Positions 1-49,330 of a DNA stretch of 49,330 bases are shown here, in pieces. Each line of letters starts with the position of its first letter. Positions within the stretch are counted from its first letter, which is position 1. Origin of the DNA: a virus; the IMG/VR virus record IMGVR_UViG_3300036719_004451, positions 1 to 49,330 of that record; one strand, 5' to 3'. The position numbers and the translations under genes were made by a program. The notes beneath the pieces were generated by a model. That model was not told where the DNA came from. It saw only the letters and a program-made list of their open reading frames with translations, and searched no databases.

Positions 1-1004
1 GACCTCGAGGTGACCAAGGTCCAATTGGAACTAAAGGTAGCCAAGGTAACTCACCACAAGGTGCTAAAGGACCACAGGGTTCGTCAATCAAAGGACCTAA
101 GGGAGGCGTTGGTAATTCACCAACTGGTGCTCCGGGTGGAACAGGTGGTAAAGGACCCGTAGGTGCACAAGGACCTGTTGGAGATTCTTCCCAAGGACCT
201 GGAGGACCTACAGGAGCTAGCACTACGGGACCACAGGGACCACAAGGTAATGCATCACCAGGACCAACAGGTTTCCCTGGCAACAATGGTGGACCTGGTC
301 CTACAGGTGCTAAAGGACCTCAAGGTAACAAGGGTATCAAAGGTATTAAGGGACCAACAGCACCTGGTGGTAACAAAGGACCCGTTGGACCAACTGGTAA
401 TAAAGGTCCAAGAGGGGCTCAAGGACCTAGAGGTAACCAAGGAGGACAAGGTGACCAAGGTCCATCGCCCACTGGTGCTCAAGGACCAACAGGTTTACCT
501 GTTCCAGGTCCCGTAGGTTTTCCAGGACCTTCACCTCAAGGTGGTCAAGGACCTAAGGGTCCAAAAGGATTCAAAGGTCCCTTAGGTGCTAAAGGACCAA
601 TCGGTGCTCCTGGGGCTAAAGGACCAAAAGGAAATATCGGTGCAAAAGGACCTACAGGTGCTGGTGGTGCTTCAGACATAAGACTTAAAGAAAACTTCCA
701 ATATTTCGAAGATTCATTAGAAAAAATTATGAAACTTAGAGGTGTTGAATTCGTTTGGGCTGACGTAGAACAAAATAGTCCTGACATTTGGGAAGTACAA
801 GAAATCGGATTCATTGCTCAAGAAGTAAAAGAAGTCATTCCTGAATTGACATTTCAGTTCCCTTCAGGACTTTACGGTGTTAAATATGAAAACATGGTTG
901 CTCTAATTGTTGACGGTATTCAGAAACAAAAATTGATTTTGGATGAAAAAGAAAAACAATTAGAAATATTGGAGAACAAAGCAAAAGAAAAGGGACTCAT
1001 CTGA
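1..1004 (+). CDS. Collagen-like tail fibre with C-terminal S74 chaperone domain (5' partial)
   Basis: The open frame enters from the left edge; the first full codon is at base 3. Residues 1 to about 222 are Gly-X-Y repeats rich in GPKG, GPQG and GPTG, broken by short interruptions such as NSPTG and ASTTG. From about residue 224 the sequence ASDIRLKEN, then GVEFVW, IGFIAQEVKEVIPE and YGVKYENMVALIVDGI, matches the Peptidase_S74 intramolecular chaperone, which trimerises fibres and cuts itself off before an SD dipeptide; here S224-D225. A coiled-coil-like tail ends at the stop codon. It probably forms a trimeric adsorption fibre. The start and any virion-attachment domain lie outside the window. 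Confidence 0.9.
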   Translation, partial: PRGDQGPIGTKGSQGNSPQGAKGPQGSSIKGPKGGVGNSPTGAPGGTGGKGPVGAQGPVGDSSQGPGGPTGASTTGPQGPQGNASPGPTGFPGNNGGPGPTGAKGPQGNKGIKGIKGPTAPGGNKGPVGPTGNKGPRGAQGPRGNQGGQGDQGPSPTGAQGPTGLPVPGPVGFPGPSPQGGQGPKGPKGFKGPLGAKGPIGAPGAKGPKGNIGAKGPTGAGGASDIRLKENFQYFEDSLEKIMKLRGVEFVWADVEQNSPDIWEVQEIGFIAQEVKEVIPELTFQFPSGLYGVKYENMVALIVDGIQKQKLILDEKEKQLEILENKAKEKGLI

Positions 1005-1014
1005 GTCCCTTTTT
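991..1014. terminator. Bidirectional terminator
   Basis: AGGGACTCA and TGAGTCCCT form a near-perfect stem flanked by A-run and T-run. The fibre gene's stop codon lies inside the stem, and the convergent gene on the minus strand ends at 1013. Confidence 0.85.
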
Positions 1015-2053
1015 AGATTTCAACAATATCGTTGAATATTTGTTCTACTTTTCTTGAATCAGGATAGTCGGGTATTCTAAAATCAATTCTTCCACCATTG
1101 TCGTCCAAATACTCATCCATCATATTTGTAAAGTTACCGTAATAATCAATTTGGTGATAATGGTTTTTGTAGTCTGAGAAGTAATTTAGAAATATATCTA
1201 CGATATTAGGTGTTACATCAATTAGATAATTTGTACGATAGAATTTTTTACCATCATTACCCGTTATTGTGTAATCATTTCTCTCCATTTTACCCAATAA
1301 TTCCTCCATACCTGAATATACTTCATCTGACATTTCATCACCGAAAGCATCGTTATATGCTTGATTGTATGCATTGGATAACTCACCTTCCCAATCAGTC
1401 AAATAATTCTCAAATAAAAACTTTAGTGTTTCAGAATCTTCTAACATTTCACTGATATTTTCCATATTCACCTCGAGATATTCAGGATTACCTTGAATCT
1501 CTAACATCTCATCTAAAAGTTCAATACCATCTTCTTCTATTTTTTCACGAGATATAATACCATTCAATTCCTCAATAAATTTCAATTTGAGTCTTTGTAG
1601 GTTTTCTTTATTCAACTCATCTATAAGTCCTGATAAATCATAAAAATCTGATGAAAACCACTCGGTATATCCATCATCACTTAAAACTAACTTTGCAACA
1701 CCTTTAGCGATGGAATCACGACCTCTGTCGTCATAAAGATTCAGAACATCGTCCAAATCTGCGTTGTAAATAATTCTATCACCCTCTATACTTAAATCAT
1801 TAAAGTCGTGCCTGTTAATGAACTTTTTGATATAGTCAATTTCATCTTTGGAGTTGCTCAACTGATTGTAGATGATTGCATCCTGTAAATCATTGTCGTA
1901 CCATGGCTCGTCTTTTGTATCAATTTCATCATAGACCTGTGGTGATAATAAAACAATATGGTTGAGAGCGTTATTAATATTTCCGTAAACCCTTGAAACT
2001 CTATCAGGATTATCTTCAATAGATTGAAGAATTTTTCTTGCCTTTTCTTCCAT
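1013..2053 (-). CDS. Acidic hypothetical protein, 346 aa
   Basis: Not recognised. The product is strongly acidic, rich in Asp, Glu, Asn and Tyr, with no signal peptide or membrane segment, and reads as mainly helical with a short beta-like C-terminus. It starts at an ATG four bases after a TATTTAT box. It converges on the fibre gene across a shared terminator. Several other minus-strand genes here (37352, 46705, 47028) have a similar look, with a short N-terminal helix followed by Tyr/Asp-rich strands, so it may belong to a dispersed family; this is inferred only from composition and layout. Confidence 0.65.
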   Translation of the reverse strand: MEEKARKILQSIEDNPDRVSRVYGNINNALNHIVLLSPQVYDEIDTKDEPWYDNDLQDAIIYNQLSNSKDEIDYIKKFINRHDFNDLSIEGDRIIYNADLDDVLNLYDDRGRDSIAKGVAKLVLSDDGYTEWFSSDFYDLSGLIDELNKENLQRLKLKFIEELNGIISREKIEEDGIELLDEMLEIQGNPEYLEVNMENISEMLEDSETLKFLFENYLTDWEGELSNAYNQAYNDAFGDEMSDEVYSGMEELLGKMERNDYTITGNDGKKFYRTNYLIDVTPNIVDIFLNYFSDYKNHYHQIDYYGNFTNMMDEYLDDNGGRIDFRIPDYPDSRKVEQIFNDIVEI

Positions 2054-2055
2054 GA

Positions 2056-2066
2056 CAATAAATATA
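2056..2066 (-). promoter_or_regulatory. TATATTTATTG box, putative phage promoter
   Basis: Read on the minus strand, TATATTTATTGTC directly precedes the ATG at 2053, directly after the T-run of the terminator at 2072-2095. Confidence 0.5.
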
Positions 2067-2071
2067 AAAAA

Positions 2072-2095
2072 AAGGGGAAGTTTTCACATCCCCTT
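2072..2095 (-). terminator. Rho-independent terminator
   Basis: AAGGGGA and TCCCCTT pair around a 10-base loop. On the minus strand the stem is followed by a run of T, which ends the small gene at 2116-2244. Confidence 0.75.
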
Positions 2096-2115
2096 GTTTT
2101 GATAATTCAGACTTA

Positions 2116-2244
2116 TTACTTAGGTGAAGTCTTATTATAATATTTGTTTACTGTTTGTTTTATAGTACTTTGTATTGACTCGACCTGTCTCTGCTTTTGA
2201 GCGGCTATCTGTTCAGGTGTCTTATTTTTGCATCCACAACCCAT
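2116..2244 (-). CDS. Small GCGC-motif protein, 42 aa
   Basis: Starts at the internal ATG giving MGCGCKNKTPEQIAAQKQ; a longer reading upstream is Ile/Phe/Asn-rich and looks like noncoding sequence. The two Cys near the N-terminus (GCGC) recall metal-binding tails or lipid-modified small proteins. The rest is a polar helix. A second small protein at 40121-40246 ends in KGCGCTNCQC, so the motif recurs here. Function unknown. Confidence 0.55.
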   Translation of the reverse strand: MGCGCKNKTPEQIAAQKQRQVESIQSTIKQTVNKYYNKTSPK

Positions 2245-2326
2245 GTTCAAATTTTTATTAAAGTTTATATTGATAAATATTAACAAAATATAGATTTGTA
2301 AGTTCGAACATAAAGTATAAATAATG

Positions 2327-2333
2327 TATTTAT
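2327..2333 (+). promoter_or_regulatory. TATTTAT box, 4 nt before ATG
   Basis: TATTTAT followed by TGAT and then the start codon at 2338, the same arrangement as at 34568 and 39243. Confidence 0.5.
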
Positions 2334-2337
2334 TGAT

Positions 2338-3264
2338 ATGGAAATCATCAAAGTAGTAACCAAAAAACAATTGGTTGAAAACGTATCTTCTCTAAACGAA
2401 TGGGTATTACATGACACACCAAAAGAACGGAGAGAAAAAGATGTGTGGAATCCCAAAAATTTACACTCAGGGGATTTAGGGTCTAATGCCAATGCCCTTT
2501 ATAATTTTTTTGTTAAATATGGTGATATTGATACAGAAGAATATGACGTGTACGATTTGATTCCCGTGGGTGAATTTTATCACATGACTGAATTTAGGTT
2601 GGCAGACACAAAAGACACTTGGTATGTGGGTGATGAAATTGACACCCATCGTAGTGCTATGGAAAATGTCAAAGATTTACTCGATGATATAGGTTTGGAA
2701 GGATTCTCAGAAAATTTTGTCAAAGAACATATCAATTTAAGACGTTTGAATAATTTTGTATATCAAAACATTTCTGATAGTGTTTATGATGAGCCAGATG
2801 CTTATGCTGAAACATCGGAAATGACACTTTCATTTAGACAAAAACAATATTTGGAGTTCTACGAAATCAAAATTAAAAAATTACAGGGTATGTTGAAAGA
2901 CGAATCTGACCCTGAAAAAATTGATAAGTTGATGTCAGATATTCAAGCAACTGAAAAAAAAATCGAGCATATCTATGAGAACCCTGAGGGTGAGGAAGTC
3001 GATGAGGATAAAATTGATGAAATTATTGAAAGACTTTACAATCTTGCTAAGAATGACCCTTTGGACTATTTGAGAGAATTCGGTGGGTTTAGTGAAAAAG
3101 AAATGTTGGAGTTTTTGGTTAATCAAGATATGATTGATATGGATTCCCTTGTTAGAGATGTTGTGGATACTGATGGATATGGACACACATTGAATACCTA
3201 TGATGGTTCGGAAAATGAAATTATGTTCGGAGATACCTTGTATTACATATTAAACAATCAATAA
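2338..3264 (+). CDS. Acidic hypothetical protein with degenerate N-terminal tag, 308 aa
   Basis: Not recognised by domain. The N-terminus MEIIKVVTKKQLVENVSSL is a degenerate match to the tag shared by the proteins at 7073, 19553, 34579 and 39254. A coiled-coil-like stretch lies near residues 160-215 (KIKKLQGMLKDESDPEKI and following), and the C-terminal third is very acidic. The ATG is fixed by the TATTTAT box four bases upstream. It may be a structural or packaged virion protein; that is an inference from the tag and promoter. Confidence 0.65.
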   Translation: MEIIKVVTKKQLVENVSSLNEWVLHDTPKERREKDVWNPKNLHSGDLGSNANALYNFFVKYGDIDTEEYDVYDLIPVGEFYHMTEFRLADTKDTWYVGDEIDTHRSAMENVKDLLDDIGLEGFSENFVKEHINLRRLNNFVYQNISDSVYDEPDAYAETSEMTLSFRQKQYLEFYEIKIKKLQGMLKDESDPEKIDKLMSDIQATEKKIEHIYENPEGEEVDEDKIDEIIERLYNLAKNDPLDYLREFGGFSEKEMLEFLVNQDMIDMDSLVRDVVDTDGYGHTLNTYDGSENEIMFGDTLYYILNNQ

Positions 3265-3305
3265 AATTAACTACATAAATCCATGAACATCTTTATCTTT
3301 TGTTT

Positions 3306-4034
3306 ATGGAAAAAAAATCTACAAAATTTATTCTTAATAGCGATTGGTTTTTACAAAGACCAATTGATATGGAACACAAAGAATACATTTTAAGTTCTTT
3401 TTTATCCAAAGTGGAAGAAGCTTTGGGTCGTGGAGAAATTTATCCCTATTTTACGGAGTTATCCTTACATATGGCTTCCATCGGAAATTATCTAAAAAAT
3501 GGAAAATATATTGTGTTGAAAAAAGAGTTTTCAGAAATCGATGATGAAATCATGTTATATGATTTGAAAAGTAAGTTGTGTAGAAAAAAATTCACTGAGT
3601 CTGAAAAAAATGAGTTGAATAATATATTGAAAGAATCTCATGAAAAATTATTACAGTATTTTTCCGTCTGTAAAGGGATGTGGGACTTTTCATTTGAAGC
3701 GACTTCCATCAAGTTACGTAAAAATCGAAAAAATTTATCGTTAAACAAATCATATGTTGTTTATCACGACACTTTCGGTGAGATGTATTATATTTGGGAA
3801 GTTGATTATATCAAAGATTATGAAACCAAGAATGGTAGTAAAATCGAGAGTAAACTTCTATACCAAGGTAATGATAAAACTTTTACCGAGGTCATTAAAA
3901 AGTTTTCAACAACTAAAAGTATGGATATACCAATCTTTGAGGTTTACTCAAGTCATAACCTTCCATTGGAAAGTAATTTATTACCTTTATTCAAAAGAAA
4001 GATTCATAGTTATTTTACCCAAACATTACCGTGA
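3306..4034 (+). CDS. Hypothetical protein, 242 aa
   Basis: Not recognised. The ATG at 3306 is preferred over a TTG two codons earlier. The N-terminal part contains FILNSDWFLQRPIDMEHKEY and then a helical stretch, a pattern I associate with phage hypothetical proteins but cannot tie to a named family. No membrane segment or signal peptide. The stop overlaps the GTG start of the next gene (GTGA), so the two are probably translationally coupled. Confidence 0.7.
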   Translation: MEKKSTKFILNSDWFLQRPIDMEHKEYILSSFLSKVEEALGRGEIYPYFTELSLHMASIGNYLKNGKYIVLKKEFSEIDDEIMLYDLKSKLCRKKFTESEKNELNNILKESHEKLLQYFSVCKGMWDFSFEATSIKLRKNRKNLSLNKSYVVYHDTFGEMYYIWEVDYIKDYETKNGSKIESKLLYQGNDKTFTEVIKKFSTTKSMDIPIFEVYSSHNLPLESNLLPLFKRKIHSYFTQTLP

Positions 4035-4432
4035 GTACCCCGTCACATAACGAAAAGGTTGGAACCAAATTTAATCTCCTTCCATTTGGAAGTCATGTTG
4101 GTGCTCCCAAAATAATTAAACCAGATACCTCAGCCTTCCTTCAAAGTTCCACTTCTAAATTCAATAGTCTAATAAAACAAAAATTTGAGGAGTTGAAAAA
4201 AGAAATGGAAGAGTTGGTATTATCCTATAATCTTAATGAAGTTGTTTATAGTTCTGAAATAAGATTTGAACCGATTGTGGGAGATACATATTTTTTATAT
4301 AAAAGAGAAGAAAATAAATATTTTTTATCCATGATAGCTCCAACTGAATGGAAAATGGATTATATTTGTACAATACAATTAAATACCGACGGACAATGGG
4401 TTTTACTAAACGGTTCATATCCAAAGAAATGA
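4031..4432 (+). CDS. DUF2452-like protein, 133 aa
   Basis: The segment LLPFGSHVGAPKIIKPD, a central helix (FEELKKEMEELVLSYNLNE), and FEPIVGDTYFLYKR followed by FLSMIAPTEW fit the DUF2452 family of Bacteroidota and phage proteins, whose function is unknown. It starts with GTG overlapping the upstream stop, and its own stop overlaps the next ATG (ATGA). Family assignment is from memory of the pattern. Confidence 0.65.
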   Translation: MSTPSHNEKVGTKFNLLPFGSHVGAPKIIKPDTSAFLQSSTSKFNSLIKQKFEELKKEMEELVLSYNLNEVVYSSEIRFEPIVGDTYFLYKREENKYFLSMIAPTEWKMDYICTIQLNTDGQWVLLNGSYPKK

Positions 4433-4596
4433 TTATCAACCATCTTAACTTTCATAAGTCAATACAGGACTTATTCAAAGTTGAGTCTTTAATCTTTACT
4501 GATAATTTTTCGTTCCAAGTGTTTGAACTTTTCAACATGGGATTAGATGGTAAACAACTCCAAGAAAAAATCCTTGAACTTGAAACAGACCAATAA
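4429..4596 (+). CDS. Small hypothetical protein, 55 aa
   Basis: Begins at ATG overlapping the stop of the DUF2452-like gene; longer in-frame starts would lie wholly inside that gene. Product MIINHLNFHKSIQDLFKVES continues to an amphipathic C-terminus ending LELETDQ. Probably coexpressed with the two genes upstream. Function unknown. Confidence 0.55.
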   Translation: MIINHLNFHKSIQDLFKVESLIFTDNFSFQVFELFNMGLDGKQLQEKILELETDQ

Positions 4597-4626
4597 TTAC
4601 ATTATATTATTATAAATTCAAAAACC

Positions 4627-4863
4627 ATGAAGACACTCAAAAATAAACAAACCGGTGATATCCGTCGTGAGGATAATAAAACTGCAGATGTTTTGGCTGG
4701 ATTTGCAACATCTCTATGGAAATTCATTTCCAAAAGTGAATGGAAACAATCACGTTCGACCAATAAACCTGTTGAAGTAGTCGTGTCCGACAAACCAACA
4801 ACTAAAGCATCTAAGAAAAATGCTGAAAAGAAAGGTAGAAATAAGCGAGAAGGAAATTCTTGA
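4627..4863 (+). CDS. Small basic protein, 78 aa
   Basis: Begins MKTLKNKQTGDIRRED and ends in a Lys/Arg-rich tail (KKNAEKKGRNKREGNS), so a nucleic-acid-binding or core role is possible. No known domain. An A/T-rich leader without Shine-Dalgarno precedes it. The next gene starts inside its 3' end in another frame. Confidence 0.6.
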   Translation: MKTLKNKQTGDIRREDNKTADVLAGFATSLWKFISKSEWKQSRSTNKPVEVVVSDKPTTKASKKNAEKKGRNKREGNS

Positions 4864-4972
4864 GAACTCAAATGATTTTGAATTAGGTAAAATAGTCCGT
4901 AGAAAGTATTACCAATTAAAAGAATCCAAATCGTGGATGCAAAAACTCAAGAGTTTGTTCTCAAAAATCTAA
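4820..4972 (+). CDS. Small overlapping gene, 50 aa
   Basis: ATG at 4820 opens a frame running past the end of the basic protein gene: MLKRKVEISEKEILENSNDF and on to KSWMQKLKSLFSKI. Helix-forming and basic at both ends. It overlaps the upstream gene by about 44 bases and the downstream GTG-started gene by about 40. Such nested junctions are common nearby, but it is short and rests on reading frame alone. Confidence 0.4.
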   Translation: MLKRKVEISEKEILENSNDFELGKIVRRKYYQLKESKSWMQKLKSLFSKI

Positions 4973-5124
4973 AAAGACCAACTCACATTACATACATCAA
5001 GGATAGAATTATAAAGAAAGATATGGAATCTACCATGATGATTATTGAACAACTTTGTGAATCCAATTTGATTGAAGAATCTTCGTTGGCTAAAAATTAT
5101 TACGTTATAAAAGAAAATGTATAA
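4933..5124 (+). CDS. Small protein, possibly winged-helix-like, 63 aa
   Basis: GTG start at 4933 gives MDAKTQEFVLKNLKRPTHIT and then helical segments ending LIEESSLAKNYYVIKENV, which resembles a compact winged-helix fold (helices followed by a short beta hairpin). It overlaps the ATG of the methyltransferase at 5117 by eight bases, so translation is probably coupled. Function not established. Confidence 0.5.
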   Translation: MDAKTQEFVLKNLKRPTHITYIKDRIIKKDMESTMMIIEQLCESNLIEESSLAKNYYVIKENV

Positions 5125-5746
5125 ACCTTACGTTGACCGTTCTCTAACCTATACTGACGACGGTAGATTGTTGGATGAAAATGGTGCTGCAATCATGATG
5201 GATTGGGAAGAACCCATCATGGAGAAATCTGCAGAAATCATTTGTAGGAATGGTGGAAGGGTGTTGAATGTTGGATTTGGAATGGGTTTCATCGATACCC
5301 ATATTGAAAAACAAATTGTTACTGAACATTGGATTATTGAAGCCCACCTTGATGTCTATACCAAAATGTTACAAGATGGTTGGCATCTAAAACCTCACGT
5401 TACAATTCTTTATGGTGATTGGAGATGGTACCTTCAGTTTTTACCAAAATTTGATGGGATTTATATAGACACTTGGGATGAAGATTTCTTGGATTTCCAC
5501 AGATATATACCAAACATTCTCCAACCCGATGGGATATATTCTTTCTTCAACAACCCAAGGGAGGATGAAAATGGTTTACATATTACCCAAGAGGAATTTG
5601 ATATTCTCGATAAGTTTTGTACTATTGAGTTCGAGGAAATGGGGTTGACCCATGTTGATGAAATTGATACCCAAAGCACAACTGGTGAGTATTATTGGCA
5701 CCCAACATGGAAAACCTATTATTGTCCAATACTTAAGCTTAAATAA
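5117..5746 (+). CDS. SAM-dependent methyltransferase, RMT2/GAMT-like
   Basis: A 209-aa class I methyltransferase. Motif I is VLNVGFGMGFIDT at residues 49-61, preceded by MMDWEEPIMEKSAEII and followed by WIIEAHLDVYTKMLQDGW and FDGIYIDTWDED. This order matches the guanidinoacetate N-methyltransferase / arginine N-methyltransferase 2 group, which methylates guanidino or arginine side-chain nitrogens. The substrate here is unknown. A second, divergent homologue lies at 38491-39084. It sits one base upstream of the DUF3310 gene. Confidence 0.85.
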   Translation: MYKPYVDRSLTYTDDGRLLDENGAAIMMDWEEPIMEKSAEIICRNGGRVLNVGFGMGFIDTHIEKQIVTEHWIIEAHLDVYTKMLQDGWHLKPHVTILYGDWRWYLQFLPKFDGIYIDTWDEDFLDFHRYIPNILQPDGIYSFFNNPREDENGLHITQEEFDILDKFCTIEFEEMGLTHVDEIDTQSTTGEYYWHPTWKTYYCPILKLK

Positions 5747-5747
5747 A

Positions 5748-5984
5748 ATGTCAGAACATTCAACATCTTACGAATACGTATCACATCCCGAACATTATGG
5801 AGGTGAGAATAATCCCTATGAGGCAATCAAGGTTATCGAAGCTTGGGATTTGGATTTCCACTTGGGAAACACAGTGAAGTATATCTCAAGAGCAGGTAAA
5901 AAAGGTACCGATAAAGAATTACAGGATTTGAAAAAGGCTCTGTGGTATTTACAGCGAAAGATTGAAAATTTAGAAAATAAATAA
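5748..5984 (+). CDS. DUF3310 family protein, 78 aa
   Basis: VSHPEHYGGENNPYEAIKVI followed by HLGNTVKYISRAGKKG and LKKALWYLQRKIENL is the DUF3310 (SaV-like) signature, a small helical phage family that may bind nucleotides. ATG 5748 is chosen because the longer in-frame reading lies inside the methyltransferase gene. The stop overlaps the next ATG (TAATG). Confidence 0.88.
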   Translation: MSEHSTSYEYVSHPEHYGGENNPYEAIKVIEAWDLDFHLGNTVKYISRAGKKGTDKELQDLKKALWYLQRKIENLENK

Positions 5985-6148
5985 TGTTGATTTATCTATT
6001 GTGCGGTATGTTTCTCACTGGAACAATAGAAGTATTAGCACTATATAATGCAATGGCTCGAATGAGTTGGCCCCAAAGAATTTTTATGATTCTACTTTGG
6101 CCAATCATTTTGATTTTTTTCTTACATGAATTAACAAAAGATGAATAA
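5984..6148 (+). CDS. Small two-helix membrane protein, 54 aa
   Basis: MLIYLLCGMFLTGTIEVLAL forms one hydrophobic helix and IFMILLWPIILIFFL a second, ending HELTKDE. The start overlaps the DUF3310 stop and the end overlaps the methyltransferase start (ATGAATAA), so it sits in a coupled operon. Probably an inner-membrane protein of unknown role. Confidence 0.6.
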   Translation: MLIYLLCGMFLTGTIEVLALYNAMARMSWPQRIFMILLWPIILIFFLHELTKDE

Positions 6149-7001
6149 AATTAAAACAATAATTAACGGTGACTGTATTGAGGTCATGAAAACCCTGGAC
6201 GAAGGTTCAGTGGATTTGATAGTGACATCTCCACCTTACGGGGTTGGGATTGATTACGATGTTCACGATGATGATATGATATGGGAGCAATATGTAAAAT
6301 TTACATATTCCTGGATGGAACAGGCTTACCGAGTTCTTAAAGACGACGGTAGGATTGCTTTGAACATTCCATATGAGATTAATCGTCAGGATAAAGGTGG
6401 TAGAATCTTTATGGTCAGTGAAGTATGGCAGATTATGAAACAGATTGGTTACAAGTTCTTCGGAGTTGTTGACCTTGAAGAAGAATCTCCACACAGAAGT
6501 CGTACCACAGCTTGGGGGTCTTGGATGAGTCCCTCAGCACCATACATCTACAATCCAAAGGAATGTGTCATTTTGGCCTACAAAAAGAACCACATCAAAA
6601 AGGTCAAAGGTGAACCTGAATGGGTTGGTGAACTTGGAGAAAGAGAAGATAAGAACGGTGTGATGAAACCCAAAACTTTCTACACCGAAGCTCAGAAAAG
6701 AGAGTTTATCGATTTGGTATTTGGACAATGGAATTACTTTGCCGACACTCGAAGTTTAACCAAAGCCACATTCTCGATGGACATACCCACAAAGGCAATC
6801 AAAATTCTTACCTATAAGAATGATGTTGTTCTTGACCCGTTTGCCGGTTCAGGTACTTCTTTGGTGGCTGCAGAGGTTTTAGATAGACAATGGATTGGTA
6901 TTGAGTTGAGTCCACAATATGCCGAGGTTGCTCGAAAAAGAGTGAATACCTTTGTTGAAGAAAAACGACAACAAGTATTGGAATTCAATAAAGAGAATTA
7001 A
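6141..7001 (+). CDS. Site-specific DNA methyltransferase, beta class
   Basis: A 286-aa N4-cytosine or N6-adenine DNA methyltransferase. The catalytic SPPY motif is at residues 30-33 (DLIVTSPPYGVG) and the SAM-binding FAGSGTS motif near 234-240 (DPFAGSGTSLVAAE), the order expected for the beta class. No partner endonuclease is adjacent, so it is probably a solo enzyme protecting phage DNA or marking it. Specificity cannot be read from sequence. Last gene of the operon that begins near 4933. Confidence 0.92.
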   Translation: MNKIKTIINGDCIEVMKTLDEGSVDLIVTSPPYGVGIDYDVHDDDMIWEQYVKFTYSWMEQAYRVLKDDGRIALNIPYEINRQDKGGRIFMVSEVWQIMKQIGYKFFGVVDLEEESPHRSRTTAWGSWMSPSAPYIYNPKECVILAYKKNHIKKVKGEPEWVGELGEREDKNGVMKPKTFYTEAQKREFIDLVFGQWNYFADTRSLTKATFSMDIPTKAIKILTYKNDVVLDPFAGSGTSLVAAEVLDRQWIGIELSPQYAEVARKRVNTFVEEKRQQVLEFNKEN

Positions 7002-7007
7002 ATCAGA

Positions 7008-7037
7008 CCCTCACCAATGGTGGGGGTTTTCTTTTTT
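7008..7037 (+). terminator. Terminator CCCTCACC-aat-GGTGGGGG
   Basis: An eight-pair stem with a three-base loop followed by T-rich sequence. It closes the methyltransferase operon; close relatives of this stem recur at 19504 and 31867. Confidence 0.88.
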
Positions 7038-7048
7038 GGTGATGATGG

Positions 7049-7055
7049 TATTTAT
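7049..7055 (+). promoter_or_regulatory. TATTTAT box
   Basis: TATTTATA lies 17 bases upstream of the ATG at 7073, so this copy would leave a short leader. Confidence 0.4.
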
Positions 7056-7072
7056 AGTAATATAATTGTATT

Positions 7073-8095
7073 ATGCAAGTAATTTTTACCGAGTCACAAC
7101 TTAAGCAAATTCAACAGATTTTGAAAGAGTCGGAACAAATCAATGAGGCTCATTGGTTGAACTATGTTGCTGATGTTGCTGGTATCTTTGACCCAACAGG
7201 AGTCATAGATATCGGAAATGGTTTATCCTACCTATATCAAGGGGATACTTTTTTTGGGATGTTGTCTTTAATATCGGCAATCCCTTACTTGGGAGATTTA
7301 GCCGCTAAACCTCTCATGTTAGCAGGAAGAGGTTCAAAAGTAATCAGACTAACAAATGATGCCATGAAAGTTGCAAAAACCAATCCAGCTAAGGCGACAC
7401 GAATGATGGAACAAATTGGTAAACAAAATACTATGGTGGGAAAACTCATGGACCAAGTGAGAGTATGGGCACCAAAATTAAGAAAAATGGTTGATAGTAT
7501 CCCAACAGGTAAAATGGGACAACCATTAAAAAACACCATTAACGATGCAATCATGTTTTTCGAAAAAGTTGGTGCCGGTTCACGAAAAGCTTCAAAAATT
7601 GCTAAAAACTTTTCTAAAAAAACCATGTCATCAGAGGAAGCCACTTCTGTTCTGAAACAAATAAGAAGTGCTGCTGAACAAGATGCTCAACTATTTAGAT
7701 TATTTGGAGGAAGTGCCGCTCGAGGTATCAAAGGTTTTGAAAAATATAAAGCTAGTGGAATGCCAAGATTGTTTGGTAACAAAGCAACAAGGAGTCTTAT
7801 GAGAAGAACCAAATTTTGGGCGGGATTCTTAGATTACTTAGGTTTGGGGAATTTTGTAGGACCCGATGAACTATCTAAACAAATGGGTAATCAAGAGTTC
7901 AACAGTAAGATGAATGAATATTCACAGACCCAAGAAGCTAAACAAAATTGGGAAACCGAATTTGGAGGAGTTTCACAAGAAGAACCAACACAACAGACTC
8001 AAACACAAACAAGTTCGAGTGAAACATCATCAGACCCAACGAGGGACTTTTTTACTAATTTAATATTTGGTCCATTAACAGGAAAAGCAATTTAA
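7073..8095 (+). CDS. Tagged putative virion protein with hydrophobic toxin-like segment, 340 aa
   Basis: Begins with the shared tag (MQVIFTESQLKQIQQIL). Residues about 30-85 are hydrophobic and glycine-rich (DVAGIFDPTGVIDIGNGL, then MLSLISAIPYLGDLAAKP), resembling the membrane-associated segments upstream of toxin domains in polymorphic toxins. The middle is basic and helical, and the C-terminus is a Gln/Thr/Ser linker (QTQTQTSSSETSSDP) with a short hydrophobic end. I infer a packaged protein that may interact with the host membrane on entry. No catalytic motif is seen. Confidence 0.7.
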   Translation: MQVIFTESQLKQIQQILKESEQINEAHWLNYVADVAGIFDPTGVIDIGNGLSYLYQGDTFFGMLSLISAIPYLGDLAAKPLMLAGRGSKVIRLTNDAMKVAKTNPAKATRMMEQIGKQNTMVGKLMDQVRVWAPKLRKMVDSIPTGKMGQPLKNTINDAIMFFEKVGAGSRKASKIAKNFSKKTMSSEEATSVLKQIRSAAEQDAQLFRLFGGSAARGIKGFEKYKASGMPRLFGNKATRSLMRRTKFWAGFLDYLGLGNFVGPDELSKQMGNQEFNSKMNEYSQTQEAKQNWETEFGGVSQEEPTQQTQTQTSSSETSSDPTRDFFTNLIFGPLTGKAI

Positions 8096-8100
8096 TCAAA

Positions 8101-8469
8101 ATGACAAATACAGTTATAATAAATTTATTAATGGCTCAGAACCAAATGAAAATTTTTCATTGGCAAACAGAGTCTTATGCTCAACATAAAGCTTTTGGAA
8201 AGGTATATGACAATCTAAGTGGATTGATTGATGACTTTGTTGAAGTTTGTATGGGTAAACATGGTAGACCCAGTTTCCAAGGAGAGTTCAACATTCCATT
8301 ATTCGATTTCAATACTGTGAGTGTTGATGACTATGTAAATTCAGTCGTTTTGTTTTTATTATCCTTTTCACAACTATATAACCCTGAAACGGATAGTGAT
8401 TTGTTAAACATCCGTGACGAAATGTTGGCTGAGATGAACAGACTAAAATACCTACTAACACTAAGTTAA
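8101..8469 (+). CDS. DUF5856-like, Dps/ferritin-like helical protein, 122 aa
   Basis: MAQNQMKIFHWQTESYAQHK, then YDNLSGLIDDFVEVCMGKHG, resembles the phage DUF5856 family. The HWQT...H spacing and all-helical pattern recall Dps-type four-helix bundles, but the full di-iron ligand set is not evident. It follows the tagged protein by five bases and precedes another tagged gene by one base, so it is in the same operon. Role unknown. Confidence 0.7.
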   Translation: MTNTVIINLLMAQNQMKIFHWQTESYAQHKAFGKVYDNLSGLIDDFVEVCMGKHGRPSFQGEFNIPLFDFNTVSVDDYVNSVVLFLLSFSQLYNPETDSDLLNIRDEMLAEMNRLKYLLTLS

Positions 8470-8470
8470 A

Positions 8471-8845
8471 ATGAAAAAATTTATTATTACAGAAGAAGAA
8501 AAAAATTCAATCTTAAATCAACATATCCAAGCGACAAAAAGACAATATTTGTCAGAGAATAATATCTTAATGGAACAACCATATTTTTTGGAACCTTCCG
8601 AGGTCTTTGAAATTCAAAGTGGTTTGAATGATTATTTCAAAAGTAAGGGTGTGAAAATTGTAATTGTACCTGATGGTGCATGGGGACCTAAAACTATTGA
8701 AGCTCTAAAAAAGTTCCAACAAATGGAAGGATTAGATGTTGATGGAAAAATGGGACCAAAAACTATGTCCAAATTACAATCACTTGGAATTAATCAAAAT
8801 ATAATCAGTAAAATTGGTTCTGCTATTGCGAGCTTATTCAAATGA
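8471..8845 (+). CDS. Tagged peptidoglycan-binding protein, 124 aa
   Basis: Starts MKKFIITEEEKNSILNQH, a variant of the shared tag. Residues about 48-110 form a PG_binding_1 domain: an IQSGLNDY helix, VPDGAWGPKTIEALKKFQ, and VDGKMGPKTMSKLQSLG. A short hydrophobic helix ends the protein. There is no separate hydrolase domain, so it probably docks a virion component to the wall rather than cutting it. It overlaps the following ATG by four bases (ATGA). Confidence 0.82.
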   Translation: MKKFIITEEEKNSILNQHIQATKRQYLSENNILMEQPYFLEPSEVFEIQSGLNDYFKSKGVKIVIVPDGAWGPKTIEALKKFQQMEGLDVDGKMGPKTMSKLQSLGINQNIISKIGSAIASLFK

Positions 8846-10248
8846 AAAAAATAATCAATGAGTCGGGTTTAAGAGATATTAAAGCCTTAGCGGAGAGATA
8901 CCCTAAGGCTAAAATTTATTTTCACCAAGACCTTGATGGGGTGACTACAGCACTTGCCATGAAAAACTATTTGGAGAACAATGGAATTAAAGTTGTTGAT
9001 TCTGAAGTTATTCAATATGGTGATAAAGAATTTGCAGTCAAGAAAACTGATGCCAATGGAGATGTAATGCCTGTTTTGGTAGATTTTGCTCACGGAAAAC
9101 CAATGTTTGTGATTCATACAGACCACCATGATAGACAAGCTGGTGCTGAAGAAACTGGTGCAAAATCTTTTAGACCTTCCCGCTCCAACGTTGAGACAAT
9201 ATCTCAAATTGTTTCTCCAAAAGATATTTTCCCTGAGACAGACCTTAGATTAATTTCTACGATAGACTCTGCTGACTTTGCAAAATATGATATCACTCCT
9301 GAACAAGTAATGAATTACATATTCAGAATCGATAAGGATAAGAGTCTATTACAGAACAAGTTTGCAATGGGAATGGTTCTTAATAAATTGTTATTGGCCT
9401 TCAAGAACAAACCAAAGTTTTTAGAAAACTTGGTAATGAATTCAGGTCCTTCTTTATATTCAATCCTGAACCAAATTAAAAAAGAAATGGGTGAAAGAAA
9501 ATTACCCAAGCCTGAAGATTTGGTTTCAAACCAAGCATCATACATCAAACAAATGAAGGATTCACGAAGTGTGAATGTTATGGATAATATCATCGTTCAA
9601 TACGGAGGTGGTAACATGATGAAACCAGGTTCATATGATAGATACACACCATTCAAAAATAATCCTGAGACGGACTTTTTGGTTATCGCTTGGCCATTAG
9701 GATTGTTACAAGCCTCATGTAATCCCTTTAAGAAAGATAGAGAACTAAAAGGCGTGAACTTAGGTGATATTGCTCAAGAGGTTTTATCTAAGTGGGAATC
9801 ACAATTGAAATCCAAAAGAGTACCTCTGTCAACTATTAAGTACGTTTCCGAAAGTTCAATAGGTCCTATGTCCGTTGGATTTACCTTCAAAGATTTCAAA
9901 GCACTTTACGGGGACAAATTTGAAGAATTGGAAAATGGTGAGTTGTTGATGAAACAAATTCAATATGTTATGTCTCTGCCTTACAAAGAATTGACTGAAA
10001 AACAATTCGAAATGTTAGATAAGATAGGAGTATCTGCTTGGGATTTGATTCAGGCCAATTCAGGAGGTCACAAGTGTATCACGAATATTTCGGGTTTGAA
10101 CTATCTCGGAAGAGCTCCAAGACCAAACGACGACCCATACCGTTACAATCAAGAATCCGAGGACGCTCCGTATATCAAATTTGTAAGAATGTTACAGAAA
10201 GAATTTGTAACTAAACTACAAGAAAAGATTGAAGCTTCTAAGGCTTAA
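8842..10248 (+). CDS. DHH family phosphoesterase (RecJ-like), 468 aa
   Basis: Motifs of the DHH superfamily are in order: FHQDLDG at residues 27-33 (H28, D30, D32), VDFAHG near 80-84, IHTDHHDRQ with D94-H95-H96, a conserved STIDSADFA region, and GGHK at 408-411 as the DHHA1-type substrate loop. The family cleaves single-stranded nucleic acids or small phosphodiesters using two metal ions. The N-terminus MKKIINESGLRDIKAL resembles the shared tag, so it may be packaged. It overlaps the upstream gene and converges on the transglycosylase, overlapping by 11 bases. Confidence 0.85.
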   Translation: MKKIINESGLRDIKALAERYPKAKIYFHQDLDGVTTALAMKNYLENNGIKVVDSEVIQYGDKEFAVKKTDANGDVMPVLVDFAHGKPMFVIHTDHHDRQAGAEETGAKSFRPSRSNVETISQIVSPKDIFPETDLRLISTIDSADFAKYDITPEQVMNYIFRIDKDKSLLQNKFAMGMVLNKLLLAFKNKPKFLENLVMNSGPSLYSILNQIKKEMGERKLPKPEDLVSNQASYIKQMKDSRSVNVMDNIIVQYGGGNMMKPGSYDRYTPFKNNPETDFLVIAWPLGLLQASCNPFKKDRELKGVNLGDIAQEVLSKWESQLKSKRVPLSTIKYVSESSIGPMSVGFTFKDFKALYGDKFEELENGELLMKQIQYVMSLPYKELTEKQFEMLDKIGVSAWDLIQANSGGHKCITNISGLNYLGRAPRPNDDPYRYNQESEDAPYIKFVRMLQKEFVTKLQEKIEASKA

Positions 10249-10789
10249 CCCATTTATTCTTATAATTTTTATTTGAAACACAATAACTTGCGTAAGAGTT
10301 CACTTGTGGATATCCGGTATTATAGAAACCACAAGCCAAGGACCAAGAACCATATCTATTTTTCAACCTACGGAGATAATACATCGAGGTTTCAACATTA
10401 AGTTCCAAGTCTGTCCTGAGTTCCTGTCGGGAAATCTTTCGTTTTAATAACCCACGAGCTGTTGAGGGCATGATTTGCATCGGTCCTTCTGCACCGGCAT
10501 AAGAAGTTCTGTATGGATTGTAGGACCAATGGAATGGACCACGATAACCCGTTTCTTTATATGCAAGATTATAAGCAATGTAAGCGGGTACGTCGTATTC
10601 CTTTCGATATTTTTCTATAATATTATACATGTGGAGACAGGTTGGGGAGTTGGAATAAGAACCCAACTCCACCAAGAAGTCCTCTTCAACGTCTTTTTGT
10701 ATCTCCTTGATGCTCAACAACACCATTCCCAATCCACCAAAGATAACAATAAGCCAGAGGACAAACCCTGTCCGAAAATCCACATTCAT
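10238..10789 (-). CDS. Membrane-anchored lytic transglycosylase (SLT, GH23)
   Basis: An N-terminal membrane helix spans about residues 8-26 (GFVLWLIVIFGGLGMVLL). The SLT domain follows: catalytic Glu79 in YKETGYRGP, then AEGPMQIMPSTARG, NVETSMYYLRRL and WSLACGFYNTG. It cleaves glycan strands, leaving anhydromuramic ends, and probably acts in lysis or local wall opening. It overlaps the upstream gene (start and stop share bases at 10789), forming a two-gene minus-strand unit. Confidence 0.9.
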   Translation of the reverse strand: MNVDFRTGFVLWLIVIFGGLGMVLLSIKEIQKDVEEDFLVELGSYSNSPTCLHMYNIIEKYRKEYDVPAYIAYNLAYKETGYRGPFHWSYNPYRTSYAGAEGPMQIMPSTARGLLKRKISRQELRTDLELNVETSMYYLRRLKNRYGSWSLACGFYNTGYPQVNSYASYCVSNKNYKNKWVKP

Positions 10790-11124
10790 TATTGGGCCGA
10801 ATTATTGTGTTGACCCCAAATGTTACGTGCGTAAAGTGTGAAAATTGATTTACCAATTTCCTTTTCATAGATGGTGTAATTACCTGTCGACTTTTCAATT
10901 ACCATCAAACGAGAGTTTTCATCAACCGCCAAAATGATTGATTCCCTTTCAACAATATGCATTTTCGAGGGCATTTCCACGGTTTTAATTTGTTTGTAGT
11001 AGAAACCTACACCAAACCCAACACCCAATCCAATAAGGACCAAGACAACCCAAAATACATGACTGAAGAACTTTCGGAGTCCCTCCGAAATCTTGTTCCA
11101 ATAAAGTTTTAATTTGTTTTCCAT
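10789..11124 (-). CDS. Single-pass membrane protein, 111 aa
   Basis: A basic N-terminus is followed by one glycine-rich hydrophobic helix at about residues 22-42 (HVFWVVLVLIGLGVGFGVGF) and a soluble domain of about 65 residues with beta-like pattern (LMVIEKSTGNYTIYEKE). Translationally coupled to the transglycosylase, so a partner in lysis such as a holin- or spanin-like protein is possible, though no family is recognised. Confidence 0.65.
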   Translation of the reverse strand: MENKLKLYWNKISEGLRKFFSHVFWVVLVLIGLGVGFGVGFYYKQIKTVEMPSKMHIVERESIILAVDENSRLMVIEKSTGNYTIYEKEIGKSIFTLYARNIWGQHNNSAQ

Positions 11125-11145
11125 GTGTCAAAGTTATAAACTTTT

Positions 11146-11490
11146 TCACATAAAATCAACCCGGTCTCCAATTTTAATTTTCTTTTCACGACAAGTTCCG
11201 GCTGGTAACTCCAATACAAAACCTCCTTTACCTTTATAACTTGGACACGGGACCTCGCTACAAACAGGACAATTTGGTGAAATATCCTCCACATAACCAT
11301 GACTGATGAACACAATATCTAATGGAACAATACAATCTTTCATCCAAAAACTTTGTTCTTCGTCTTTTGGCATGATAAATAACATGGAGTCAAATCCATC
11401 AAAAGTCTTTCCTTGCATACCTGTGCGAAGTCTGTCAGGTAAAGAAATCACCTGTGGATTGAAATCATTTTTTCCTATTGATAAAACCAT
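11146..11490 (-). CDS. DUF192 family protein, 114 aa
   Basis: GMQGKTFDGFDSMLFIMP, FWMKDCIVPLDIVFI, and FVLELPAGTCREKKIKIGD match DUF192, a small beta-barrel family of unknown function. An inserted four-Cys stretch (CPVCSEVPC and a later Cys) is unusual and might bind metal. ATG 11490 is preferred: the longer reading covers the divergent NUDIX gene. There is no signal peptide. Confidence 0.85.
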   Translation of the reverse strand: MVLSIGKNDFNPQVISLPDRLRTGMQGKTFDGFDSMLFIMPKDEEQSFWMKDCIVPLDIVFISHGYVEDISPNCPVCSEVPCPSYKGKGGFVLELPAGTCREKKIKIGDRVDFM

Positions 11491-11498
11491 ACTTATAG

Positions 11499-11505
11499 AT
11501 AAATA
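11499..11505 (-). promoter_or_regulatory. TATTTAT box in 21-bp divergent intergenic region
   Basis: Only 21 bases separate the divergent starts at 11490 and 11512. The minus-strand read TATATTTATCTATAAGT precedes the DUF192 ATG; the plus strand of the same bases reads TATAGATAAATATATAAT before the NUDIX ATG. Opposing start signals therefore overlap. Confidence 0.45.
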
Positions 11506-11511
11506 TATAAT

Positions 11512-11922
11512 ATGAAGAAAGCGTCGGGAGTAATTGTTAAACACGGTGACAAATGTCTTCTGTGTAAAAGAAATTCCAAGAATTCCTTGGGAGGTGAATG
11601 GAGCGTACCCGCAGGAAAACTCGAGGAAGGTGAAGAACCTGTTGACGCGGCTCACAGAGAATTCTACGAAGAGACCCACAAGCGAATTAAAACCCCTTTA
11701 TTCTTCCAAGGGGTCCTGAAAAGATTCGATAGGACTGGAGAAAAACAAATTGGTATGATGTATGTCTTCGCAACTGAAGTAGATGAACCAATCATTCCAA
11801 ACTTGTCCAAAGCCAAAGATGGTGACGAACACACCGAGTGTGGGTATTTTAATTTGGAAAATTTACCAACACCGATGAACAACCCATTCAAAAATTTTGT
11901 AACTTCGTTTCTCAATTCATAA
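11512..11922 (+). CDS. NUDIX hydrolase, 136 aa
   Basis: The Nudix box runs from G35 to about I59: G35, E41, R49-E50 and E53-E54 fit the Gx5Ex7REUxEExGU pattern, except that the usual Gly after EEx is His56. The family hydrolyses nucleoside diphosphates linked to another group, needing Mg2+. Substrate unknown; roles in nucleotide clean-up or RNA decapping are known for phage members. It begins with a very short leader next to the divergent DUF192 gene. Confidence 0.9.
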   Translation: MKKASGVIVKHGDKCLLCKRNSKNSLGGEWSVPAGKLEEGEEPVDAAHREFYEETHKRIKTPLFFQGVLKRFDRTGEKQIGMMYVFATEVDEPIIPNLSKAKDGDEHTECGYFNLENLPTPMNNPFKNFVTSFLNS

Positions 11923-11925
11923 CAT

Positions 11926-12033
11926 ATGTCAGACAACTCTTATCGATTCATTTACTGGGACGATGTCGAAGATGATTCTCCCGTGTCCAAACCAAACAAT
12001 CAAAACTTTTCCGACGCTTTGGAGGATGAATAA
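11926..12033 (+). CDS. Very small acidic protein, 35 aa
   Basis: ATG 11926 opens MSDNSYRFIYWDDVEDD and ends SDALEDE. It begins three bases after the NUDIX stop. Acidic, without a known domain; support is only the tidy spacing and composition. Confidence 0.4.
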   Translation: MSDNSYRFIYWDDVEDDSPVSKPNNQNFSDALEDE

Positions 12034-12045
12034 ACAACTTCAGGG

Positions 12046-12052
12046 TATTTAT
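12046..12052 (+). promoter_or_regulatory. TATTTAT box, 5 nt before ATG
   Basis: TATTTAT then TGATT then the start codon at 12058. Confidence 0.5.
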
Positions 12053-12057
12053 TGATT

Positions 12058-12975
12058 ATGAAATTAGTAAACCTATTACGGGAGGCTCTTATTAACGAGA
12101 TTGAAAAAAAACCAAACCCATGTGATTCATTGGGTGAAGGTAATAAGTTCTGTAAAGGTTTGCAAAATATATTATCCACAGGTACTGGTGGTAAAGGAGC
12201 TGAACTCCTTAAGAAAAAATCTTTTGATATGTTCAAAGATTTAAGGGATGGAGATTACATCTCGATGGGGGACAAGATAGTATTACAACCAGGTAACAAA
12301 CAATTTGAGGATAGAATTTCAGATATGGTTTTGCTTACCAAAATCCTGAAAAAACACAATTCATGTTCTGCAATTGTCACAGCGGTGGAACAGGATATGA
12401 AAAAGTTGGCAACCAAAGGATTGACCATGTTGGTTGATGATGAACAGAAATATTCATTGTTCAATAGAATCAACACACACTCGACAAACCAATCCTATAT
12501 CATCACCTTGTTAGCCCTTGAGGAGAATAAGAAAAAAGATTTCAAGTTTTATAAGATAGATACTTTTGACAATCGTCAAATCATCGAAGAGGTTACTGAA
12601 TTATTGAATGACCCTTCAACTATGAGTAGGTTGGACACGTTGATATCAAACTTAATTAACAATCCCGACACTCAACAACAAATCTTGGATGCGTTTAATT
12701 ATTCGAGAAATGTCGGTTACGCCGTTGAAGATGCTGGTTACAATGCTCTAAAATCAATAGGTTATGAAGTTTATCCCTTCTCAGATGACTTCGGTTTCAT
12801 CGATTACTTCGGTATTGATATGATAGCCGTCGATGATAAGGGAGCTCATCCAGTTCAAGTATCATCCAAAATGAAATCAAATCCCAAAATATTTGATTGG
12901 GAAGCACCTGATTGTAAAGTATTTGCATTGGCGAAGTCAGGAGACAAGTTCTTAAAATATTCACCACTCGCTTGA
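12058..12975 (+). CDS. Putative PD-(D/E)XK-type nuclease with capsid-targeting-like N-terminus, 305 aa
   Basis: The N-terminus MKLVNLLREALINEIEKK is amphipathic and recalls T4 capsid-targeting leaders. The C-terminal domain has VEDAGYNALKSIGYEVYPF, then YFGIDMIAVDDKGAHPVQVSS. The E...D254...Q267-V-S-S-K271 pattern fits restriction-endonuclease-like (PD-(D/E)XK) folds with a Q-x(n)-K variant. The middle is helical and not recognised. ATG 12058 is chosen because a TATTTAT box ends five bases before it; the TTG two codons upstream lies in that box. I infer a DNA-cutting enzyme delivered with the virion. Confidence 0.6.
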   Translation: MKLVNLLREALINEIEKKPNPCDSLGEGNKFCKGLQNILSTGTGGKGAELLKKKSFDMFKDLRDGDYISMGDKIVLQPGNKQFEDRISDMVLLTKILKKHNSCSAIVTAVEQDMKKLATKGLTMLVDDEQKYSLFNRINTHSTNQSYIITLLALEENKKKDFKFYKIDTFDNRQIIEEVTELLNDPSTMSRLDTLISNLINNPDTQQQILDAFNYSRNVGYAVEDAGYNALKSIGYEVYPFSDDFGFIDYFGIDMIAVDDKGAHPVQVSSKMKSNPKIFDWEAPDCKVFALAKSGDKFLKYSPLA

Positions 12976-12989
12976 CGAAAACAAAAAAG

Positions 12990-13013
12990 TGATTATAGTT
13001 ATATCACTTTGGT
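12990..13013 (+). terminator. Possible weak terminator hairpin
   Basis: AAGTGAT and ATCACTT pair around an A/T loop just after the nuclease gene, but no long T-run follows. Confidence 0.35.
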
Positions 13014-13058
13014 CGTTTTGGGGATATTTATTAAAACCAAAAAAACTTTAGGAAAAGA

Positions 13059-13089
13059 TTTGACAGATTGAAAATTTGTTGTATCTTTG
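13059..13089 (+). promoter_or_regulatory. Bacteroidota-type promoter for the long RNA
   Basis: TTTG at 13059-13062, a 19-base spacer and TATCTTTG at 13082-13089 are a full match to the primary sigma consensus of Bacteroidota. Transcription should begin near 13094-13097, with no ORF downstream until 14006. Confidence 0.85.
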
Positions 13090-13094
13090 TATAA

Positions 13095-13943
13095 CAAAAC
13101 GGGGGTAACACCCCGAACGTTCTTTATAAAGCCAATTTACCCCCCTAAAGTGAATTGGTACCGAATGGGCGGTTTAGCGTCCTTAGATAACCCCGGCAAC
13201 GGGACTAAAGGGGACAAAAGGGTTTAGCGACCCAAGTAGTTCCGCAGGTCATTGACCTGACAACTAAACAAAGTACCTACGGTGAAGACCCTGACGGCAA
13301 GTGCTGAGGGGAGGACACCACTCCGATTTTGTAGAGAATCGGGGTTGAGATGGAGACATCAATAGGAAAAGGTACAGGTGACGGTTTGAGACATCCCGCC
13401 GGGTGTTGTAAAGCTGAGTACCAGTCTGAGGGGTTACCACGGGGTCAAACCTACCGTAGTCCTGATTGACCGTCAACTGGCGGGTTGACAGAGAGGTGTG
13501 AAGCATTTCGTTCCCAAAAGGAATGGACCTTCTCCCGAAGCACATCTTTCATTATTCTACAAATAGCTACATATCAATGTGAATGATATTCTCAGATACA
13601 AGCGAAAGTCTTCGGGCGTTGATACTGAAAGGTGTCTAATCCTTCAGGTCATCGGACCAATGAAGGCATCAATCGGACCGCAAGTCCTTTGGTGTTGATT
13701 GTGAAAGTACTCGTGGGACTGCAATCCCTTAGTGAGCCCCGAAGGTTCAAGAGATATAACTAACAGTTGAGTTGGTGTCAACGAAAAGAGTGGTAGACTC
13801 AAATTACCGACACTGGTTGGTTACGATAGGCAACTGTTGTGGACCGAGTGGGGAAAGGATAATCCCACCAAAGACTGACCACCTAAGCTCGTAGTCTCAG
13901 AGCATAGCCAGACCCTCATCGGATTTTTTCGGTGGGGGTTTTT
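13095..13943 (+). ncRNA. Giant structured noncoding RNA (about 850 nt), class unassigned
   Basis: About 850 bases with no plausible ORF, visibly richer in G and C than the neighbours, bounded by a consensus promoter and a terminator. Local helices: CGGGG/CCCCG 13100-13115; CCAATTTAC/GTGAATTGG 13132-13158; GGGCG/CGTCC 13167-13182; CCCG-GCAA-CGGG with a GNRA loop 13192-13203; GGGT/ACCC 13220-13233; CAGGTC/GACCTG 13245-13259; CCGATT/AATCGG 13323-13342; GTCAAC/GTTGAC 13472-13489; CGTTCC/GGAATG 13509-13525; GGAC/GTCC near 13676. GGTAC 13371/GTACC 13418 and GGTTTGA 13383/TCAAACC 13445 cross, suggesting a pseudoknot. Size and phage setting recall GOLLD and ROOL RNAs, but I cannot assign either. Confidence 0.8.
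13913..13943 (+). terminator. Terminator of the long RNA
   Basis: CCCTCATCGGA (13913-13923) pairs with TTCGGTGGGGG (13928-13938) over eleven positions, counting G-U pairs, around a TTTT loop, followed by TTTTT. Confidence 0.88.
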
Positions 13944-14005
13944 ATTTACAAGGGTTTACCAAGACAAGTTGTTCGATTAAATTCTTTTTATTAATCTAAA
14001 ACTTA

Positions 14006-14956
14006 ATGAAAGATTTAATTTTAATTACGGCTTATACACCAACTCCTAAATATGAGGATATTTTAGAACGAACAATTTTGTCTGTTAAAGATTTGGGTTT
14101 TGACATTTTGCTTATCAGCCATAGTCACACACCACTCAAAATTCAAAAACTTTGTCAATATTATTTCTATGACCACCTAAATGATGTGAGTCAAGACCCT
14201 AACTTATTAGGATTCGAGTGGTTTATTTTGGACGACTATGAAATTTGGTCAAAGTATAGAAACAAAAACTTTTATGGATTTGCTATTTACCGCATGTTTT
14301 CTATGGCGGCCAAAATAGCAAAAAATTTCGGATACGATAGATTACATCATCTCGAATATGATACTCAAGTTTTAGACCTAAAAATATTCGAAGAACACAA
14401 TCAACATCTTGAGAATCATGATGCAGTTTTTTATACATTCAATGGTAAAACTGAAGGTTTTTTGGTGGGATGCTTCAAATCATTTAATCTTTCCAATTTA
14501 CCCCAAACTTTCGAAAATTATGACAAAGAACATATGAGTAATACGATGATAAATCTACCTTGTGTTCCTTTGGAAAATTACACTAAACATATTTTCAAAA
14601 ATCTGAATGTAAAATTTTTAGCTAGTGAAACTATCAAGAACAGAATATTCGTTGAAAACATACCTGATAGAAAAAAACACTTTACTATGTTTTACAATCC
14701 CTTCAAACAAAAAGTTGATTTTTTTATCAAAAACTCTTGGACTGAAAATCAAAAACTGATGGTTATCACCAATGAGAACCAAATTCAAAAAATTAATGTA
14801 CCACCATACCATTGGATTATTAGAACATTATGTGATATAAATGATTTCAAAAGTTTAATGATTTTCCAAGACAATTCCTTAATTTACGAATTTAGGATTA
14901 ACAATTCCGACGAGCTCGAAATTTTCAAATTAAATGCGTTTAGCAAAATGAAATGA
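14006..14956 (+). CDS. Glycosyltransferase-like protein, 316 aa
   Basis: The N-terminus MKDLILITAYTPTPKYEDIL, then ILLISHSHTP and a basic helical block leading to YDRLHHLEYDTQVLD, fits a GT-A-like fold in which EYDTQ occupies the DxD metal/nucleotide-sugar site. The family is not identified precisely. No membrane segment. First gene of a four-gene overlapping cassette downstream of the long RNA: its stop overlaps the next ATG (ATGA). Likely makes or modifies a glycan together with the NeuD-like and DegT-like proteins. Confidence 0.6.
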   Translation: MKDLILITAYTPTPKYEDILERTILSVKDLGFDILLISHSHTPLKIQKLCQYYFYDHLNDVSQDPNLLGFEWFILDDYEIWSKYRNKNFYGFAIYRMFSMAAKIAKNFGYDRLHHLEYDTQVLDLKIFEEHNQHLENHDAVFYTFNGKTEGFLVGCFKSFNLSNLPQTFENYDKEHMSNTMINLPCVPLENYTKHIFKNLNVKFLASETIKNRIFVENIPDRKKHFTMFYNPFKQKVDFFIKNSWTENQKLMVITNENQIQKINVPPYHWIIRTLCDINDFKSLMIFQDNSLIYEFRINNSDELEIFKLNAFSKMK

Positions 14957-15786
14957 AAAAAATTATTAACTTTACTCCTACAGGTACTCAAACTAATAGA
15001 CAAAATTCTTTTGCACCTTTAACTCCAAATGAAATTATAGAGGAGGTCCACATGGCTGAGGAATTGGGGATTTCAATAGTGCATTTGCATGCGCGAGATG
15101 AAATAACATTAGAAAATACATATAAAAAAGAAGTTTATCAAAAAATTATGGAAGGGATAAAAAAATATTGTCCCGATTTGTTGATTTGTGTTTCACTAAC
15201 AGGTAGAAACTTTCCTGAGTTAGAAAAAAGGTCTGAAGTTTTACAATTACATCCAGACATGGGTTCACTGACTATGTCGTCACTGAATTTTCCCACGGGT
15301 GCGTCAATTAATCAACCTGAAATGATTCTGTCGTTGATTAACGAAATGGACAAATATGGTGTTCAACCAGAAATAGAGTGTTTTGACTCAGGAATGCTGA
15401 ATTACACAAACTATCTTATTTCAAAAAACATACTAAAACCTCCACATCATATTAATGTTATTTTGGGAAATATTTATAATTCGCAATGCGATTTGAATAC
15501 TTTGGCAACTATCAAGAATAATCTACCAACAAATTCATTTACTTGCTTGGGAGGAATAGGTTCCCAACAATTAAAAAGCACCACACATGGTTTGTTGGAC
15601 TTCGATGGAATTAGGATAGGTTTAGAGGATAATCTCTACTTCAAAAATAAAGAAAAGACCACAAACGTAGAACTACTTAAACGTGTTCATAGGATAATGA
15701 ACGAATTAAATTTGGTTCAATACACATCTGTTGAGTTAAAAGAAAAAGGGTATGGAAACAAAATTACTGGTTTTAGGAAAGGGTGA
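14953..15786 (+). CDS. Beta-keto acid cleavage enzyme (BKACE, DUF849), 277 aa
   Basis: Typical TIM-barrel family features: NFTPTGTQTNR near the N-terminus, the zinc-binding VHLHARD with H44 and H46, LQLHPDMGSLTMSSLNFP, PEIECFDSGM, and the C-terminal RIGLEDNLYF. The family condenses beta-keto acids with acetyl-CoA and splits them; the founding member is the lysine-fermentation enzyme Kce. The substrate here is unknown. It overlaps the next gene by 35 bases. BKACE is surprising in a phage-like genome. Confidence 0.85.
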   Translation: MKKIINFTPTGTQTNRQNSFAPLTPNEIIEEVHMAEELGISIVHLHARDEITLENTYKKEVYQKIMEGIKKYCPDLLICVSLTGRNFPELEKRSEVLQLHPDMGSLTMSSLNFPTGASINQPEMILSLINEMDKYGVQPEIECFDSGMLNYTNYLISKNILKPPHHINVILGNIYNSQCDLNTLATIKNNLPTNSFTCLGGIGSQQLKSTTHGLLDFDGIRIGLEDNLYFKNKEKTTNVELLKRVHRIMNELNLVQYTSVELKEKGYGNKITGFRKG

Positions 15787-16393
15787 TAATGTTATCACCA
15801 TGATTTTGGATAATCTGTATTCAACGAATCGGATAAATCCAAAAATACACATCTACAACAATTTGGATTTACCATTGATTAATACTTTTCACCACGATGC
15901 GTTCGAAATAAAAGTACTTAACAATTTGAATATACATGATTATGAAAAAATTGTTTTGGGTGTCTATCAACCGTCACACAAGAAAAAAATTATTGAGATT
16001 CTTGGTCCTGATATAAATAAGTTTGTCAATATCATTCATATTGGTTTGGACCTTTCTTACACCAGCACACTTGGTCGGGGTATACTAATTAACTCTAAGG
16101 TTTCAATCGCAGCCCACACAACTTTAGGAGACTTTGTTTCAATCAATAGAAACGTTTCTATAGGTCATCACACGATTATCAATGATTATTGTTCGATTAA
16201 TCCGGGTGTAAACATTGCGGGGAACGTAACCGTGGGAGAAGGAACGACCATAGGAATGGGTACAAATGTATTACATGAGGTAAAAATTGGTAAGAATGTA
16301 ATCATTGGGGCGGGTTCTGTTGTAAATAAAGACATTCCTGATAATGTTGTTGCTTACGGTTCACCATGTAAAATTGTTAGAGAAAATGGCTAA
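15752..16393 (+). CDS. NeuD-like hexapeptide-repeat acyltransferase, 213 aa
   Basis: The N-terminus (METKLLVLGKGDNVITMIL) is a PglD/NeuD-type nucleotide-binding-like domain, and from about residue 100 a left-handed beta helix is evident: repeats such as VSIAAHTTLGDFVSINRNVS, IGHHTIINDYCSINPGV, VTVGEGTTIGMGTNV and VIIGAGSVVNKDIPDNVVAYG. GHH and NPG match the active-site region of sialic-acid or amino-sugar O/N-acetyltransferases. It probably acylates a sugar made by the cassette. Confidence 0.85.
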   Translation: METKLLVLGKGDNVITMILDNLYSTNRINPKIHIYNNLDLPLINTFHHDAFEIKVLNNLNIHDYEKIVLGVYQPSHKKKIIEILGPDINKFVNIIHIGLDLSYTSTLGRGILINSKVSIAAHTTLGDFVSINRNVSIGHHTIINDYCSINPGVNIAGNVTVGEGTTIGMGTNVLHEVKIGKNVIIGAGSVVNKDIPDNVVAYGSPCKIVRENG

Positions 16394-17015
16394 CGGGGCT
16401 TATAAAATTACTGAAGAGTTCGAACGATTGTTGTGTGATTATACTGGAGCACCCTATGCGGTTGCTTTAGATAATCAATCAAATGCATTATTTTTATCCT
16501 TATATTATGAAAAAATTACGGGTAAACAAATATCAATCCCCTCAAGAACTTATCCCTCCGTACCATGTGAAATAATACATGCGGGTGGTAAAGTTAATTT
16601 CGAAAAAAGTGAGGGAAATACGTTAAAAGGTGCTTATCAATTAAAACCAACAAAAGTTTGGGATAGTGCTCTGAGATTTACTTCAGACATGTATATTCCA
16701 AATACTCACATGTGTATATCATTTACAGGACCTTATAAACATCTCAAACTATCAAAGGGTGGTGCGATATTAACAGATGACCATGACGCTTATCTTTGGT
16801 TCAAAAGGGCTCGATACAGTGGAAGAAATGAATGTTCTTATCACGAAGATAATTTTGATATGTTGGGATGGAATTTTTATATGATTCCTGAACTCGCCAC
16901 AAGAGGTGTTCTAATGATGGCACAGTTTTATCACTACGATGGAAGAAAAAAATCCAATCCGGACATAGAACTCCCTTATCCTGATTTATCGAATTATCCA
17001 ATTTATACATCTTAA
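16386..17015 (+). CDS. Short DegT/DnrJ/EryC1-type aminotransferase-like protein, 209 aa
   Basis: FERLLCDYTGAPYAVALDNQ, ISIPSRTYPSVPCEIIHAGG and SFTGPYKHLKLSKGGAILTD follow the DegT aminotransferase order, with the candidate PLP lysine in KHLKLSKGG. Family members usually run about 370 residues; this one lacks the C-terminal small domain and stops after DLSNYPIYTS. The stop is clean, so it looks like a compact variant rather than a frameshift. It may add an amino group to a sugar. ATG 16386 overlaps the upstream stop by eight bases. Confidence 0.72.
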   Translation: MANGAYKITEEFERLLCDYTGAPYAVALDNQSNALFLSLYYEKITGKQISIPSRTYPSVPCEIIHAGGKVNFEKSEGNTLKGAYQLKPTKVWDSALRFTSDMYIPNTHMCISFTGPYKHLKLSKGGAILTDDHDAYLWFKRARYSGRNECSYHEDNFDMLGWNFYMIPELATRGVLMMAQFYHYDGRKKSNPDIELPYPDLSNYPIYTS

Positions 17016-17016
17016 T

Positions 17017-17052
17017 TTGGAAATTTATTTTCCAAGTATAGTGGGTTTTTTT
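17017..17052 (+). terminator. Weak terminator with a delayed T-run
   Basis: TTGGAAA and TTTCCAA (17017-17035) pair, with the T-run at 17046-17052 some ten bases later. The T-run also serves as the -33 region of the next promoter. Confidence 0.4.
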
Positions 17053-17077
17053 ATTCCAAAACTTTGCCGTACATTTG
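17047..17077 (+). promoter_or_regulatory. Host-type promoter, copy 1 of a duplicated 27-base element
   Basis: TTTT at 17047-17050, a 19-base spacer and TACATTTG at 17070-17077. Bases 17051-17077 are identical to 18998-19024. Confidence 0.7.
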
Positions 17078-17081
17078 GACT

Positions 17082-17645
17082 ATGGAACATTTCTCTATAG
17101 ATAAAGTCTCAACCGCAATAAAAGTGGGTAACATCAAGTCTTGTATTCACAAGAGTAAAAAATGGATTGTAGAGTGGAATGTGTCATTAGGTAAACAACT
17201 AACACAAAATAATGGTCGAGTTTATTTTATTGTTGTTAATGGTAATATTTACAAAATTGGTGGTTCACAAGACTCTAAAGGAATTAAAGGTACTTTCAAT
17301 TGGTATCAGAATTCTGCTTTCACCGGAGGACCCTCTTTGAGGACTCATGGAATTCATGTATTAATTCATGATGAATTGGAGAAGGGAAACGTTGTAGAAA
17401 TTTATATGATTGTTTCTACAAAAGTAATCGCCGAAGTCCCAGGATTGTTTGGTGTTGAAAAAAAATTGGTCAATATCGATTTCAAGGAAATTGAGAATAC
17501 TTGTAAAGAAGACTATAAAATGAAATGCGGAAGATACCCAAAATGGAATTTCCAAGAAAATGGTGAAGAGTGGGATATTAAATTGGTAGAATCTTGGAAT
17601 TTGGTAAATAATACTATGACAAAAAAAAGAAAGGAAAAAAAATAA
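17082..17645 (+). CDS. Putative restriction-endonuclease-like protein (GIY-YIG-like), 187 aa
   Basis: The segment GRVYFIVVNGNIYKIGGSQD can be read as a GIY-YIG-type core (VY then YKIGGS), followed by GPSLRTHGIHVLIHDELEKG and KEIENTCKEDYK, which may carry the conserved Arg and Glu. The neighbouring gene is a D12 adenine methylase, so a type II restriction-modification pair is plausible; the nuclease call is inferred. ATG 17082 is used because the TTG at 17064 lies in the promoter. The C-terminus is a Lys/Arg-rich tail. Confidence 0.5.
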   Translation: MEHFSIDKVSTAIKVGNIKSCIHKSKKWIVEWNVSLGKQLTQNNGRVYFIVVNGNIYKIGGSQDSKGIKGTFNWYQNSAFTGGPSLRTHGIHVLIHDELEKGNVVEIYMIVSTKVIAEVPGLFGVEKKLVNIDFKEIENTCKEDYKMKCGRYPKWNFQENGEEWDIKLVESWNLVNNTMTKKRKEKK

Positions 17646-17682
17646 CAACTGGTCATAATTGATTGTGGAAAATAAGTTAATA

Positions 17683-17689
17683 TATTTAT
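17683..17689 (+). promoter_or_regulatory. TATTTAT box, 4 nt before ATG
   Basis: TATTTATATTG runs straight into the start codon at 17694. Confidence 0.5.
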
Positions 17690-17693
17690 ATTG

Positions 17694-18581
17694 ATGAAAA
17701 CACCAATAAGATACGCAGGAGGAAAGAGTAAGGCAATAAAAATTATTTCACCTTATTTGGATAAAGAAACAAAGATTGTTTCACCCTTCATGGGTGGAGG
17801 TTCTTTGGAAGTCAATTGGGCCTCCAAAGGTATTGAAGTCATCGGATACGATTTGTTTGATGTCTTGGTTAATTTTTGGCAGACTCTTCAAACAAATAAA
17901 ACTGAATTGGTAAAAAAACTCAAGGAAATACAACCAACTTCAGAAGAATACCATAGAATTAAAGAGATTTTGATGAAATGGGATAACACCCAACAAATGT
18001 TAAAAGATTGGAAAACTGACCATTATAAACGAGATGATGTCGTTGAATTAGACAGTGTTACTGCTGCGGCATTTTATTATTTCAATCACAATACTTCATA
18101 TGGTCCTGGATATTTAGGTTGGGGTTCATCAGTATACCTGAAGAAAAACAAGTGGGATAAAATGATTCAAAATATTGAGAATTTTTCAGTAGCTACACTA
18201 AGTGTTAAACAATCTAGTTTCGAGAGTGTCTTACCTAATCACGTTCATGATTCCCTTTATTTAGACCCACCATATTACTTGGAAAAAGATAAAGACAATA
18301 AAATGTTTACAGGAATCTATCCTATGAGAAACATTCCAATTCATCATGATGGATTCAATCACGAATTACTCCGTGACCTACTTCACAAACACAAAGGTAA
18401 ATTTGTGTTATCTTACAATAATTGTGAAACCATTAGAGAATATTATAAAGATTTTGAACAGGTTTTCCCCAAGTGGAACTATTCAATGGGTAATGGTGAA
18501 AAAAGGATAGGTAAAAACCGAGAAGAGGCTGGTATAACTAATAGTAAAGACTCTCATGAAATATTAATAATAAAGAGATAA
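17694..18581 (+). CDS. D12-class DNA adenine methyltransferase (Dam-like), 295 aa
   Basis: Motifs of alpha-class N6-adenine methylases: RYAGGKSKAI near the N-terminus, PFMGGGS at 31-37 for SAM binding, a helical target-recognition region, and catalytic DPPY at 191-194 (SLYLDPPYYLEK), then FVLSYNNCETIREYY. It methylates adenine in a short site that cannot be predicted here. It follows the nuclease-like gene by 48 bases but has its own TATTTAT box, so the two may be expressed at different times. Confidence 0.9.
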   Translation: MKTPIRYAGGKSKAIKIISPYLDKETKIVSPFMGGGSLEVNWASKGIEVIGYDLFDVLVNFWQTLQTNKTELVKKLKEIQPTSEEYHRIKEILMKWDNTQQMLKDWKTDHYKRDDVVELDSVTAAAFYYFNHNTSYGPGYLGWGSSVYLKKNKWDKMIQNIENFSVATLSVKQSSFESVLPNHVHDSLYLDPPYYLEKDKDNKMFTGIYPMRNIPIHHDGFNHELLRDLLHKHKGKFVLSYNNCETIREYYKDFEQVFPKWNYSMGNGEKRIGKNREEAGITNSKDSHEILIIKR

Positions 18582-18593
18582 AAATCATTTCAT

Positions 18594-18968
18594 ATGTGGC
18601 AAGTAAACATTACAATCAACAATAACACAGGGTACAACTTAACCATAGATGGTGTTGGTCCTGGTAATACCACCATGGTTCCTAACTCAACATTCAGTTG
18701 GTCTTCAACTGAGGTTCATAACACCAAGAGTCTATTGTTTTGGGTTGAACAGAATGTATGGTATATGCAAGGTAACTTGTCGTTTGGACCTGAGGCGGGA
18801 GTCTATGTGGACCGTGGATGGATGGCCGACAACGACCAAACCATTGAGATGGTAGCAAATGCAAACGGTAAGGAATGGACTCAGACATCAAACGGAGGAG
18901 AAACACTTCTTCAGTGGAACGAATTTGAAAATGGTGGAAATATAACACTGACCTTCAACAAACAATAA
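18594..18968 (+). CDS. Small beta-rich protein, 124 aa
   Basis: MWQVNITINNNTGYNLTIDG and later VPNSTFSWSSTEVHNTKSLL suggest an all-beta sandwich, rich in Asn, Thr, Gly and Trp, loosely like aegerolysins or other small lipid- or carbohydrate-binding folds. There is no signal peptide and the resemblance is weak. It is followed by its own terminator. Confidence 0.6.
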   Translation: MWQVNITINNNTGYNLTIDGVGPGNTTMVPNSTFSWSSTEVHNTKSLLFWVEQNVWYMQGNLSFGPEAGVYVDRGWMADNDQTIEMVANANGKEWTQTSNGGETLLQWNEFENGGNITLTFNKQ

Positions 18969-18974
18969 TTTACA

Positions 18975-18999
18975 CCCTCACATAAAATGGGGGTTTTTT
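18975..18999 (+). terminator. Terminator feeding into next promoter
   Basis: CCCTCA (18975-18980) pairs with TGGGGG (18988-18993), followed by TTTTTT. The T-run provides the -33 element of the next promoter. Confidence 0.75.
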
Positions 19000-19024
19000 A
19001 TTCCAAAACTTTGCCGTACATTTG
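18994..19024 (+). promoter_or_regulatory. Host-type promoter, copy 2 of a duplicated 27-base element
   Basis: TTTT at 18994-18997, 19-base spacer, TACATTTG at 19017-19024; the same 27 bases as 17051-17077. Confidence 0.72.
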
Positions 19025-19053
19025 TAGTGTTAATAACCAATAACCCAACACGA

Positions 19054-19476
19054 ATGTCCAAAGTAGTTAACATCACCAACCTTCGCACGGTAAACTTCAT
19101 CAAAGGTCAAAAAGGTCAGTTCCGTTTCGTAGTAAAAGTTAAAGCAGGTTTTGTTACCATCAATGAATCTCCTTCTTGGCAGAACGAACAATTCTCGGAG
19201 AATCCATCCTTGGTACTTGGTAACTACGAGAAAGGTGCCCTTCAGACTGTGGAGTTCAAAGCCGAAGGTTCAGATTTTTGGTTGACAGTTTTTGCTCGTG
19301 TTGGAAAGAAAATCAAATTGGTTGACTTGTCTATTTTGGAAGGTTTGAAGGTTGGAACCATCAATCAACTTTGGTTGAATACCGAACTCTACTCTCAAGA
19401 ACAATACAAAGTTGTGAATGCGAAAAGTTGGGATTCCAAAGCCTACGTTATGAATGAAGTGGTCGAGATGGTTTAG
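19054..19476 (+). CDS. Hypothetical protein, 140 aa
   Basis: MSKVVNITNLRTVNFIKGQK, then alternating beta-strand-like segments (FVVKVKAGFVTINESPSWQ, FWLTVFARVGKKIKLVD). No recognised family. Start at ATG 19054 leaves a leader of roughly 25 bases after the promoter; a GTG at 19027 is too close to the -7 box. Its codon use is cleaner than many neighbours (CGT, CTT, GGT), suggesting good expression. Confidence 0.65.
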   Translation: MSKVVNITNLRTVNFIKGQKGQFRFVVKVKAGFVTINESPSWQNEQFSENPSLVLGNYEKGALQTVEFKAEGSDFWLTVFARVGKKIKLVDLSILEGLKVGTINQLWLNTELYSQEQYKVVNAKSWDSKAYVMNEVVEMV

Positions 19477-19503
19477 TGTGTTTTTTGTTTTTGTTTTTGT
19501 GGA

Positions 19504-19530
19504 CCCTCACCCAAAAGGTGGGGGTTTTTT
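19504..19530 (+). terminator. Terminator CCCTCACC-caaaa-GGTGGGGG
   Basis: An eight-pair stem followed by TTTTTT, nearly the same as the terminators at 7008 and 31867. Confidence 0.9.
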
Positions 19531-19541
19531 ATTTTTTGATG

Positions 19542-19548
19542 TATTTAT
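19542..19548 (+). promoter_or_regulatory. TATTTAT box, 4 nt before ATG
   Basis: TATTTAT, CTGT, then the start codon at 19553. Confidence 0.5.
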
Positions 19549-19552
19549 CTGT

Positions 19553-20143
19553 ATGAAAATACAATTGACAGAATCACAGTACAACAAAGTAATAGACCTT
19601 ATTGAGGCTGAAACCCAAGAACAAGAATGTACGTTCAACGATATAGATGTGTTGAATACTTTCTTAGAGGGTATAGTAGAATTTGATGAGACTACGTTAG
19701 GTCCTGAAACTTCAATTGAAGAATTAAGTACCGAGATTAAAGACCCAAAGACCAAATTAATATTCAAACAATTGGACCAACGTTTGAATTCTTTATCTGC
19801 AGACCAACTCAAAGATGAATTGAAAAAAGTTCTTGCTATGAAAAATTTACAAGAACAAGGGACCCCTTATACTGAACAAACAGTCAATATTGCTGGAATG
19901 GCAGTTCCAAAAGTTGTGGTTCACGGTGCGATTGGACTAATTGCAATTGCGATTTTATCAAAATTATTTAAGTTTTTGGGAGCAATTGCTGGTGGAATGA
20001 AAAGTAGTAACAGAAGAGGTTACTCAAGATTGGCGTCAAAATCTGTGGGATGTCAAGGTGGTGCAGCAAGAGCAAGACTTGTTAGACGTAGAAGAAGACG
20101 TGAAAATTGGCGTAGTTTTCTTAGAAAAGTTGGTTTGAGGTAA
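19553..20143 (+). CDS. Tagged protein with membrane helix and Arg-rich tail, 196 aa
   Basis: Begins MKIQLTESQYNKVIDLIE, the shared tag. An acidic helical part follows, then a hydrophobic segment near residues 121-145 (VVVHGAIGLIAIAILSKLFK), and a strongly basic C-terminus with a run of six Arg in LVRRRRRREN. The Arg tail suggests DNA or RNA binding, the helix suggests a membrane contact, and the tag suggests packaging in the head. No named family. The ATG at 19553 is fixed by the TATTTAT box. Confidence 0.68.
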   Translation: MKIQLTESQYNKVIDLIEAETQEQECTFNDIDVLNTFLEGIVEFDETTLGPETSIEELSTEIKDPKTKLIFKQLDQRLNSLSADQLKDELKKVLAMKNLQEQGTPYTEQTVNIAGMAVPKVVVHGAIGLIAIAILSKLFKFLGAIAGGMKSSNRRGYSRLASKSVGCQGGAARARLVRRRRRRENWRSFLRKVGLR

Positions 20144-20176
20144 AATTTACTTTTATTGTTTGTAAATTTTTTCATA

Positions 20177-20183
20177 TACTTAT
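20177..20183 (+). promoter_or_regulatory. TACTTAT variant of the box, 4 nt before ATG
   Basis: TACTTAT, TGGT, then ATG at 20188, one base different from the TATTTAT motif. Confidence 0.4.
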
Positions 20184-20187
20184 TGGT

Positions 20188-22254
20188 ATGAAAAAATTTA
20201 TTCTTTTGATGTTTATGACTTTGATGTCTATAACATCGTTTGCTTCCCACTTAGCAGGTGGAGACATCCAATACAAATACATTGGAGATTCAACGGGAAT
20301 TCCAAATCACTACAAAGTATTATTAAGGGTATACCGTGATGTTACGGGTATTGCGATGCCAACAACAGATATTGTTACAGTCAGTTCTGGTTGTTATGCA
20401 AATCAAACCATAAACATGAATTTGATGGCTGGTTCTGGAACTGTTGCACCGACACTTTTTGATTGTGTTACTCCTGGCTCTCCATCTACAAAAACTTTGG
20501 AAATTTATCTTTATAGAGGATATGTTGTTCTACCGGGAACTTGTCCTACTTTTAAGTTTTGGTATGATAACTGCTGTAGACCAGGAAACATAACTAACAT
20601 ATTTACATCCAATGGTACCTTGGGGAATGATGGTTTCTTCTTCGATGCTGACTTGGATAACACTCTTGGTAACAACTCATCACCAATATTCATATCAGAA
20701 CCAGTACGTGCCTTTTGTGTAAATAACAGCTTCAATTGGGCTCAGAAAAGTGTGGAATATGATGGTGATAGTATTCATTATCAATTAATTGCCTGTCGTG
20801 AGAATGCCTACCCAAATCAAACCAATATTCCATTTGACCCAGGATATAGTGTAAACCAACCTGTGACATCGCAATATTTTACGATTAACCCCAAGACTGG
20901 AACCATTTCGTTCAAACCCACACAACAAGAAATTGATGTATTGGCAATCAAAATTAGTGAATATCGTTTCGATTCTTTATGGGGTGTTTGGTATCAGGTT
21001 GGTTCGGCATCAAGGGACATGATGATTGGTATTTCAGCTAACTGCTCTCCCTTGGCAATGCAAGGAGTCAAATTGGACTACAACTATCCAGGTCAATACT
21101 TGGATTCAATTACGATGTTGCCTGCGGTTGATTACAATTGTGGTGATACGGCAATTGATTTACATTTTGCAATCAAATTGGATTGTGAATCTGTTGCTGA
21201 TGATGGAACTGATTTTCGTTTGACAAATCCTTTGGGGCAACCTTTACCAATAAAGAAGTTGGTACCTCAATGTGATATTAACGGTGAGAGTTCCGTTCTT
21301 ACGGTGATACTTCAATATCCTCTTTTGGTGAATGGAAGATATTTCCTATATTCCAAAACTGGTAATGATGGTAATACTTTGGTTAATAAGTGTGGTATCG
21401 CCATGAATGAATTTGACACCTTGGTTATTGTTGTTGATGATTGTTTTGAACCCGTTTGGAAATTTGAAAACGTCACGGTGGTTAATGATAATCACACAAT
21501 GTTACAATGGAGTATTGACACCAATAGTTTTGATACAACCTATTTCCAAGGATATGGAATTTTCCGTTGGGATGGAACACAATATGCTTTTCGTCAATTA
21601 GTTACAGATTGGGACCGTTTGTACTATGATGATTTGATGGCAACTAATGTTGATGGACAACCTTACGATTACAAAATAGATTTCAGATTCAATAACTTTA
21701 TTTTCGGTCCGTCGGATTCTATACATTCGATTCATTTACAATCAAATGGAGAATGTGATTCGGTTTGTTTAGTTTGGAATTCCTATAATGGATGGGCGTT
21801 TCCTTTATATGATGTTTATATCAATTATCAGAACACATGGATTAAGTGGAATAACCAACCAATAGTTGATACCACTTATTGTATGGTCTCAGATACCTTA
21901 GAGGTAGGAAATTATGATATCAAGGTTGTTGCTGAAAATCTACCCTATTTAAGTGAAAGTAACTGGGTTAAATGTACACAACCCGCACCACCTGTGATAA
22001 CAATTCCAAACGTTGTCACACCTAATCAAGATGGTATTAATGAAAGTTTTATAATTAGAAACCTTTTACTTTATGATTATAGACCAATCGTTATTAAGAA
22101 TAGATGGGGAAGAACGGTTTTTCAAAGTTCTCAATATAACAACGATTGGGATGGAAGCAATGTTCCTGATGGTGTTTATTATGGTATGGTGAGTATCATA
22201 ATGAATAACCAATTGGTAAGTTATCCATTCATGGTTACAATTCTACATCATTAA
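20188..22254 (+). CDS. Secreted T9SS type B (gliding-motility C-terminal domain) surface protein, 688 aa
   Basis: An N-terminal signal peptide (MKKFILLMFMTLMSITSFAS) is followed by HLAGGDIQYKYIGDS, the typical start of large Bacteroidota gliding-associated proteins. The body is beta-rich with many Cys, and FTINPKTGTISFKPTQQEID resembles a cadherin/Ig-like domain. The C-terminal 85 residues contain PNVVTPNQDGINESF, NRWGRTVFQSSQYNNDWDG and PDGVYYG, the CHU_C / T9SS type B sorting domain recognised by the host type IX system. It would be displayed on the infected cell's surface. Confidence 0.88.
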   Translation: MKKFILLMFMTLMSITSFASHLAGGDIQYKYIGDSTGIPNHYKVLLRVYRDVTGIAMPTTDIVTVSSGCYANQTINMNLMAGSGTVAPTLFDCVTPGSPSTKTLEIYLYRGYVVLPGTCPTFKFWYDNCCRPGNITNIFTSNGTLGNDGFFFDADLDNTLGNNSSPIFISEPVRAFCVNNSFNWAQKSVEYDGDSIHYQLIACRENAYPNQTNIPFDPGYSVNQPVTSQYFTINPKTGTISFKPTQQEIDVLAIKISEYRFDSLWGVWYQVGSASRDMMIGISANCSPLAMQGVKLDYNYPGQYLDSITMLPAVDYNCGDTAIDLHFAIKLDCESVADDGTDFRLTNPLGQPLPIKKLVPQCDINGESSVLTVILQYPLLVNGRYFLYSKTGNDGNTLVNKCGIAMNEFDTLVIVVDDCFEPVWKFENVTVVNDNHTMLQWSIDTNSFDTTYFQGYGIFRWDGTQYAFRQLVTDWDRLYYDDLMATNVDGQPYDYKIDFRFNNFIFGPSDSIHSIHLQSNGECDSVCLVWNSYNGWAFPLYDVYINYQNTWIKWNNQPIVDTTYCMVSDTLEVGNYDIKVVAENLPYLSESNWVKCTQPAPPVITIPNVVTPNQDGINESFIIRNLLLYDYRPIVIKNRWGRTVFQSSQYNNDWDGSNVPDGVYYGMVSIIMNNQLVSYPFMVTILHH

Positions 22255-22267
22255 TTTTGAATTTGTT

Positions 22268-22298
22268 TTTGACATAACTTAAAGTTTCCGTATATTTG
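22268..22298 (+). promoter_or_regulatory. Host-type promoter
   Basis: TTTG at 22268-22271, a 19-base spacer and TATATTTG at 22291-22298, about 20 bases upstream of the ATG at 22320. Confidence 0.8.
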
Positions 22299-22319
22299 TG
22301 GTATCCAAACAAGAAGACG

Positions 22320-22508
22320 ATGAAATTTGAAATGTCCGAAACACAAAGAGTTAAACTTGAAGAATGGCAAGATGCCATCAGGAAAGTTTATGGAATGCCA
22401 GGTGACTTCCAATACATATTCAAACCACTTGGAACGGGATATTCGTTGGTTGTTTATAGTGAATTAGCAAATTTTCAACTCGATTTGACAGAACCTGAAA
22501 ACTTTTAA
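22320..22508 (+). CDS. Small hypothetical protein, 62 aa
   Basis: MKFEMSETQRVKLEEWQDAI continues to a beta-like C-terminal half (YIFKPLGTGYSLVVYSE). The ATG at 22320 replaces an in-frame TTG that lies inside the promoter. First gene of a transcription unit that goes on to PurA. Function unknown. Confidence 0.6.
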   Translation: MKFEMSETQRVKLEEWQDAIRKVYGMPGDFQYIFKPLGTGYSLVVYSELANFQLDLTEPENF

Positions 22509-22510
22509 TT

Positions 22511-22777
22511 ATGCCTGAATTTGAAACTTATGTAGACGTTGACGTGGATGATTTTTTGTCCGCTCTTTCAACAAGAGAAACAGATGAACTTATTGATGCT
22601 TTAGTTGAAGATGGATGGGTGGTGAGAGTCGCCCCGAAAGGAGTTGTTCCTGAAGACCATCTACCATCAATCCCTGAACTTGAATGGAAAGAAATGTGTA
22701 ACAAACTTTCTATTATTCGTTTACAAATTTCTTCGGAAGACGAACAAACCATCCGACAAATTATTTCCAAATTCTAA
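22511..22777 (+). CDS. Small acidic protein, 88 aa
   Basis: MPEFETYVDVDVDDFLSALS, then helical segments ending DEQTIRQIISKF. Acidic, soluble, no known domain. It lies two bases after the previous stop and three before purA, so it is probably co-transcribed with purA. Confidence 0.6.
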   Translation: MPEFETYVDVDVDDFLSALSTRETDELIDALVEDGWVVRVAPKGVVPEDHLPSIPELEWKEMCNKLSIIRLQISSEDEQTIRQIISKF

Positions 22778-22780
22778 AAT

Positions 22781-23785
22781 ATGTTAAAAGCAGACATCAT
22801 TGTCGACCTTCAAGCGGGAGACACAGGTAAGGGTAAAGTTGCTCACGCCTTGGCAAAAAAACCAAATTACTACACTCACGTTGTTCGTTATAACGGAGGA
22901 GGAAATGCCGGTCATACCGTATATCATAATGGTAAAAAGTTTGTGACACATTACATTCCTGTGGGTGTATTGTATGGGATTAAATCTATCATTGGACCTG
23001 GTTGTGTTGTGGACCCCGACAAGTTGGATATCGAAATTGCTGAATTGGAAAATGCGGGATTTGTTGTCCGTGGTAACTTATTTATTGATAAGAGAGTCCA
23101 CATTATTACACCTGAAAATATCTTGGAAGATTCCAAAGACACCAAGATTGGTACTACAAAAACTGGAAATGGTCCAACCTATCGTAACAAATATGACCGT
23201 AAGGGTCTAAGAGCTGAGGATTTTTATATTGATGATTGTCTCATTGACATTTATCGTGAATTCCACCAACATCAACCAAATGCACAAATTCTATTCGAGG
23301 GGGCTCAGGGATTCGAGTTGGACATTGACTGGGGTGATTACCCCTATGTTACATCATCACATTGCACCGTTGGTAGTGCAATTATGAATGGTGTGCCTCC
23401 CCAGTCAATCAACCGAGTTTATGGAATTGCCAAAGCATATCGAACTTATGTCGGGGCGAAAGACTTCGAGGGAAAAGACCCTATCTTTAATAAGATACGT
23501 GAGGTTGGTGAGGAGTATGGTGCAACAACTGGTCGACCACGACAAGTAAATTGGTTGAACATTGATGATTTAATGAAAGCAACCAACATCAATGGTGTTA
23601 CTGATTTAATCATCAACAAAATTGATATTTTGGAAAAAGTTGGAGTCTTCAAATTAATTGATGGTTATGACATTAGAGAGTTCACTAACTTGGAGGACTT
23701 CAAGGACCACATTCGAGATTTGGTTACCATATATTGTCCAACAGTAGAACATGTAAATTTTTCGGACACCCCGTTTGACATTTAA
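22781..23785 (+). CDS. purA: Adenylosuccinate synthetase, short form
   Basis: A 334-aa PurA homologue that joins IMP (or a relative) to aspartate using GTP. The P-loop region reads AGDTGKGK: the catalytic Asp14 is kept and the usual Glu after it is Thr. NAGHT keeps the catalytic His45. EGAQGFELDIDWGDYPYVTS, GATTGRPRQ and the guanine-recognising NKIDIL are present. It is about 100 residues shorter than bacterial PurA, close to archaeal PurA and phage PurZ in size. It probably boosts adenine nucleotides; a modified-purine role cannot be excluded. Confidence 0.88.
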   Translation: MLKADIIVDLQAGDTGKGKVAHALAKKPNYYTHVVRYNGGGNAGHTVYHNGKKFVTHYIPVGVLYGIKSIIGPGCVVDPDKLDIEIAELENAGFVVRGNLFIDKRVHIITPENILEDSKDTKIGTTKTGNGPTYRNKYDRKGLRAEDFYIDDCLIDIYREFHQHQPNAQILFEGAQGFELDIDWGDYPYVTSSHCTVGSAIMNGVPPQSINRVYGIAKAYRTYVGAKDFEGKDPIFNKIREVGEEYGATTGRPRQVNWLNIDDLMKATNINGVTDLIINKIDILEKVGVFKLIDGYDIREFTNLEDFKDHIRDLVTIYCPTVEHVNFSDTPFDI

Positions 23786-23826
23786 TTTTATTTTCTATAT
23801 CATTCATCAACTAAAAACCCCTTATT

Positions 23827-24111
23827 ATGACAAGTTTCGATATTATTAATATCCTCGGTTGGTCAGTATTCATCATTGCTTGGGTTGCCAAATGGTATTT
23901 CTCTCGCAAAGAAGATAAAATGTCCGAACAACTAAATCAAAAAATTCACTTGGCAAAAACCTCTGAAGAAATTTCTGAAGTGGAAAAAATGTTTGTCCAA
24001 CTTCATGACAAACGTTTTGGACTTTCAGGTTCGTATGGAATTGCAATTCAAATCATGGTCTTCGGACTTGGTTTGTTCGTCTCAAACTTAATTCATTTAA
24101 TCGCAAAATAA
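23827..24111 (+). CDS. Small membrane protein, 94 aa
   Basis: Two hydrophobic helices (IINILGWSVFIIAWVAKWYF at the start and GIAIQIMVFGLGLFVSNLI at the end) flank a charged helical loop. Both ends would face the same side. No family recognised. One base separates it from the next gene. Confidence 0.62.
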   Translation: MTSFDIINILGWSVFIIAWVAKWYFSRKEDKMSEQLNQKIHLAKTSEEISEVEKMFVQLHDKRFGLSGSYGIAIQIMVFGLGLFVSNLIHLIAK

Positions 24112-24112
24112 C

Positions 24113-24550
24113 ATGACAATTAAACAAGCACTCAAAGAAAAAAACAAGCTTACCAAACAGATTCAATCTTTGGTGACTCGTATTCAAAAGTACAACTCGA
24201 TGGAGGAAGGTTCTGTTAGAACCTATGAGCCACGAGAAGACATGGATACTCTTACCCAAACTGTTTCTCAATTGGTTTATCTTAAAACTCAGATTCACCA
24301 AGCAAACGCAAAGGTGTATGATAAGATTTTCCGTTTGTCGGAGTATAAAGGATTGGTAAAGTACCTACGAGTCATCGACTGCACCGAGGGTAAGACCAAC
24401 GAATCTCGTAGATATGGTGAATCTGCAACTATTGTGAAAACCACCATTTTTGGACAAATCGAAATGGATAATCTAATCACTTACTACGAAAGTGAAATTG
24501 AAAAAATCCAAGAAGAGTTGGACGTTCACAACGCAACAACTCACATCTAA
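24113..24550 (+). CDS. DIP1984-like helical protein, 145 aa
   Basis: Helix-rich: MTIKQALKEKNKLTKQIQSL, a short loop (MEEGSVRTYEPRED) and LTQTVSQLVYLKTQIHQANA, then a C-terminal coiled-coil end. The two long antiparallel helices with an acidic loop resemble DIP1984/septicolysin-like proteins; that assignment is tentative. The product looks cytoplasmic. Confidence 0.6.
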   Translation: MTIKQALKEKNKLTKQIQSLVTRIQKYNSMEEGSVRTYEPREDMDTLTQTVSQLVYLKTQIHQANAKVYDKIFRLSEYKGLVKYLRVIDCTEGKTNESRRYGESATIVKTTIFGQIEMDNLITYYESEIEKIQEELDVHNATTHI

Positions 24551-24737
24551 GTTGGAGTCTATTTGGTTTGGGGATTTACGAACCTATGGTTCATTCTACA
24601 ATATATACTAAGTAGTGATGTTTGATTTTGATGTGTATTTCAAAAGTCATCGGTCAACATAGTTCAACAGTCGTCAAGGGAGTATCAATAATCTCAAAAC
24701 TCTTTCAAAATAAATCTCTGACCTTATAGCCCAACTG
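24551..24737. other. Gene-free stretch, 187 bases
   Basis: No ORF with gene-like content and no convincing tRNA. It could be the 3' untranslated region of the gene before it, or a small RNA ending at the strong terminator. Confidence 0.4.
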
Positions 24738-24763
24738 CCCCCATCTTCGGATGGGGGTTTTTT
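24738..24763 (+). terminator. Strong terminator with UUCG loop
   Basis: CCCCCATC and GATGGGGG pair around TTCG, a stable C(UUCG)G loop, followed by a T-run. Confidence 0.92.
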
Positions 24764-24802
24764 ATTTCAAATTTTTTTATTATACTTTCAAAAAAAAACA
24801 AT

Positions 24803-25234
24803 ATGAGTAAAGTTAAAATTTCTACACCTAAGGGTGACATGATTGCTGAATTGTATGATGAAGCAACCCCAATCACGGTAAAAAACTTCCTTGATTTGAT
24901 TAACAAAGGATTTTACAATGGATTGAATTTTCACAGAGTAATTCCAAGTTTCGTAATCCAAGGAGGATGTCCAAATGGAACTGGTGCGGGTGGACCTGGT
25001 TACACCATCCCATGTGAGGTTAAGGCTCCCCAACAATACCACGACAAAGGTGTGTTGTCTATGGCACATGCCGGACGTGACACTGGTGGTTCACAGTTCT
25101 TCATTTGTCATAATCGCCAAAATACACAACACTTGGATGGTAACCATACTTGTTTTGGTCGAGTGGTAGAAGGATTGGACGTTATTGACCAAATCTCTGC
25201 AGGCGATAAAATTAATTCAATTGAGGTAATTTGA
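24803..25234 (+). CDS. Cyclophilin-type peptidyl-prolyl isomerase, 143 aa
   Basis: Short cyclophilin with the catalytic Arg in NFHRVIPSFVIQGGCPNGTG, then GGSQFFICHNRQNTQHLDG and CFGRVVEGLDVID. It catalyses cis-trans isomerisation of proline bonds. There is no signal peptide, so it is cytoplasmic, and may help fold phage structural proteins. An A-rich leader precedes it, and the strong terminator upstream isolates it from the preceding unit. Confidence 0.93.
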   Translation: MSKVKISTPKGDMIAELYDEATPITVKNFLDLINKGFYNGLNFHRVIPSFVIQGGCPNGTGAGGPGYTIPCEVKAPQQYHDKGVLSMAHAGRDTGGSQFFICHNRQNTQHLDGNHTCFGRVVEGLDVIDQISAGDKINSIEVI

Positions 25235-25280
25235 CATTATCATTTTTTTTGATTATTGTTTCAACACAAAATATTTTACT

Positions 25281-25805
25281 ATGAAAAAAATGATTATTGA
25301 CCAAGCTCACTCTGAGATTGGATTCAAGGTTAAACACCTTATGATTTCGACTGTTAAAGGAAACTTCGGTACCTTCAGCGGTGGAGCAAACGAAGACGGA
25401 AGTGTTTCGTTGTCTATCAACACTAATTCAGTTACTACTGGTAATGCTGACCGTGACAATCACCTCAAGTCAGCAGACTTCTTTAATACAGATGAATTCC
25501 CAACAATTGATTTCAAGGGTGAGATGCATGAGAGTTTCGGAGCTATCGTAGGTAAAATCACCATCAAAGGTGTCACTCAAAAGGTTGATTTGGATGTTGA
25601 ATACAACGGACAAAGTGTTGACCCATGGGGAAATACCAAGCACGGTTGGGAAATCACCGCAGTTATCAACCGTAATGATTTCGGACTTACTTGGAATGCA
25701 CCACTTGAAACAGGTGGAGTATTGGTGAGTGAGGAAGTTAAACTCAACATTGACATTCAAATGATGGAAGTCGTTGAGGAAATGGAAACCCAATCTGCTG
25801 AATAA
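25281..25805 (+). CDS. YceI family lipid-binding-like protein, 174 aa
   Basis: DQAHSEIGFKVKHLMISTVK, GNFGTFSG, DNHLKSADFFNTDEFPTIDF and the C-terminal NRNDFGLTWNAPLETGGVLV follow the YceI lipocalin-like family, which binds long polyisoprenoid chains. YceI is usually secreted, but this copy has no signal peptide and ends in an acidic tail. The ligand and role are unknown; sequestering a lipid or quinone-like compound is one possibility. Confidence 0.9.
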   Translation: MKKMIIDQAHSEIGFKVKHLMISTVKGNFGTFSGGANEDGSVSLSINTNSVTTGNADRDNHLKSADFFNTDEFPTIDFKGEMHESFGAIVGKITIKGVTQKVDLDVEYNGQSVDPWGNTKHGWEITAVINRNDFGLTWNAPLETGGVLVSEEVKLNIDIQMMEVVEEMETQSAE

Positions 25806-25855
25806 TTTTTGATACACCCCCCTAAAAAAGGTTGTCCGTTCTTAAAAAACATATA

Positions 25856-25862
25856 TATTTAT
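25856..25862 (+). promoter_or_regulatory. TATTTAT box with 42-nt leader
   Basis: TATATATTTATTG lies well upstream of the ATG at 25905. This spacing argues that the motif is a transcription signal rather than a translation signal. A small CCAC/GTGG hairpin sits in the leader. Confidence 0.45.
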
Positions 25863-25904
25863 TGACGAACCCCCACAAAAATATGGTGGTGTAAAAAAAA
25901 AACT

Positions 25905-26963
25905 ATGAAAACAAAAATCAAACTTGAATACGTATGGCTTGATGGATACACTCCTGAGCCCAATCTTCGCAGTAAAGTGAAGGTTATTGAACTTGACGAT
26001 TTAGACATGTTCGATATCAATTACTGTCCTGAATGGTCCTTCGATGGTTCATCAACAAAACAAGCTGAGGGACATTATTCTGATTGTATCCTAAAACCTG
26101 TTCGGGTTTACAAAAACTACCTCAATAAGGGATACTATGAAAGTTTCTATGTCTTGTGTGAGGTTATGACCCCTGATGGGACACCACATCCATCAAATAC
26201 TCGTTGTTTGGCTGGTGAAGAAGATTCAGATATTTGGTTTGGTTTTGAACAAGAGTACACCATCATGAAAGATGGTCGTCCATTGGGATTCCCTAAAGAT
26301 GGATATCCGGCACCACAGGGTGAATACTATTGTGGTGTGGGTAATGGTAAGGTTGACGGACGTGAGTTTGTTGACAACCACATGGAGATGTGTCTTATGG
26401 CGGGGATTGACATCACTGGAACAAACGCTGAGGTTCTTTTGGGTCAGTGGGAATACCAAGTCTTCAGTAAAGGTAAACTAAAAGCTGGTGATGATTTGTG
26501 GATGTCTCGTTATATCCTTCAACAACTAAGTGAAGAACAAGGATTTACCATCGAGTTCCACCCCAAACCTGTTACAGGAGATTGGAATGGTTCAGGACTT
26601 CACTGTAACTTCTCCAATGGTATGATGAGAGATGTTGGTGGTTCAGATTACTTTATGATTTTGTTTGAAAGACTTAGAGAGCGTCACCAACTCCATATTG
26701 AAAACTATGGTTCGGATAATAATCTTCGTTTGACTGGCCGACATGAGACACAATCAATTGATAAATTTTCGTGGGGTGTATCTGACCGTGGTTCATCAAT
26801 CCGTGTTCCTTTGGCAACCGCTGAGAGTTGGAAAGGATATGTTGAAGACCGTCGTCCCGCATCAAACGGTGACCCCTATAAGATTGTTAAAGTGATTTCA
26901 GAGTCCATGGAATTCACCACCGATGTTGATGAGATTGTTGATATTCTATTCCAAGAGAACTAA
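25905..26963 (+). CDS. glnA: Glutamine synthetase, type II (GSII), 352 aa
   Basis: Length and motifs fit the eukaryote-like GSII group: LEYVWLDG at the N-terminus, CPEWSFDGSSTKQAEG, the metal-binding WFGFEQEYTI, AEVLLGQWEYQV, WNGSGLHCNFS, and RLTGRHETQSIDKFSWG followed by RGSSIRVP. It makes glutamine from glutamate, ammonia and ATP in the cytoplasm. It is full length, so probably active. Upstream is a TATTTAT box and an A-rich leader. The next gene is a membrane protein, and an asparagine-synthetase-like gene follows at 27406, suggesting amide nitrogen assimilation. Confidence 0.94.
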   Translation: MKTKIKLEYVWLDGYTPEPNLRSKVKVIELDDLDMFDINYCPEWSFDGSSTKQAEGHYSDCILKPVRVYKNYLNKGYYESFYVLCEVMTPDGTPHPSNTRCLAGEEDSDIWFGFEQEYTIMKDGRPLGFPKDGYPAPQGEYYCGVGNGKVDGREFVDNHMEMCLMAGIDITGTNAEVLLGQWEYQVFSKGKLKAGDDLWMSRYILQQLSEEQGFTIEFHPKPVTGDWNGSGLHCNFSNGMMRDVGGSDYFMILFERLRERHQLHIENYGSDNNLRLTGRHETQSIDKFSWGVSDRGSSIRVPLATAESWKGYVEDRRPASNGDPYKIVKVISESMEFTTDVDEIVDILFQEN

Positions 26964-26964
26964 A

Positions 26965-27189
26965 ATGAATATAAAAAAATATCCCTTTTTGGATTTTGCT
27001 TTTCAACTAATTGTTGTGTTCTTTCTTATGTTTTTATCATTCAAAGTGGATAGATTCTGCTTTGGTATGATGAATCCTCATCACACAATCAAGTTTGGAT
27101 TGGGGGTTAGTTTACTTGTAGGGTCCAACATTTTTTTCGGAATAGTAATTGTTAACTATATCAGAAAACTACTCCAAAGATTGGTTTAG
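26965..27189 (+). CDS. Small membrane protein, 74 aa
   Basis: Two hydrophobic helices (FAFQLIVVFFLMFLSF, and GLGVSLLVGSNIFFGIVIV) around a short loop with Cys and two His. ATG 26965 is used, since the longer reading lies in glnA. It starts one base after the glnA stop, so it is co-transcribed. Function unknown. Confidence 0.6.
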   Translation: MNIKKYPFLDFAFQLIVVFFLMFLSFKVDRFCFGMMNPHHTIKFGLGVSLLVGSNIFFGIVIVNYIRKLLQRLV

Positions 27190-27285
27190 ATGTGATGTTG
27201 AACCAATAAGATTTTCAATGGGACTTGGTTTTTTTGTGAATCAAAAAAAATAATGTTACAGTTTACACTTTTCAGATGTTAGGTA

Positions 27286-27292
27286 TATTTAT
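27286..27292 (+). promoter_or_regulatory. TATTTAT box of a micro transcription unit
   Basis: TATATTTATT lies eight bases upstream of the ATG of a 17-codon ORF that ends in a terminator. Confidence 0.4.
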
Positions 27293-27300
27293 TTTCAATT

Positions 27301-27354
27301 ATGTATAAACGAAACCTACATAAATTAAAAAATAAACCACAACCGTGGCATTGA
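27301..27354 (+). CDS. Possible 17-aa microprotein or small-RNA unit
   Basis: Codons give MYKRNLHKLKNKPQPWH, a very basic peptide, ending at a TGA directly followed by the terminator stem. It may instead be part of a noncoding RNA of about 80-100 bases. Evidence is the tight promoter-ORF-terminator arrangement only. Confidence 0.3.
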   Translation: MYKRNLHKLKNKPQPWH

Positions 27355-27381
27355 ATCCGTCTTTAAGACGGATTTTTTTTT
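27354..27381 (+). terminator. Terminator ATCCGTC-tttaa-GACGGAT
   Basis: A seven- to eight-pair stem followed by a long T-run. Confidence 0.9.
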
Positions 27382-27405
27382 GCCCATAAATGAACAAAGA
27401 AAAAA

Positions 27406-28236
27406 ATGAAAAACACAAAAACTTACCACGAATTGGTACAAAAAATGAGACAATTCTTCATAAACAAAAACTTCGTTGAAGTCCCAACTCAATCAAGATT
27501 ATCCATCTTGGCTGCGTGTGAGAATCCCCATTCAGTAAAAACTTTTGAATACGGTGGAGAGATTTGGCCTCTTCCACAAACAGGACAAATGTGGTTGGAG
27601 TATGAACTTCTTCAAAACCCTGATTGGGACGGAGTGTTTTGTATCTCAACATCTTATAGAGAAGAAAAGAATCCAATTCCTGGTAGACACGAACTAATTT
27701 TCCCCATGTTTGAATTTGAATCAAAAGGAGGAATGAAAGAACTTATTCAATTGGAGTCGGAACTATTACACTATTTAGGTTTTGACCAACCAGTTGAGGT
27801 TACTTACGATGAAATGTGTGAGGAATATGGTGGAGTAAAAATATTGGAAAATGAACACGAACAGAGAATGTGGGAAGAAAAAGGTTCAGTCATTTCCCTT
27901 CAACACTTCCCTTTAAGAACTCACCCATTTTGGAATATGAAACACGAAGACAAAGACATCTTCAACAAAGTTGATGTAATCCTTTATGGACAAGAAACTA
28001 TAGGTTCTGCAGAAAGGTCATGTAGTGTTTCTGATATGAGAACTATGTTTTACGCAATTGAGAATGGAGGTTATAGCGAAAAGCTATTTGAACTATTCGG
28101 TAAAGAAAGAGTTGAAAAAGAATTGGAAGATTTTCTTTCCTTGGAATTCTTCCCAAGATTCGGAGGAGGTATCGGATTGACTCGTATGGCAAGAGCTTAC
28201 GAACTCCTACAACAAAGAGAATTTGCTTACGCATAA
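27406..28236 (+). CDS. Class II aminoacyl-tRNA-synthetase-like protein, AsnRS/AspRS core only, 276 aa
   Basis: Motif 2 is STSYREEKNPIPGRHELIFP (R85-E86-E87) followed by MFEFES, and motif 3 is GGGIGLTRMARAYELL with R260 near the C-terminus. The anticodon-binding domain is missing. The size and layout resemble the archaeal asparagine synthetase related to AsnRS (AS-AR), which makes free asparagine from aspartate and ammonia, but a tRNA- or protein-modifying role is possible. It has its own terminator. Proximity to glutamine synthetase favours an amide-metabolism role; that is an inference. Confidence 0.78.
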   Translation: MKNTKTYHELVQKMRQFFINKNFVEVPTQSRLSILAACENPHSVKTFEYGGEIWPLPQTGQMWLEYELLQNPDWDGVFCISTSYREEKNPIPGRHELIFPMFEFESKGGMKELIQLESELLHYLGFDQPVEVTYDEMCEEYGGVKILENEHEQRMWEEKGSVISLQHFPLRTHPFWNMKHEDKDIFNKVDVILYGQETIGSAERSCSVSDMRTMFYAIENGGYSEKLFELFGKERVEKELEDFLSLEFFPRFGGGIGLTRMARAYELLQQREFAYA

Positions 28237-28259
28237 ACTTTACGTAAATCTTTCCAAAA

Positions 28260-28281
28260 CCCCTCCTCGGAGGGGTTTTTT
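28260..28281 (+). terminator. Terminator CCCCTCC-tc-GGAGGGG
   Basis: A seven-pair stem (drawn with a two-base loop; outer pairs probably hold with a four-base loop) followed by TTTTTT. Confidence 0.88.
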
Positions 28282-28370
28282 GTTATTGAATTGTTATCAA
28301 ACGGTTATGATTATGTTTTCATTTTGATTTTACTTGAACATACAATAGTTATGACTGAAACTTAGAAACA

Positions 28371-30641
28371 ATGTTATTATCAATATTACTTACACTTGGG
28401 TTACAACAACAGGTTGATACCACAAGTTTGGAAGGACAACTAGAAGAGGTCACCGTCCAAACAACATTCAAAAGAGAATCCCAAGGTTCCTTAAATCTTC
28501 AAGCAAAGACCAGTGTCACCATGGTGGACGGGATGTCTCAAGAAATTATAAAAAAGAGTCCTGATAGGAACTTAAGTGAGACCCTCAAACGAGTTGGGGG
28601 TCTGACAATCCAAGGAGACCGGTTTGTTATCATCCGTGGACTGAACGACCGATATAATTCTGTACTTCTCAATGGAGCCCTTCTCTCATCAACAGAACCT
28701 GATAGAAGGGCTTTTTCATTTGATATAATTCCGAGTAACGTGGTTGAAACAATGGTGGTTAACAAAACCGCCAGTGCTAATCTACCCAACGACTTTGCCG
28801 GTGGAGTGATTCAAATCAACACAAAGAGTGAGTTTGTAGATGCCGGTCAGTCATTCTCACTTGGTTCTTCATACGGAACATTATCTACCTTTCAACCAAG
28901 TCAGTATGTAAGGTTCACTGACCTACCAAGTCTTTTTCCATCCACCAAGGAATTCAGAATGGGTTCATTAGAAGAAAGAAGATACTTTACCTCAATGATT
29001 CCAACAACCTTTGAAGTTCAAGACAGAACAAACCCGTTGAACTTGAACATCAACTATTCAATCATCAACAGAGTCAGACTCAAAGAAGGTGGGTTCGGAT
29101 TTGTTGCAAACGTAATCTACAGAAACTCAAATTCAATTACCTATTCAAACAGAAGGGACTATCAGTCACTTACGGAACTGGCATATGATTATAATGATAG
29201 GGTAAACACAAATACCCAAAACTTGAGTGCGATGTTCAACACAACATTTTTCTCAGGTTCCAAAAAGTTTACGGTAAAAAATCTATTCAACTATCAAGGA
29301 GAGAACCTATTCATTCACAGAACGGGTGAGAACTATGACAACCTTCAAGAACTTGATTACACTAACTCAATCGGATATCGAAAGTTCATTTACACTTCTC
29401 AATATGAGAAGACATGGTCCAACAAAACATTCGGAGTGAATTACTTTTGGATGAATCGAAACCAACCTGATTATCGTATCACCCCGTTGGCACGTTCACT
29501 AGGTTCACAAGACTCCATGAATTTTGTTTGGAGGGACACTTATAGATTTTGGTCTAAGATGAACGAACACGGAGTAGGGACTCACTACAACGTGAGTGGT
29601 AAAAAATTAAGTTGGGGACTAACTGAACAACTCAAATTTAGAATGTTTGATGCAAGGGTCTTCAGGTATAGTGACAAGATAACTTTAAGTGAAATAACAA
29701 ACAACACTGACAGTTACAATGGGGGTTCAAATATCTTGGCGGGTTATGTAATGTATAACGGAAAAGTTGGAAGACTTAATTATTCAGGTGGACTAAGAAA
29801 TGAGAACCAAAACTTCTTGGTTAATACCGCAGACTTTAGTGGTAGACAAGTTCAAGTTTTCAGAAACTATTTTGACTTCCTACCATCCCTGAATTTGAAT
29901 TACAACTTAACTGAGTCAAACAATCTGAGATTCTCAACGAGTCAGACAGTTGCTCGCCCTGAATTCAGGGAAGTGAGCAATTTTGCTTTCTATGATTTTG
30001 TCAGAAACGCACAGGTGATAGGTAATCCCAACCTTGATAAGTCCAAGATTACAAACGTTGATTTAAGATTTGAAAGTTTCTTTACACCAACTGAAAACTT
30101 CTCAACATCAGTTTTCTTCAAGCATTTTTCCAACCCGATTGAACAAGTGGTTGCGAATGGTTCATCACCGAGCAACTTGATACTAACTTACTCTAACCCC
30201 AATCAAGCATTTTTGTTCGGTGGAGAAATGGAACTCAGAAAGAAACTTGGAGAAAACTTCACCCTATCATCCAATCTTAGTTACATCAACTCAAGTGTAA
30301 CTGTTAATGGAACTAGCAGACCTCTTCAGGGTCAATCTCCATATATTATTAACACTGGTGTATTTTACACCAAGAAAAACATTTCTGTTTCGTTATTCTA
30401 TAATAGAATCGGGGAGAGAATATCAGCAGTTGGATTCAACGGATACTCCGACATTTATGAAAACGGAAGGGACCTCGTAGATGCGACAGTCCAATATAAA
30501 ACCAAAAAGACGGAGTTCAAACTCGGGTTGACTGACTTGTTATCTCAAGGAACGATTCTATATCAGAAGGTACCGAACAGGAATTTAATAAACACAATAA
30601 ACGAGAAAACAATCTCAATTTCACTAAACTACAAACTATGA
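28371..30641 (+). CDS. TonB-dependent outer-membrane receptor, 756 aa
   Basis: A short signal peptide (MLLSILLTLGLQQQ) leads to LEEVTVQTTFKRES, a TonB-box/plug start. The plug has DRNLSETLKRVGGLTIQGD, VIIRGLNDRYNSVLLNGALL, and NVVETMVVNKTASANLPNDF with GGVIQINT. The rest is a beta barrel of alternating aromatic strands (FGVNYFWMNRN, LRFSTSQTVARPEF) ending ISISLNYKL. It would import a ligand across the host outer membrane using TonB. It overlaps the next gene (ATGA), forming an operon with a lipoprotein. It looks full length and intact. Confidence 0.92.
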   Translation: MLLSILLTLGLQQQVDTTSLEGQLEEVTVQTTFKRESQGSLNLQAKTSVTMVDGMSQEIIKKSPDRNLSETLKRVGGLTIQGDRFVIIRGLNDRYNSVLLNGALLSSTEPDRRAFSFDIIPSNVVETMVVNKTASANLPNDFAGGVIQINTKSEFVDAGQSFSLGSSYGTLSTFQPSQYVRFTDLPSLFPSTKEFRMGSLEERRYFTSMIPTTFEVQDRTNPLNLNINYSIINRVRLKEGGFGFVANVIYRNSNSITYSNRRDYQSLTELAYDYNDRVNTNTQNLSAMFNTTFFSGSKKFTVKNLFNYQGENLFIHRTGENYDNLQELDYTNSIGYRKFIYTSQYEKTWSNKTFGVNYFWMNRNQPDYRITPLARSLGSQDSMNFVWRDTYRFWSKMNEHGVGTHYNVSGKKLSWGLTEQLKFRMFDARVFRYSDKITLSEITNNTDSYNGGSNILAGYVMYNGKVGRLNYSGGLRNENQNFLVNTADFSGRQVQVFRNYFDFLPSLNLNYNLTESNNLRFSTSQTVARPEFREVSNFAFYDFVRNAQVIGNPNLDKSKITNVDLRFESFFTPTENFSTSVFFKHFSNPIEQVVANGSSPSNLILTYSNPNQAFLFGGEMELRKKLGENFTLSSNLSYINSSVTVNGTSRPLQGQSPYIINTGVFYTKKNISVSLFYNRIGERISAVGFNGYSDIYENGRDLVDATVQYKTKKTEFKLGLTDLLSQGTILYQKVPNRNLINTINEKTISISLNYKL

Positions 30642-31843
30642 AAAAGTTAACAGCTTTTCTATTATCTTCACTTTTAATTTTTACTTCATGTGAGGATGAA
30701 ATCATTGACCCGAGCGAACTTGTTCTTCAGGGTACTTTGACTGAGGATAAAACCCTCACAAAAGATAAACTATGGACTCTAAAAGGGTATGTATACGTTC
30801 CTGAAGGAGTTACCCTTACCATTGAAGAGGGAACCACCATTCACAGTGACATCGCTGAGAAAGGCGCTCTTATCATCGAACGTGGTGGAAAGATTATGGC
30901 TGAAGGAACTTCGGATGAACCAATCGTATTCACTTCAGGAAACGCATTCCCACAATCAGGTGACTGGGGTGGTATTGTAATCTTGGGTAAAGCAAAGACC
31001 AACCAAATTGAACCAATCATCGAAGGTGGTGTTGGAAAAAATTATGGTGGAGAAGACGATGCTGATAACTCAGGTGTTCTCAAGTATGTGAGAATTGAAT
31101 ATGCTGGAATTGCGGCGTTCGCTAACTCAGAGGTAAATGCTCTTACTTTAGCTGGTGTCGGTAGTGGAACCGTAGTTGAATACGTTGAGTGTTATTACTC
31201 GTTTGACGATGCGTTTGAGTTCTTTGGTGGAACTGTTTCACCTAAGTACTTGGTGGCGGTTGCAACTGGTGACGATGATTATGACTTTGACTTCGGATAC
31301 AGAGGAACAATACAATATGCTATCTCAAAGAGAGACCCTTTGTTTGTTGACGGAGCGGATGCTGGTAACGGTATTGAATGTGATAACGACGGAGCTGGTT
31401 CAACACTTACCCCAACAACCAAACCAACCCTTCTTAACTTCACACTCGTAGGTCCTGTTTCACCTCAGTCTCTAACAAACCACAACTTGGCAATGAGATT
31501 CAGAAGAGGAACAAACTTCGTAGTTAAAAACTCAGTTTTCTATGGATATATGAAAGGTGGTTTACAGATTGAGAGTGACATCACCGTACAATCATTCAAA
31601 GATGGTGGTTCTGAATTCACAGGAAATGTTGTTCACAGCGTTGACACAACTAAAATCCTTATCACCAAATCTCCAGCAATTCTATCATTGGAAGAAATGA
31701 CAACCAAAGTGGTTTATGACAACAACACACTTTGGACATCTTCACTATCACCCGTTACAAATGGTTTTGAAACCGTAAATGGTAACGTAGGTGCTATCCC
31801 ACAAGGAACCAACAACTGGCTCCTTGGTTGGACCAAATTCTAA
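30638..31843 (+). CDS. Surface lipoprotein with beta-helix-like body, 401 aa
   Basis: A lipoprotein signal ends in LLIFTSC, and the next residues EDEI are acidic, typical of surface-exported lipoproteins in Bacteroidota. Repeated strands such as YVYVPEGVTLTIEEGTTI, AEKGALIIERGGKIMAEG and SDEPIVFTSG, then GDWGGIVILGKAK, suggest a right-handed beta helix. Co-transcribed with the TonB receptor, so it is probably the ligand-capture partner of that receptor, in the manner of SusD-like or similar pairs. Confidence 0.85.
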   Translation: MKKLTAFLLSSLLIFTSCEDEIIDPSELVLQGTLTEDKTLTKDKLWTLKGYVYVPEGVTLTIEEGTTIHSDIAEKGALIIERGGKIMAEGTSDEPIVFTSGNAFPQSGDWGGIVILGKAKTNQIEPIIEGGVGKNYGGEDDADNSGVLKYVRIEYAGIAAFANSEVNALTLAGVGSGTVVEYVECYYSFDDAFEFFGGTVSPKYLVAVATGDDDYDFDFGYRGTIQYAISKRDPLFVDGADAGNGIECDNDGAGSTLTPTTKPTLLNFTLVGPVSPQSLTNHNLAMRFRRGTNFVVKNSVFYGYMKGGLQIESDITVQSFKDGGSEFTGNVVHSVDTTKILITKSPAILSLEEMTTKVVYDNNTLWTSSLSPVTNGFETVNGNVGAIPQGTNNWLLGWTKF

Positions 31844-31866
31844 GTTTTTCAACGGTCCTTATTTAG

Positions 31867-31893
31867 CCCTCACCCAAAAGGTGGGGGTTTTTT
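31867..31893 (+). terminator. Terminator CCCTCACC-caaaa-GGTGGGGG
   Basis: Same stem and loop as the terminator at 19504, followed by TTTTTT; the T-run overlaps the next -33 element. Confidence 0.9.
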
Positions 31894-31918
31894 ATTTGAG
31901 ATTTTTTTATTATGTTTG
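31888..31918 (+). promoter_or_regulatory. Host-type promoter overlapping terminator
   Basis: TTTT at 31888-31891, a 19-base spacer and TATGTTTG at 31911-31918. The ATG follows four bases later, so the mRNA is probably leaderless. Confidence 0.65.
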
Positions 31919-31922
31919 TGGT

Positions 31923-32519
31923 ATGATAAACAACTTGGAACTTATCAAACCACTTCTGAACTTTGAGAGTCAAGGAGATTTTTACATGCTCTATATTTTC
32001 AAACGAAAGAAAGACCAAACAACTGATAAGGCCAATCATCAATCAGTAAGAACAATCAAAACTTATTGTATTGAGAGTATTGAACAATTGGAAAACCGAT
32101 ACGATGAGATTATTCAGTTGTGTGAGATGTTCAAAGCCCGTGCTTACATCCACATTCAGAAACAAAATCACAAAGATGTTTCTTTGAATATGATGGTTGA
32201 ACTTGCCAAAAAAATTCAAAATGGGCAACACAACCAAAAGAACTTATTTGATTCAGTAGTTGGACAATTGAAAACTTTGGAGAAACGTTGGATTGTTGAT
32301 ATAGATGTGAGAGATAAAGGGTTTGTGGGTGAGGTATGGAAATTTATTAACAGTATCAGACCCGAAGGTCCAAAGATTGAAGTTGCAATTCCAACTAAAA
32401 GTGGTTACCACCTAATCACTAAACGATTTGATGTGATGGAGTTTCAAAAAAAGTATCCCGAAATAGACATCCAAAAGAAAAATCCCACTCTTTTGTATCT
32501 CCCAAATAGTTTGGAATGA
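31923..32519 (+). CDS. Phage protein, possible primase-polymerase-like core, 198 aa
   Basis: ATG 31923 follows the promoter; a longer reading would cross the terminator. The N-terminal half is a helical domain (LELIKPLLNFES, LCEMFKARAYIHIQKQ). The C-terminal half has RWIVDIDVRDKGF and IEVAIPTKSGYHLITKRFD. The DxD plus a GYHLI-type strand is reminiscent of archaeo-eukaryotic primase or LigD-polymerase cores, but the evidence is weak. The stop overlaps the next ATG (ATGA). Confidence 0.6.
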   Translation: MINNLELIKPLLNFESQGDFYMLYIFKRKKDQTTDKANHQSVRTIKTYCIESIEQLENRYDEIIQLCEMFKARAYIHIQKQNHKDVSLNMMVELAKKIQNGQHNQKNLFDSVVGQLKTLEKRWIVDIDVRDKGFVGEVWKFINSIRPEGPKIEVAIPTKSGYHLITKRFDVMEFQKKYPEIDIQKKNPTLLYLPNSLE

Positions 32520-33010
32520 ATATATTTTTTTTAGATTGGGACGTTGAGAAGAATGCTCAATACCATTGTGACAAACACGTGGTAAAGATGATATTGGAGA
32601 CCGCTCAATTACTTTGCGGTGTTCATCATATGACCTCAAATGAAACGGATTATGTTCCCTATAAATTATCCCATAAGAACCATCCCTGTGCAATTTGGGC
32701 TCGTGAAAGTCTGACTAACTATCTGTATTTGGGTGAGTTAGGTTTAGAACTTTCTCGTGAATACACATATAGATATGGTAAGAAACATAAGTCACAAGAA
32801 ATTATTGAATGGTGTTTGGTTAACAAACCACAAATAACAGATATTGGATTTACCATCCCACCCAAGGCAATGCCTGATGAATATAAAACTCAGGATGTAA
32901 TTGAATCTTATAGAAAATATTATTTGGGTGCTAAAAAGACTTTCCTAACTTGGAAGGAAAGACAAGTACCTGATTGGGTTATGTCAGAATATTATCACCC
33001 CAATTCATAA
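32516..33010 (+). CDS. Pyr_excise-like phage protein (pyrimidine dimer glycosylase family), 164 aa
   Basis: FLDWDVEKNAQYHCDKHVVK, MILETAQLLCGVHH, KNHPCAIWARESLTNYLYL and ELGLELSREYTYRYGKKHKS followed by IPPKAMPDEYK are the hallmarks of a phage family often annotated as pyrimidine dimer DNA glycosylase. Such enzymes begin repair of UV damage by removing a base. Activity is not proven for this branch. It overlaps the previous gene by four bases and converges with the next by 32. Confidence 0.75.
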   Translation: MNIFFLDWDVEKNAQYHCDKHVVKMILETAQLLCGVHHMTSNETDYVPYKLSHKNHPCAIWARESLTNYLYLGELGLELSREYTYRYGKKHKSQEIIEWCLVNKPQITDIGFTIPPKAMPDEYKTQDVIESYRKYYLGAKKTFLTWKERQVPDWVMSEYYHPNS

Positions 33011-33470
33011 TGATTTTATCAAAAGAAACTTGAACATCGTGTACGTCAGTTTCATAGGTATCATCGTCCTCTAATTGGGGGTCGTAATCCCATATGTCAT
33101 CTTCAATATCCATTTTGAGTTCATCTGAAAAAGATTTTAATACAGGAACTGTTAATGAATATTCAGCTCGGACTGTACGAAGTTCTGTTGTTTTTACCGA
33201 GACTTCCAAAGCCATCATTCGTTCAAATTGTTCAGGAAATTCATTTTTTTTGATTTGCTCGTAGTTTTGAACAGCATAATTCAAATATTGACTATCAGTT
33301 TTACGGGGAACCTTAAGACCAATCAACTTGGCTGAGTTTTCAACCATATTGGAACTCATACCTATAGATTGTATGTCCACTAATTCTTGAAATAATTCTT
33401 GTTTTGAAAATCTTTTCACTAAGACTTTCATAATCATCTCTTCCTTTTTGGTAGGTGGGATATTTGCCAT
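32979..33470 (-). CDS. Hypothetical protein, 163 aa
   Basis: Starts MANIPPTKKEEMIMKVLVKR; a longer reading lies upstream in the divergent gene's region. Helical N-terminal half, then TTELRTVRAEYSLTVPVLKS, and an acidic end (DDIWDYDPQLEDDDTYE). No known family. A TATTTAT box lies 18 bases upstream on the minus strand. The 3' end overlaps the convergent glycosylase-like gene. Confidence 0.6.
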   Translation of the reverse strand: MANIPPTKKEEMIMKVLVKRFSKQELFQELVDIQSIGMSSNMVENSAKLIGLKVPRKTDSQYLNYAVQNYEQIKKNEFPEQFERMMALEVSVKTTELRTVRAEYSLTVPVLKSFSDELKMDIEDDIWDYDPQLEDDDTYETDVHDVQVSFDKIIMNWGDNILT

Positions 33471-33477
33471 ATATTTG
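33447..33477 (+). promoter_or_regulatory. Host-type promoter over the divergent start
   Basis: TTTG at 33447-33450, a 19-base spacer and TATATTTG at 33470-33477. It overlaps the start of the minus-strand gene at 33470, so divergent transcription may interfere. Confidence 0.75.
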
Positions 33478-33497
33478 TATTCTATAACATAAATACC

Positions 33498-33653
33498 ATG
33501 TATCAAGTAAAATTAACCACTGACAAAGGTGAAAAAAGAACCTTTAGCTTACAAGATTTTCAATTGTGGATTGTTAATGGTAACCTGTCAGGTATGGGCG
33601 GTTTTTCTAAAGTAAAAATAAAACACATCACTGACAGCCCAAAAGAAAAATAA
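33498..33653 (+). CDS. Small protein, 51 aa
   Basis: ATG 33498 opens MYQVKLTTDKGEKRTFSLQD and ends HITDSPKEK. It lies about 20 bases after a full promoter, has no internal problem and sits before a second promoter. Beta-like N-terminal half; function unknown. Confidence 0.6.
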   Translation: MYQVKLTTDKGEKRTFSLQDFQLWIVNGNLSGMGGFSKVKIKHITDSPKEK

Positions 33654-33654
33654 T

Positions 33655-33685
33655 TTTGTTAATCTAAATATTATTTGTATCTTTG
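33655..33685 (+). promoter_or_regulatory. Host-type promoter, leaderless arrangement
   Basis: TTTG at 33655-33658, a 19-base spacer and TATCTTTG at 33678-33685. The ATG at 33690 is four bases downstream. Confidence 0.82.
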
Positions 33686-33689
33686 TAAT

Positions 33690-33962
33690 ATGAAAATTGG
33701 ACACAACATCAAAATTGTACACGACTCGATGGGAGAGTTGGTGAACGAAACTTTTGCTCACCCCGAACAATTCAAATTGTTTTTGAAATTGATTGACGGA
33801 TGTTTGGCGCATAAACAAAACTTTGATTTTTTTGATGGAGAGCATTTCTTGGTTCACGTTCCGTTCCGTATTTTGAACGATTCGGTTATTTTTACCAAAT
33901 TGAACGAGATTTCTACTATGGATTTTGTTAAATCTAAAATCGAAGCTTTGGCAACCTTGTAA
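33690..33962 (+). CDS. Hypothetical protein, 90 aa
   Basis: MKIGHNIKIVHDSMGELVNE, then QFKLFLKLIDGCLAHKQNFD and a beta-like FLVHVPFRIL. ATG 33690 is used because the earlier TTG lies in the -7 element. No family recognised. First of three closely packed genes (33690, 33965, 34183). Confidence 0.62.
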   Translation: MKIGHNIKIVHDSMGELVNETFAHPEQFKLFLKLIDGCLAHKQNFDFFDGEHFLVHVPFRILNDSVIFTKLNEISTMDFVKSKIEALATL

Positions 33963-33964
33963 CC

Positions 33965-34186
33965 ATGAGTAATTTTTGGAAATATGCTGGATTTCTTATT
34001 TTGGGAGCTGTTGCGGTTAAATATGCTGGTGATGCTCTGAAAAAGAAAGATTCTGACAATAATAATTCAGAGATAGAAGAAATTCTTGTTCTTTTGGATA
34101 TTTTAGAATCAAAAGAAAATCGTACAGACGAAGATACAAGATTGATTGCCATTCTTAAACAAAGACTTCTTTCTCTAAAAAAATGA
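33965..34186 (+). CDS. Small single-pass membrane protein, 73 aa
   Basis: One short N-terminal hydrophobic helix (YAGFLILGAVAVKYAGDAL) followed by a charged coiled-coil-like tail (ILVLLDILESKENRTDEDTR). Two bases after the previous stop and overlapping the next start by four. Confidence 0.6.
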   Translation: MSNFWKYAGFLILGAVAVKYAGDALKKKDSDNNNSEIEEILVLLDILESKENRTDEDTRLIAILKQRLLSLKK

Positions 34187-34524
34187 CGACAAAATCCAAA
34201 TATCTTACTGTCGATGACATCATAGATTTAGGGAAAGTTGAAAAACACATTTATGGTGAAGTAAAAAGAACTATCTTGAATTTCGAAACAGTTACGGTTT
34301 CCATAGCTGGTTCTGACCATGATATTATATATGGTAATTTTGTAGATTCATTCGAGATTGCTATTATAGATAATAAAAGCGGTAATTTTGTTACAAAATT
34401 GTTCTTAGGTGGTGAAGACGTTGTATCATGGGCATCAAGGGAAGAACTACAAAACATTGTAAATATTTTTACAGGAGCCCCTTCTCCTAAAACTAGGGTG
34501 GTGGAGCGTCTAACAACCAGTTAG
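34183..34524 (+). CDS. Hypothetical protein, 113 aa
   Basis: MTTKSKYLTVDDIIDLGKVE, then VTVSIAGSDHDIIYGNFVDS and FEIAIIDNKSGNFVTKLFLG read as a small alpha/beta domain. No family recognised. The start overlaps the upstream stop (ATGA), and a strong terminator follows directly. Confidence 0.62.
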   Translation: MTTKSKYLTVDDIIDLGKVEKHIYGEVKRTILNFETVTVSIAGSDHDIIYGNFVDSFEIAIIDNKSGNFVTKLFLGGEDVVSWASREELQNIVNIFTGAPSPKTRVVERLTTS

Positions 34525-34531
34525 ACCCAGA

Positions 34532-34557
34532 AAGGTCGGAATCCTCCGACCTTTTTT
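34532..34557 (+). terminator. Terminator AAGGTCGGA-atcc-TCCGACCTT
   Basis: A nine-pair perfect stem ending in a T-run. Confidence 0.93.
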
Positions 34558-34567
34558 ATTTATGATA

Positions 34568-34574
34568 TATTTAT
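34568..34574 (+). promoter_or_regulatory. TATTTAT box, 4 nt before ATG
   Basis: TATATTTATTGAT runs directly into the start codon at 34579. Confidence 0.55.
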
Positions 34575-34578
34575 TGAT

Positions 34579-34857
34579 ATGAGTAAAGAATATTTAATAT
34601 CCGAATCCCAACTGAGAAATTTAGTTGAATCCATGAAACAGGAAACCAAAGAAGGTTCCGACGGAAATTACATGGCTAAACAACAACTTTTTACCATCGC
34701 TACAGCTGCTTATAAAATGTGGGAAAATTTAGAAGAAGGTGAAGAGTTGGAAGATTGGATGACAAGTAAATTAGCTCAAACCGAACAAAACATGGTATCC
34801 GTTTTCAAAGCATTTATGTATGATGAGTTTGAAAACAAAATGGGAAGGGATGTCTAA
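34579..34857 (+). CDS. Tagged helical protein, 92 aa
   Basis: Begins MSKEYLISESQLRNLVESM, the shared tag. The rest is a helical domain (KQQLFTIATAAYKMWENLEE, LEDWMTSKLAQTEQNMVSVF), a pattern I associate with small phage head-core or scaffold-associated proteins. The tag, the box and the monocistronic layout between two terminators suggest high late expression. Confidence 0.68.
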   Translation: MSKEYLISESQLRNLVESMKQETKEGSDGNYMAKQQLFTIATAAYKMWENLEEGEELEDWMTSKLAQTEQNMVSVFKAFMYDEFENKMGRDV

Positions 34858-34880
34858 AATAAATGTTCGGAAAAAAGAGA

Positions 34881-34907
34881 CCTCAACATAAAGTTGGGGT
34901 TTTTTTT
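34881..34907 (+). terminator. Terminator CCTCAAC-ataaa-GTTGGGG
   Basis: A seven-pair stem followed by a long T-run. Confidence 0.88.
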
Positions 34908-34963
34908 ATGATAAACCTTTAGTATATTTACTTACAAAATAAAAATCAAAAAAACAAAATACT

Positions 34964-35098
34964 ATGAATTTAGAAGAAGCTAAGGCAATCCTAAGAGCTC
35001 ACGGAAAACCAACATGTTCTTGTAAATGGAACAACGATACTAACTTGATGATTCAGGAAGCTATTAAATTGAAAAACATACAATCTCAAAACTCATGA
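34964..35098 (+). CDS. Small protein with CSC motif, 44 aa
   Basis: MNLEEAKAILRAHGKPTCSC, then KWNNDTNLMIQEAIKLK. Two Cys near the middle. Upstream reads TATATTTACTTAC with an A-rich leader. The stop overlaps the next ATG (ATGA). Confidence 0.5.
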   Translation: MNLEEAKAILRAHGKPTCSCKWNNDTNLMIQEAIKLKNIQSQNS

Positions 35099-35265
35099 CC
35101 AACGAAGAATTCGTTGAAGAATTATATATGAAGGCTTTTACCAAGGGTTTCATAGAAGAATTCCGATTGGAGCTAGAAAGTTTACGAAAAAAACATGCAA
35201 ATTTGAGTCGCACTGAAATTGCAGAAATTGCTTACATGGAAACAAAAAGGAGAGTTAATGAATAA
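35095..35265 (+). CDS. Small charged helical protein, 56 aa
   Basis: MTNEEFVEELYMKAFTKGFI, then basic and acidic helices ending YMETKRRVNE. It overlaps the previous gene by four bases and the thymidylate synthase start by eight. Function unknown. Confidence 0.5.
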   Translation: MTNEEFVEELYMKAFTKGFIEEFRLELESLRKKHANLSRTEIAEIAYMETKRRVNE

Positions 35266-36304
35266 TTTAGACAAATCATATCAATCACTACTTCAAGACA
35301 TTATTGATAACGGAGTAGAGAAAAAAGACAGAACAGGTACTGGAACTATCTCAGTATTTGGTCGTCAAATTAGACATAAAATGTCTGAAGGTTATCCTTT
35401 GATTACTACCAAGAAAATGGCATTCAAAACTATGGTGACTGAGTTGCTGTGGTTCCTCCGTGGTGATACCAACATAAAGTACTTGATTGATAATGGTTGT
35501 CATATTTGGACTGGAGACGCCATTAAGAACTACGAGAAACATAATGGAGAAATTGATTGGGGTCTCTTTACCACAAAAGAAGAAGCGTTTACTGAGAAGA
35601 TTAAAACCGATGATGAGTTTGCTAAACAATGGGGTGAATTAGGTCCTATCTATGGTAAACAATGGCGTAATTGGGAATTACCTGCTTGGGATGAATATGG
35701 TAGACCTCATCAAAATTGGACTCAAATTGACCAAATCAAAGATTTAATTTCAGAACTCAAAACGAATCCCGATTCAAGGAGGTTAATGGTATCCGCTTGG
35801 AACGTTAGTGAATTGATGCAAATGGCTTTACCACCCTGTCATTATGGGTTTCAAGTTTATACACGAGAACTAAACCTTGATGAACGAATTGAATACCTAA
35901 GGTCAATTACCGACCCATTTAATTTTCACTCTGATTATTTCCACGAACATTTGGATTATTATAACGTACCTCGTAGAGCAATATCTCTCATGTGGAATCA
36001 ACGTTCAGTTGATACATTTTTGGGTTTACCATTTAATATTGCGTCTTATGGTTTATTACTGGAAATCATAGCTAAGGAGGTTAACATGATTCCTGATGAG
36101 TTGATTGGAAACTTAGGAGATGTTCATTTGTATAGTAATCACGTTGAGCAAGCTAAAGAACAAATTGGTAGAGAATCGTTTAAGTTACCTATATTGGCCA
36201 TAATAAATGACACCAAATTGAAGTTTGATGAATTTACTTTGGATAATTTCAAATTAATAAAATACCAATCACACCCATCAATCAAAGCGCCTTTATCAAA
36301 TTAA
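35258..36304 (+). CDS. thyA: Thymidylate synthase, with insertions
   Basis: A 348-aa ThyA-type synthase that methylates dUMP to dTMP with methylene-tetrahydrofolate. DRTGTGT, WFLRGDTNIKYL, GPIYGKQWRNW, DPDSRRLMVSAWN-type PDSRRLMVSAWNVSEL, catalytic C194 in PPCHYGFQ, and GLPFNIASY are present. Asn260 in PFNIASY is the residue that selects dUMP; Asp there would mark a dCMP hydroxymethylase, so this is a thymidylate synthase. It is longer than the E. coli enzyme: extra segments lie near residues 88-125 and 205-240. ATG 35258 overlaps the upstream stop. Confidence 0.93.
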   Translation: MNNLDKSYQSLLQDIIDNGVEKKDRTGTGTISVFGRQIRHKMSEGYPLITTKKMAFKTMVTELLWFLRGDTNIKYLIDNGCHIWTGDAIKNYEKHNGEIDWGLFTTKEEAFTEKIKTDDEFAKQWGELGPIYGKQWRNWELPAWDEYGRPHQNWTQIDQIKDLISELKTNPDSRRLMVSAWNVSELMQMALPPCHYGFQVYTRELNLDERIEYLRSITDPFNFHSDYFHEHLDYYNVPRRAISLMWNQRSVDTFLGLPFNIASYGLLLEIIAKEVNMIPDELIGNLGDVHLYSNHVEQAKEQIGRESFKLPILAIINDTKLKFDEFTLDNFKLIKYQSHPSIKAPLSN

Positions 36305-36316
36305 TACTTTTCAAAA

Positions 36317-36793
36317 ATGTTATTCGAAAAACAACTTAATTATTTTTTTTCCTTTTTGGGATTCCTTCTTCTAAACTTTACAGGACTTGCCATAGGTGCT
36401 TTGTGGACTGACCCAGGTGTTAGTTCTTTATGGTATGATGGTGTTACTAAAGCACCTTGGACTCCGCCAGGTTGGGTTTTCGGATTTTCTTGGACCTTGA
36501 TTATGGTTTGTTTTTCTATTTTATTTGCAAATTTATACTCGGATAAAAATTCAAAATATAATCAAATAATTGCACTGACATGGCTTCTAAATATTTCGTG
36601 GAATCCATTGTTCTTTGCACTTCAATGGGTGTGGACTTCATCTATTGTTATTGTAACACTTACTTTTTTAATTGGAGTTTTGATTCACCGACTTAGAAGT
36701 GAATACAAATATAATTGGATTTGGGTTTTACCCTATTTCGTATGGTTGAACATAGCTTCATCACTAAACCTGTTTGTTGCTTTAATCAATTAA
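36317..36793 (+). CDS. TspO/MBR family membrane protein, 158 aa
   Basis: Five hydrophobic helices with the family features FTGLAIGALWTDPGVSSLWY, KAPWTPPGWVFGFSWTLIMV and the Asn/Trp-rich LNISWNPLFFALQWVW. TspO binds porphyrins and other tetrapyrroles or steroids and is linked to stress responses; in an infection it could alter host tetrapyrrole or redox status. It lies one base upstream of rfbC. Confidence 0.9.
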   Translation: MLFEKQLNYFFSFLGFLLLNFTGLAIGALWTDPGVSSLWYDGVTKAPWTPPGWVFGFSWTLIMVCFSILFANLYSDKNSKYNQIIALTWLLNISWNPLFFALQWVWTSSIVIVTLTFLIGVLIHRLRSEYKYNWIWVLPYFVWLNIASSLNLFVALIN

Positions 36794-36794
36794 A

Positions 36795-37346
36795 ATGAAA
36801 ATAGAACAAGGACCAATTCAAGGATTATACATCCTTACCCCTACTGTTTATCAAGACGATAGAGGTTATTTTTTTGAATCTCATAATCAACAATTTTTAC
36901 GGGAGAAAGGTTTATACCTAAATTTTGTTCAAGACAATCAATCAGTTTCTTATAAAAATGTTTTGAGAGGTTTGCATTTCCAAAAACACGCACCACAAAC
37001 AAAATTAGTGAGATGTGTTGTGGGTGTTGTTAATGATGTTGTTGTTGATTTACGGAAAAACTCACCAACCTATAAGAAAATATTTCAAGTTGAACTATCT
37101 GAGGATAACATGAAAATGGTTCTCATTCCAAAAGGATGTGCACACGGATTTTCAGTTATTTCTGATGTTGCGGTATTTCAATATAAATGTGACGAAATAT
37201 ATTTACCCAACCAAGATGGAGGAATAATCTATAATGACCCACAATTTCCAATAGACTGGAAAATTGATATGAAGGATGCTATTATTTCTGAAAAAGATAG
37301 AGTATTACCTCAATGGGAAGAAATTGAAAAAATGATTAACTTCTAA
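36795..37346 (+). CDS. rfbC: dTDP-4-dehydrorhamnose 3,5-epimerase
   Basis: A 183-aa cupin epimerase: YQDDRGYFFESHNQQFLRE, NVLRGLHFQKHAPQTKLVRC with catalytic His61, VVDLRKNSPTYKK, and IPKGCAHGFSVIS. It converts dTDP-4-keto-6-deoxyglucose to the rhamnose precursor, so it makes an activated deoxysugar, probably used for a glycan. No RfbA, RfbB or RfbD partner is in the window, so it may act with host enzymes. Confidence 0.92.
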   Translation: MKIEQGPIQGLYILTPTVYQDDRGYFFESHNQQFLREKGLYLNFVQDNQSVSYKNVLRGLHFQKHAPQTKLVRCVVGVVNDVVVDLRKNSPTYKKIFQVELSEDNMKMVLIPKGCAHGFSVISDVAVFQYKCDEIYLPNQDGGIIYNDPQFPIDWKIDMKDAIISEKDRVLPQWEEIEKMINF

Positions 37347-37351
37347 AAAAA

Positions 37352-37837
37352 TTAGTATAATACCCTAAATCCATCTAGTCCTGATGATTTAGCTCTGACT
37401 TTTCTCAAATTAATATCATCATTACCTGTCAGTGGTTTCCTATCTTTGCGACTTATTGTAATGTCAGGGTCTGGAACCCTATCATTAACCTTAAGTTTTA
37501 CATCATAAGATTTCAGATTTGTTTCTTCCATCACATCTCGGACTATATTTTTTAATACATCTACATTTAGGTGAGTATATCTTGGTTCTACCCATTCGTC
37601 TTCCAAACCTACAATTTTGAGAGATTTAGTTGCCAAATCCTCAAAATCGTTAATGAAATCCCAATAATTTGAATCATAATCTGATGAAACAACATTATAT
37701 AATTTGTGGTCCACGGGTACAATAATTTCATAACTATTCGGACTGCTTGGATTACTACCAAATTTATAATCATACTGAGGGTACTTTGAAAAAACGAATC
37801 GTTCCAAAACTCGTTTCATGGTGTCAAGTTTGTCCAT
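37352..37837 (-). CDS. Hypothetical protein, 161 aa
   Basis: MDKLDTMKRVLERFVFSKYP is a short helix leading into a strand-rich body (YEIIVPVDHKLYNVVSSDYD, YDVKLKVNDRVPDPDITIS). The helix-then-strand layout is like the minus-strand proteins at 46705 and 47028. It overlaps the upstream minus gene by one base, so the two are coupled. Family unknown. Confidence 0.62.
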   Translation of the reverse strand: MDKLDTMKRVLERFVFSKYPQYDYKFGSNPSSPNSYEIIVPVDHKLYNVVSSDYDSNYWDFINDFEDLATKSLKIVGLEDEWVEPRYTHLNVDVLKNIVRDVMEETNLKSYDVKLKVNDRVPDPDITISRKDRKPLTGNDDINLRKVRAKSSGLDGFRVLY

Positions 37838-38157
37838 TACTTCAAAGTATCACTATTTTTGAGAATTATATCCAAAAACTTATAAGTTTCGGTATCTTTC
37901 TTCATTTTTGAATCATTCATACCCTTCATGACTAAAGTTTTGTTAGGTTTTGATAAAGAACCGTGTAGTGAATCGATTGTGTTTGTGTTAAAGATTTGAT
38001 GAAGTGTGTTGACCAACTCGTTATTCTTCATTAAGAATTCTTTCAAATCTCTGAAATCGGCAGAATTGAACTTATCATAATACAAATCGTTTTCAGATTG
38101 TTCCAAAAACATCATTGATTTGAATTTTTTCAGTTCATCGAACAAAGTATTGTCCAT
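37837..38157 (-). CDS. Small helical protein, 106 aa
   Basis: MDNTLFDELKKFKSMMFLEQ, then FRDLKEFLMKNNELVNTLHQ. Charged and helical, no domain recognised. The last base of the stop is shared with the next start. A TATTTATAAATA box lies 12 bases upstream of the ATG on the minus strand. Confidence 0.58.
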   Translation of the reverse strand: MDNTLFDELKKFKSMMFLEQSENDLYYDKFNSADFRDLKEFLMKNNELVNTLHQIFNTNTIDSLHGSLSKPNKTLVMKGMNDSKMKKDTETYKFLDIILKNSDTLK

Positions 38158-38169
38158 AATTTTTTATTT

Positions 38170-38176
38170 ATAAATA
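38170..38176 (-). promoter_or_regulatory. TATTTAT box (minus), 12 nt before ATG
   Basis: On the minus strand GGATATTTATAAATAAAA precedes the start at 38157. The core TATTTATAAATA is self-complementary. Confidence 0.4.
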
Positions 38177-38240
38177 TCCATTACTCAATAATGAGTTTAT
38201 GAATATTGATTTCATCGTATAATTAATAAAAAAAAGATAT

Positions 38241-38522
38241 ATGGAAAATACAACAAATAGTCCTGAAATTGATTGGATGGTACCAGCACTTATTTTTGCT
38301 AAAGCTTTGGGTATTGTCATGGAAGAAAACCAAGGTATGGTTGTCGACTTGTCAGAAAATATGTTAATTGATGGACATGAAGATATTAAAAAGGTAATTG
38401 TCTACAGAAAAGATGAGCAAGTTCACATAGCACCATGTGAGGAAGATATTCCTGAAGGTGGTGTGATAAACTTGGGAAGTCCTGAATCAGATGAAACCGC
38501 ACCCGAATCATCCGAAATTTAA
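38241..38522 (+). CDS. Small acidic protein, 93 aa
   Basis: MENTTNSPEIDWMVPALIFA has one short hydrophobic patch, followed by VIVYRKDEQVHIAPCEEDIP and an acidic Ser/Glu tail. No family. An A-rich leader precedes it. Its end overlaps the start of the methyltransferase by 32 bases. Confidence 0.58.
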   Translation: MENTTNSPEIDWMVPALIFAKALGIVMEENQGMVVDLSENMLIDGHEDIKKVIVYRKDEQVHIAPCEEDIPEGGVINLGSPESDETAPESSEI

Positions 38523-39084
38523 TCAAAAGAGATTCAAAGACCGTGACCTTACAATTGATGAACATTTCATAATAGATGAATATGGTCAACAGGTCATGGG
38601 AGATTGGGAAATACCCATGATGAAAAAACATGTAGACATCCTCAACGTCAAAGGTAAAGATGTTTTGGAGATTGGTTTTGGGATGGGTATATCTCCCACT
38701 TTTTTTGTGGAATCTAAACCCAAATCTTATACAATAGTTGAATGTCACCCGACTATAATCGAAAAGATATACGAGTGGAAACAAAAATATCAGGATGTAG
38801 ACATCACAATCATCGAAGGTGAATGGTTCGAAAAGAAAGATGAGTTAAAAACATATGATTGTATTTTTTATGATATCTTTGATGATTGGTATGAACAAGA
38901 ATTTTACGACTCGGTTGATGAGATGTTGAATGAAAAAGGAAGATTCAGCTTTTTTAATCTCTCAAAAGACGTTACTACTTATAAAGGGATATCTTGTTTT
39001 TGCGAGAAAATTACTGTGGAACGAATCATAAATGGTGAAGGACAAATTAAAGAGTATTTTGTTCCCTTACATATAAAAAATTAA
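38491..39084 (+). CDS. SAM-dependent methyltransferase, RMT2/GAMT-like, second copy
   Basis: A 197-aa class I methyltransferase with VMGDWEIPMMKKHVDIL, motif I in VLEIGFGMGISPT at about residues 58-70, YTIVECHPTIIEKIYEWK and CIFYDIFDDWYEQEFYD. Same family as the gene at 5117, but clearly diverged, especially in the acidic loop after strand 4. Substrates of the two may differ. Starts within the end of the previous gene. Confidence 0.83.
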   Translation: MKPHPNHPKFNQKRFKDRDLTIDEHFIIDEYGQQVMGDWEIPMMKKHVDILNVKGKDVLEIGFGMGISPTFFVESKPKSYTIVECHPTIIEKIYEWKQKYQDVDITIIEGEWFEKKDELKTYDCIFYDIFDDWYEQEFYDSVDEMLNEKGRFSFFNLSKDVTTYKGISCFCEKITVERIINGEGQIKEYFVPLHIKN

Positions 39085-39089
39085 TAAGT

Positions 39090-39239
39090 ATGAATATGTT
39101 TTTAATTATCATTGGGGGTATGTTCGGATTTTTTTTATTGATTGGATTTGGTGAACAAATCACATTAGCCAAACCAAACTCTAAATTTGCTAAGTTTTGG
39201 AGAAAACATATTGTTATTGAATGTCAAGAGTGTGATTAG
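39090..39239 (+). CDS. Small single-pass membrane protein, 49 aa
   Basis: MNMFLIIIGGMFGFFLLIGF is one helix, followed by a short basic tail and two Cys at the end (IECQECD). Five bases after the methyltransferase stop. Function unknown. Confidence 0.55.
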   Translation: MNMFLIIIGGMFGFFLLIGFGEQITLAKPNSKFAKFWRKHIVIECQECD

Positions 39240-39242
39240 TTA

Positions 39243-39249
39243 TATTTAT
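39243..39249 (+). promoter_or_regulatory. TATTTAT box, 4 nt before ATG
   Basis: TATATTTATTAAT leads directly into ATG 39254. Confidence 0.55.
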
Positions 39250-39253
39250 TAAT

Positions 39254-39856
39254 ATGGAAATTCTAATTACTGAGAATCAATTAAAAAAGATTGTTGAAAA
39301 CGAAGAGAAAGACAATCTTTTCTATTCAACCGAATACAATCCTGAAACTAAAAAGTTGAGGTCTTATTATTACTTGTACGGGGAAAAACCCGATTCTTAT
39401 CAAATTCTAAACATAAAAGAAATACATGGTAAAGGAGTTTGGGCAAATGGTAAAGCAAGTTATACTTTATTGTTTGATAAAATATTTGTTCCCAAGAAGT
39501 TTGTCAATAAGTTGGACGAACACCCAACCAAAAAAGGTTATTTCGAGTTTGAACTCCCCTATTGGTTATATAAGAACGAGAAAGCCCTTAATCTTAAAAG
39601 GATTCCCACTGACTTCAAAAAATTCAGTAACTATAACCTCGACCCGTCATATATGAAAAACTATACTGACCCCAAAGTGGTTGAAGCTTTGATAGGGTTG
39701 GATACCGATGAGGATTTAATCAGGATTGCTCAGATTAATTACGACAGGATTGTTAATCCACAAACTCCGAAACAAATTGAAACTTCCGATAACAATCCCC
39801 CAACTATGTGGAATTTTTCAAAAAAAAGTGGACCTGAGCACTTGACCGACCAATAA
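39254..39856 (+). CDS. Tagged protein, 200 aa
   Basis: Begins MEILITENQLKKIVENE, the shared tag. The body is Tyr/Lys-rich with strand-like segments (LRSYYYLYGEKPDSYQIL, SYTLLFDKIFVPKKFV) and no recognised domain; the C-terminus is a polar linker (PQTPKQIETSDNNPPT). Probably virion-associated, by tag and box. Confidence 0.65.
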   Translation: MEILITENQLKKIVENEEKDNLFYSTEYNPETKKLRSYYYLYGEKPDSYQILNIKEIHGKGVWANGKASYTLLFDKIFVPKKFVNKLDEHPTKKGYFEFELPYWLYKNEKALNLKRIPTDFKKFSNYNLDPSYMKNYTDPKVVEALIGLDTDEDLIRIAQINYDRIVNPQTPKQIETSDNNPPTMWNFSKKSGPEHLTDQ

Positions 39857-39902
39857 ATTGTTGTATAATTATAACAATCTAATAAACAAATTTATTTCAA
39901 AA

Positions 39903-40079
39903 ATGAAAAAAGTACTTTCACTCGTTTTCGCAGCTACTCTGTTGGTTGCTTGTAACAACACTGAAGAAGTGGTTGTAGAAGAAGTTACAGTTGATACAAC
40001 TGTAGTTGAGGCTGACACAACTCTTGTTGAAGAAGTTGTTGAAGGTGGTTCAGAGGTTGCAAAGCCTGAAGTAGAATAA
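39903..40079 (+). CDS. Small acidic lipoprotein, 58 aa
   Basis: Lipobox LLVACNN after a typical signal (MKKVLSLVFAATLLVAC), then an acidic Val/Glu/Thr repeat-like tail. ATG 39903 follows an A/T leader. It would be a membrane-bound small lipoprotein on the host. Confidence 0.7.
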   Translation: MKKVLSLVFAATLLVACNNTEEVVVEEVTVDTTVVEADTTLVEEVVEGGSEVAKPEVE

Positions 40080-40113
40080 TTTATTCTACACAGAATCATT
40101 GATTCAAACAAAA

Positions 40114-40136
40114 CCCCTCATTAGAGGGGTTTTTTA
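40114..40136 (+). terminator. Terminator CCCCTC-atta-GAGGGG
   Basis: A six-pair stem and T-run. The stop codon of the convergent gene at 40121 falls in the stem-loop. Confidence 0.85.
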
Positions 40137-40246
40137 TTTATATTACATTGACAATTGGTACATCCACAACCTTTTTTTTCTTTTTTACCAAAAAATAATA
40201 GGTAAAATGCGCCTCCCAAAAGTAAAATTGAAATAATAATATTCAT
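40121..40246 (-). CDS. Small membrane protein with Cys-rich tail, 41 aa
   Basis: MNIIISILLLGGAFYLLFFG is a hydrophobic helix, followed by KKEKKGCGCTNCQCNINKK, four Cys that could bind a metal. The GCGC repeat also occurs in the small gene at 2116. A TATTTAT box lies 13 bases upstream on the minus strand. Confidence 0.55.
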   Translation of the reverse strand: MNIIISILLLGGAFYLLFFGKKEKKGCGCTNCQCNINKKPL

Positions 40247-40335
40247 TTGTTTTTTTCTTATAAATATAAAAATTGATAAAAGAAAAGTCAGGTTATAATC
40301 TTTGATTTTCATCTATTTTTCATTATACTATTCCC

Positions 40336-42204
40336 ATGAATATATTAGGAATTCACACAGGTCATGACGCGTCTTTAGCCATGATTAAAGATGGGAGATT
40401 AGTTCTTGCGGTTTCGATGGAAAGATACTCAGGGTTAAAAAAAAGTTCTTTAGTCAAAATGGAATATTTGGAAAGATTTCTTTGGGATTGCAACGTCCAA
40501 ATAGAAGATATTGACTGTATTTCTATGGGATTTTGGGACCAAAGTAGTATTCCATTTATGAGGATTTATTCTCCTGAAAATGAAAATTACCCTTTAAGTG
40601 TTTTCGGAAGATACAATATGGATGTGGCAATCCTCAACCACTTGGATAATTATCCAAACAAAAGAGACAATTGGAAACCTCAATATATACCTGGATTAGG
40701 TTTTACGTTACCCGATTTTTGGGATAGAACAAGGGCACCATACTTAGGTTATAATTTTAGACATAAGATGAGTTATACCCTAAACGTGACAATTCAAGGT
40801 GTTGATAAGATTTTCTCAGGTCGTTTTGTGGACCATCACGTAGCGCATTCATCAGCGGCATTCTTCACTTCCAATTTTGAGAAGGCGGCTATTTTCACCG
40901 CGGATGCTACGGGAAGGGATGCCACTGCTACGAGTCTCATGATGATTGGAGATGGAAATCAATTGGATATATTCAAAAATCCTCACTATAGCTATGGTAC
41001 TTTTTATGATTCTGCAACTGAACTATCAGGATTGGGTCCAGGATTGGAAAAAGCTGGTGTTCTTATGGGACTAGCTGCTTATGGTAATGTCAGTGGTAAA
41101 ACACAAAGAAATTGGGAGGAGTGGACAAAACCTGAAAAACATAGAACTGAGAATGAAGATACTACTTACGATGATTGGTTGTATTCTCAAATTAGTGGAA
41201 AATATCCTCATTTGGATTCCTCAATTCCCGCATGGAGAAAAAAACAGGGTGACCGAAATATTCATATGTATACGAGAGAATATCAACAATGTTTTTCAAA
41301 AGAAGAATCTACATCTCAAGAAGTAATGAATATAGCCGCTGATGTTCAATTTATGGCTGAAAGGTCCTTATCAAAATATACCCAAGAACTTTTTGAAGAG
41401 ACCAAAGCAATAAATGATGGTAATCTTTGTGTTGGTGGTGGGACATTCCTGAATTGTAATGCGAACTACAAGATTTTAACTGAGACAGATTTCGAGAGGA
41501 TGCATATGTTTCCCTCTTGTGGTGACGATGGACTTTCTGTTGGTTCTGCTTTGTTTGTCAACCACGTTCTTAACCAAGAACCTCGACAAAAATACAGTCC
41601 AAAAGATTTGATGTATTTGGGTTACCATTATGATTATTATCCGCAGAGTAAATTTTATCCTTACGAATTAAATTTAGACGATGTGGCTAAAGAACTTTCC
41701 GATGGTAAAATAGTTTGTTGGTATCAAGGTGGGGGTGAAATGGGACCAAGAGCTCTCGGACACCGTTCTTTCTTGTGTGACCCAAGGAGAAAAAATATGA
41801 AAGATATTCTTAACAAACGAGTTAAGTATAGAGAATGGTTCAGACCTTTTGCGCCAGTTGTTCTTAACGAATATAAATCTGATTGGTTCAGGATGGACTT
41901 TGAGTCCCCTTTTATGTTGTTTACCGTTCCATGTAAAAAACCTTTTGACATTCCCTCAGGAGTTCACATCGACAACACCGCACGGGTACAAACAATTACA
42001 AAAGAAGATAATTTGAGATTCTATACTCTAATTGATAAATTTAGAGAAATAACCAATGTCCCCATACTACTAAACACATCATTAAATGTTAAGGGACGAC
42101 CAATTGTGGAAACTCCTGACGATGCTTTGAAACTATTCGAGGAGTCAGATGTTGATTTATTGGTAATAAATGATATGATGTATTATAAAAACAAATTCAA
42201 ATGA
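40336..42204 (+). CDS. NodU/TobZ-type carbamoyltransferase, copy 1 (622 aa)
   Basis: Carbamoyltransferase of the NodU/CmcH/TobZ family, which carries a carbamoyl group from carbamoyl phosphate, via carbamoyl adenylate, to a hydroxyl. The N-terminal Kae1-like domain begins GIHTGHDASLAMI, with VDHHVAHSSAAFF near 166-176 (His metal ligands) and TADATGRDATA; GGGTFLNCNANY lies later. The C-terminal domain has GGGEMGPRALGHRSF and YREWFRPFAPVVL. A small gene links it to a second homologue. Substrates in this genome are unknown: antibiotic-like metabolite, glycan or DNA base are possible. Confidence 0.92.
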   Translation: MNILGIHTGHDASLAMIKDGRLVLAVSMERYSGLKKSSLVKMEYLERFLWDCNVQIEDIDCISMGFWDQSSIPFMRIYSPENENYPLSVFGRYNMDVAILNHLDNYPNKRDNWKPQYIPGLGFTLPDFWDRTRAPYLGYNFRHKMSYTLNVTIQGVDKIFSGRFVDHHVAHSSAAFFTSNFEKAAIFTADATGRDATATSLMMIGDGNQLDIFKNPHYSYGTFYDSATELSGLGPGLEKAGVLMGLAAYGNVSGKTQRNWEEWTKPEKHRTENEDTTYDDWLYSQISGKYPHLDSSIPAWRKKQGDRNIHMYTREYQQCFSKEESTSQEVMNIAADVQFMAERSLSKYTQELFEETKAINDGNLCVGGGTFLNCNANYKILTETDFERMHMFPSCGDDGLSVGSALFVNHVLNQEPRQKYSPKDLMYLGYHYDYYPQSKFYPYELNLDDVAKELSDGKIVCWYQGGGEMGPRALGHRSFLCDPRRKNMKDILNKRVKYREWFRPFAPVVLNEYKSDWFRMDFESPFMLFTVPCKKPFDIPSGVHIDNTARVQTITKEDNLRFYTLIDKFREITNVPILLNTSLNVKGRPIVETPDDALKLFEESDVDLLVINDMMYYKNKFK

Positions 42205-42389
42205 ATAACGAAGAAAAGGCAAGAGTTTATAACCAATTACTCCATGACCACAACATGCTTTCAAATCAAATTAACGGAATTAAAGGAAGTAGTTTTGAGT
42301 TAAACGAATCTCAAGAAAGACAAATCAAAGAATTACAGGCTAGACAAAATCAAATTATGATGCACGTCAACAGATTGTTGGCAATGTAA
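42201..42389 (+). CDS. Small coiled-coil protein, 62 aa
   Basis: MNNEEKARVYNQLLHDHNML and LNESQERQIKELQARQNQIM indicate a helical hairpin. It starts four bases inside the first carbamoyltransferase gene and ends 11 bases before the second, so it is in the same operon. It could be an assembly or linking subunit; function unknown. Confidence 0.6.
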   Translation: MNNEEKARVYNQLLHDHNMLSNQINGIKGSSFELNESQERQIKELQARQNQIMMHVNRLLAM

Positions 42390-42400
42390 TTGAACAAAAT

Positions 42401-44188
42401 ATGGTAGTCTTAGGATTAACACCCAATCATGACGCTAGTGCGTGTGTTATAATTGATGGTAAGATTGTTTCAGCAATCACTCGAGAACGTTTGTCTCGTC
42501 ACAAAAAATCTCGTTTCATATCTCAAAAAATGTTGGACTACTTGTTTGCAGAGGCGAACATAACTATTGATGATGTAGACTATGTCGGAATTAGTTATTG
42601 GTTTGAAAACAGAGAAGATTGGAGAAACGAAAACGAGGACATTAAACTTTATATTCCAAAAGATGTTGCGTTTATTTTTTCACCTTCTCACACCAATAAC
42701 AATCAGGAGTTATGGTCTGACGAAAAACCTGAATTCGTTGAAGGATTGGGTTACAGACTAAGGGGTGATTTGTCACATCTTTGTCCACCTTCAACCAACA
42801 AACCATATGATTCAGTTCCAATTAACTTTGAAATCTATGGGAGGGTAATACCTGGTTGGTTTGTAAATCATCACCAAGCACATGCGGCTTCGACCTATTA
42901 CACATCTAATTTTGATGAAGCGGCGGTCTTTACTATGGATGCTACGGATAACAATCCATGGGTTTGTTCATTATTTTCCTATGGTTATAAAAACAAACTC
43001 GAAACATTATACTACCCTGGTATCCAAATAGGTCATGCTTATTCCCAATTTACAGAAATGTTGGGTATCGGACATGCTATTTTCAAAGCAGGAAGCATGA
43101 TGGGTTTGGCAGCTTATGGTAAACCTAATTTGGATGTTGTTAAAAATATTAACAAGTACACCAAGTCTTATTGGGAGAGAAATGAGAGAGGAGATGATTG
43201 GAGATGGATTTATAGATTGTTCATGGATACCACAGGTAAAGTGGTAACAAAGTATGCTCCTGAAACTCCCGCTATTGGAGATAACTATATCATAGAAGAA
43301 CACTTCAACCTCGAAAATTCAGATTCCCAAGAGGCTATGGATGCGGCAGCAACCATTCAATTTGTATTCGAAGAAACGGTTTTCAAATTCGCCAGAGAAT
43401 TATGGGACGAAACAAAAAAATATAATGGTAACAACTTATGTTTAGCCGGAGGTAGTTTTCTGAATTGCACCACAAACGGAAAGATACACAAAAACACTCC
43501 ATTCAAAAATGTTCACGTTTATCCTGGTGCGGCTGATGATGGTTTATCTGTTGGTTCTGCTCTCTATGTGACTCACCACTTACTCGGAATTCCAAGGGTT
43601 CATAAAACTGTGGAAGAGGTTGTTTATACTGGAAAAAAATACTCTACACCTGAAGGTGGTAAGGAACTTAGTTTGGATTTCATAGCCTCTAAGTTGAACG
43701 AAGGGAAAGTAATTGCTTGGTTTCAGGGAGGTTCTGAGTTTGGACCAAGAGCTCTCGGTAACAGGAGTTTTTTGGCAAATCCTTGTATTGTTGAAATGAG
43801 GGACTACATCAATTTTGAAATTAAAAATAGAGAATGGTATAGACCTTTTGCACCTTCAGTATGTATTGAAAATGTTCAAGAATATTTTGATATCGATGGA
43901 GAATCACCATTCATGTTGAAAATTTGTGACGTTTTGAGTGATAAAATACCTGCTGTAACCCACATAGATGGCTCTGCAAGACCTCAAACCGTGAAAAGGG
44001 AGGACAACCCAATCTATTATGATTTGATTCGTCATTTTGAAAGATACAGTGGAGTTCCTGTTTTGTTGAACACTTCTTTGAACTTATCACATGAACCAAT
44101 TGTTGAAACCCCCGAAGATGCCATGAACTTGTTTCATAACTCGAAAGTTGATATACTTGTTATAAACAATTCAATGTGGGTGAAATGA
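42401..44188 (+). CDS. NodU/TobZ-type carbamoyltransferase, copy 2 (595 aa)
   Basis: Second full-length homologue: GLTPNHDASACVII at the N-terminus, VNHHQAHAASTYY near 155, TMDATDNNPWV, AGGSFLNCTTNGKI, and GGSEFGPRALGNRSF near 443, with NREWYRPFAPSV at the C-terminus. The key residues are conserved but the two differ widely, so they probably have different acceptors or act in sequence rather than being a recent duplication. The stop overlaps the next ATG (ATGA). Confidence 0.92.
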   Translation: MVVLGLTPNHDASACVIIDGKIVSAITRERLSRHKKSRFISQKMLDYLFAEANITIDDVDYVGISYWFENREDWRNENEDIKLYIPKDVAFIFSPSHTNNNQELWSDEKPEFVEGLGYRLRGDLSHLCPPSTNKPYDSVPINFEIYGRVIPGWFVNHHQAHAASTYYTSNFDEAAVFTMDATDNNPWVCSLFSYGYKNKLETLYYPGIQIGHAYSQFTEMLGIGHAIFKAGSMMGLAAYGKPNLDVVKNINKYTKSYWERNERGDDWRWIYRLFMDTTGKVVTKYAPETPAIGDNYIIEEHFNLENSDSQEAMDAAATIQFVFEETVFKFARELWDETKKYNGNNLCLAGGSFLNCTTNGKIHKNTPFKNVHVYPGAADDGLSVGSALYVTHHLLGIPRVHKTVEEVVYTGKKYSTPEGGKELSLDFIASKLNEGKVIAWFQGGSEFGPRALGNRSFLANPCIVEMRDYINFEIKNREWYRPFAPSVCIENVQEYFDIDGESPFMLKICDVLSDKIPAVTHIDGSARPQTVKREDNPIYYDLIRHFERYSGVPVLLNTSLNLSHEPIVETPEDAMNLFHNSKVDILVINNSMWVK

Positions 44189-44592
44189 CAAATCATACAA
44201 GAGATATATTAGTTCTAAGTGCCATCAGTATTTTATTGATGATAGGAACATACAAGTGTGGTAGGGAACAAACCCAATCTGAGATAATTCAACCTGTTCC
44301 CACACAAATTGTTGAAAAAAGAATTGAACCTGAAAATAGTATTGATGAAGATTACTATGAAGAAGAAGTCCAAGAAGAACACTTCTTAATCGTAGGTTCA
44401 TTTACCGATGAGCAAATTGCTCAGGAATACGTTGATAGACTCTTAAACGAATCTAATGATGCTTTTATAACAGAGCAAGATGGTTACTACCGAGTATCAA
44501 TTTACTCCTCCAATAATCTTCAGGACGTTGTTAGGAAGAAAGAGCAATTGGCGTACACAGAACAAAAAATGTGGGTTTATAGTCGTTATTAG
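44185..44592 (+). CDS. Membrane-anchored SPOR-like protein, 135 aa
   Basis: A membrane helix near 8-22 (ILVLSAISILLMIGTY), an acidic linker, and a C-terminal domain with HFLIVGSFTDEQIAQEYVDR, LNESNDAFITEQDGYYRVSI and YSSNNLQDVVRKKEQ that fits the SPOR fold, which binds septal peptidoglycan lacking stem peptides. It would sit in the cytoplasmic membrane facing the periplasm. A role in cell-wall targeting or division is possible. ATG 44185 is preferred to a GTG nine bases earlier. Confidence 0.78.
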   Translation: MTNHTRDILVLSAISILLMIGTYKCGREQTQSEIIQPVPTQIVEKRIEPENSIDEDYYEEEVQEEHFLIVGSFTDEQIAQEYVDRLLNESNDAFITEQDGYYRVSIYSSNNLQDVVRKKEQLAYTEQKMWVYSRY

Positions 44593-44628
44593 AATTAGGA
44601 TTTTTGATTGATAATTCGTAAAAATGTA

Positions 44629-44808
44629 CTACCTCTCGTGGGATGAGTTGTCCTCATCTTTGTTTGATGAAATAAACATATTCCTAAAAATCAAACCGAA
44701 ACAACTGCCGAATATGAAAAAACATACAAGATTATTTGTTAGCATTCCTAATATCCAAAAGAATACTCCAATTACCAAATAAGTTAAATTTTTGTTTTTC
44801 ACCTTCAA
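44629..44808 (-). CDS. Small two-helix membrane protein, about 59 aa
   Basis: The minus strand from TTG 44808 (or GTG 44802) reads KVKNKNLTYLVIGVFFWILG, then LVCFFIFGSCFGLIF and a charged tail ending DNSSHER, stop at 44629. Two hydrophobic helices and a polar tail are unlikely by chance, and the region is otherwise empty, but the non-ATG start lowers confidence. Confidence 0.45.
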   Translation of the reverse strand: MKVKNKNLTYLVIGVFFWILGMLTNNLVCFFIFGSCFGLIFRNMFISSNKDEDNSSHER

Positions 44809-44838
44809 TATTTTATTTACGAGTATTATAATTGTTAT

Positions 44839-45126
44839 ATGGGATTAAAATTACACACATTTACAAGAGTTTTCAACTGGTGCGTCTCAAATGGTTGTCC
44901 TAAATTTACTGCAAGTCATAATTTGGAGAAAAATTGTTTGGATGTTCATATGATAAGACAAAAATTTGAAGTATATTTACAAATCGATTTATTAAATTAC
45001 ATGACTGAAATGACAATTGTCAAATCAAATGACAATATGGATTCGGTAGAATTAGTTTTGGAAGAATGTTTGAATTATGTACTTGAACTTGAATCAATTA
45101 AAGATGAAGAAAACACTAAATCCTGA
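44839..45126 (+). CDS. Hypothetical protein, 95 aa
   Basis: MGLKLHTFTRVFNWCVSNGC, then LDVHMIRQKFEVYLQIDLLN and acidic helical end. Contains three Cys in the N-terminal half. No family. It overlaps the next gene by 23 bases. Confidence 0.55.
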   Translation: MGLKLHTFTRVFNWCVSNGCPKFTASHNLEKNCLDVHMIRQKFEVYLQIDLLNYMTEMTIVKSNDNMDSVELVLEECLNYVLELESIKDEENTKS

Positions 45127-45328
45127 TTTTCCACCCACCTTTATCGGTATTTGGAAAGAAGAAGAACCTGAAGGGGTAACGAAAGTTTGGGTTAAAGATT
45201 ATGAAGCTTTCATGAATTTGGTTGATTCATTCTTTGACCATGGATACACCATCAAGAAAATATCAGAACAAGAGTATGATGATTTTGATTTGGGGGACGA
45301 AGTTACAATTAACGGAGATGAAGATTGA
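45104..45328 (+). CDS. Small acidic protein, 74 aa
   Basis: MKKTLNPDFPPTFIGIWKEE, then KVWVKDYEAFMNLVDSFFDH and an acidic end. ATG 45104 overlaps the end of the previous gene, and the gene in turn overlaps the next by 11 bases. Function unknown. Confidence 0.52.
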   Translation: MKKTLNPDFPPTFIGIWKEEEPEGVTKVWVKDYEAFMNLVDSFFDHGYTIKKISEQEYDDFDLGDEVTINGDED

Positions 45329-45524
45329 ATTGAAAGTTTTGGATGTTCAAGACAATGTAGTTTGGTCCAAGGATTATGACCATAATAATGAACATCAAGT
45401 TAAAAGGAATGTGGGGGTTGTAATATCAATACTTCACACAATACAATATAGTGGCAGTCACCAAAATAATTTTGGTATCGAAAATGCCGGTGAGAACAAA
45501 TTACTTATCGAACTGAGAAAATAG
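45318..45524 (+). CDS. Small protein, 68 aa
   Basis: MKIELKVLDVQDNVVWSKDY, then HQVKRNVGVVISILHTIQYS. Strand-helix pattern, no family. ATG 45318 is used because the longer reading lies inside the previous gene. The 3' end overlaps the convergent gene at 45501. Confidence 0.5.
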   Translation: MKIELKVLDVQDNVVWSKDYDHNNEHQVKRNVGVVISILHTIQYSGSHQNNFGIENAGENKLLIELRK

Positions 45525-45623
45525 TCTGTTGATAATTTCTTGGTTTGAAAATTGTAATTTATTTCTTTTGTTGATTGTTTTCTTGTTGGTTGGTTTTGGA
45601 AGAGATTTTTGTGATTTGGCCAT
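45501..45623 (-). CDS. Small basic protein, 40 aa
   Basis: MAKSQKSLPKPTNKKTINKR and then NQEIINRLFSQFDK. Lys-rich; nucleic-acid binding is possible. A TATTTATG box on the minus strand lies 15 bases upstream (45639-45645). Confidence 0.5.
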   Translation of the reverse strand: MAKSQKSLPKPTNKKTINKRNKLQFSNQEIINRLFSQFDK

Positions 45624-45666
45624 TGTATATGTTTTGACATAAATAGTGGGGGTCAAAGTTTTTTCG

Positions 45667-45674
45667 TATCTTTG
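45667..45674 (+). promoter_or_regulatory. TATCTTTG -7 element, leaderless arrangement
   Basis: TATCTTTG lies four bases before the ATG at 45679. No good -33 element is seen at the usual distance. Confidence 0.5.
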
Positions 45675-45678
45675 TGGT

Positions 45679-45942
45679 ATGGAAAGGTTACTCACTCTGA
45701 TTGTTCTCACCGCAATAACCAAAGACATCAATAAATCTGTCAACTTGGTTCAACAAGTATATGGGGATGTTCCCAAGCAATTGGATTTATCCATCAAGGC
45801 TCGTCAACCCAAAGACAAACCAATGTCAAAGCGTGAGGAGTTGGAAAATACCTTATCTGAACTCAAATCAAAAAGAGTTAAGACAAAAGTGGACAAACAA
45901 AATATTTATACTTTGGAGCAAGTCATCAAGAACATGCCCTGA
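45679..45942 (+). CDS. Small helical protein, 87 aa
   Basis: MERLLTLIVLTAITKDINKS, then a Lys-rich helical end (REELENTLSELKSKRVKTKV). ATG 45679 is chosen because the in-frame GTG lies upstream of the -7 element. Six bases separate it from the next gene. Function unknown. Confidence 0.58.
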   Translation: MERLLTLIVLTAITKDINKSVNLVQQVYGDVPKQLDLSIKARQPKDKPMSKREELENTLSELKSKRVKTKVDKQNIYTLEQVIKNMP

Positions 45943-45948
45943 GTATGA

Positions 45949-46341
45949 ATGGATAAAAAAGAATTATTATCAAAACTTCTTTATATGGATTATTCTCTTG
46001 GTGATGCTGCCCAAGAGTTAAAATACTTGTTGGATTGGTTTAGGTCCTTACCCAATGAACTTACTCTGTACCGACTCATCAAGGCTGATAGTTTTGGTGA
46101 TATTAGGATGGACAAACCTGGTTCACATTATGCCATGGACAAAGAAGACCTAATGAAATCCCATTCTTTTGTGGATGGTGTGGGTGACAAAACTTTTCTT
46201 ATTACCGTCAGAACAACCAAAGACCAAATAGACAAAAAAGAGACTTTGTCCAATAGAATACTATTTCCTCATGAGAATGAAATTACTCTCAAGAAAAAGG
46301 GAAAAAATGTCACACTACTTTCGATTAAAAAACTGAAATAG
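45949..46341 (+). CDS. ADP-ribosyltransferase-like protein, 130 aa
   Basis: LTLYRLIKADSFGD, then HYAMDKEDLMKSHSFVDGVG and ILFPHENEITLKKK. The early YR, a central Ser/Tyr-rich strand and the late E-x-E (ENE) fit the R-S-E order of small ADP-ribosyltransferases, which transfer ADP-ribose from NAD to proteins or nucleic acids. The middle Ser motif is not clean, so the call is tentative. Not tagged. Confidence 0.5.
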   Translation: MDKKELLSKLLYMDYSLGDAAQELKYLLDWFRSLPNELTLYRLIKADSFGDIRMDKPGSHYAMDKEDLMKSHSFVDGVGDKTFLITVRTTKDQIDKKETLSNRILFPHENEITLKKKGKNVTLLSIKKLK

Positions 46342-46407
46342 TCTACTGTAGGTCGGTTCAAAGGAAATGTGAACATGAGTTAAATATAAAAATTAGGTTT
46401 GATACAA

Positions 46408-46581
46408 TCAAATAACTCCTGAGTTCATGTTGTTACAAAAAGTAATTGCTTCTTCCTCGGTTTCGAAGGTAAGATGGGAGGGAATATAAAACCAAAACCA
46501 AGAGCGTCTATATAATCTATAGACGACAATATCCATATTCCAACAGTGGATGGAAGTTTTCTTGTATTTGAATTTTTTCAC
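46408..46581 (-). CDS. Small protein, 57 aa
   Basis: From GTG 46581: VKKFKYKKTSIHCWNMDIVV, then SHLTFETEEEAITFCNNMNS. Trp/Tyr-rich first half. An earlier TTG lies inside the -7 box, so GTG is preferred. Function unknown. Confidence 0.45.
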   Translation of the reverse strand: MKKFKYKKTSIHCWNMDIVVYRLYRRSWFWFYIPSHLTFETEEEAITFCNNMNSGVI

Positions 46582-46587
46582 CAAGAG

Positions 46588-46618
46588 CAAAGATACTCCA
46601 AATATTTGAGATAAAAAA
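46588..46618 (-). promoter_or_regulatory. Host-type promoter (minus strand)
   Basis: On the minus strand TTTT, a 19-base spacer and TATCTTTG (46588-46595), with the start codon about six bases downstream. Confidence 0.55.
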
Positions 46619-46644
46619 ATACGAGGGGGTTGGGGGAGATGGAA

Positions 46645-46661
46645 CAGTTCCCGGCATCAGA
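46645..46661 (-). repeat. 17-base repeat, copy A, downstream of the gene at 46705
   Basis: CAGTTCCCGGCATCAGA is identical to 47665-47681. On the minus strand each copy follows a gene and precedes a G/C-rich T-run region, so it may be part of a terminator or processed 3' end. Confidence 0.6.
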
Positions 46662-46704
46662 CATCTGATTTATTTTGTGTGGATTTACAGAAGAATGAAC
46701 ATCC

Positions 46705-47022
46705 TTAAGATTCAATCAGATAAACCTCAACAATACTTCTTTGTATACCCAAGTATTTTTTCAGGGCTCGTTTAACATCCAAGACAATATCATCATCAAA
46801 ATCCGATGGACTATTATAACCCTCACCGTTGTTATAATCACCCATATCATAAATGTTCCAATAATTGTGATAGTCCACATAAACATCAACCATTACCCAT
46901 AGTTCACCTGTATCATCATGAGTATCAGTTGTCACTTCATAGTCAACCAAACCATTTAATTTGGGGGAAATCAAACGGGTTAAAACGACATTGACGGCTT
47001 TGATTAAATCGGAGTTATTCAT
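46705..47022 (-). CDS. Hypothetical protein, 105 aa
   Basis: MNNSDLIKAVNVVLTRLISP, then strands (ELWVMVDVYVDYHNYWNIYD) and KRALKKYLGIQRSIVEVYL. Short helix, acidic strand-rich middle and C-terminal helix-strand, like the proteins at 37352 and 47028. Five bases after the stop of the upstream gene, so in one operon. Confidence 0.6.
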   Translation of the reverse strand: MNNSDLIKAVNVVLTRLISPKLNGLVDYEVTTDTHDDTGELWVMVDVYVDYHNYWNIYDMGDYNNGEGYNSPSDFDDDIVLDVKRALKKYLGIQRSIVEVYLIES

Positions 47023-47027
47023 AAGAA

Positions 47028-47624
47028 TTATTCAAACCAAAATTCAATTTGGGGGTCTACTTTCATTTTGGTTTTAATATAAGCCATCATAGGTCCCCTA
47101 ACAATATTTTCATTTAGATAATTGCGGATATCCATCTTTTTATCGGTGGTATCAAAAGATAATCTCAAATCCATGTAAGGTACATGGTAACTAGAACCAT
47201 GAGGAATGGATGGTTCAATTCTATAAATCCTAACATTCGAAATATACTCAGATAGCATACTGTCATTTATAAAACTATTGATATTCGATATGAGTTCTTC
47301 ATTGTATTTTTTTAGATACTCGGGCAAATTGGAGGATATTTCAAAATTAATATAATCACCTTGTATTTCGTTACGGTCGATACCCAAATATCTGAAAGCC
47401 TTAAAAATATCATCCATAATTTCCATTTCTCTCCTATTCAAGAAGTTATAATATTTCTCGTCGAATTCAGGACTATTTTTCAAAAACTTCGAGGGAAAGA
47501 CAAGCAAATTAATTTGGTATTTTCCATCATCATATTTGTATTTGCTTTCGGTTAAATAAACATCCACACCATAGACACGTCTGATGAACTTATCTAACAT
47601 ATTATTAGTTTGGTGTATATCCAT
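47028..47624 (-). CDS. Hypothetical protein, 198 aa
   Basis: MDIHQTNNMLDKFIRRVYGV is an N-terminal helix, followed by strand-rich sequence (KYQINLLVFPSKFLKNS, YINFEISSNLPEYLKK, YMDLRLSFDTTDKKM). Same layout as 46705 and 37352. TATTTAT lies four bases upstream of the ATG. Function unknown; may be a virion or regulatory family specific to this phage group. Confidence 0.62.
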   Translation of the reverse strand: MDIHQTNNMLDKFIRRVYGVDVYLTESKYKYDDGKYQINLLVFPSKFLKNSPEFDEKYYNFLNRREMEIMDDIFKAFRYLGIDRNEIQGDYINFEISSNLPEYLKKYNEELISNINSFINDSMLSEYISNVRIYRIEPSIPHGSSYHVPYMDLRLSFDTTDKKMDIRNYLNENIVRGPMMAYIKTKMKVDPQIEFWFE

Positions 47625-47628
47625 GATG

Positions 47629-47635
47629 ATAAATA
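47629..47635 (-). promoter_or_regulatory. TATTTAT box (minus), 4 nt before ATG
   Basis: On the minus strand CTATTTATCATC precedes the ATG at 47624. Confidence 0.5.
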
Positions 47636-47650
47636 GATGTTAAATAAAAA

Positions 47651-47681
47651 AAACGGGGGGAAATCAGTTCCCGGCATCAGA
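47651..47681 (-). terminator. Terminator containing repeat copy B
   Basis: On the minus strand GGGAA and TTCCC pair around CTGAT, followed by CCCG and a long T-run. The 17-base repeat (47665-47681) lies on the 5' side of the stem. Confidence 0.65.
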
Positions 47682-47687
47682 GAGATA

Positions 47688-48038
47688 CTACTGAATAACC
47701 AAAGTATCCAAAGTGCGGGGAGTATAGATATGACAATTATCTGAATAAGCACATAGACCAATAACGTGTAAATTAGAATTCACGGGGATAAATCTAATAT
47801 TCAAACCAACATTATTATTTCTCCCAATAACACTAAGATACGAATCATTTATTACGGGGATATTACCAATAACATTACTATCACTATAGATAATAGAATC
47901 CCTATCTATATCAACAACTTCATAATATTCAAGAGTATCAGGAGTGTATACATTATAAGTCCTAAAAGAAGCATCACATATAATCTCATCCTCACAGGAG
48001 AATAAGAAAAACAATAAGGGTAAAACAAAGTATTTCAT
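47688..48038 (-). CDS. Lipoprotein, 116 aa
   Basis: MKYFVLPLLFFLFSC is a lipoprotein signal; the acidic EDEI directly after Cys matches the lipoprotein at 30638 and suggests surface export. The mature part is beta-rich with four further Cys (EIICDASFRTYN, GLCAYSDNCHIYTP). Upstream on the minus strand reads TATATTTACTAAT before the ATG. Confidence 0.7.
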   Translation of the reverse strand: MKYFVLPLLFFLFSCEDEIICDASFRTYNVYTPDTLEYYEVVDIDRDSIIYSDSNVIGNIPVINDSYLSVIGRNNNVGLNIRFIPVNSNLHVIGLCAYSDNCHIYTPRTLDTLVIQ

Positions 48039-48044
48039 ATATTA

Positions 48045-48053
48045 GTAAATATA
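48045..48053 (-). promoter_or_regulatory. TATATTTAC box (minus)
   Basis: A one-base variant of the TATTTAT motif next to the ATG at 48038. Confidence 0.4.
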
Positions 48054-48059
48054 ATCAAT

Positions 48060-48700
48060 ATAGGGAAATAAATCCAATCACTCACTACGGGGACCAAGCT
48101 GAACATCCCTGTCGGGATGTTGTCCCCTTCGTTCCTAATTGTATTGATTTCCCCCCACTAATGAACCCCCCACTAAAGGATGACCATAAAGAATGTGGGT
48201 ATAGTATTTTACCCGTCATAACATAATGAACCATAAGAGTAAACCTTCGGTTTTATTGTATAGTGGTTCACTAAAGGATTGACACAGAGTGGGGGTTGTT
48301 ATTGTAACCTAATAGAAGAAACCTATCGGTTTATTACAGATAGGTTAGTAAACTCCCCACATTTTCCCACTGATTTAACATGGTCGCATTTAAGAGGGAT
48401 TATAGAAGAAACCTATCGAACGGTCCATCTAAAGTAGTCCTATCGTCCCTCCTTGAAGGGGGTAATAGGTTATATCTATAGGACACTATGTGTCTCCCGC
48501 CCCTTCTTATCATAATAACCCTTTTTCTCTGGGAAACATCACTATATAAAAAAGTGGTCCTGACGCTATCATCAGAGGGGGAAAAGTGGTCTTTACAATA
48601 GCACCAGCCATATATTCGGTGGGGGATGGTGGTATAAAGTGGGAGAAAGGTTATAGCCAAAACCTGTTAAAGGGATTATCCCCCATCGCAAGCACCCCTG
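48060..48700. ncRNA. Second structured noncoding region, possible long RNA
   Basis: About 640 bases with no gene-like ORF and many strong potential helices: GGGAAAT/ATTTCCC (48063-48069, 48147-48153) enclosing GGGGAC...AACATCCC-TGTC-GGGATGTT-GTCCCC (48089-48127); GGGTA/TACCC (48197-48214); GAACCA/TGGTTC (48228-48269) enclosing AAACC/GGTTT; AACCTATC/GATAGGTT (48320-48346); GTCCTAT/ATAGGAC (48437-48484) enclosing CCTCC/GGGGG. Two 17-base copies of ATAGAAGAAACCTATCG lie inside. Strand, promoter and ends are not fixed; a highly structured intergenic DNA region is the alternative. Confidence 0.5.
48312..48418. repeat. Direct repeat of ATAGAAGAAACCTATCG
   Basis: Identical 17-base copies at 48312-48328 and 48402-48418. 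Only the first has its pairing partner GATAGGTT directly downstream, so the copies could compete for it. Confidence 0.65.
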
Positions 48701-48704
48701 TCAT

Positions 48705-48735
48705 TTTGTCAAAAACCTGACAAATCACTACTTTG
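48705..48735 (+). promoter_or_regulatory. Promoter overlapping an inverted repeat operator
   Basis: TTTGTCA (48705-48711) and TGACAAA (48718-48724) form a perfect inverted repeat with a six-base spacer. Its left arm contains TTTG, which with a 20-base spacer faces TACTTTG (48729-48735). A repressor bound here would cover the -33 region. Confidence 0.55.
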
Positions 48736-48786
48736 GCACACCGACCTATTTACCAAAATCCCCCACCACGATATAATTATGGACAT

Positions 48787-49149
48787 ATGGATAGCATCAC
48801 TCAAGGGGAAAACCCGTCAGAATTAACGGACCAAAACATCCGTTTAATCATCTTTAAGTATTATACCCCCACAATTAGTGAGAGTTCCAAGGGTGTGGTG
48901 GTGACCTTTTCTCCCAAGGGACACTCAGGTCCCAATGCTGTGGTGTGGTTCGAGACGGCAAAAAAGGGATTTAGAAAGAAACCCATTTCAACGAATCAGT
49001 GGATGATGGTGGACTGTGACTTAAAACCCATACATGAACTTCTCAACAAACACTTCCTATTAACGGAGGGGGATTTCAACCTGACAAGAATCACATTGTC
49101 AAGGATTGCTCACGAGGTTGTGAAAGAGCTTCACTCCAAGACCAACTGA
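48787..49149 (+). CDS. Hypothetical protein, 120 aa
   Basis: MDSITQGENPSELTDQNIRL, then strands (GVVVTFSPKGHSGPNAVVWF) and a helical C-terminus (LTRITLSRIAHEVVKELHSK). It looks like a compact alpha/beta protein, family unknown. The in-frame TTG at 48733 lies in the promoter, so ATG 48787 is used, leaving a leader of about 45 bases. Possible operator upstream suggests regulated expression. Confidence 0.6.
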   Translation: MDSITQGENPSELTDQNIRLIIFKYYTPTISESSKGVVVTFSPKGHSGPNAVVWFETAKKGFRKKPISTNQWMMVDCDLKPIHELLNKHFLLTEGDFNLTRITLSRIAHEVVKELHSKTN

Positions 49150-49330
49150 TTCTGCTGATGAACATATGACGGTGACACCCAAAATGTTTCACCAAGTTAG
49201 AAATACTATCAGAGAGTAAAGCATCCATATTTCCTGCAAACCTACGTTTGTTTCTATTGCGTTTATCAAGGGTGTTAACATGGGTTCTCCCTGTGTTGTG
49301 ACTAACAGATTTCCAAGTTGCATACTCAAC
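49091..49330 (-). CDS. Possible partial gene entering from the right edge
   Basis: A minus-strand frame open from the edge to a stop at 49091 gives a basic product (HNTGRTHVNTLDKRNRNKRR, then LLSDSISNLVKHFGCHRHMF). It overlaps the end of the plus-strand gene by about 60 bases. Another minus frame is open over part of the same bases, so the call is weak. Confidence 0.3.
   Translation of the reverse strand, partial: VEYATWKSVSHNTGRTHVNTLDKRNRNKRRFAGNMDALLSDSISNLVKHFGCHRHMFISRISWSWSEALSQPREQSLTM

Follow-up and report, generated by a model that had tools for sequence, protein, structure and literature searches.

We have identified in a virus fragment two adjacent genes, CT1 and CT2, whose products are, as read from their sequences, complete and intact O-carbamoyltransferases of the NodU/TobZ family and probably transfer carbamoyl groups to sugars of a glycan, with the two possibly modifying different positions. 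The window, that is, the whole stretch of DNA analysed (49,330 nt), comprises positions 1 to 49,330 of the IMG/VR record IMGVR_UViG_3300036719_004451, a linear fragment of 49.3 kb; the remainder of the viral genome lies outside it. An earlier note on this DNA had described two carbamoyltransferases in one phage operon, separated only by a gene for a 62-aa protein, and ORFs were found in exactly that arrangement (Table 1). Between the CT1 stop and the 62-aa ORF there is a 4-base overlap, and the start of CT2 follows this ORF at a distance of 12 bases. All genes of the unit, of which the SPOR-domain gene is probably the last, run in one direction and terminator-like hairpins lie at both ends, which makes an operon plausible; hairpins are no more numerous in this region than shuffling would predict (5 observed, 4.1 expected). 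Other products encoded on the fragment include a hexapeptide acyltransferase, a DegT aminotransferase and those of unusual metabolic genes, for instance glutamine synthetase, a BKACE enzyme and a protein resembling tRNA synthetases.

Table 1. Features of the carbamoyltransferase unit and its surroundings (positions in the window).
Feature	Position	Strand	Evidence
Thymidylate synthase (TS), dUMP type (N177, H147)	35219..36304	+	Pfam PF00303; residue alignment to E. coli ThyA
RmlC, dTDP-4-dehydrorhamnose 3,5-epimerase, 3 kb upstream of the pair	36795..37346	+	TIGR01221 above cut-off; PF00908
Intrinsic-terminator-like hairpin ahead of the unit	40110..40133	+	10-bp stem + T run; consensus match only
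CT1, O-carbamoyltransferase, 622 aa, Kae1-like N domain + YrdC-like C domain	40336..42204	+	PF02543 + PF16861, PHROG 1601, TobZ match, fold model, residues
Small 62-aa ORF between CT1 and CT2	42201..42389	+	ORF; no Pfam, PHROG or NCBIfam match
CT2, second, diverged O-carbamoyltransferase, 595 aa	42401..44188	+	PF02543 + PF16861, TobZ match, residues
SPOR-domain (peptidoglycan-binding type) small protein, overlapping the CT2 end	44176..44592	+	Pfam SPOR, E 6e-5
Weaker terminator-like hairpin past the unit	44640..44660	+	8-bp stem; consensus match only

Two intact enzymes of separate ancestry

Both proteins matched the two Pfam domains of the family end to end. CT1 scored 113.5 bits with Carbam_trans_N (E 2e-32) and 217.8 bits with Carbam_trans_C (E 9e-65), while the values for CT2 were 145.4 bits (E 4e-42) and 216.8 bits (E 2e-64), the respective cut-offs being 24 and 27 bits. 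Each of them matched PHROG 1601, ‘Nol-like carbamoyltransferase’, with E about 1e-120, and comparison with TobZ by phmmer gave E values of 1e-55 for CT1 and 5e-60 for CT2. The AlphaFold2 model of CT1 (pLDDT 84) had TobZ as its nearest solved fold, followed by GdmN, VtdB and NovN; these antibiotic enzymes share fold and catalytic residues with CT1 and CT2 but are only ∼24% identical in structural alignment, and CT1 and CT2 lack an antibiotic biosynthesis context. Alignment to TobZ showed that 11 out of 11 mapped catalytic residues were kept in both proteins, in agreement with the earlier claim that both preserve the key motifs. Three of them (H14, K443 and S530) are mutated in PDB variants; for the other eight (H114, H118, D137, D338, R418, R449, R498 and N528) the catalytic roles are those reported by Parthier et al. 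2012. The two proteins scored 147.5 and 142 bits against the NCBIfam nodul_NodU model, whose cut-off is 1000, and hence they are not NodU orthologues.

The two enzymes were also correctly described as diverged, having 39% identity along their full length. When viral contigs were searched with single sequences, only two relatives, L003 and L004, came up, and an alignment search was required to recover more. CT1 and CT2 were each nearer to genes of other phages than to one another, the closest relative of CT2 being L003 (67% identical). A recent tandem duplication was rejected because each copy has closer phage relatives elsewhere, and the AU test rejected CT1 and CT2 as the closest pair (P = 1e-8). 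Among 82 related loci of viruses, 12 carried two adjacent carbamoyltransferase genes, and these pairs represented several combinations of clades. The find is thus real but fairly ordinary, as such pairs recur in phages. Searches of the open-access literature yielded no publication that describes paired carbamoyltransferases of phages. The adjacent ‘carbamoyltransferase x2’ of phage S-RIM44 looks like one split gene (182 aa and 338 aa) and not like a pair. The phage enzymes of PHROG 1601, such as those of cyanophages P-SSM2 and S-SSM7, share family and architecture with CT1 and CT2, and three carbamoyltransferase copies in one cyanophage genome, one of them the S-SSM7 gene, had already been listed in 2010 (PMC3037559). 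CT1 and CT2 differ from this type in belonging to another phage sub-clade and in being adjacent.

The earlier note had further proposed that two distinct members indicate two acceptors or a two-step modification. An obligate two-step unit is doubtful because related records also contain CT1-like and CT2-like genes on their own. It is plausible that there are two acceptors, or one acceptor modified at two positions; what suggests this is the number of genes rather than their sequence, because the divergence does not fall mainly in the acceptor domain. The ratio of N- to C-domain identity between CT1 and CT2 (0.68) was ordinary when compared with other pairs of similar identity (0.65 ± 0.08), so that this candidate sign of two substrates gave a null result. 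This ordinary divergence, together with the single genes, would also suit a redundant or passenger pair with the same acceptor, inserted by chance in a variable region and devoid of any two-step logic, an explanation that overlaps with the others considered here. We think it unlikely, since CT1 and CT2 have both kept all the mapped catalytic residues, and the recurrence of adjacent pairs suggests that pairing is useful.

The 62-aa protein had been put forward as a possible partner subunit. It had no match in Pfam, PHROG or NCBIfam, and its homologues are found in two phage contigs (L137 and L138) that carry no carbamoyltransferase. Because of these homologues we rejected it as an obligate partner, and its occurrence apart from the enzymes is a further point in favour of the passenger pair.

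Residues and phylogeny relative to candidate DNA-modifying enzymes

A phage carbamoyltransferase is known to act on 5hmC (Yang et al. 2021, PMC8670742), and the earlier note had linked CT1 and CT2 to carbamoylated hydroxymethylcytosine. We identified a phage carbamoyltransferase clade of 15 loci, including Acinetobacter phages Effie and HHU4 and Bacteroides phage BF503P2, in which a hydroxymethylase-type gene with D177 (dCMP hydroxymethylase) lay nearby in 15 out of 15 cases. In TobZ numbering, all 15 enzymes carried V/I/L408, T423, N443 and M449, and 13 of them carried C at position 421. CT1 and CT2 have instead W408, G421, R423, K443 and R449, and therefore lack the DNA-type signature; W408, G421 and R423 mark the three positions most associated with modified DNA according to Yang et al. 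(PMC8670742). In the tree, the hydroxymethylase-linked clade had a support of 100 and CT1 and CT2 fell outside it, in a separate phage clade; the AU test rejected their placement inside (P = 2e-41). If the linked clade is taken to represent the published 5hmC enzyme, CT1 and CT2 belong to the same superfamily and share with it the core H14, the metal ligands, R418, R498, N528 and S530, but differ in the residue signature, in clade position and in having no hydroxymethylase partner on the fragment.

The earlier note had also advised looking for dCMP or dUMP hydroxymethylases. Within the 49.3-kb fragment we found only one gene of the thymidylate synthase family, of the dUMP type, and the records of close relatives, of up to 297 kb, likewise carried N177 TS only. 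A search of the fragment and 13 relatives for TET/JBP hydroxylases (PF12851) gave no match, but neither did any control, which makes this result uninformative. Residues, tree and TS type thus led us to reject a DNA-type 5hmC carbamoyltransferase as the leading reading, and the proposed link with carbamoylated hydroxymethylcytosine found no support. That one or both enzymes carbamoylate 5hmC, or hydroxymethyluracil, in phage DNA or dNTPs has in our view little chance of being correct, even though phage enzymes with this activity exist, the contig includes a gene of the thymidylate synthase family, the CT1-like loci L006, L007 and L043 adjoin replication genes (gp32, a RecA-like protein and others) instead of glycan genes, and a hydroxymethylase could be encoded elsewhere in this incompletely recovered genome. 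A very long shot is that the sugar-type pair would place carbamoyl groups on the sugar of a glycosylated DNA base, or on a hydroxyl made in the DNA by an unrecognised enzyme encoded elsewhere in the genome; this would be a new two-step DNA decoration outside the linked clade.

Gene neighbourhoods and the candidate glycan acceptor

Genes located within 5 kb of 16 members of the clade of CT1 and CT2 encoded glycosyltransferases (Glycos_transf_1 in six proteins, GT2 in three and GT25 in two), sulfotransferases (two), FkbM methyltransferases (two) and 2OG-Fe(II) oxygenases (five), and neither thymidylate synthase nor dCMP deaminase was among the 25 commonest families of this survey. In two relatives of CT1 (L009 and L032), two GT4-type glycosyltransferase genes directly follow the carbamoyltransferase, and further on there are GT2, UDP-sugar dehydrogenase, UDP-GlcNAc 2-epimerase or Caps_synth genes. 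A third locus (L015) has GT25 and GT4 genes in its neighbourhood, whereas the context of the CT2 relative L003, with a DXD glycosyltransferase nearby, is looser. In the sister group, L013 carries an HldE-like kinase/cytidylyltransferase gene, and in the cyanophage isolate P-SSM2 a more distant carbamoyltransferase, present as a single copy inside an LPS/heptose gene cluster, immediately precedes the heptose kinase and phosphoheptose isomerase genes. The fragment itself has the genes for RmlC, the hexapeptide acyltransferase and the DegT aminotransferase, which also favour a glycan. Speaking against one, no glycosyltransferase gene was found beside the CT1/CT2 pair, whose nearest sugar gene is that of RmlC; the loci L006, L007 and L043 adjoin replication genes, and the CT2-related locus L005 is flanked by thioredoxin-like and glutaredoxin-like genes, with a gene for glutamine synthetase close by.

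Carbamoylation of sugars by this family has precedents. NodU and NolO, likewise two family members, carbamoylate the C-6 and C-3 hydroxyls of one sugar of the Nod factor (PMC5080398), and WapO carbamoylates a heptose of the LPS core in Pseudomonas (PMC8005017), which offers, by likeness of function, a model for the carbamoylation of cell-surface glycans. Furthermore, insertions in host carbamoyltransferase or rhamnose genes were among the mutants potentially involved in infection by phage KIL3b in Pseudomonas syringae pv. porri (PMC7216180).

The acceptor might instead be a metabolite, a tRNA or a protein, with no glycan or DNA role. The family does act on antibiotics (TobZ, GdmN and NovN), the enzyme described by Yang et al. 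also modifies 5hmC in RNA (PMC8670742), and the unusual metabolic genes of the fragment could point in this direction. Nevertheless, we regard such an acceptor as quite unlikely, considering that Pfam recognised no antibiotic-type biosynthetic genes on the fragment and that the sugar-type neighbours of the relatives suit a glycan better.

For the glycan reading that we favour, CT1 and CT2 are predicted to take the carbamoyl group from host carbamoyl phosphate, to form carbamoyl adenylate as an intermediate in the C domain and to pass the carbamoyl group to hydroxyls held by the Kae1-like N domain. The acceptors would most likely be glycan sugars, either of a host surface polysaccharide, of lipooligosaccharide or of a phage-directed glycan. 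Most simply, the two enzymes would correspond to two acceptor hydroxyls or to two sugars, by analogy with NodU and NolO, and a likely benefit would be the alteration of surface glycans that serve other phages as receptors.

CT1 and CT2 are a clear-cut example of adjacent, diverged carbamoyltransferases of the sugar type in one phage. The more useful outcome is a way to tell candidate DNA-type phage enzymes from those of the CT1/CT2 type, namely by TobZ positions 423, 443 and 449 in combination with a linked D177 hydroxymethylase. This combined test predicts carbamoylated cytosine in the cultured Acinetobacter phages Effie and HHU4 and in Bacteroides phage BF503P2.

The two carbamoyltransferases of the window and their arrangement

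The earlier note reported two carbamoyltransferase genes in this linear, 49,330-base viral record, and the observation was correct. Both proteins (CT1 and CT2, 39% identical) match PHROG 1601, 'Nol-like carbamoyltransferase', and alignment to TobZ, whose numbering is used throughout, showed that H14, H114, H118, D137, D338, R418, K443, R449, R498, N528 and S530 are kept in both. The AlphaFold2 model of CT1 (pLDDT 84) had TobZ as its nearest fold, then GdmN, VtdB and NovN. CT1 and CT2 are a real, intact pair, probably of the sugar type.

Features of the window
Feature	Positions	Length	Description
CT1	40336-42204	622 aa	both carbamoyltransferase domains matched, whole length
CT2	42401-44188	595 aa	both carbamoyltransferase domains matched, whole length
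Thymidylate synthase (TS)	35219-36304		N177 and H147, dUMP type
Adenylosuccinate-synthetase-like	22781-23785		matches PHROG family '2-aminooxy adenylosuccinate synthetase'
Glutamine-synthetase-like	25905-26963		
TonB-dependent-receptor-like	28371-31843		outer-membrane protein; adjoining 401-aa lipoprotein-like ORF
CHU_C protein	20188-22254		type IX secretion signal
Tagged ORFs	8471, 34579, 39254		similar short N-terminal tag

A 62-aa ORF starts with a 4-base overlap of the CT1 stop and ends 12 bases before CT2, and a SPOR-domain ORF overlaps the end of CT2; a single transcription unit of these four genes is plausible. A terminator-like hairpin lies ahead of the unit and a weaker one behind it, the hairpin count around the unit showing no excess over chance. 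Homologues of the 62-aa protein, previously proposed as a partner subunit, were found in viral loci L137 and L138 (38% and 35% identical) among unrelated genes; neither record has a carbamoyltransferase. Thus, the protein is not an obligate partner and that proposal lost its support. Unrelated ORFs of the window, and several in L137/L138, share a short ITEEE/ISESQL/ITENQL-like tag that looks like an N-terminal sorting or packaging signal.

Ancestry and recurrence of the pair

Searching viral contigs with the alignment returned 80 loci. A tree built from 140 proteins placed CT1 with eight phage enzymes (loci L032, L010, L008/L009, L043, L006/L007 and L015) and CT2 with L003, both with support 100. 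Forcing CT1 and CT2 to be each other's closest relatives was rejected in a constrained test on a quick tree (AU P = 1e-8), which rules out a recent duplication and points to old paralogues or separate acquisitions. CT1-like and CT2-like genes also occur singly in several related records.

A second carbamoyltransferase directly adjoins the first in 12 of 82 viral carbamoyltransferase loci (L010, L039-L041, L044-L046, L049, L052, L062, L071, L072), and several copies per cyanophage genome have been on record since 2010 (PMC3037559); adjacent pairs are not rare. Eight (L039, L040, L041, L044, L045, L049, L062, L071) form one conserved tandem A/B arrangement, with A and B genes in two distinct clades of the tree. 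CT1 and CT2 add to a phage gene family that is already known, and their side-by-side arrangement recurs.

Comparison with hydroxymethylase-linked enzymes

Yang et al. characterised a 5hmC carbamoyltransferase whose relatives co-occur with TS-family genes, dCMP deaminase and PRA-PH domains, and found TobZ positions W408, G421 and R423 most telling (PMC8670742). Carbamoyltransferases adjoin TS-family genes with D177 (dCMP hydroxymethylase type) in Bacteroides phage BF503P2 and Acinetobacter phages HHU4 and Effie, and a search seeded with two of these enzymes added 12 such loci (n = 15). All 15 have a D177 gene in the fetched flank and V/I/L408, T423, N443 and M449 in the protein, with C421 in 13. 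Neighbours at ten of them included thymidylate synthase (11 proteins), dCMP deaminase (4), MafB19-like deaminase (4), dUTPase (3) and PRA-PH (2), reproducing the published context; by this context and the residues we took the hydroxymethylase-linked clade to represent the type of Yang et al. The second gene of the eight A/B pairs keeps W408 and R423, with M449 in 8/8 and N443 in 3/8, and so appears partly to resemble this clade at 443/449. The phage record of locus L037 holds a canonical N177 thymidylate synthase plus a paralogue of the D177 hydroxymethylase type (loci L136, near base 78290 of record G018, and L134), the paralogue being far from the carbamoyltransferase.

The earlier note linked CT1 and CT2 to modification of phage DNA. 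Both enzymes, however, carry W408, G421, R423, K443 and R449, differing from all 15 hydroxymethylase-linked enzymes at 408, 423, 443 and 449 and from the 13 with C421 at 421. The clade had support 100 in a mixture-model tree with CT1 and CT2 outside, and their placement within it was rejected (AU P = 2e-41). The TS of the window, an incomplete genome, is of the dUMP type, and so is every TS seen in the records of the enzymes' closest relatives (N177). Residues, clade position and TS type therefore make it unlikely that CT1 and CT2 modify phage DNA, and the proposed link is unsupported.

Probable sugar acceptors and gene neighbourhoods

In O-carbamoyltransferases, carbamoyl phosphate and ATP react in the C domain to give carbamoyl adenylate, whose carbamoyl group the N domain then passes to a hydroxyl. 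For CT1 and CT2, the acceptor hydroxyls would be on the sugars of a glycan, either a surface one or a phage-directed one. Glycosyltransferases, sulfotransferases, FkbM methyltransferases and 2OG-Fe(II) oxygenases are abundant around 16 members of the clade that contains CT1 and CT2. The carbamoyltransferase heads a cluster of glycosyltransferases and nucleotide-sugar enzymes in the CT1 relatives L009 and L032, and lies near GT25 and GT4 genes in L015, a DXD glycosyltransferase in L003 and an HldE-like gene in L013 (sister group); heptose genes directly follow it in the P-SSM2 isolate. Exceptions are L006/L007/L043, adjoining replication genes, and L005, adjoining redox genes. Support is thinner in the window itself, with RmlC 3 kb upstream of the pair and a hexapeptide acyltransferase and a DegT aminotransferase far upstream.

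Other genes of the window include a glutamine-synthetase-like gene, also present in L005 (1495-2631, 0.7 kb upstream of its carbamoyltransferase), and the adenylosuccinate-synthetase-like gene, whose product keeps the Asp of its GDTGKGK motif. The TonB-dependent-receptor-like, lipoprotein-like and CHU_C genes are Bacteroidota-type surface genes, unusual in a phage contig.

Two family members can modify one sugar at different positions, as NodU does at C-6 and NolO at C-3 (PMC5080398). Between CT1 and CT2, the acceptor domain diverges no more than expected, so the sequences give no sign of a difference in acceptor. WapO provides a precedent for carbamoylation of the LPS core (PMC8005017). Mutants with a potential part in infection by phage KIL3b include a hit in a host carbamoyltransferase gene (PMC7216180), and carbamoylation may thus play a role in adsorption. 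The contrast in clade and residues between the hydroxymethylase-linked enzymes and the CT1/CT2 type holds the most value for follow-up.
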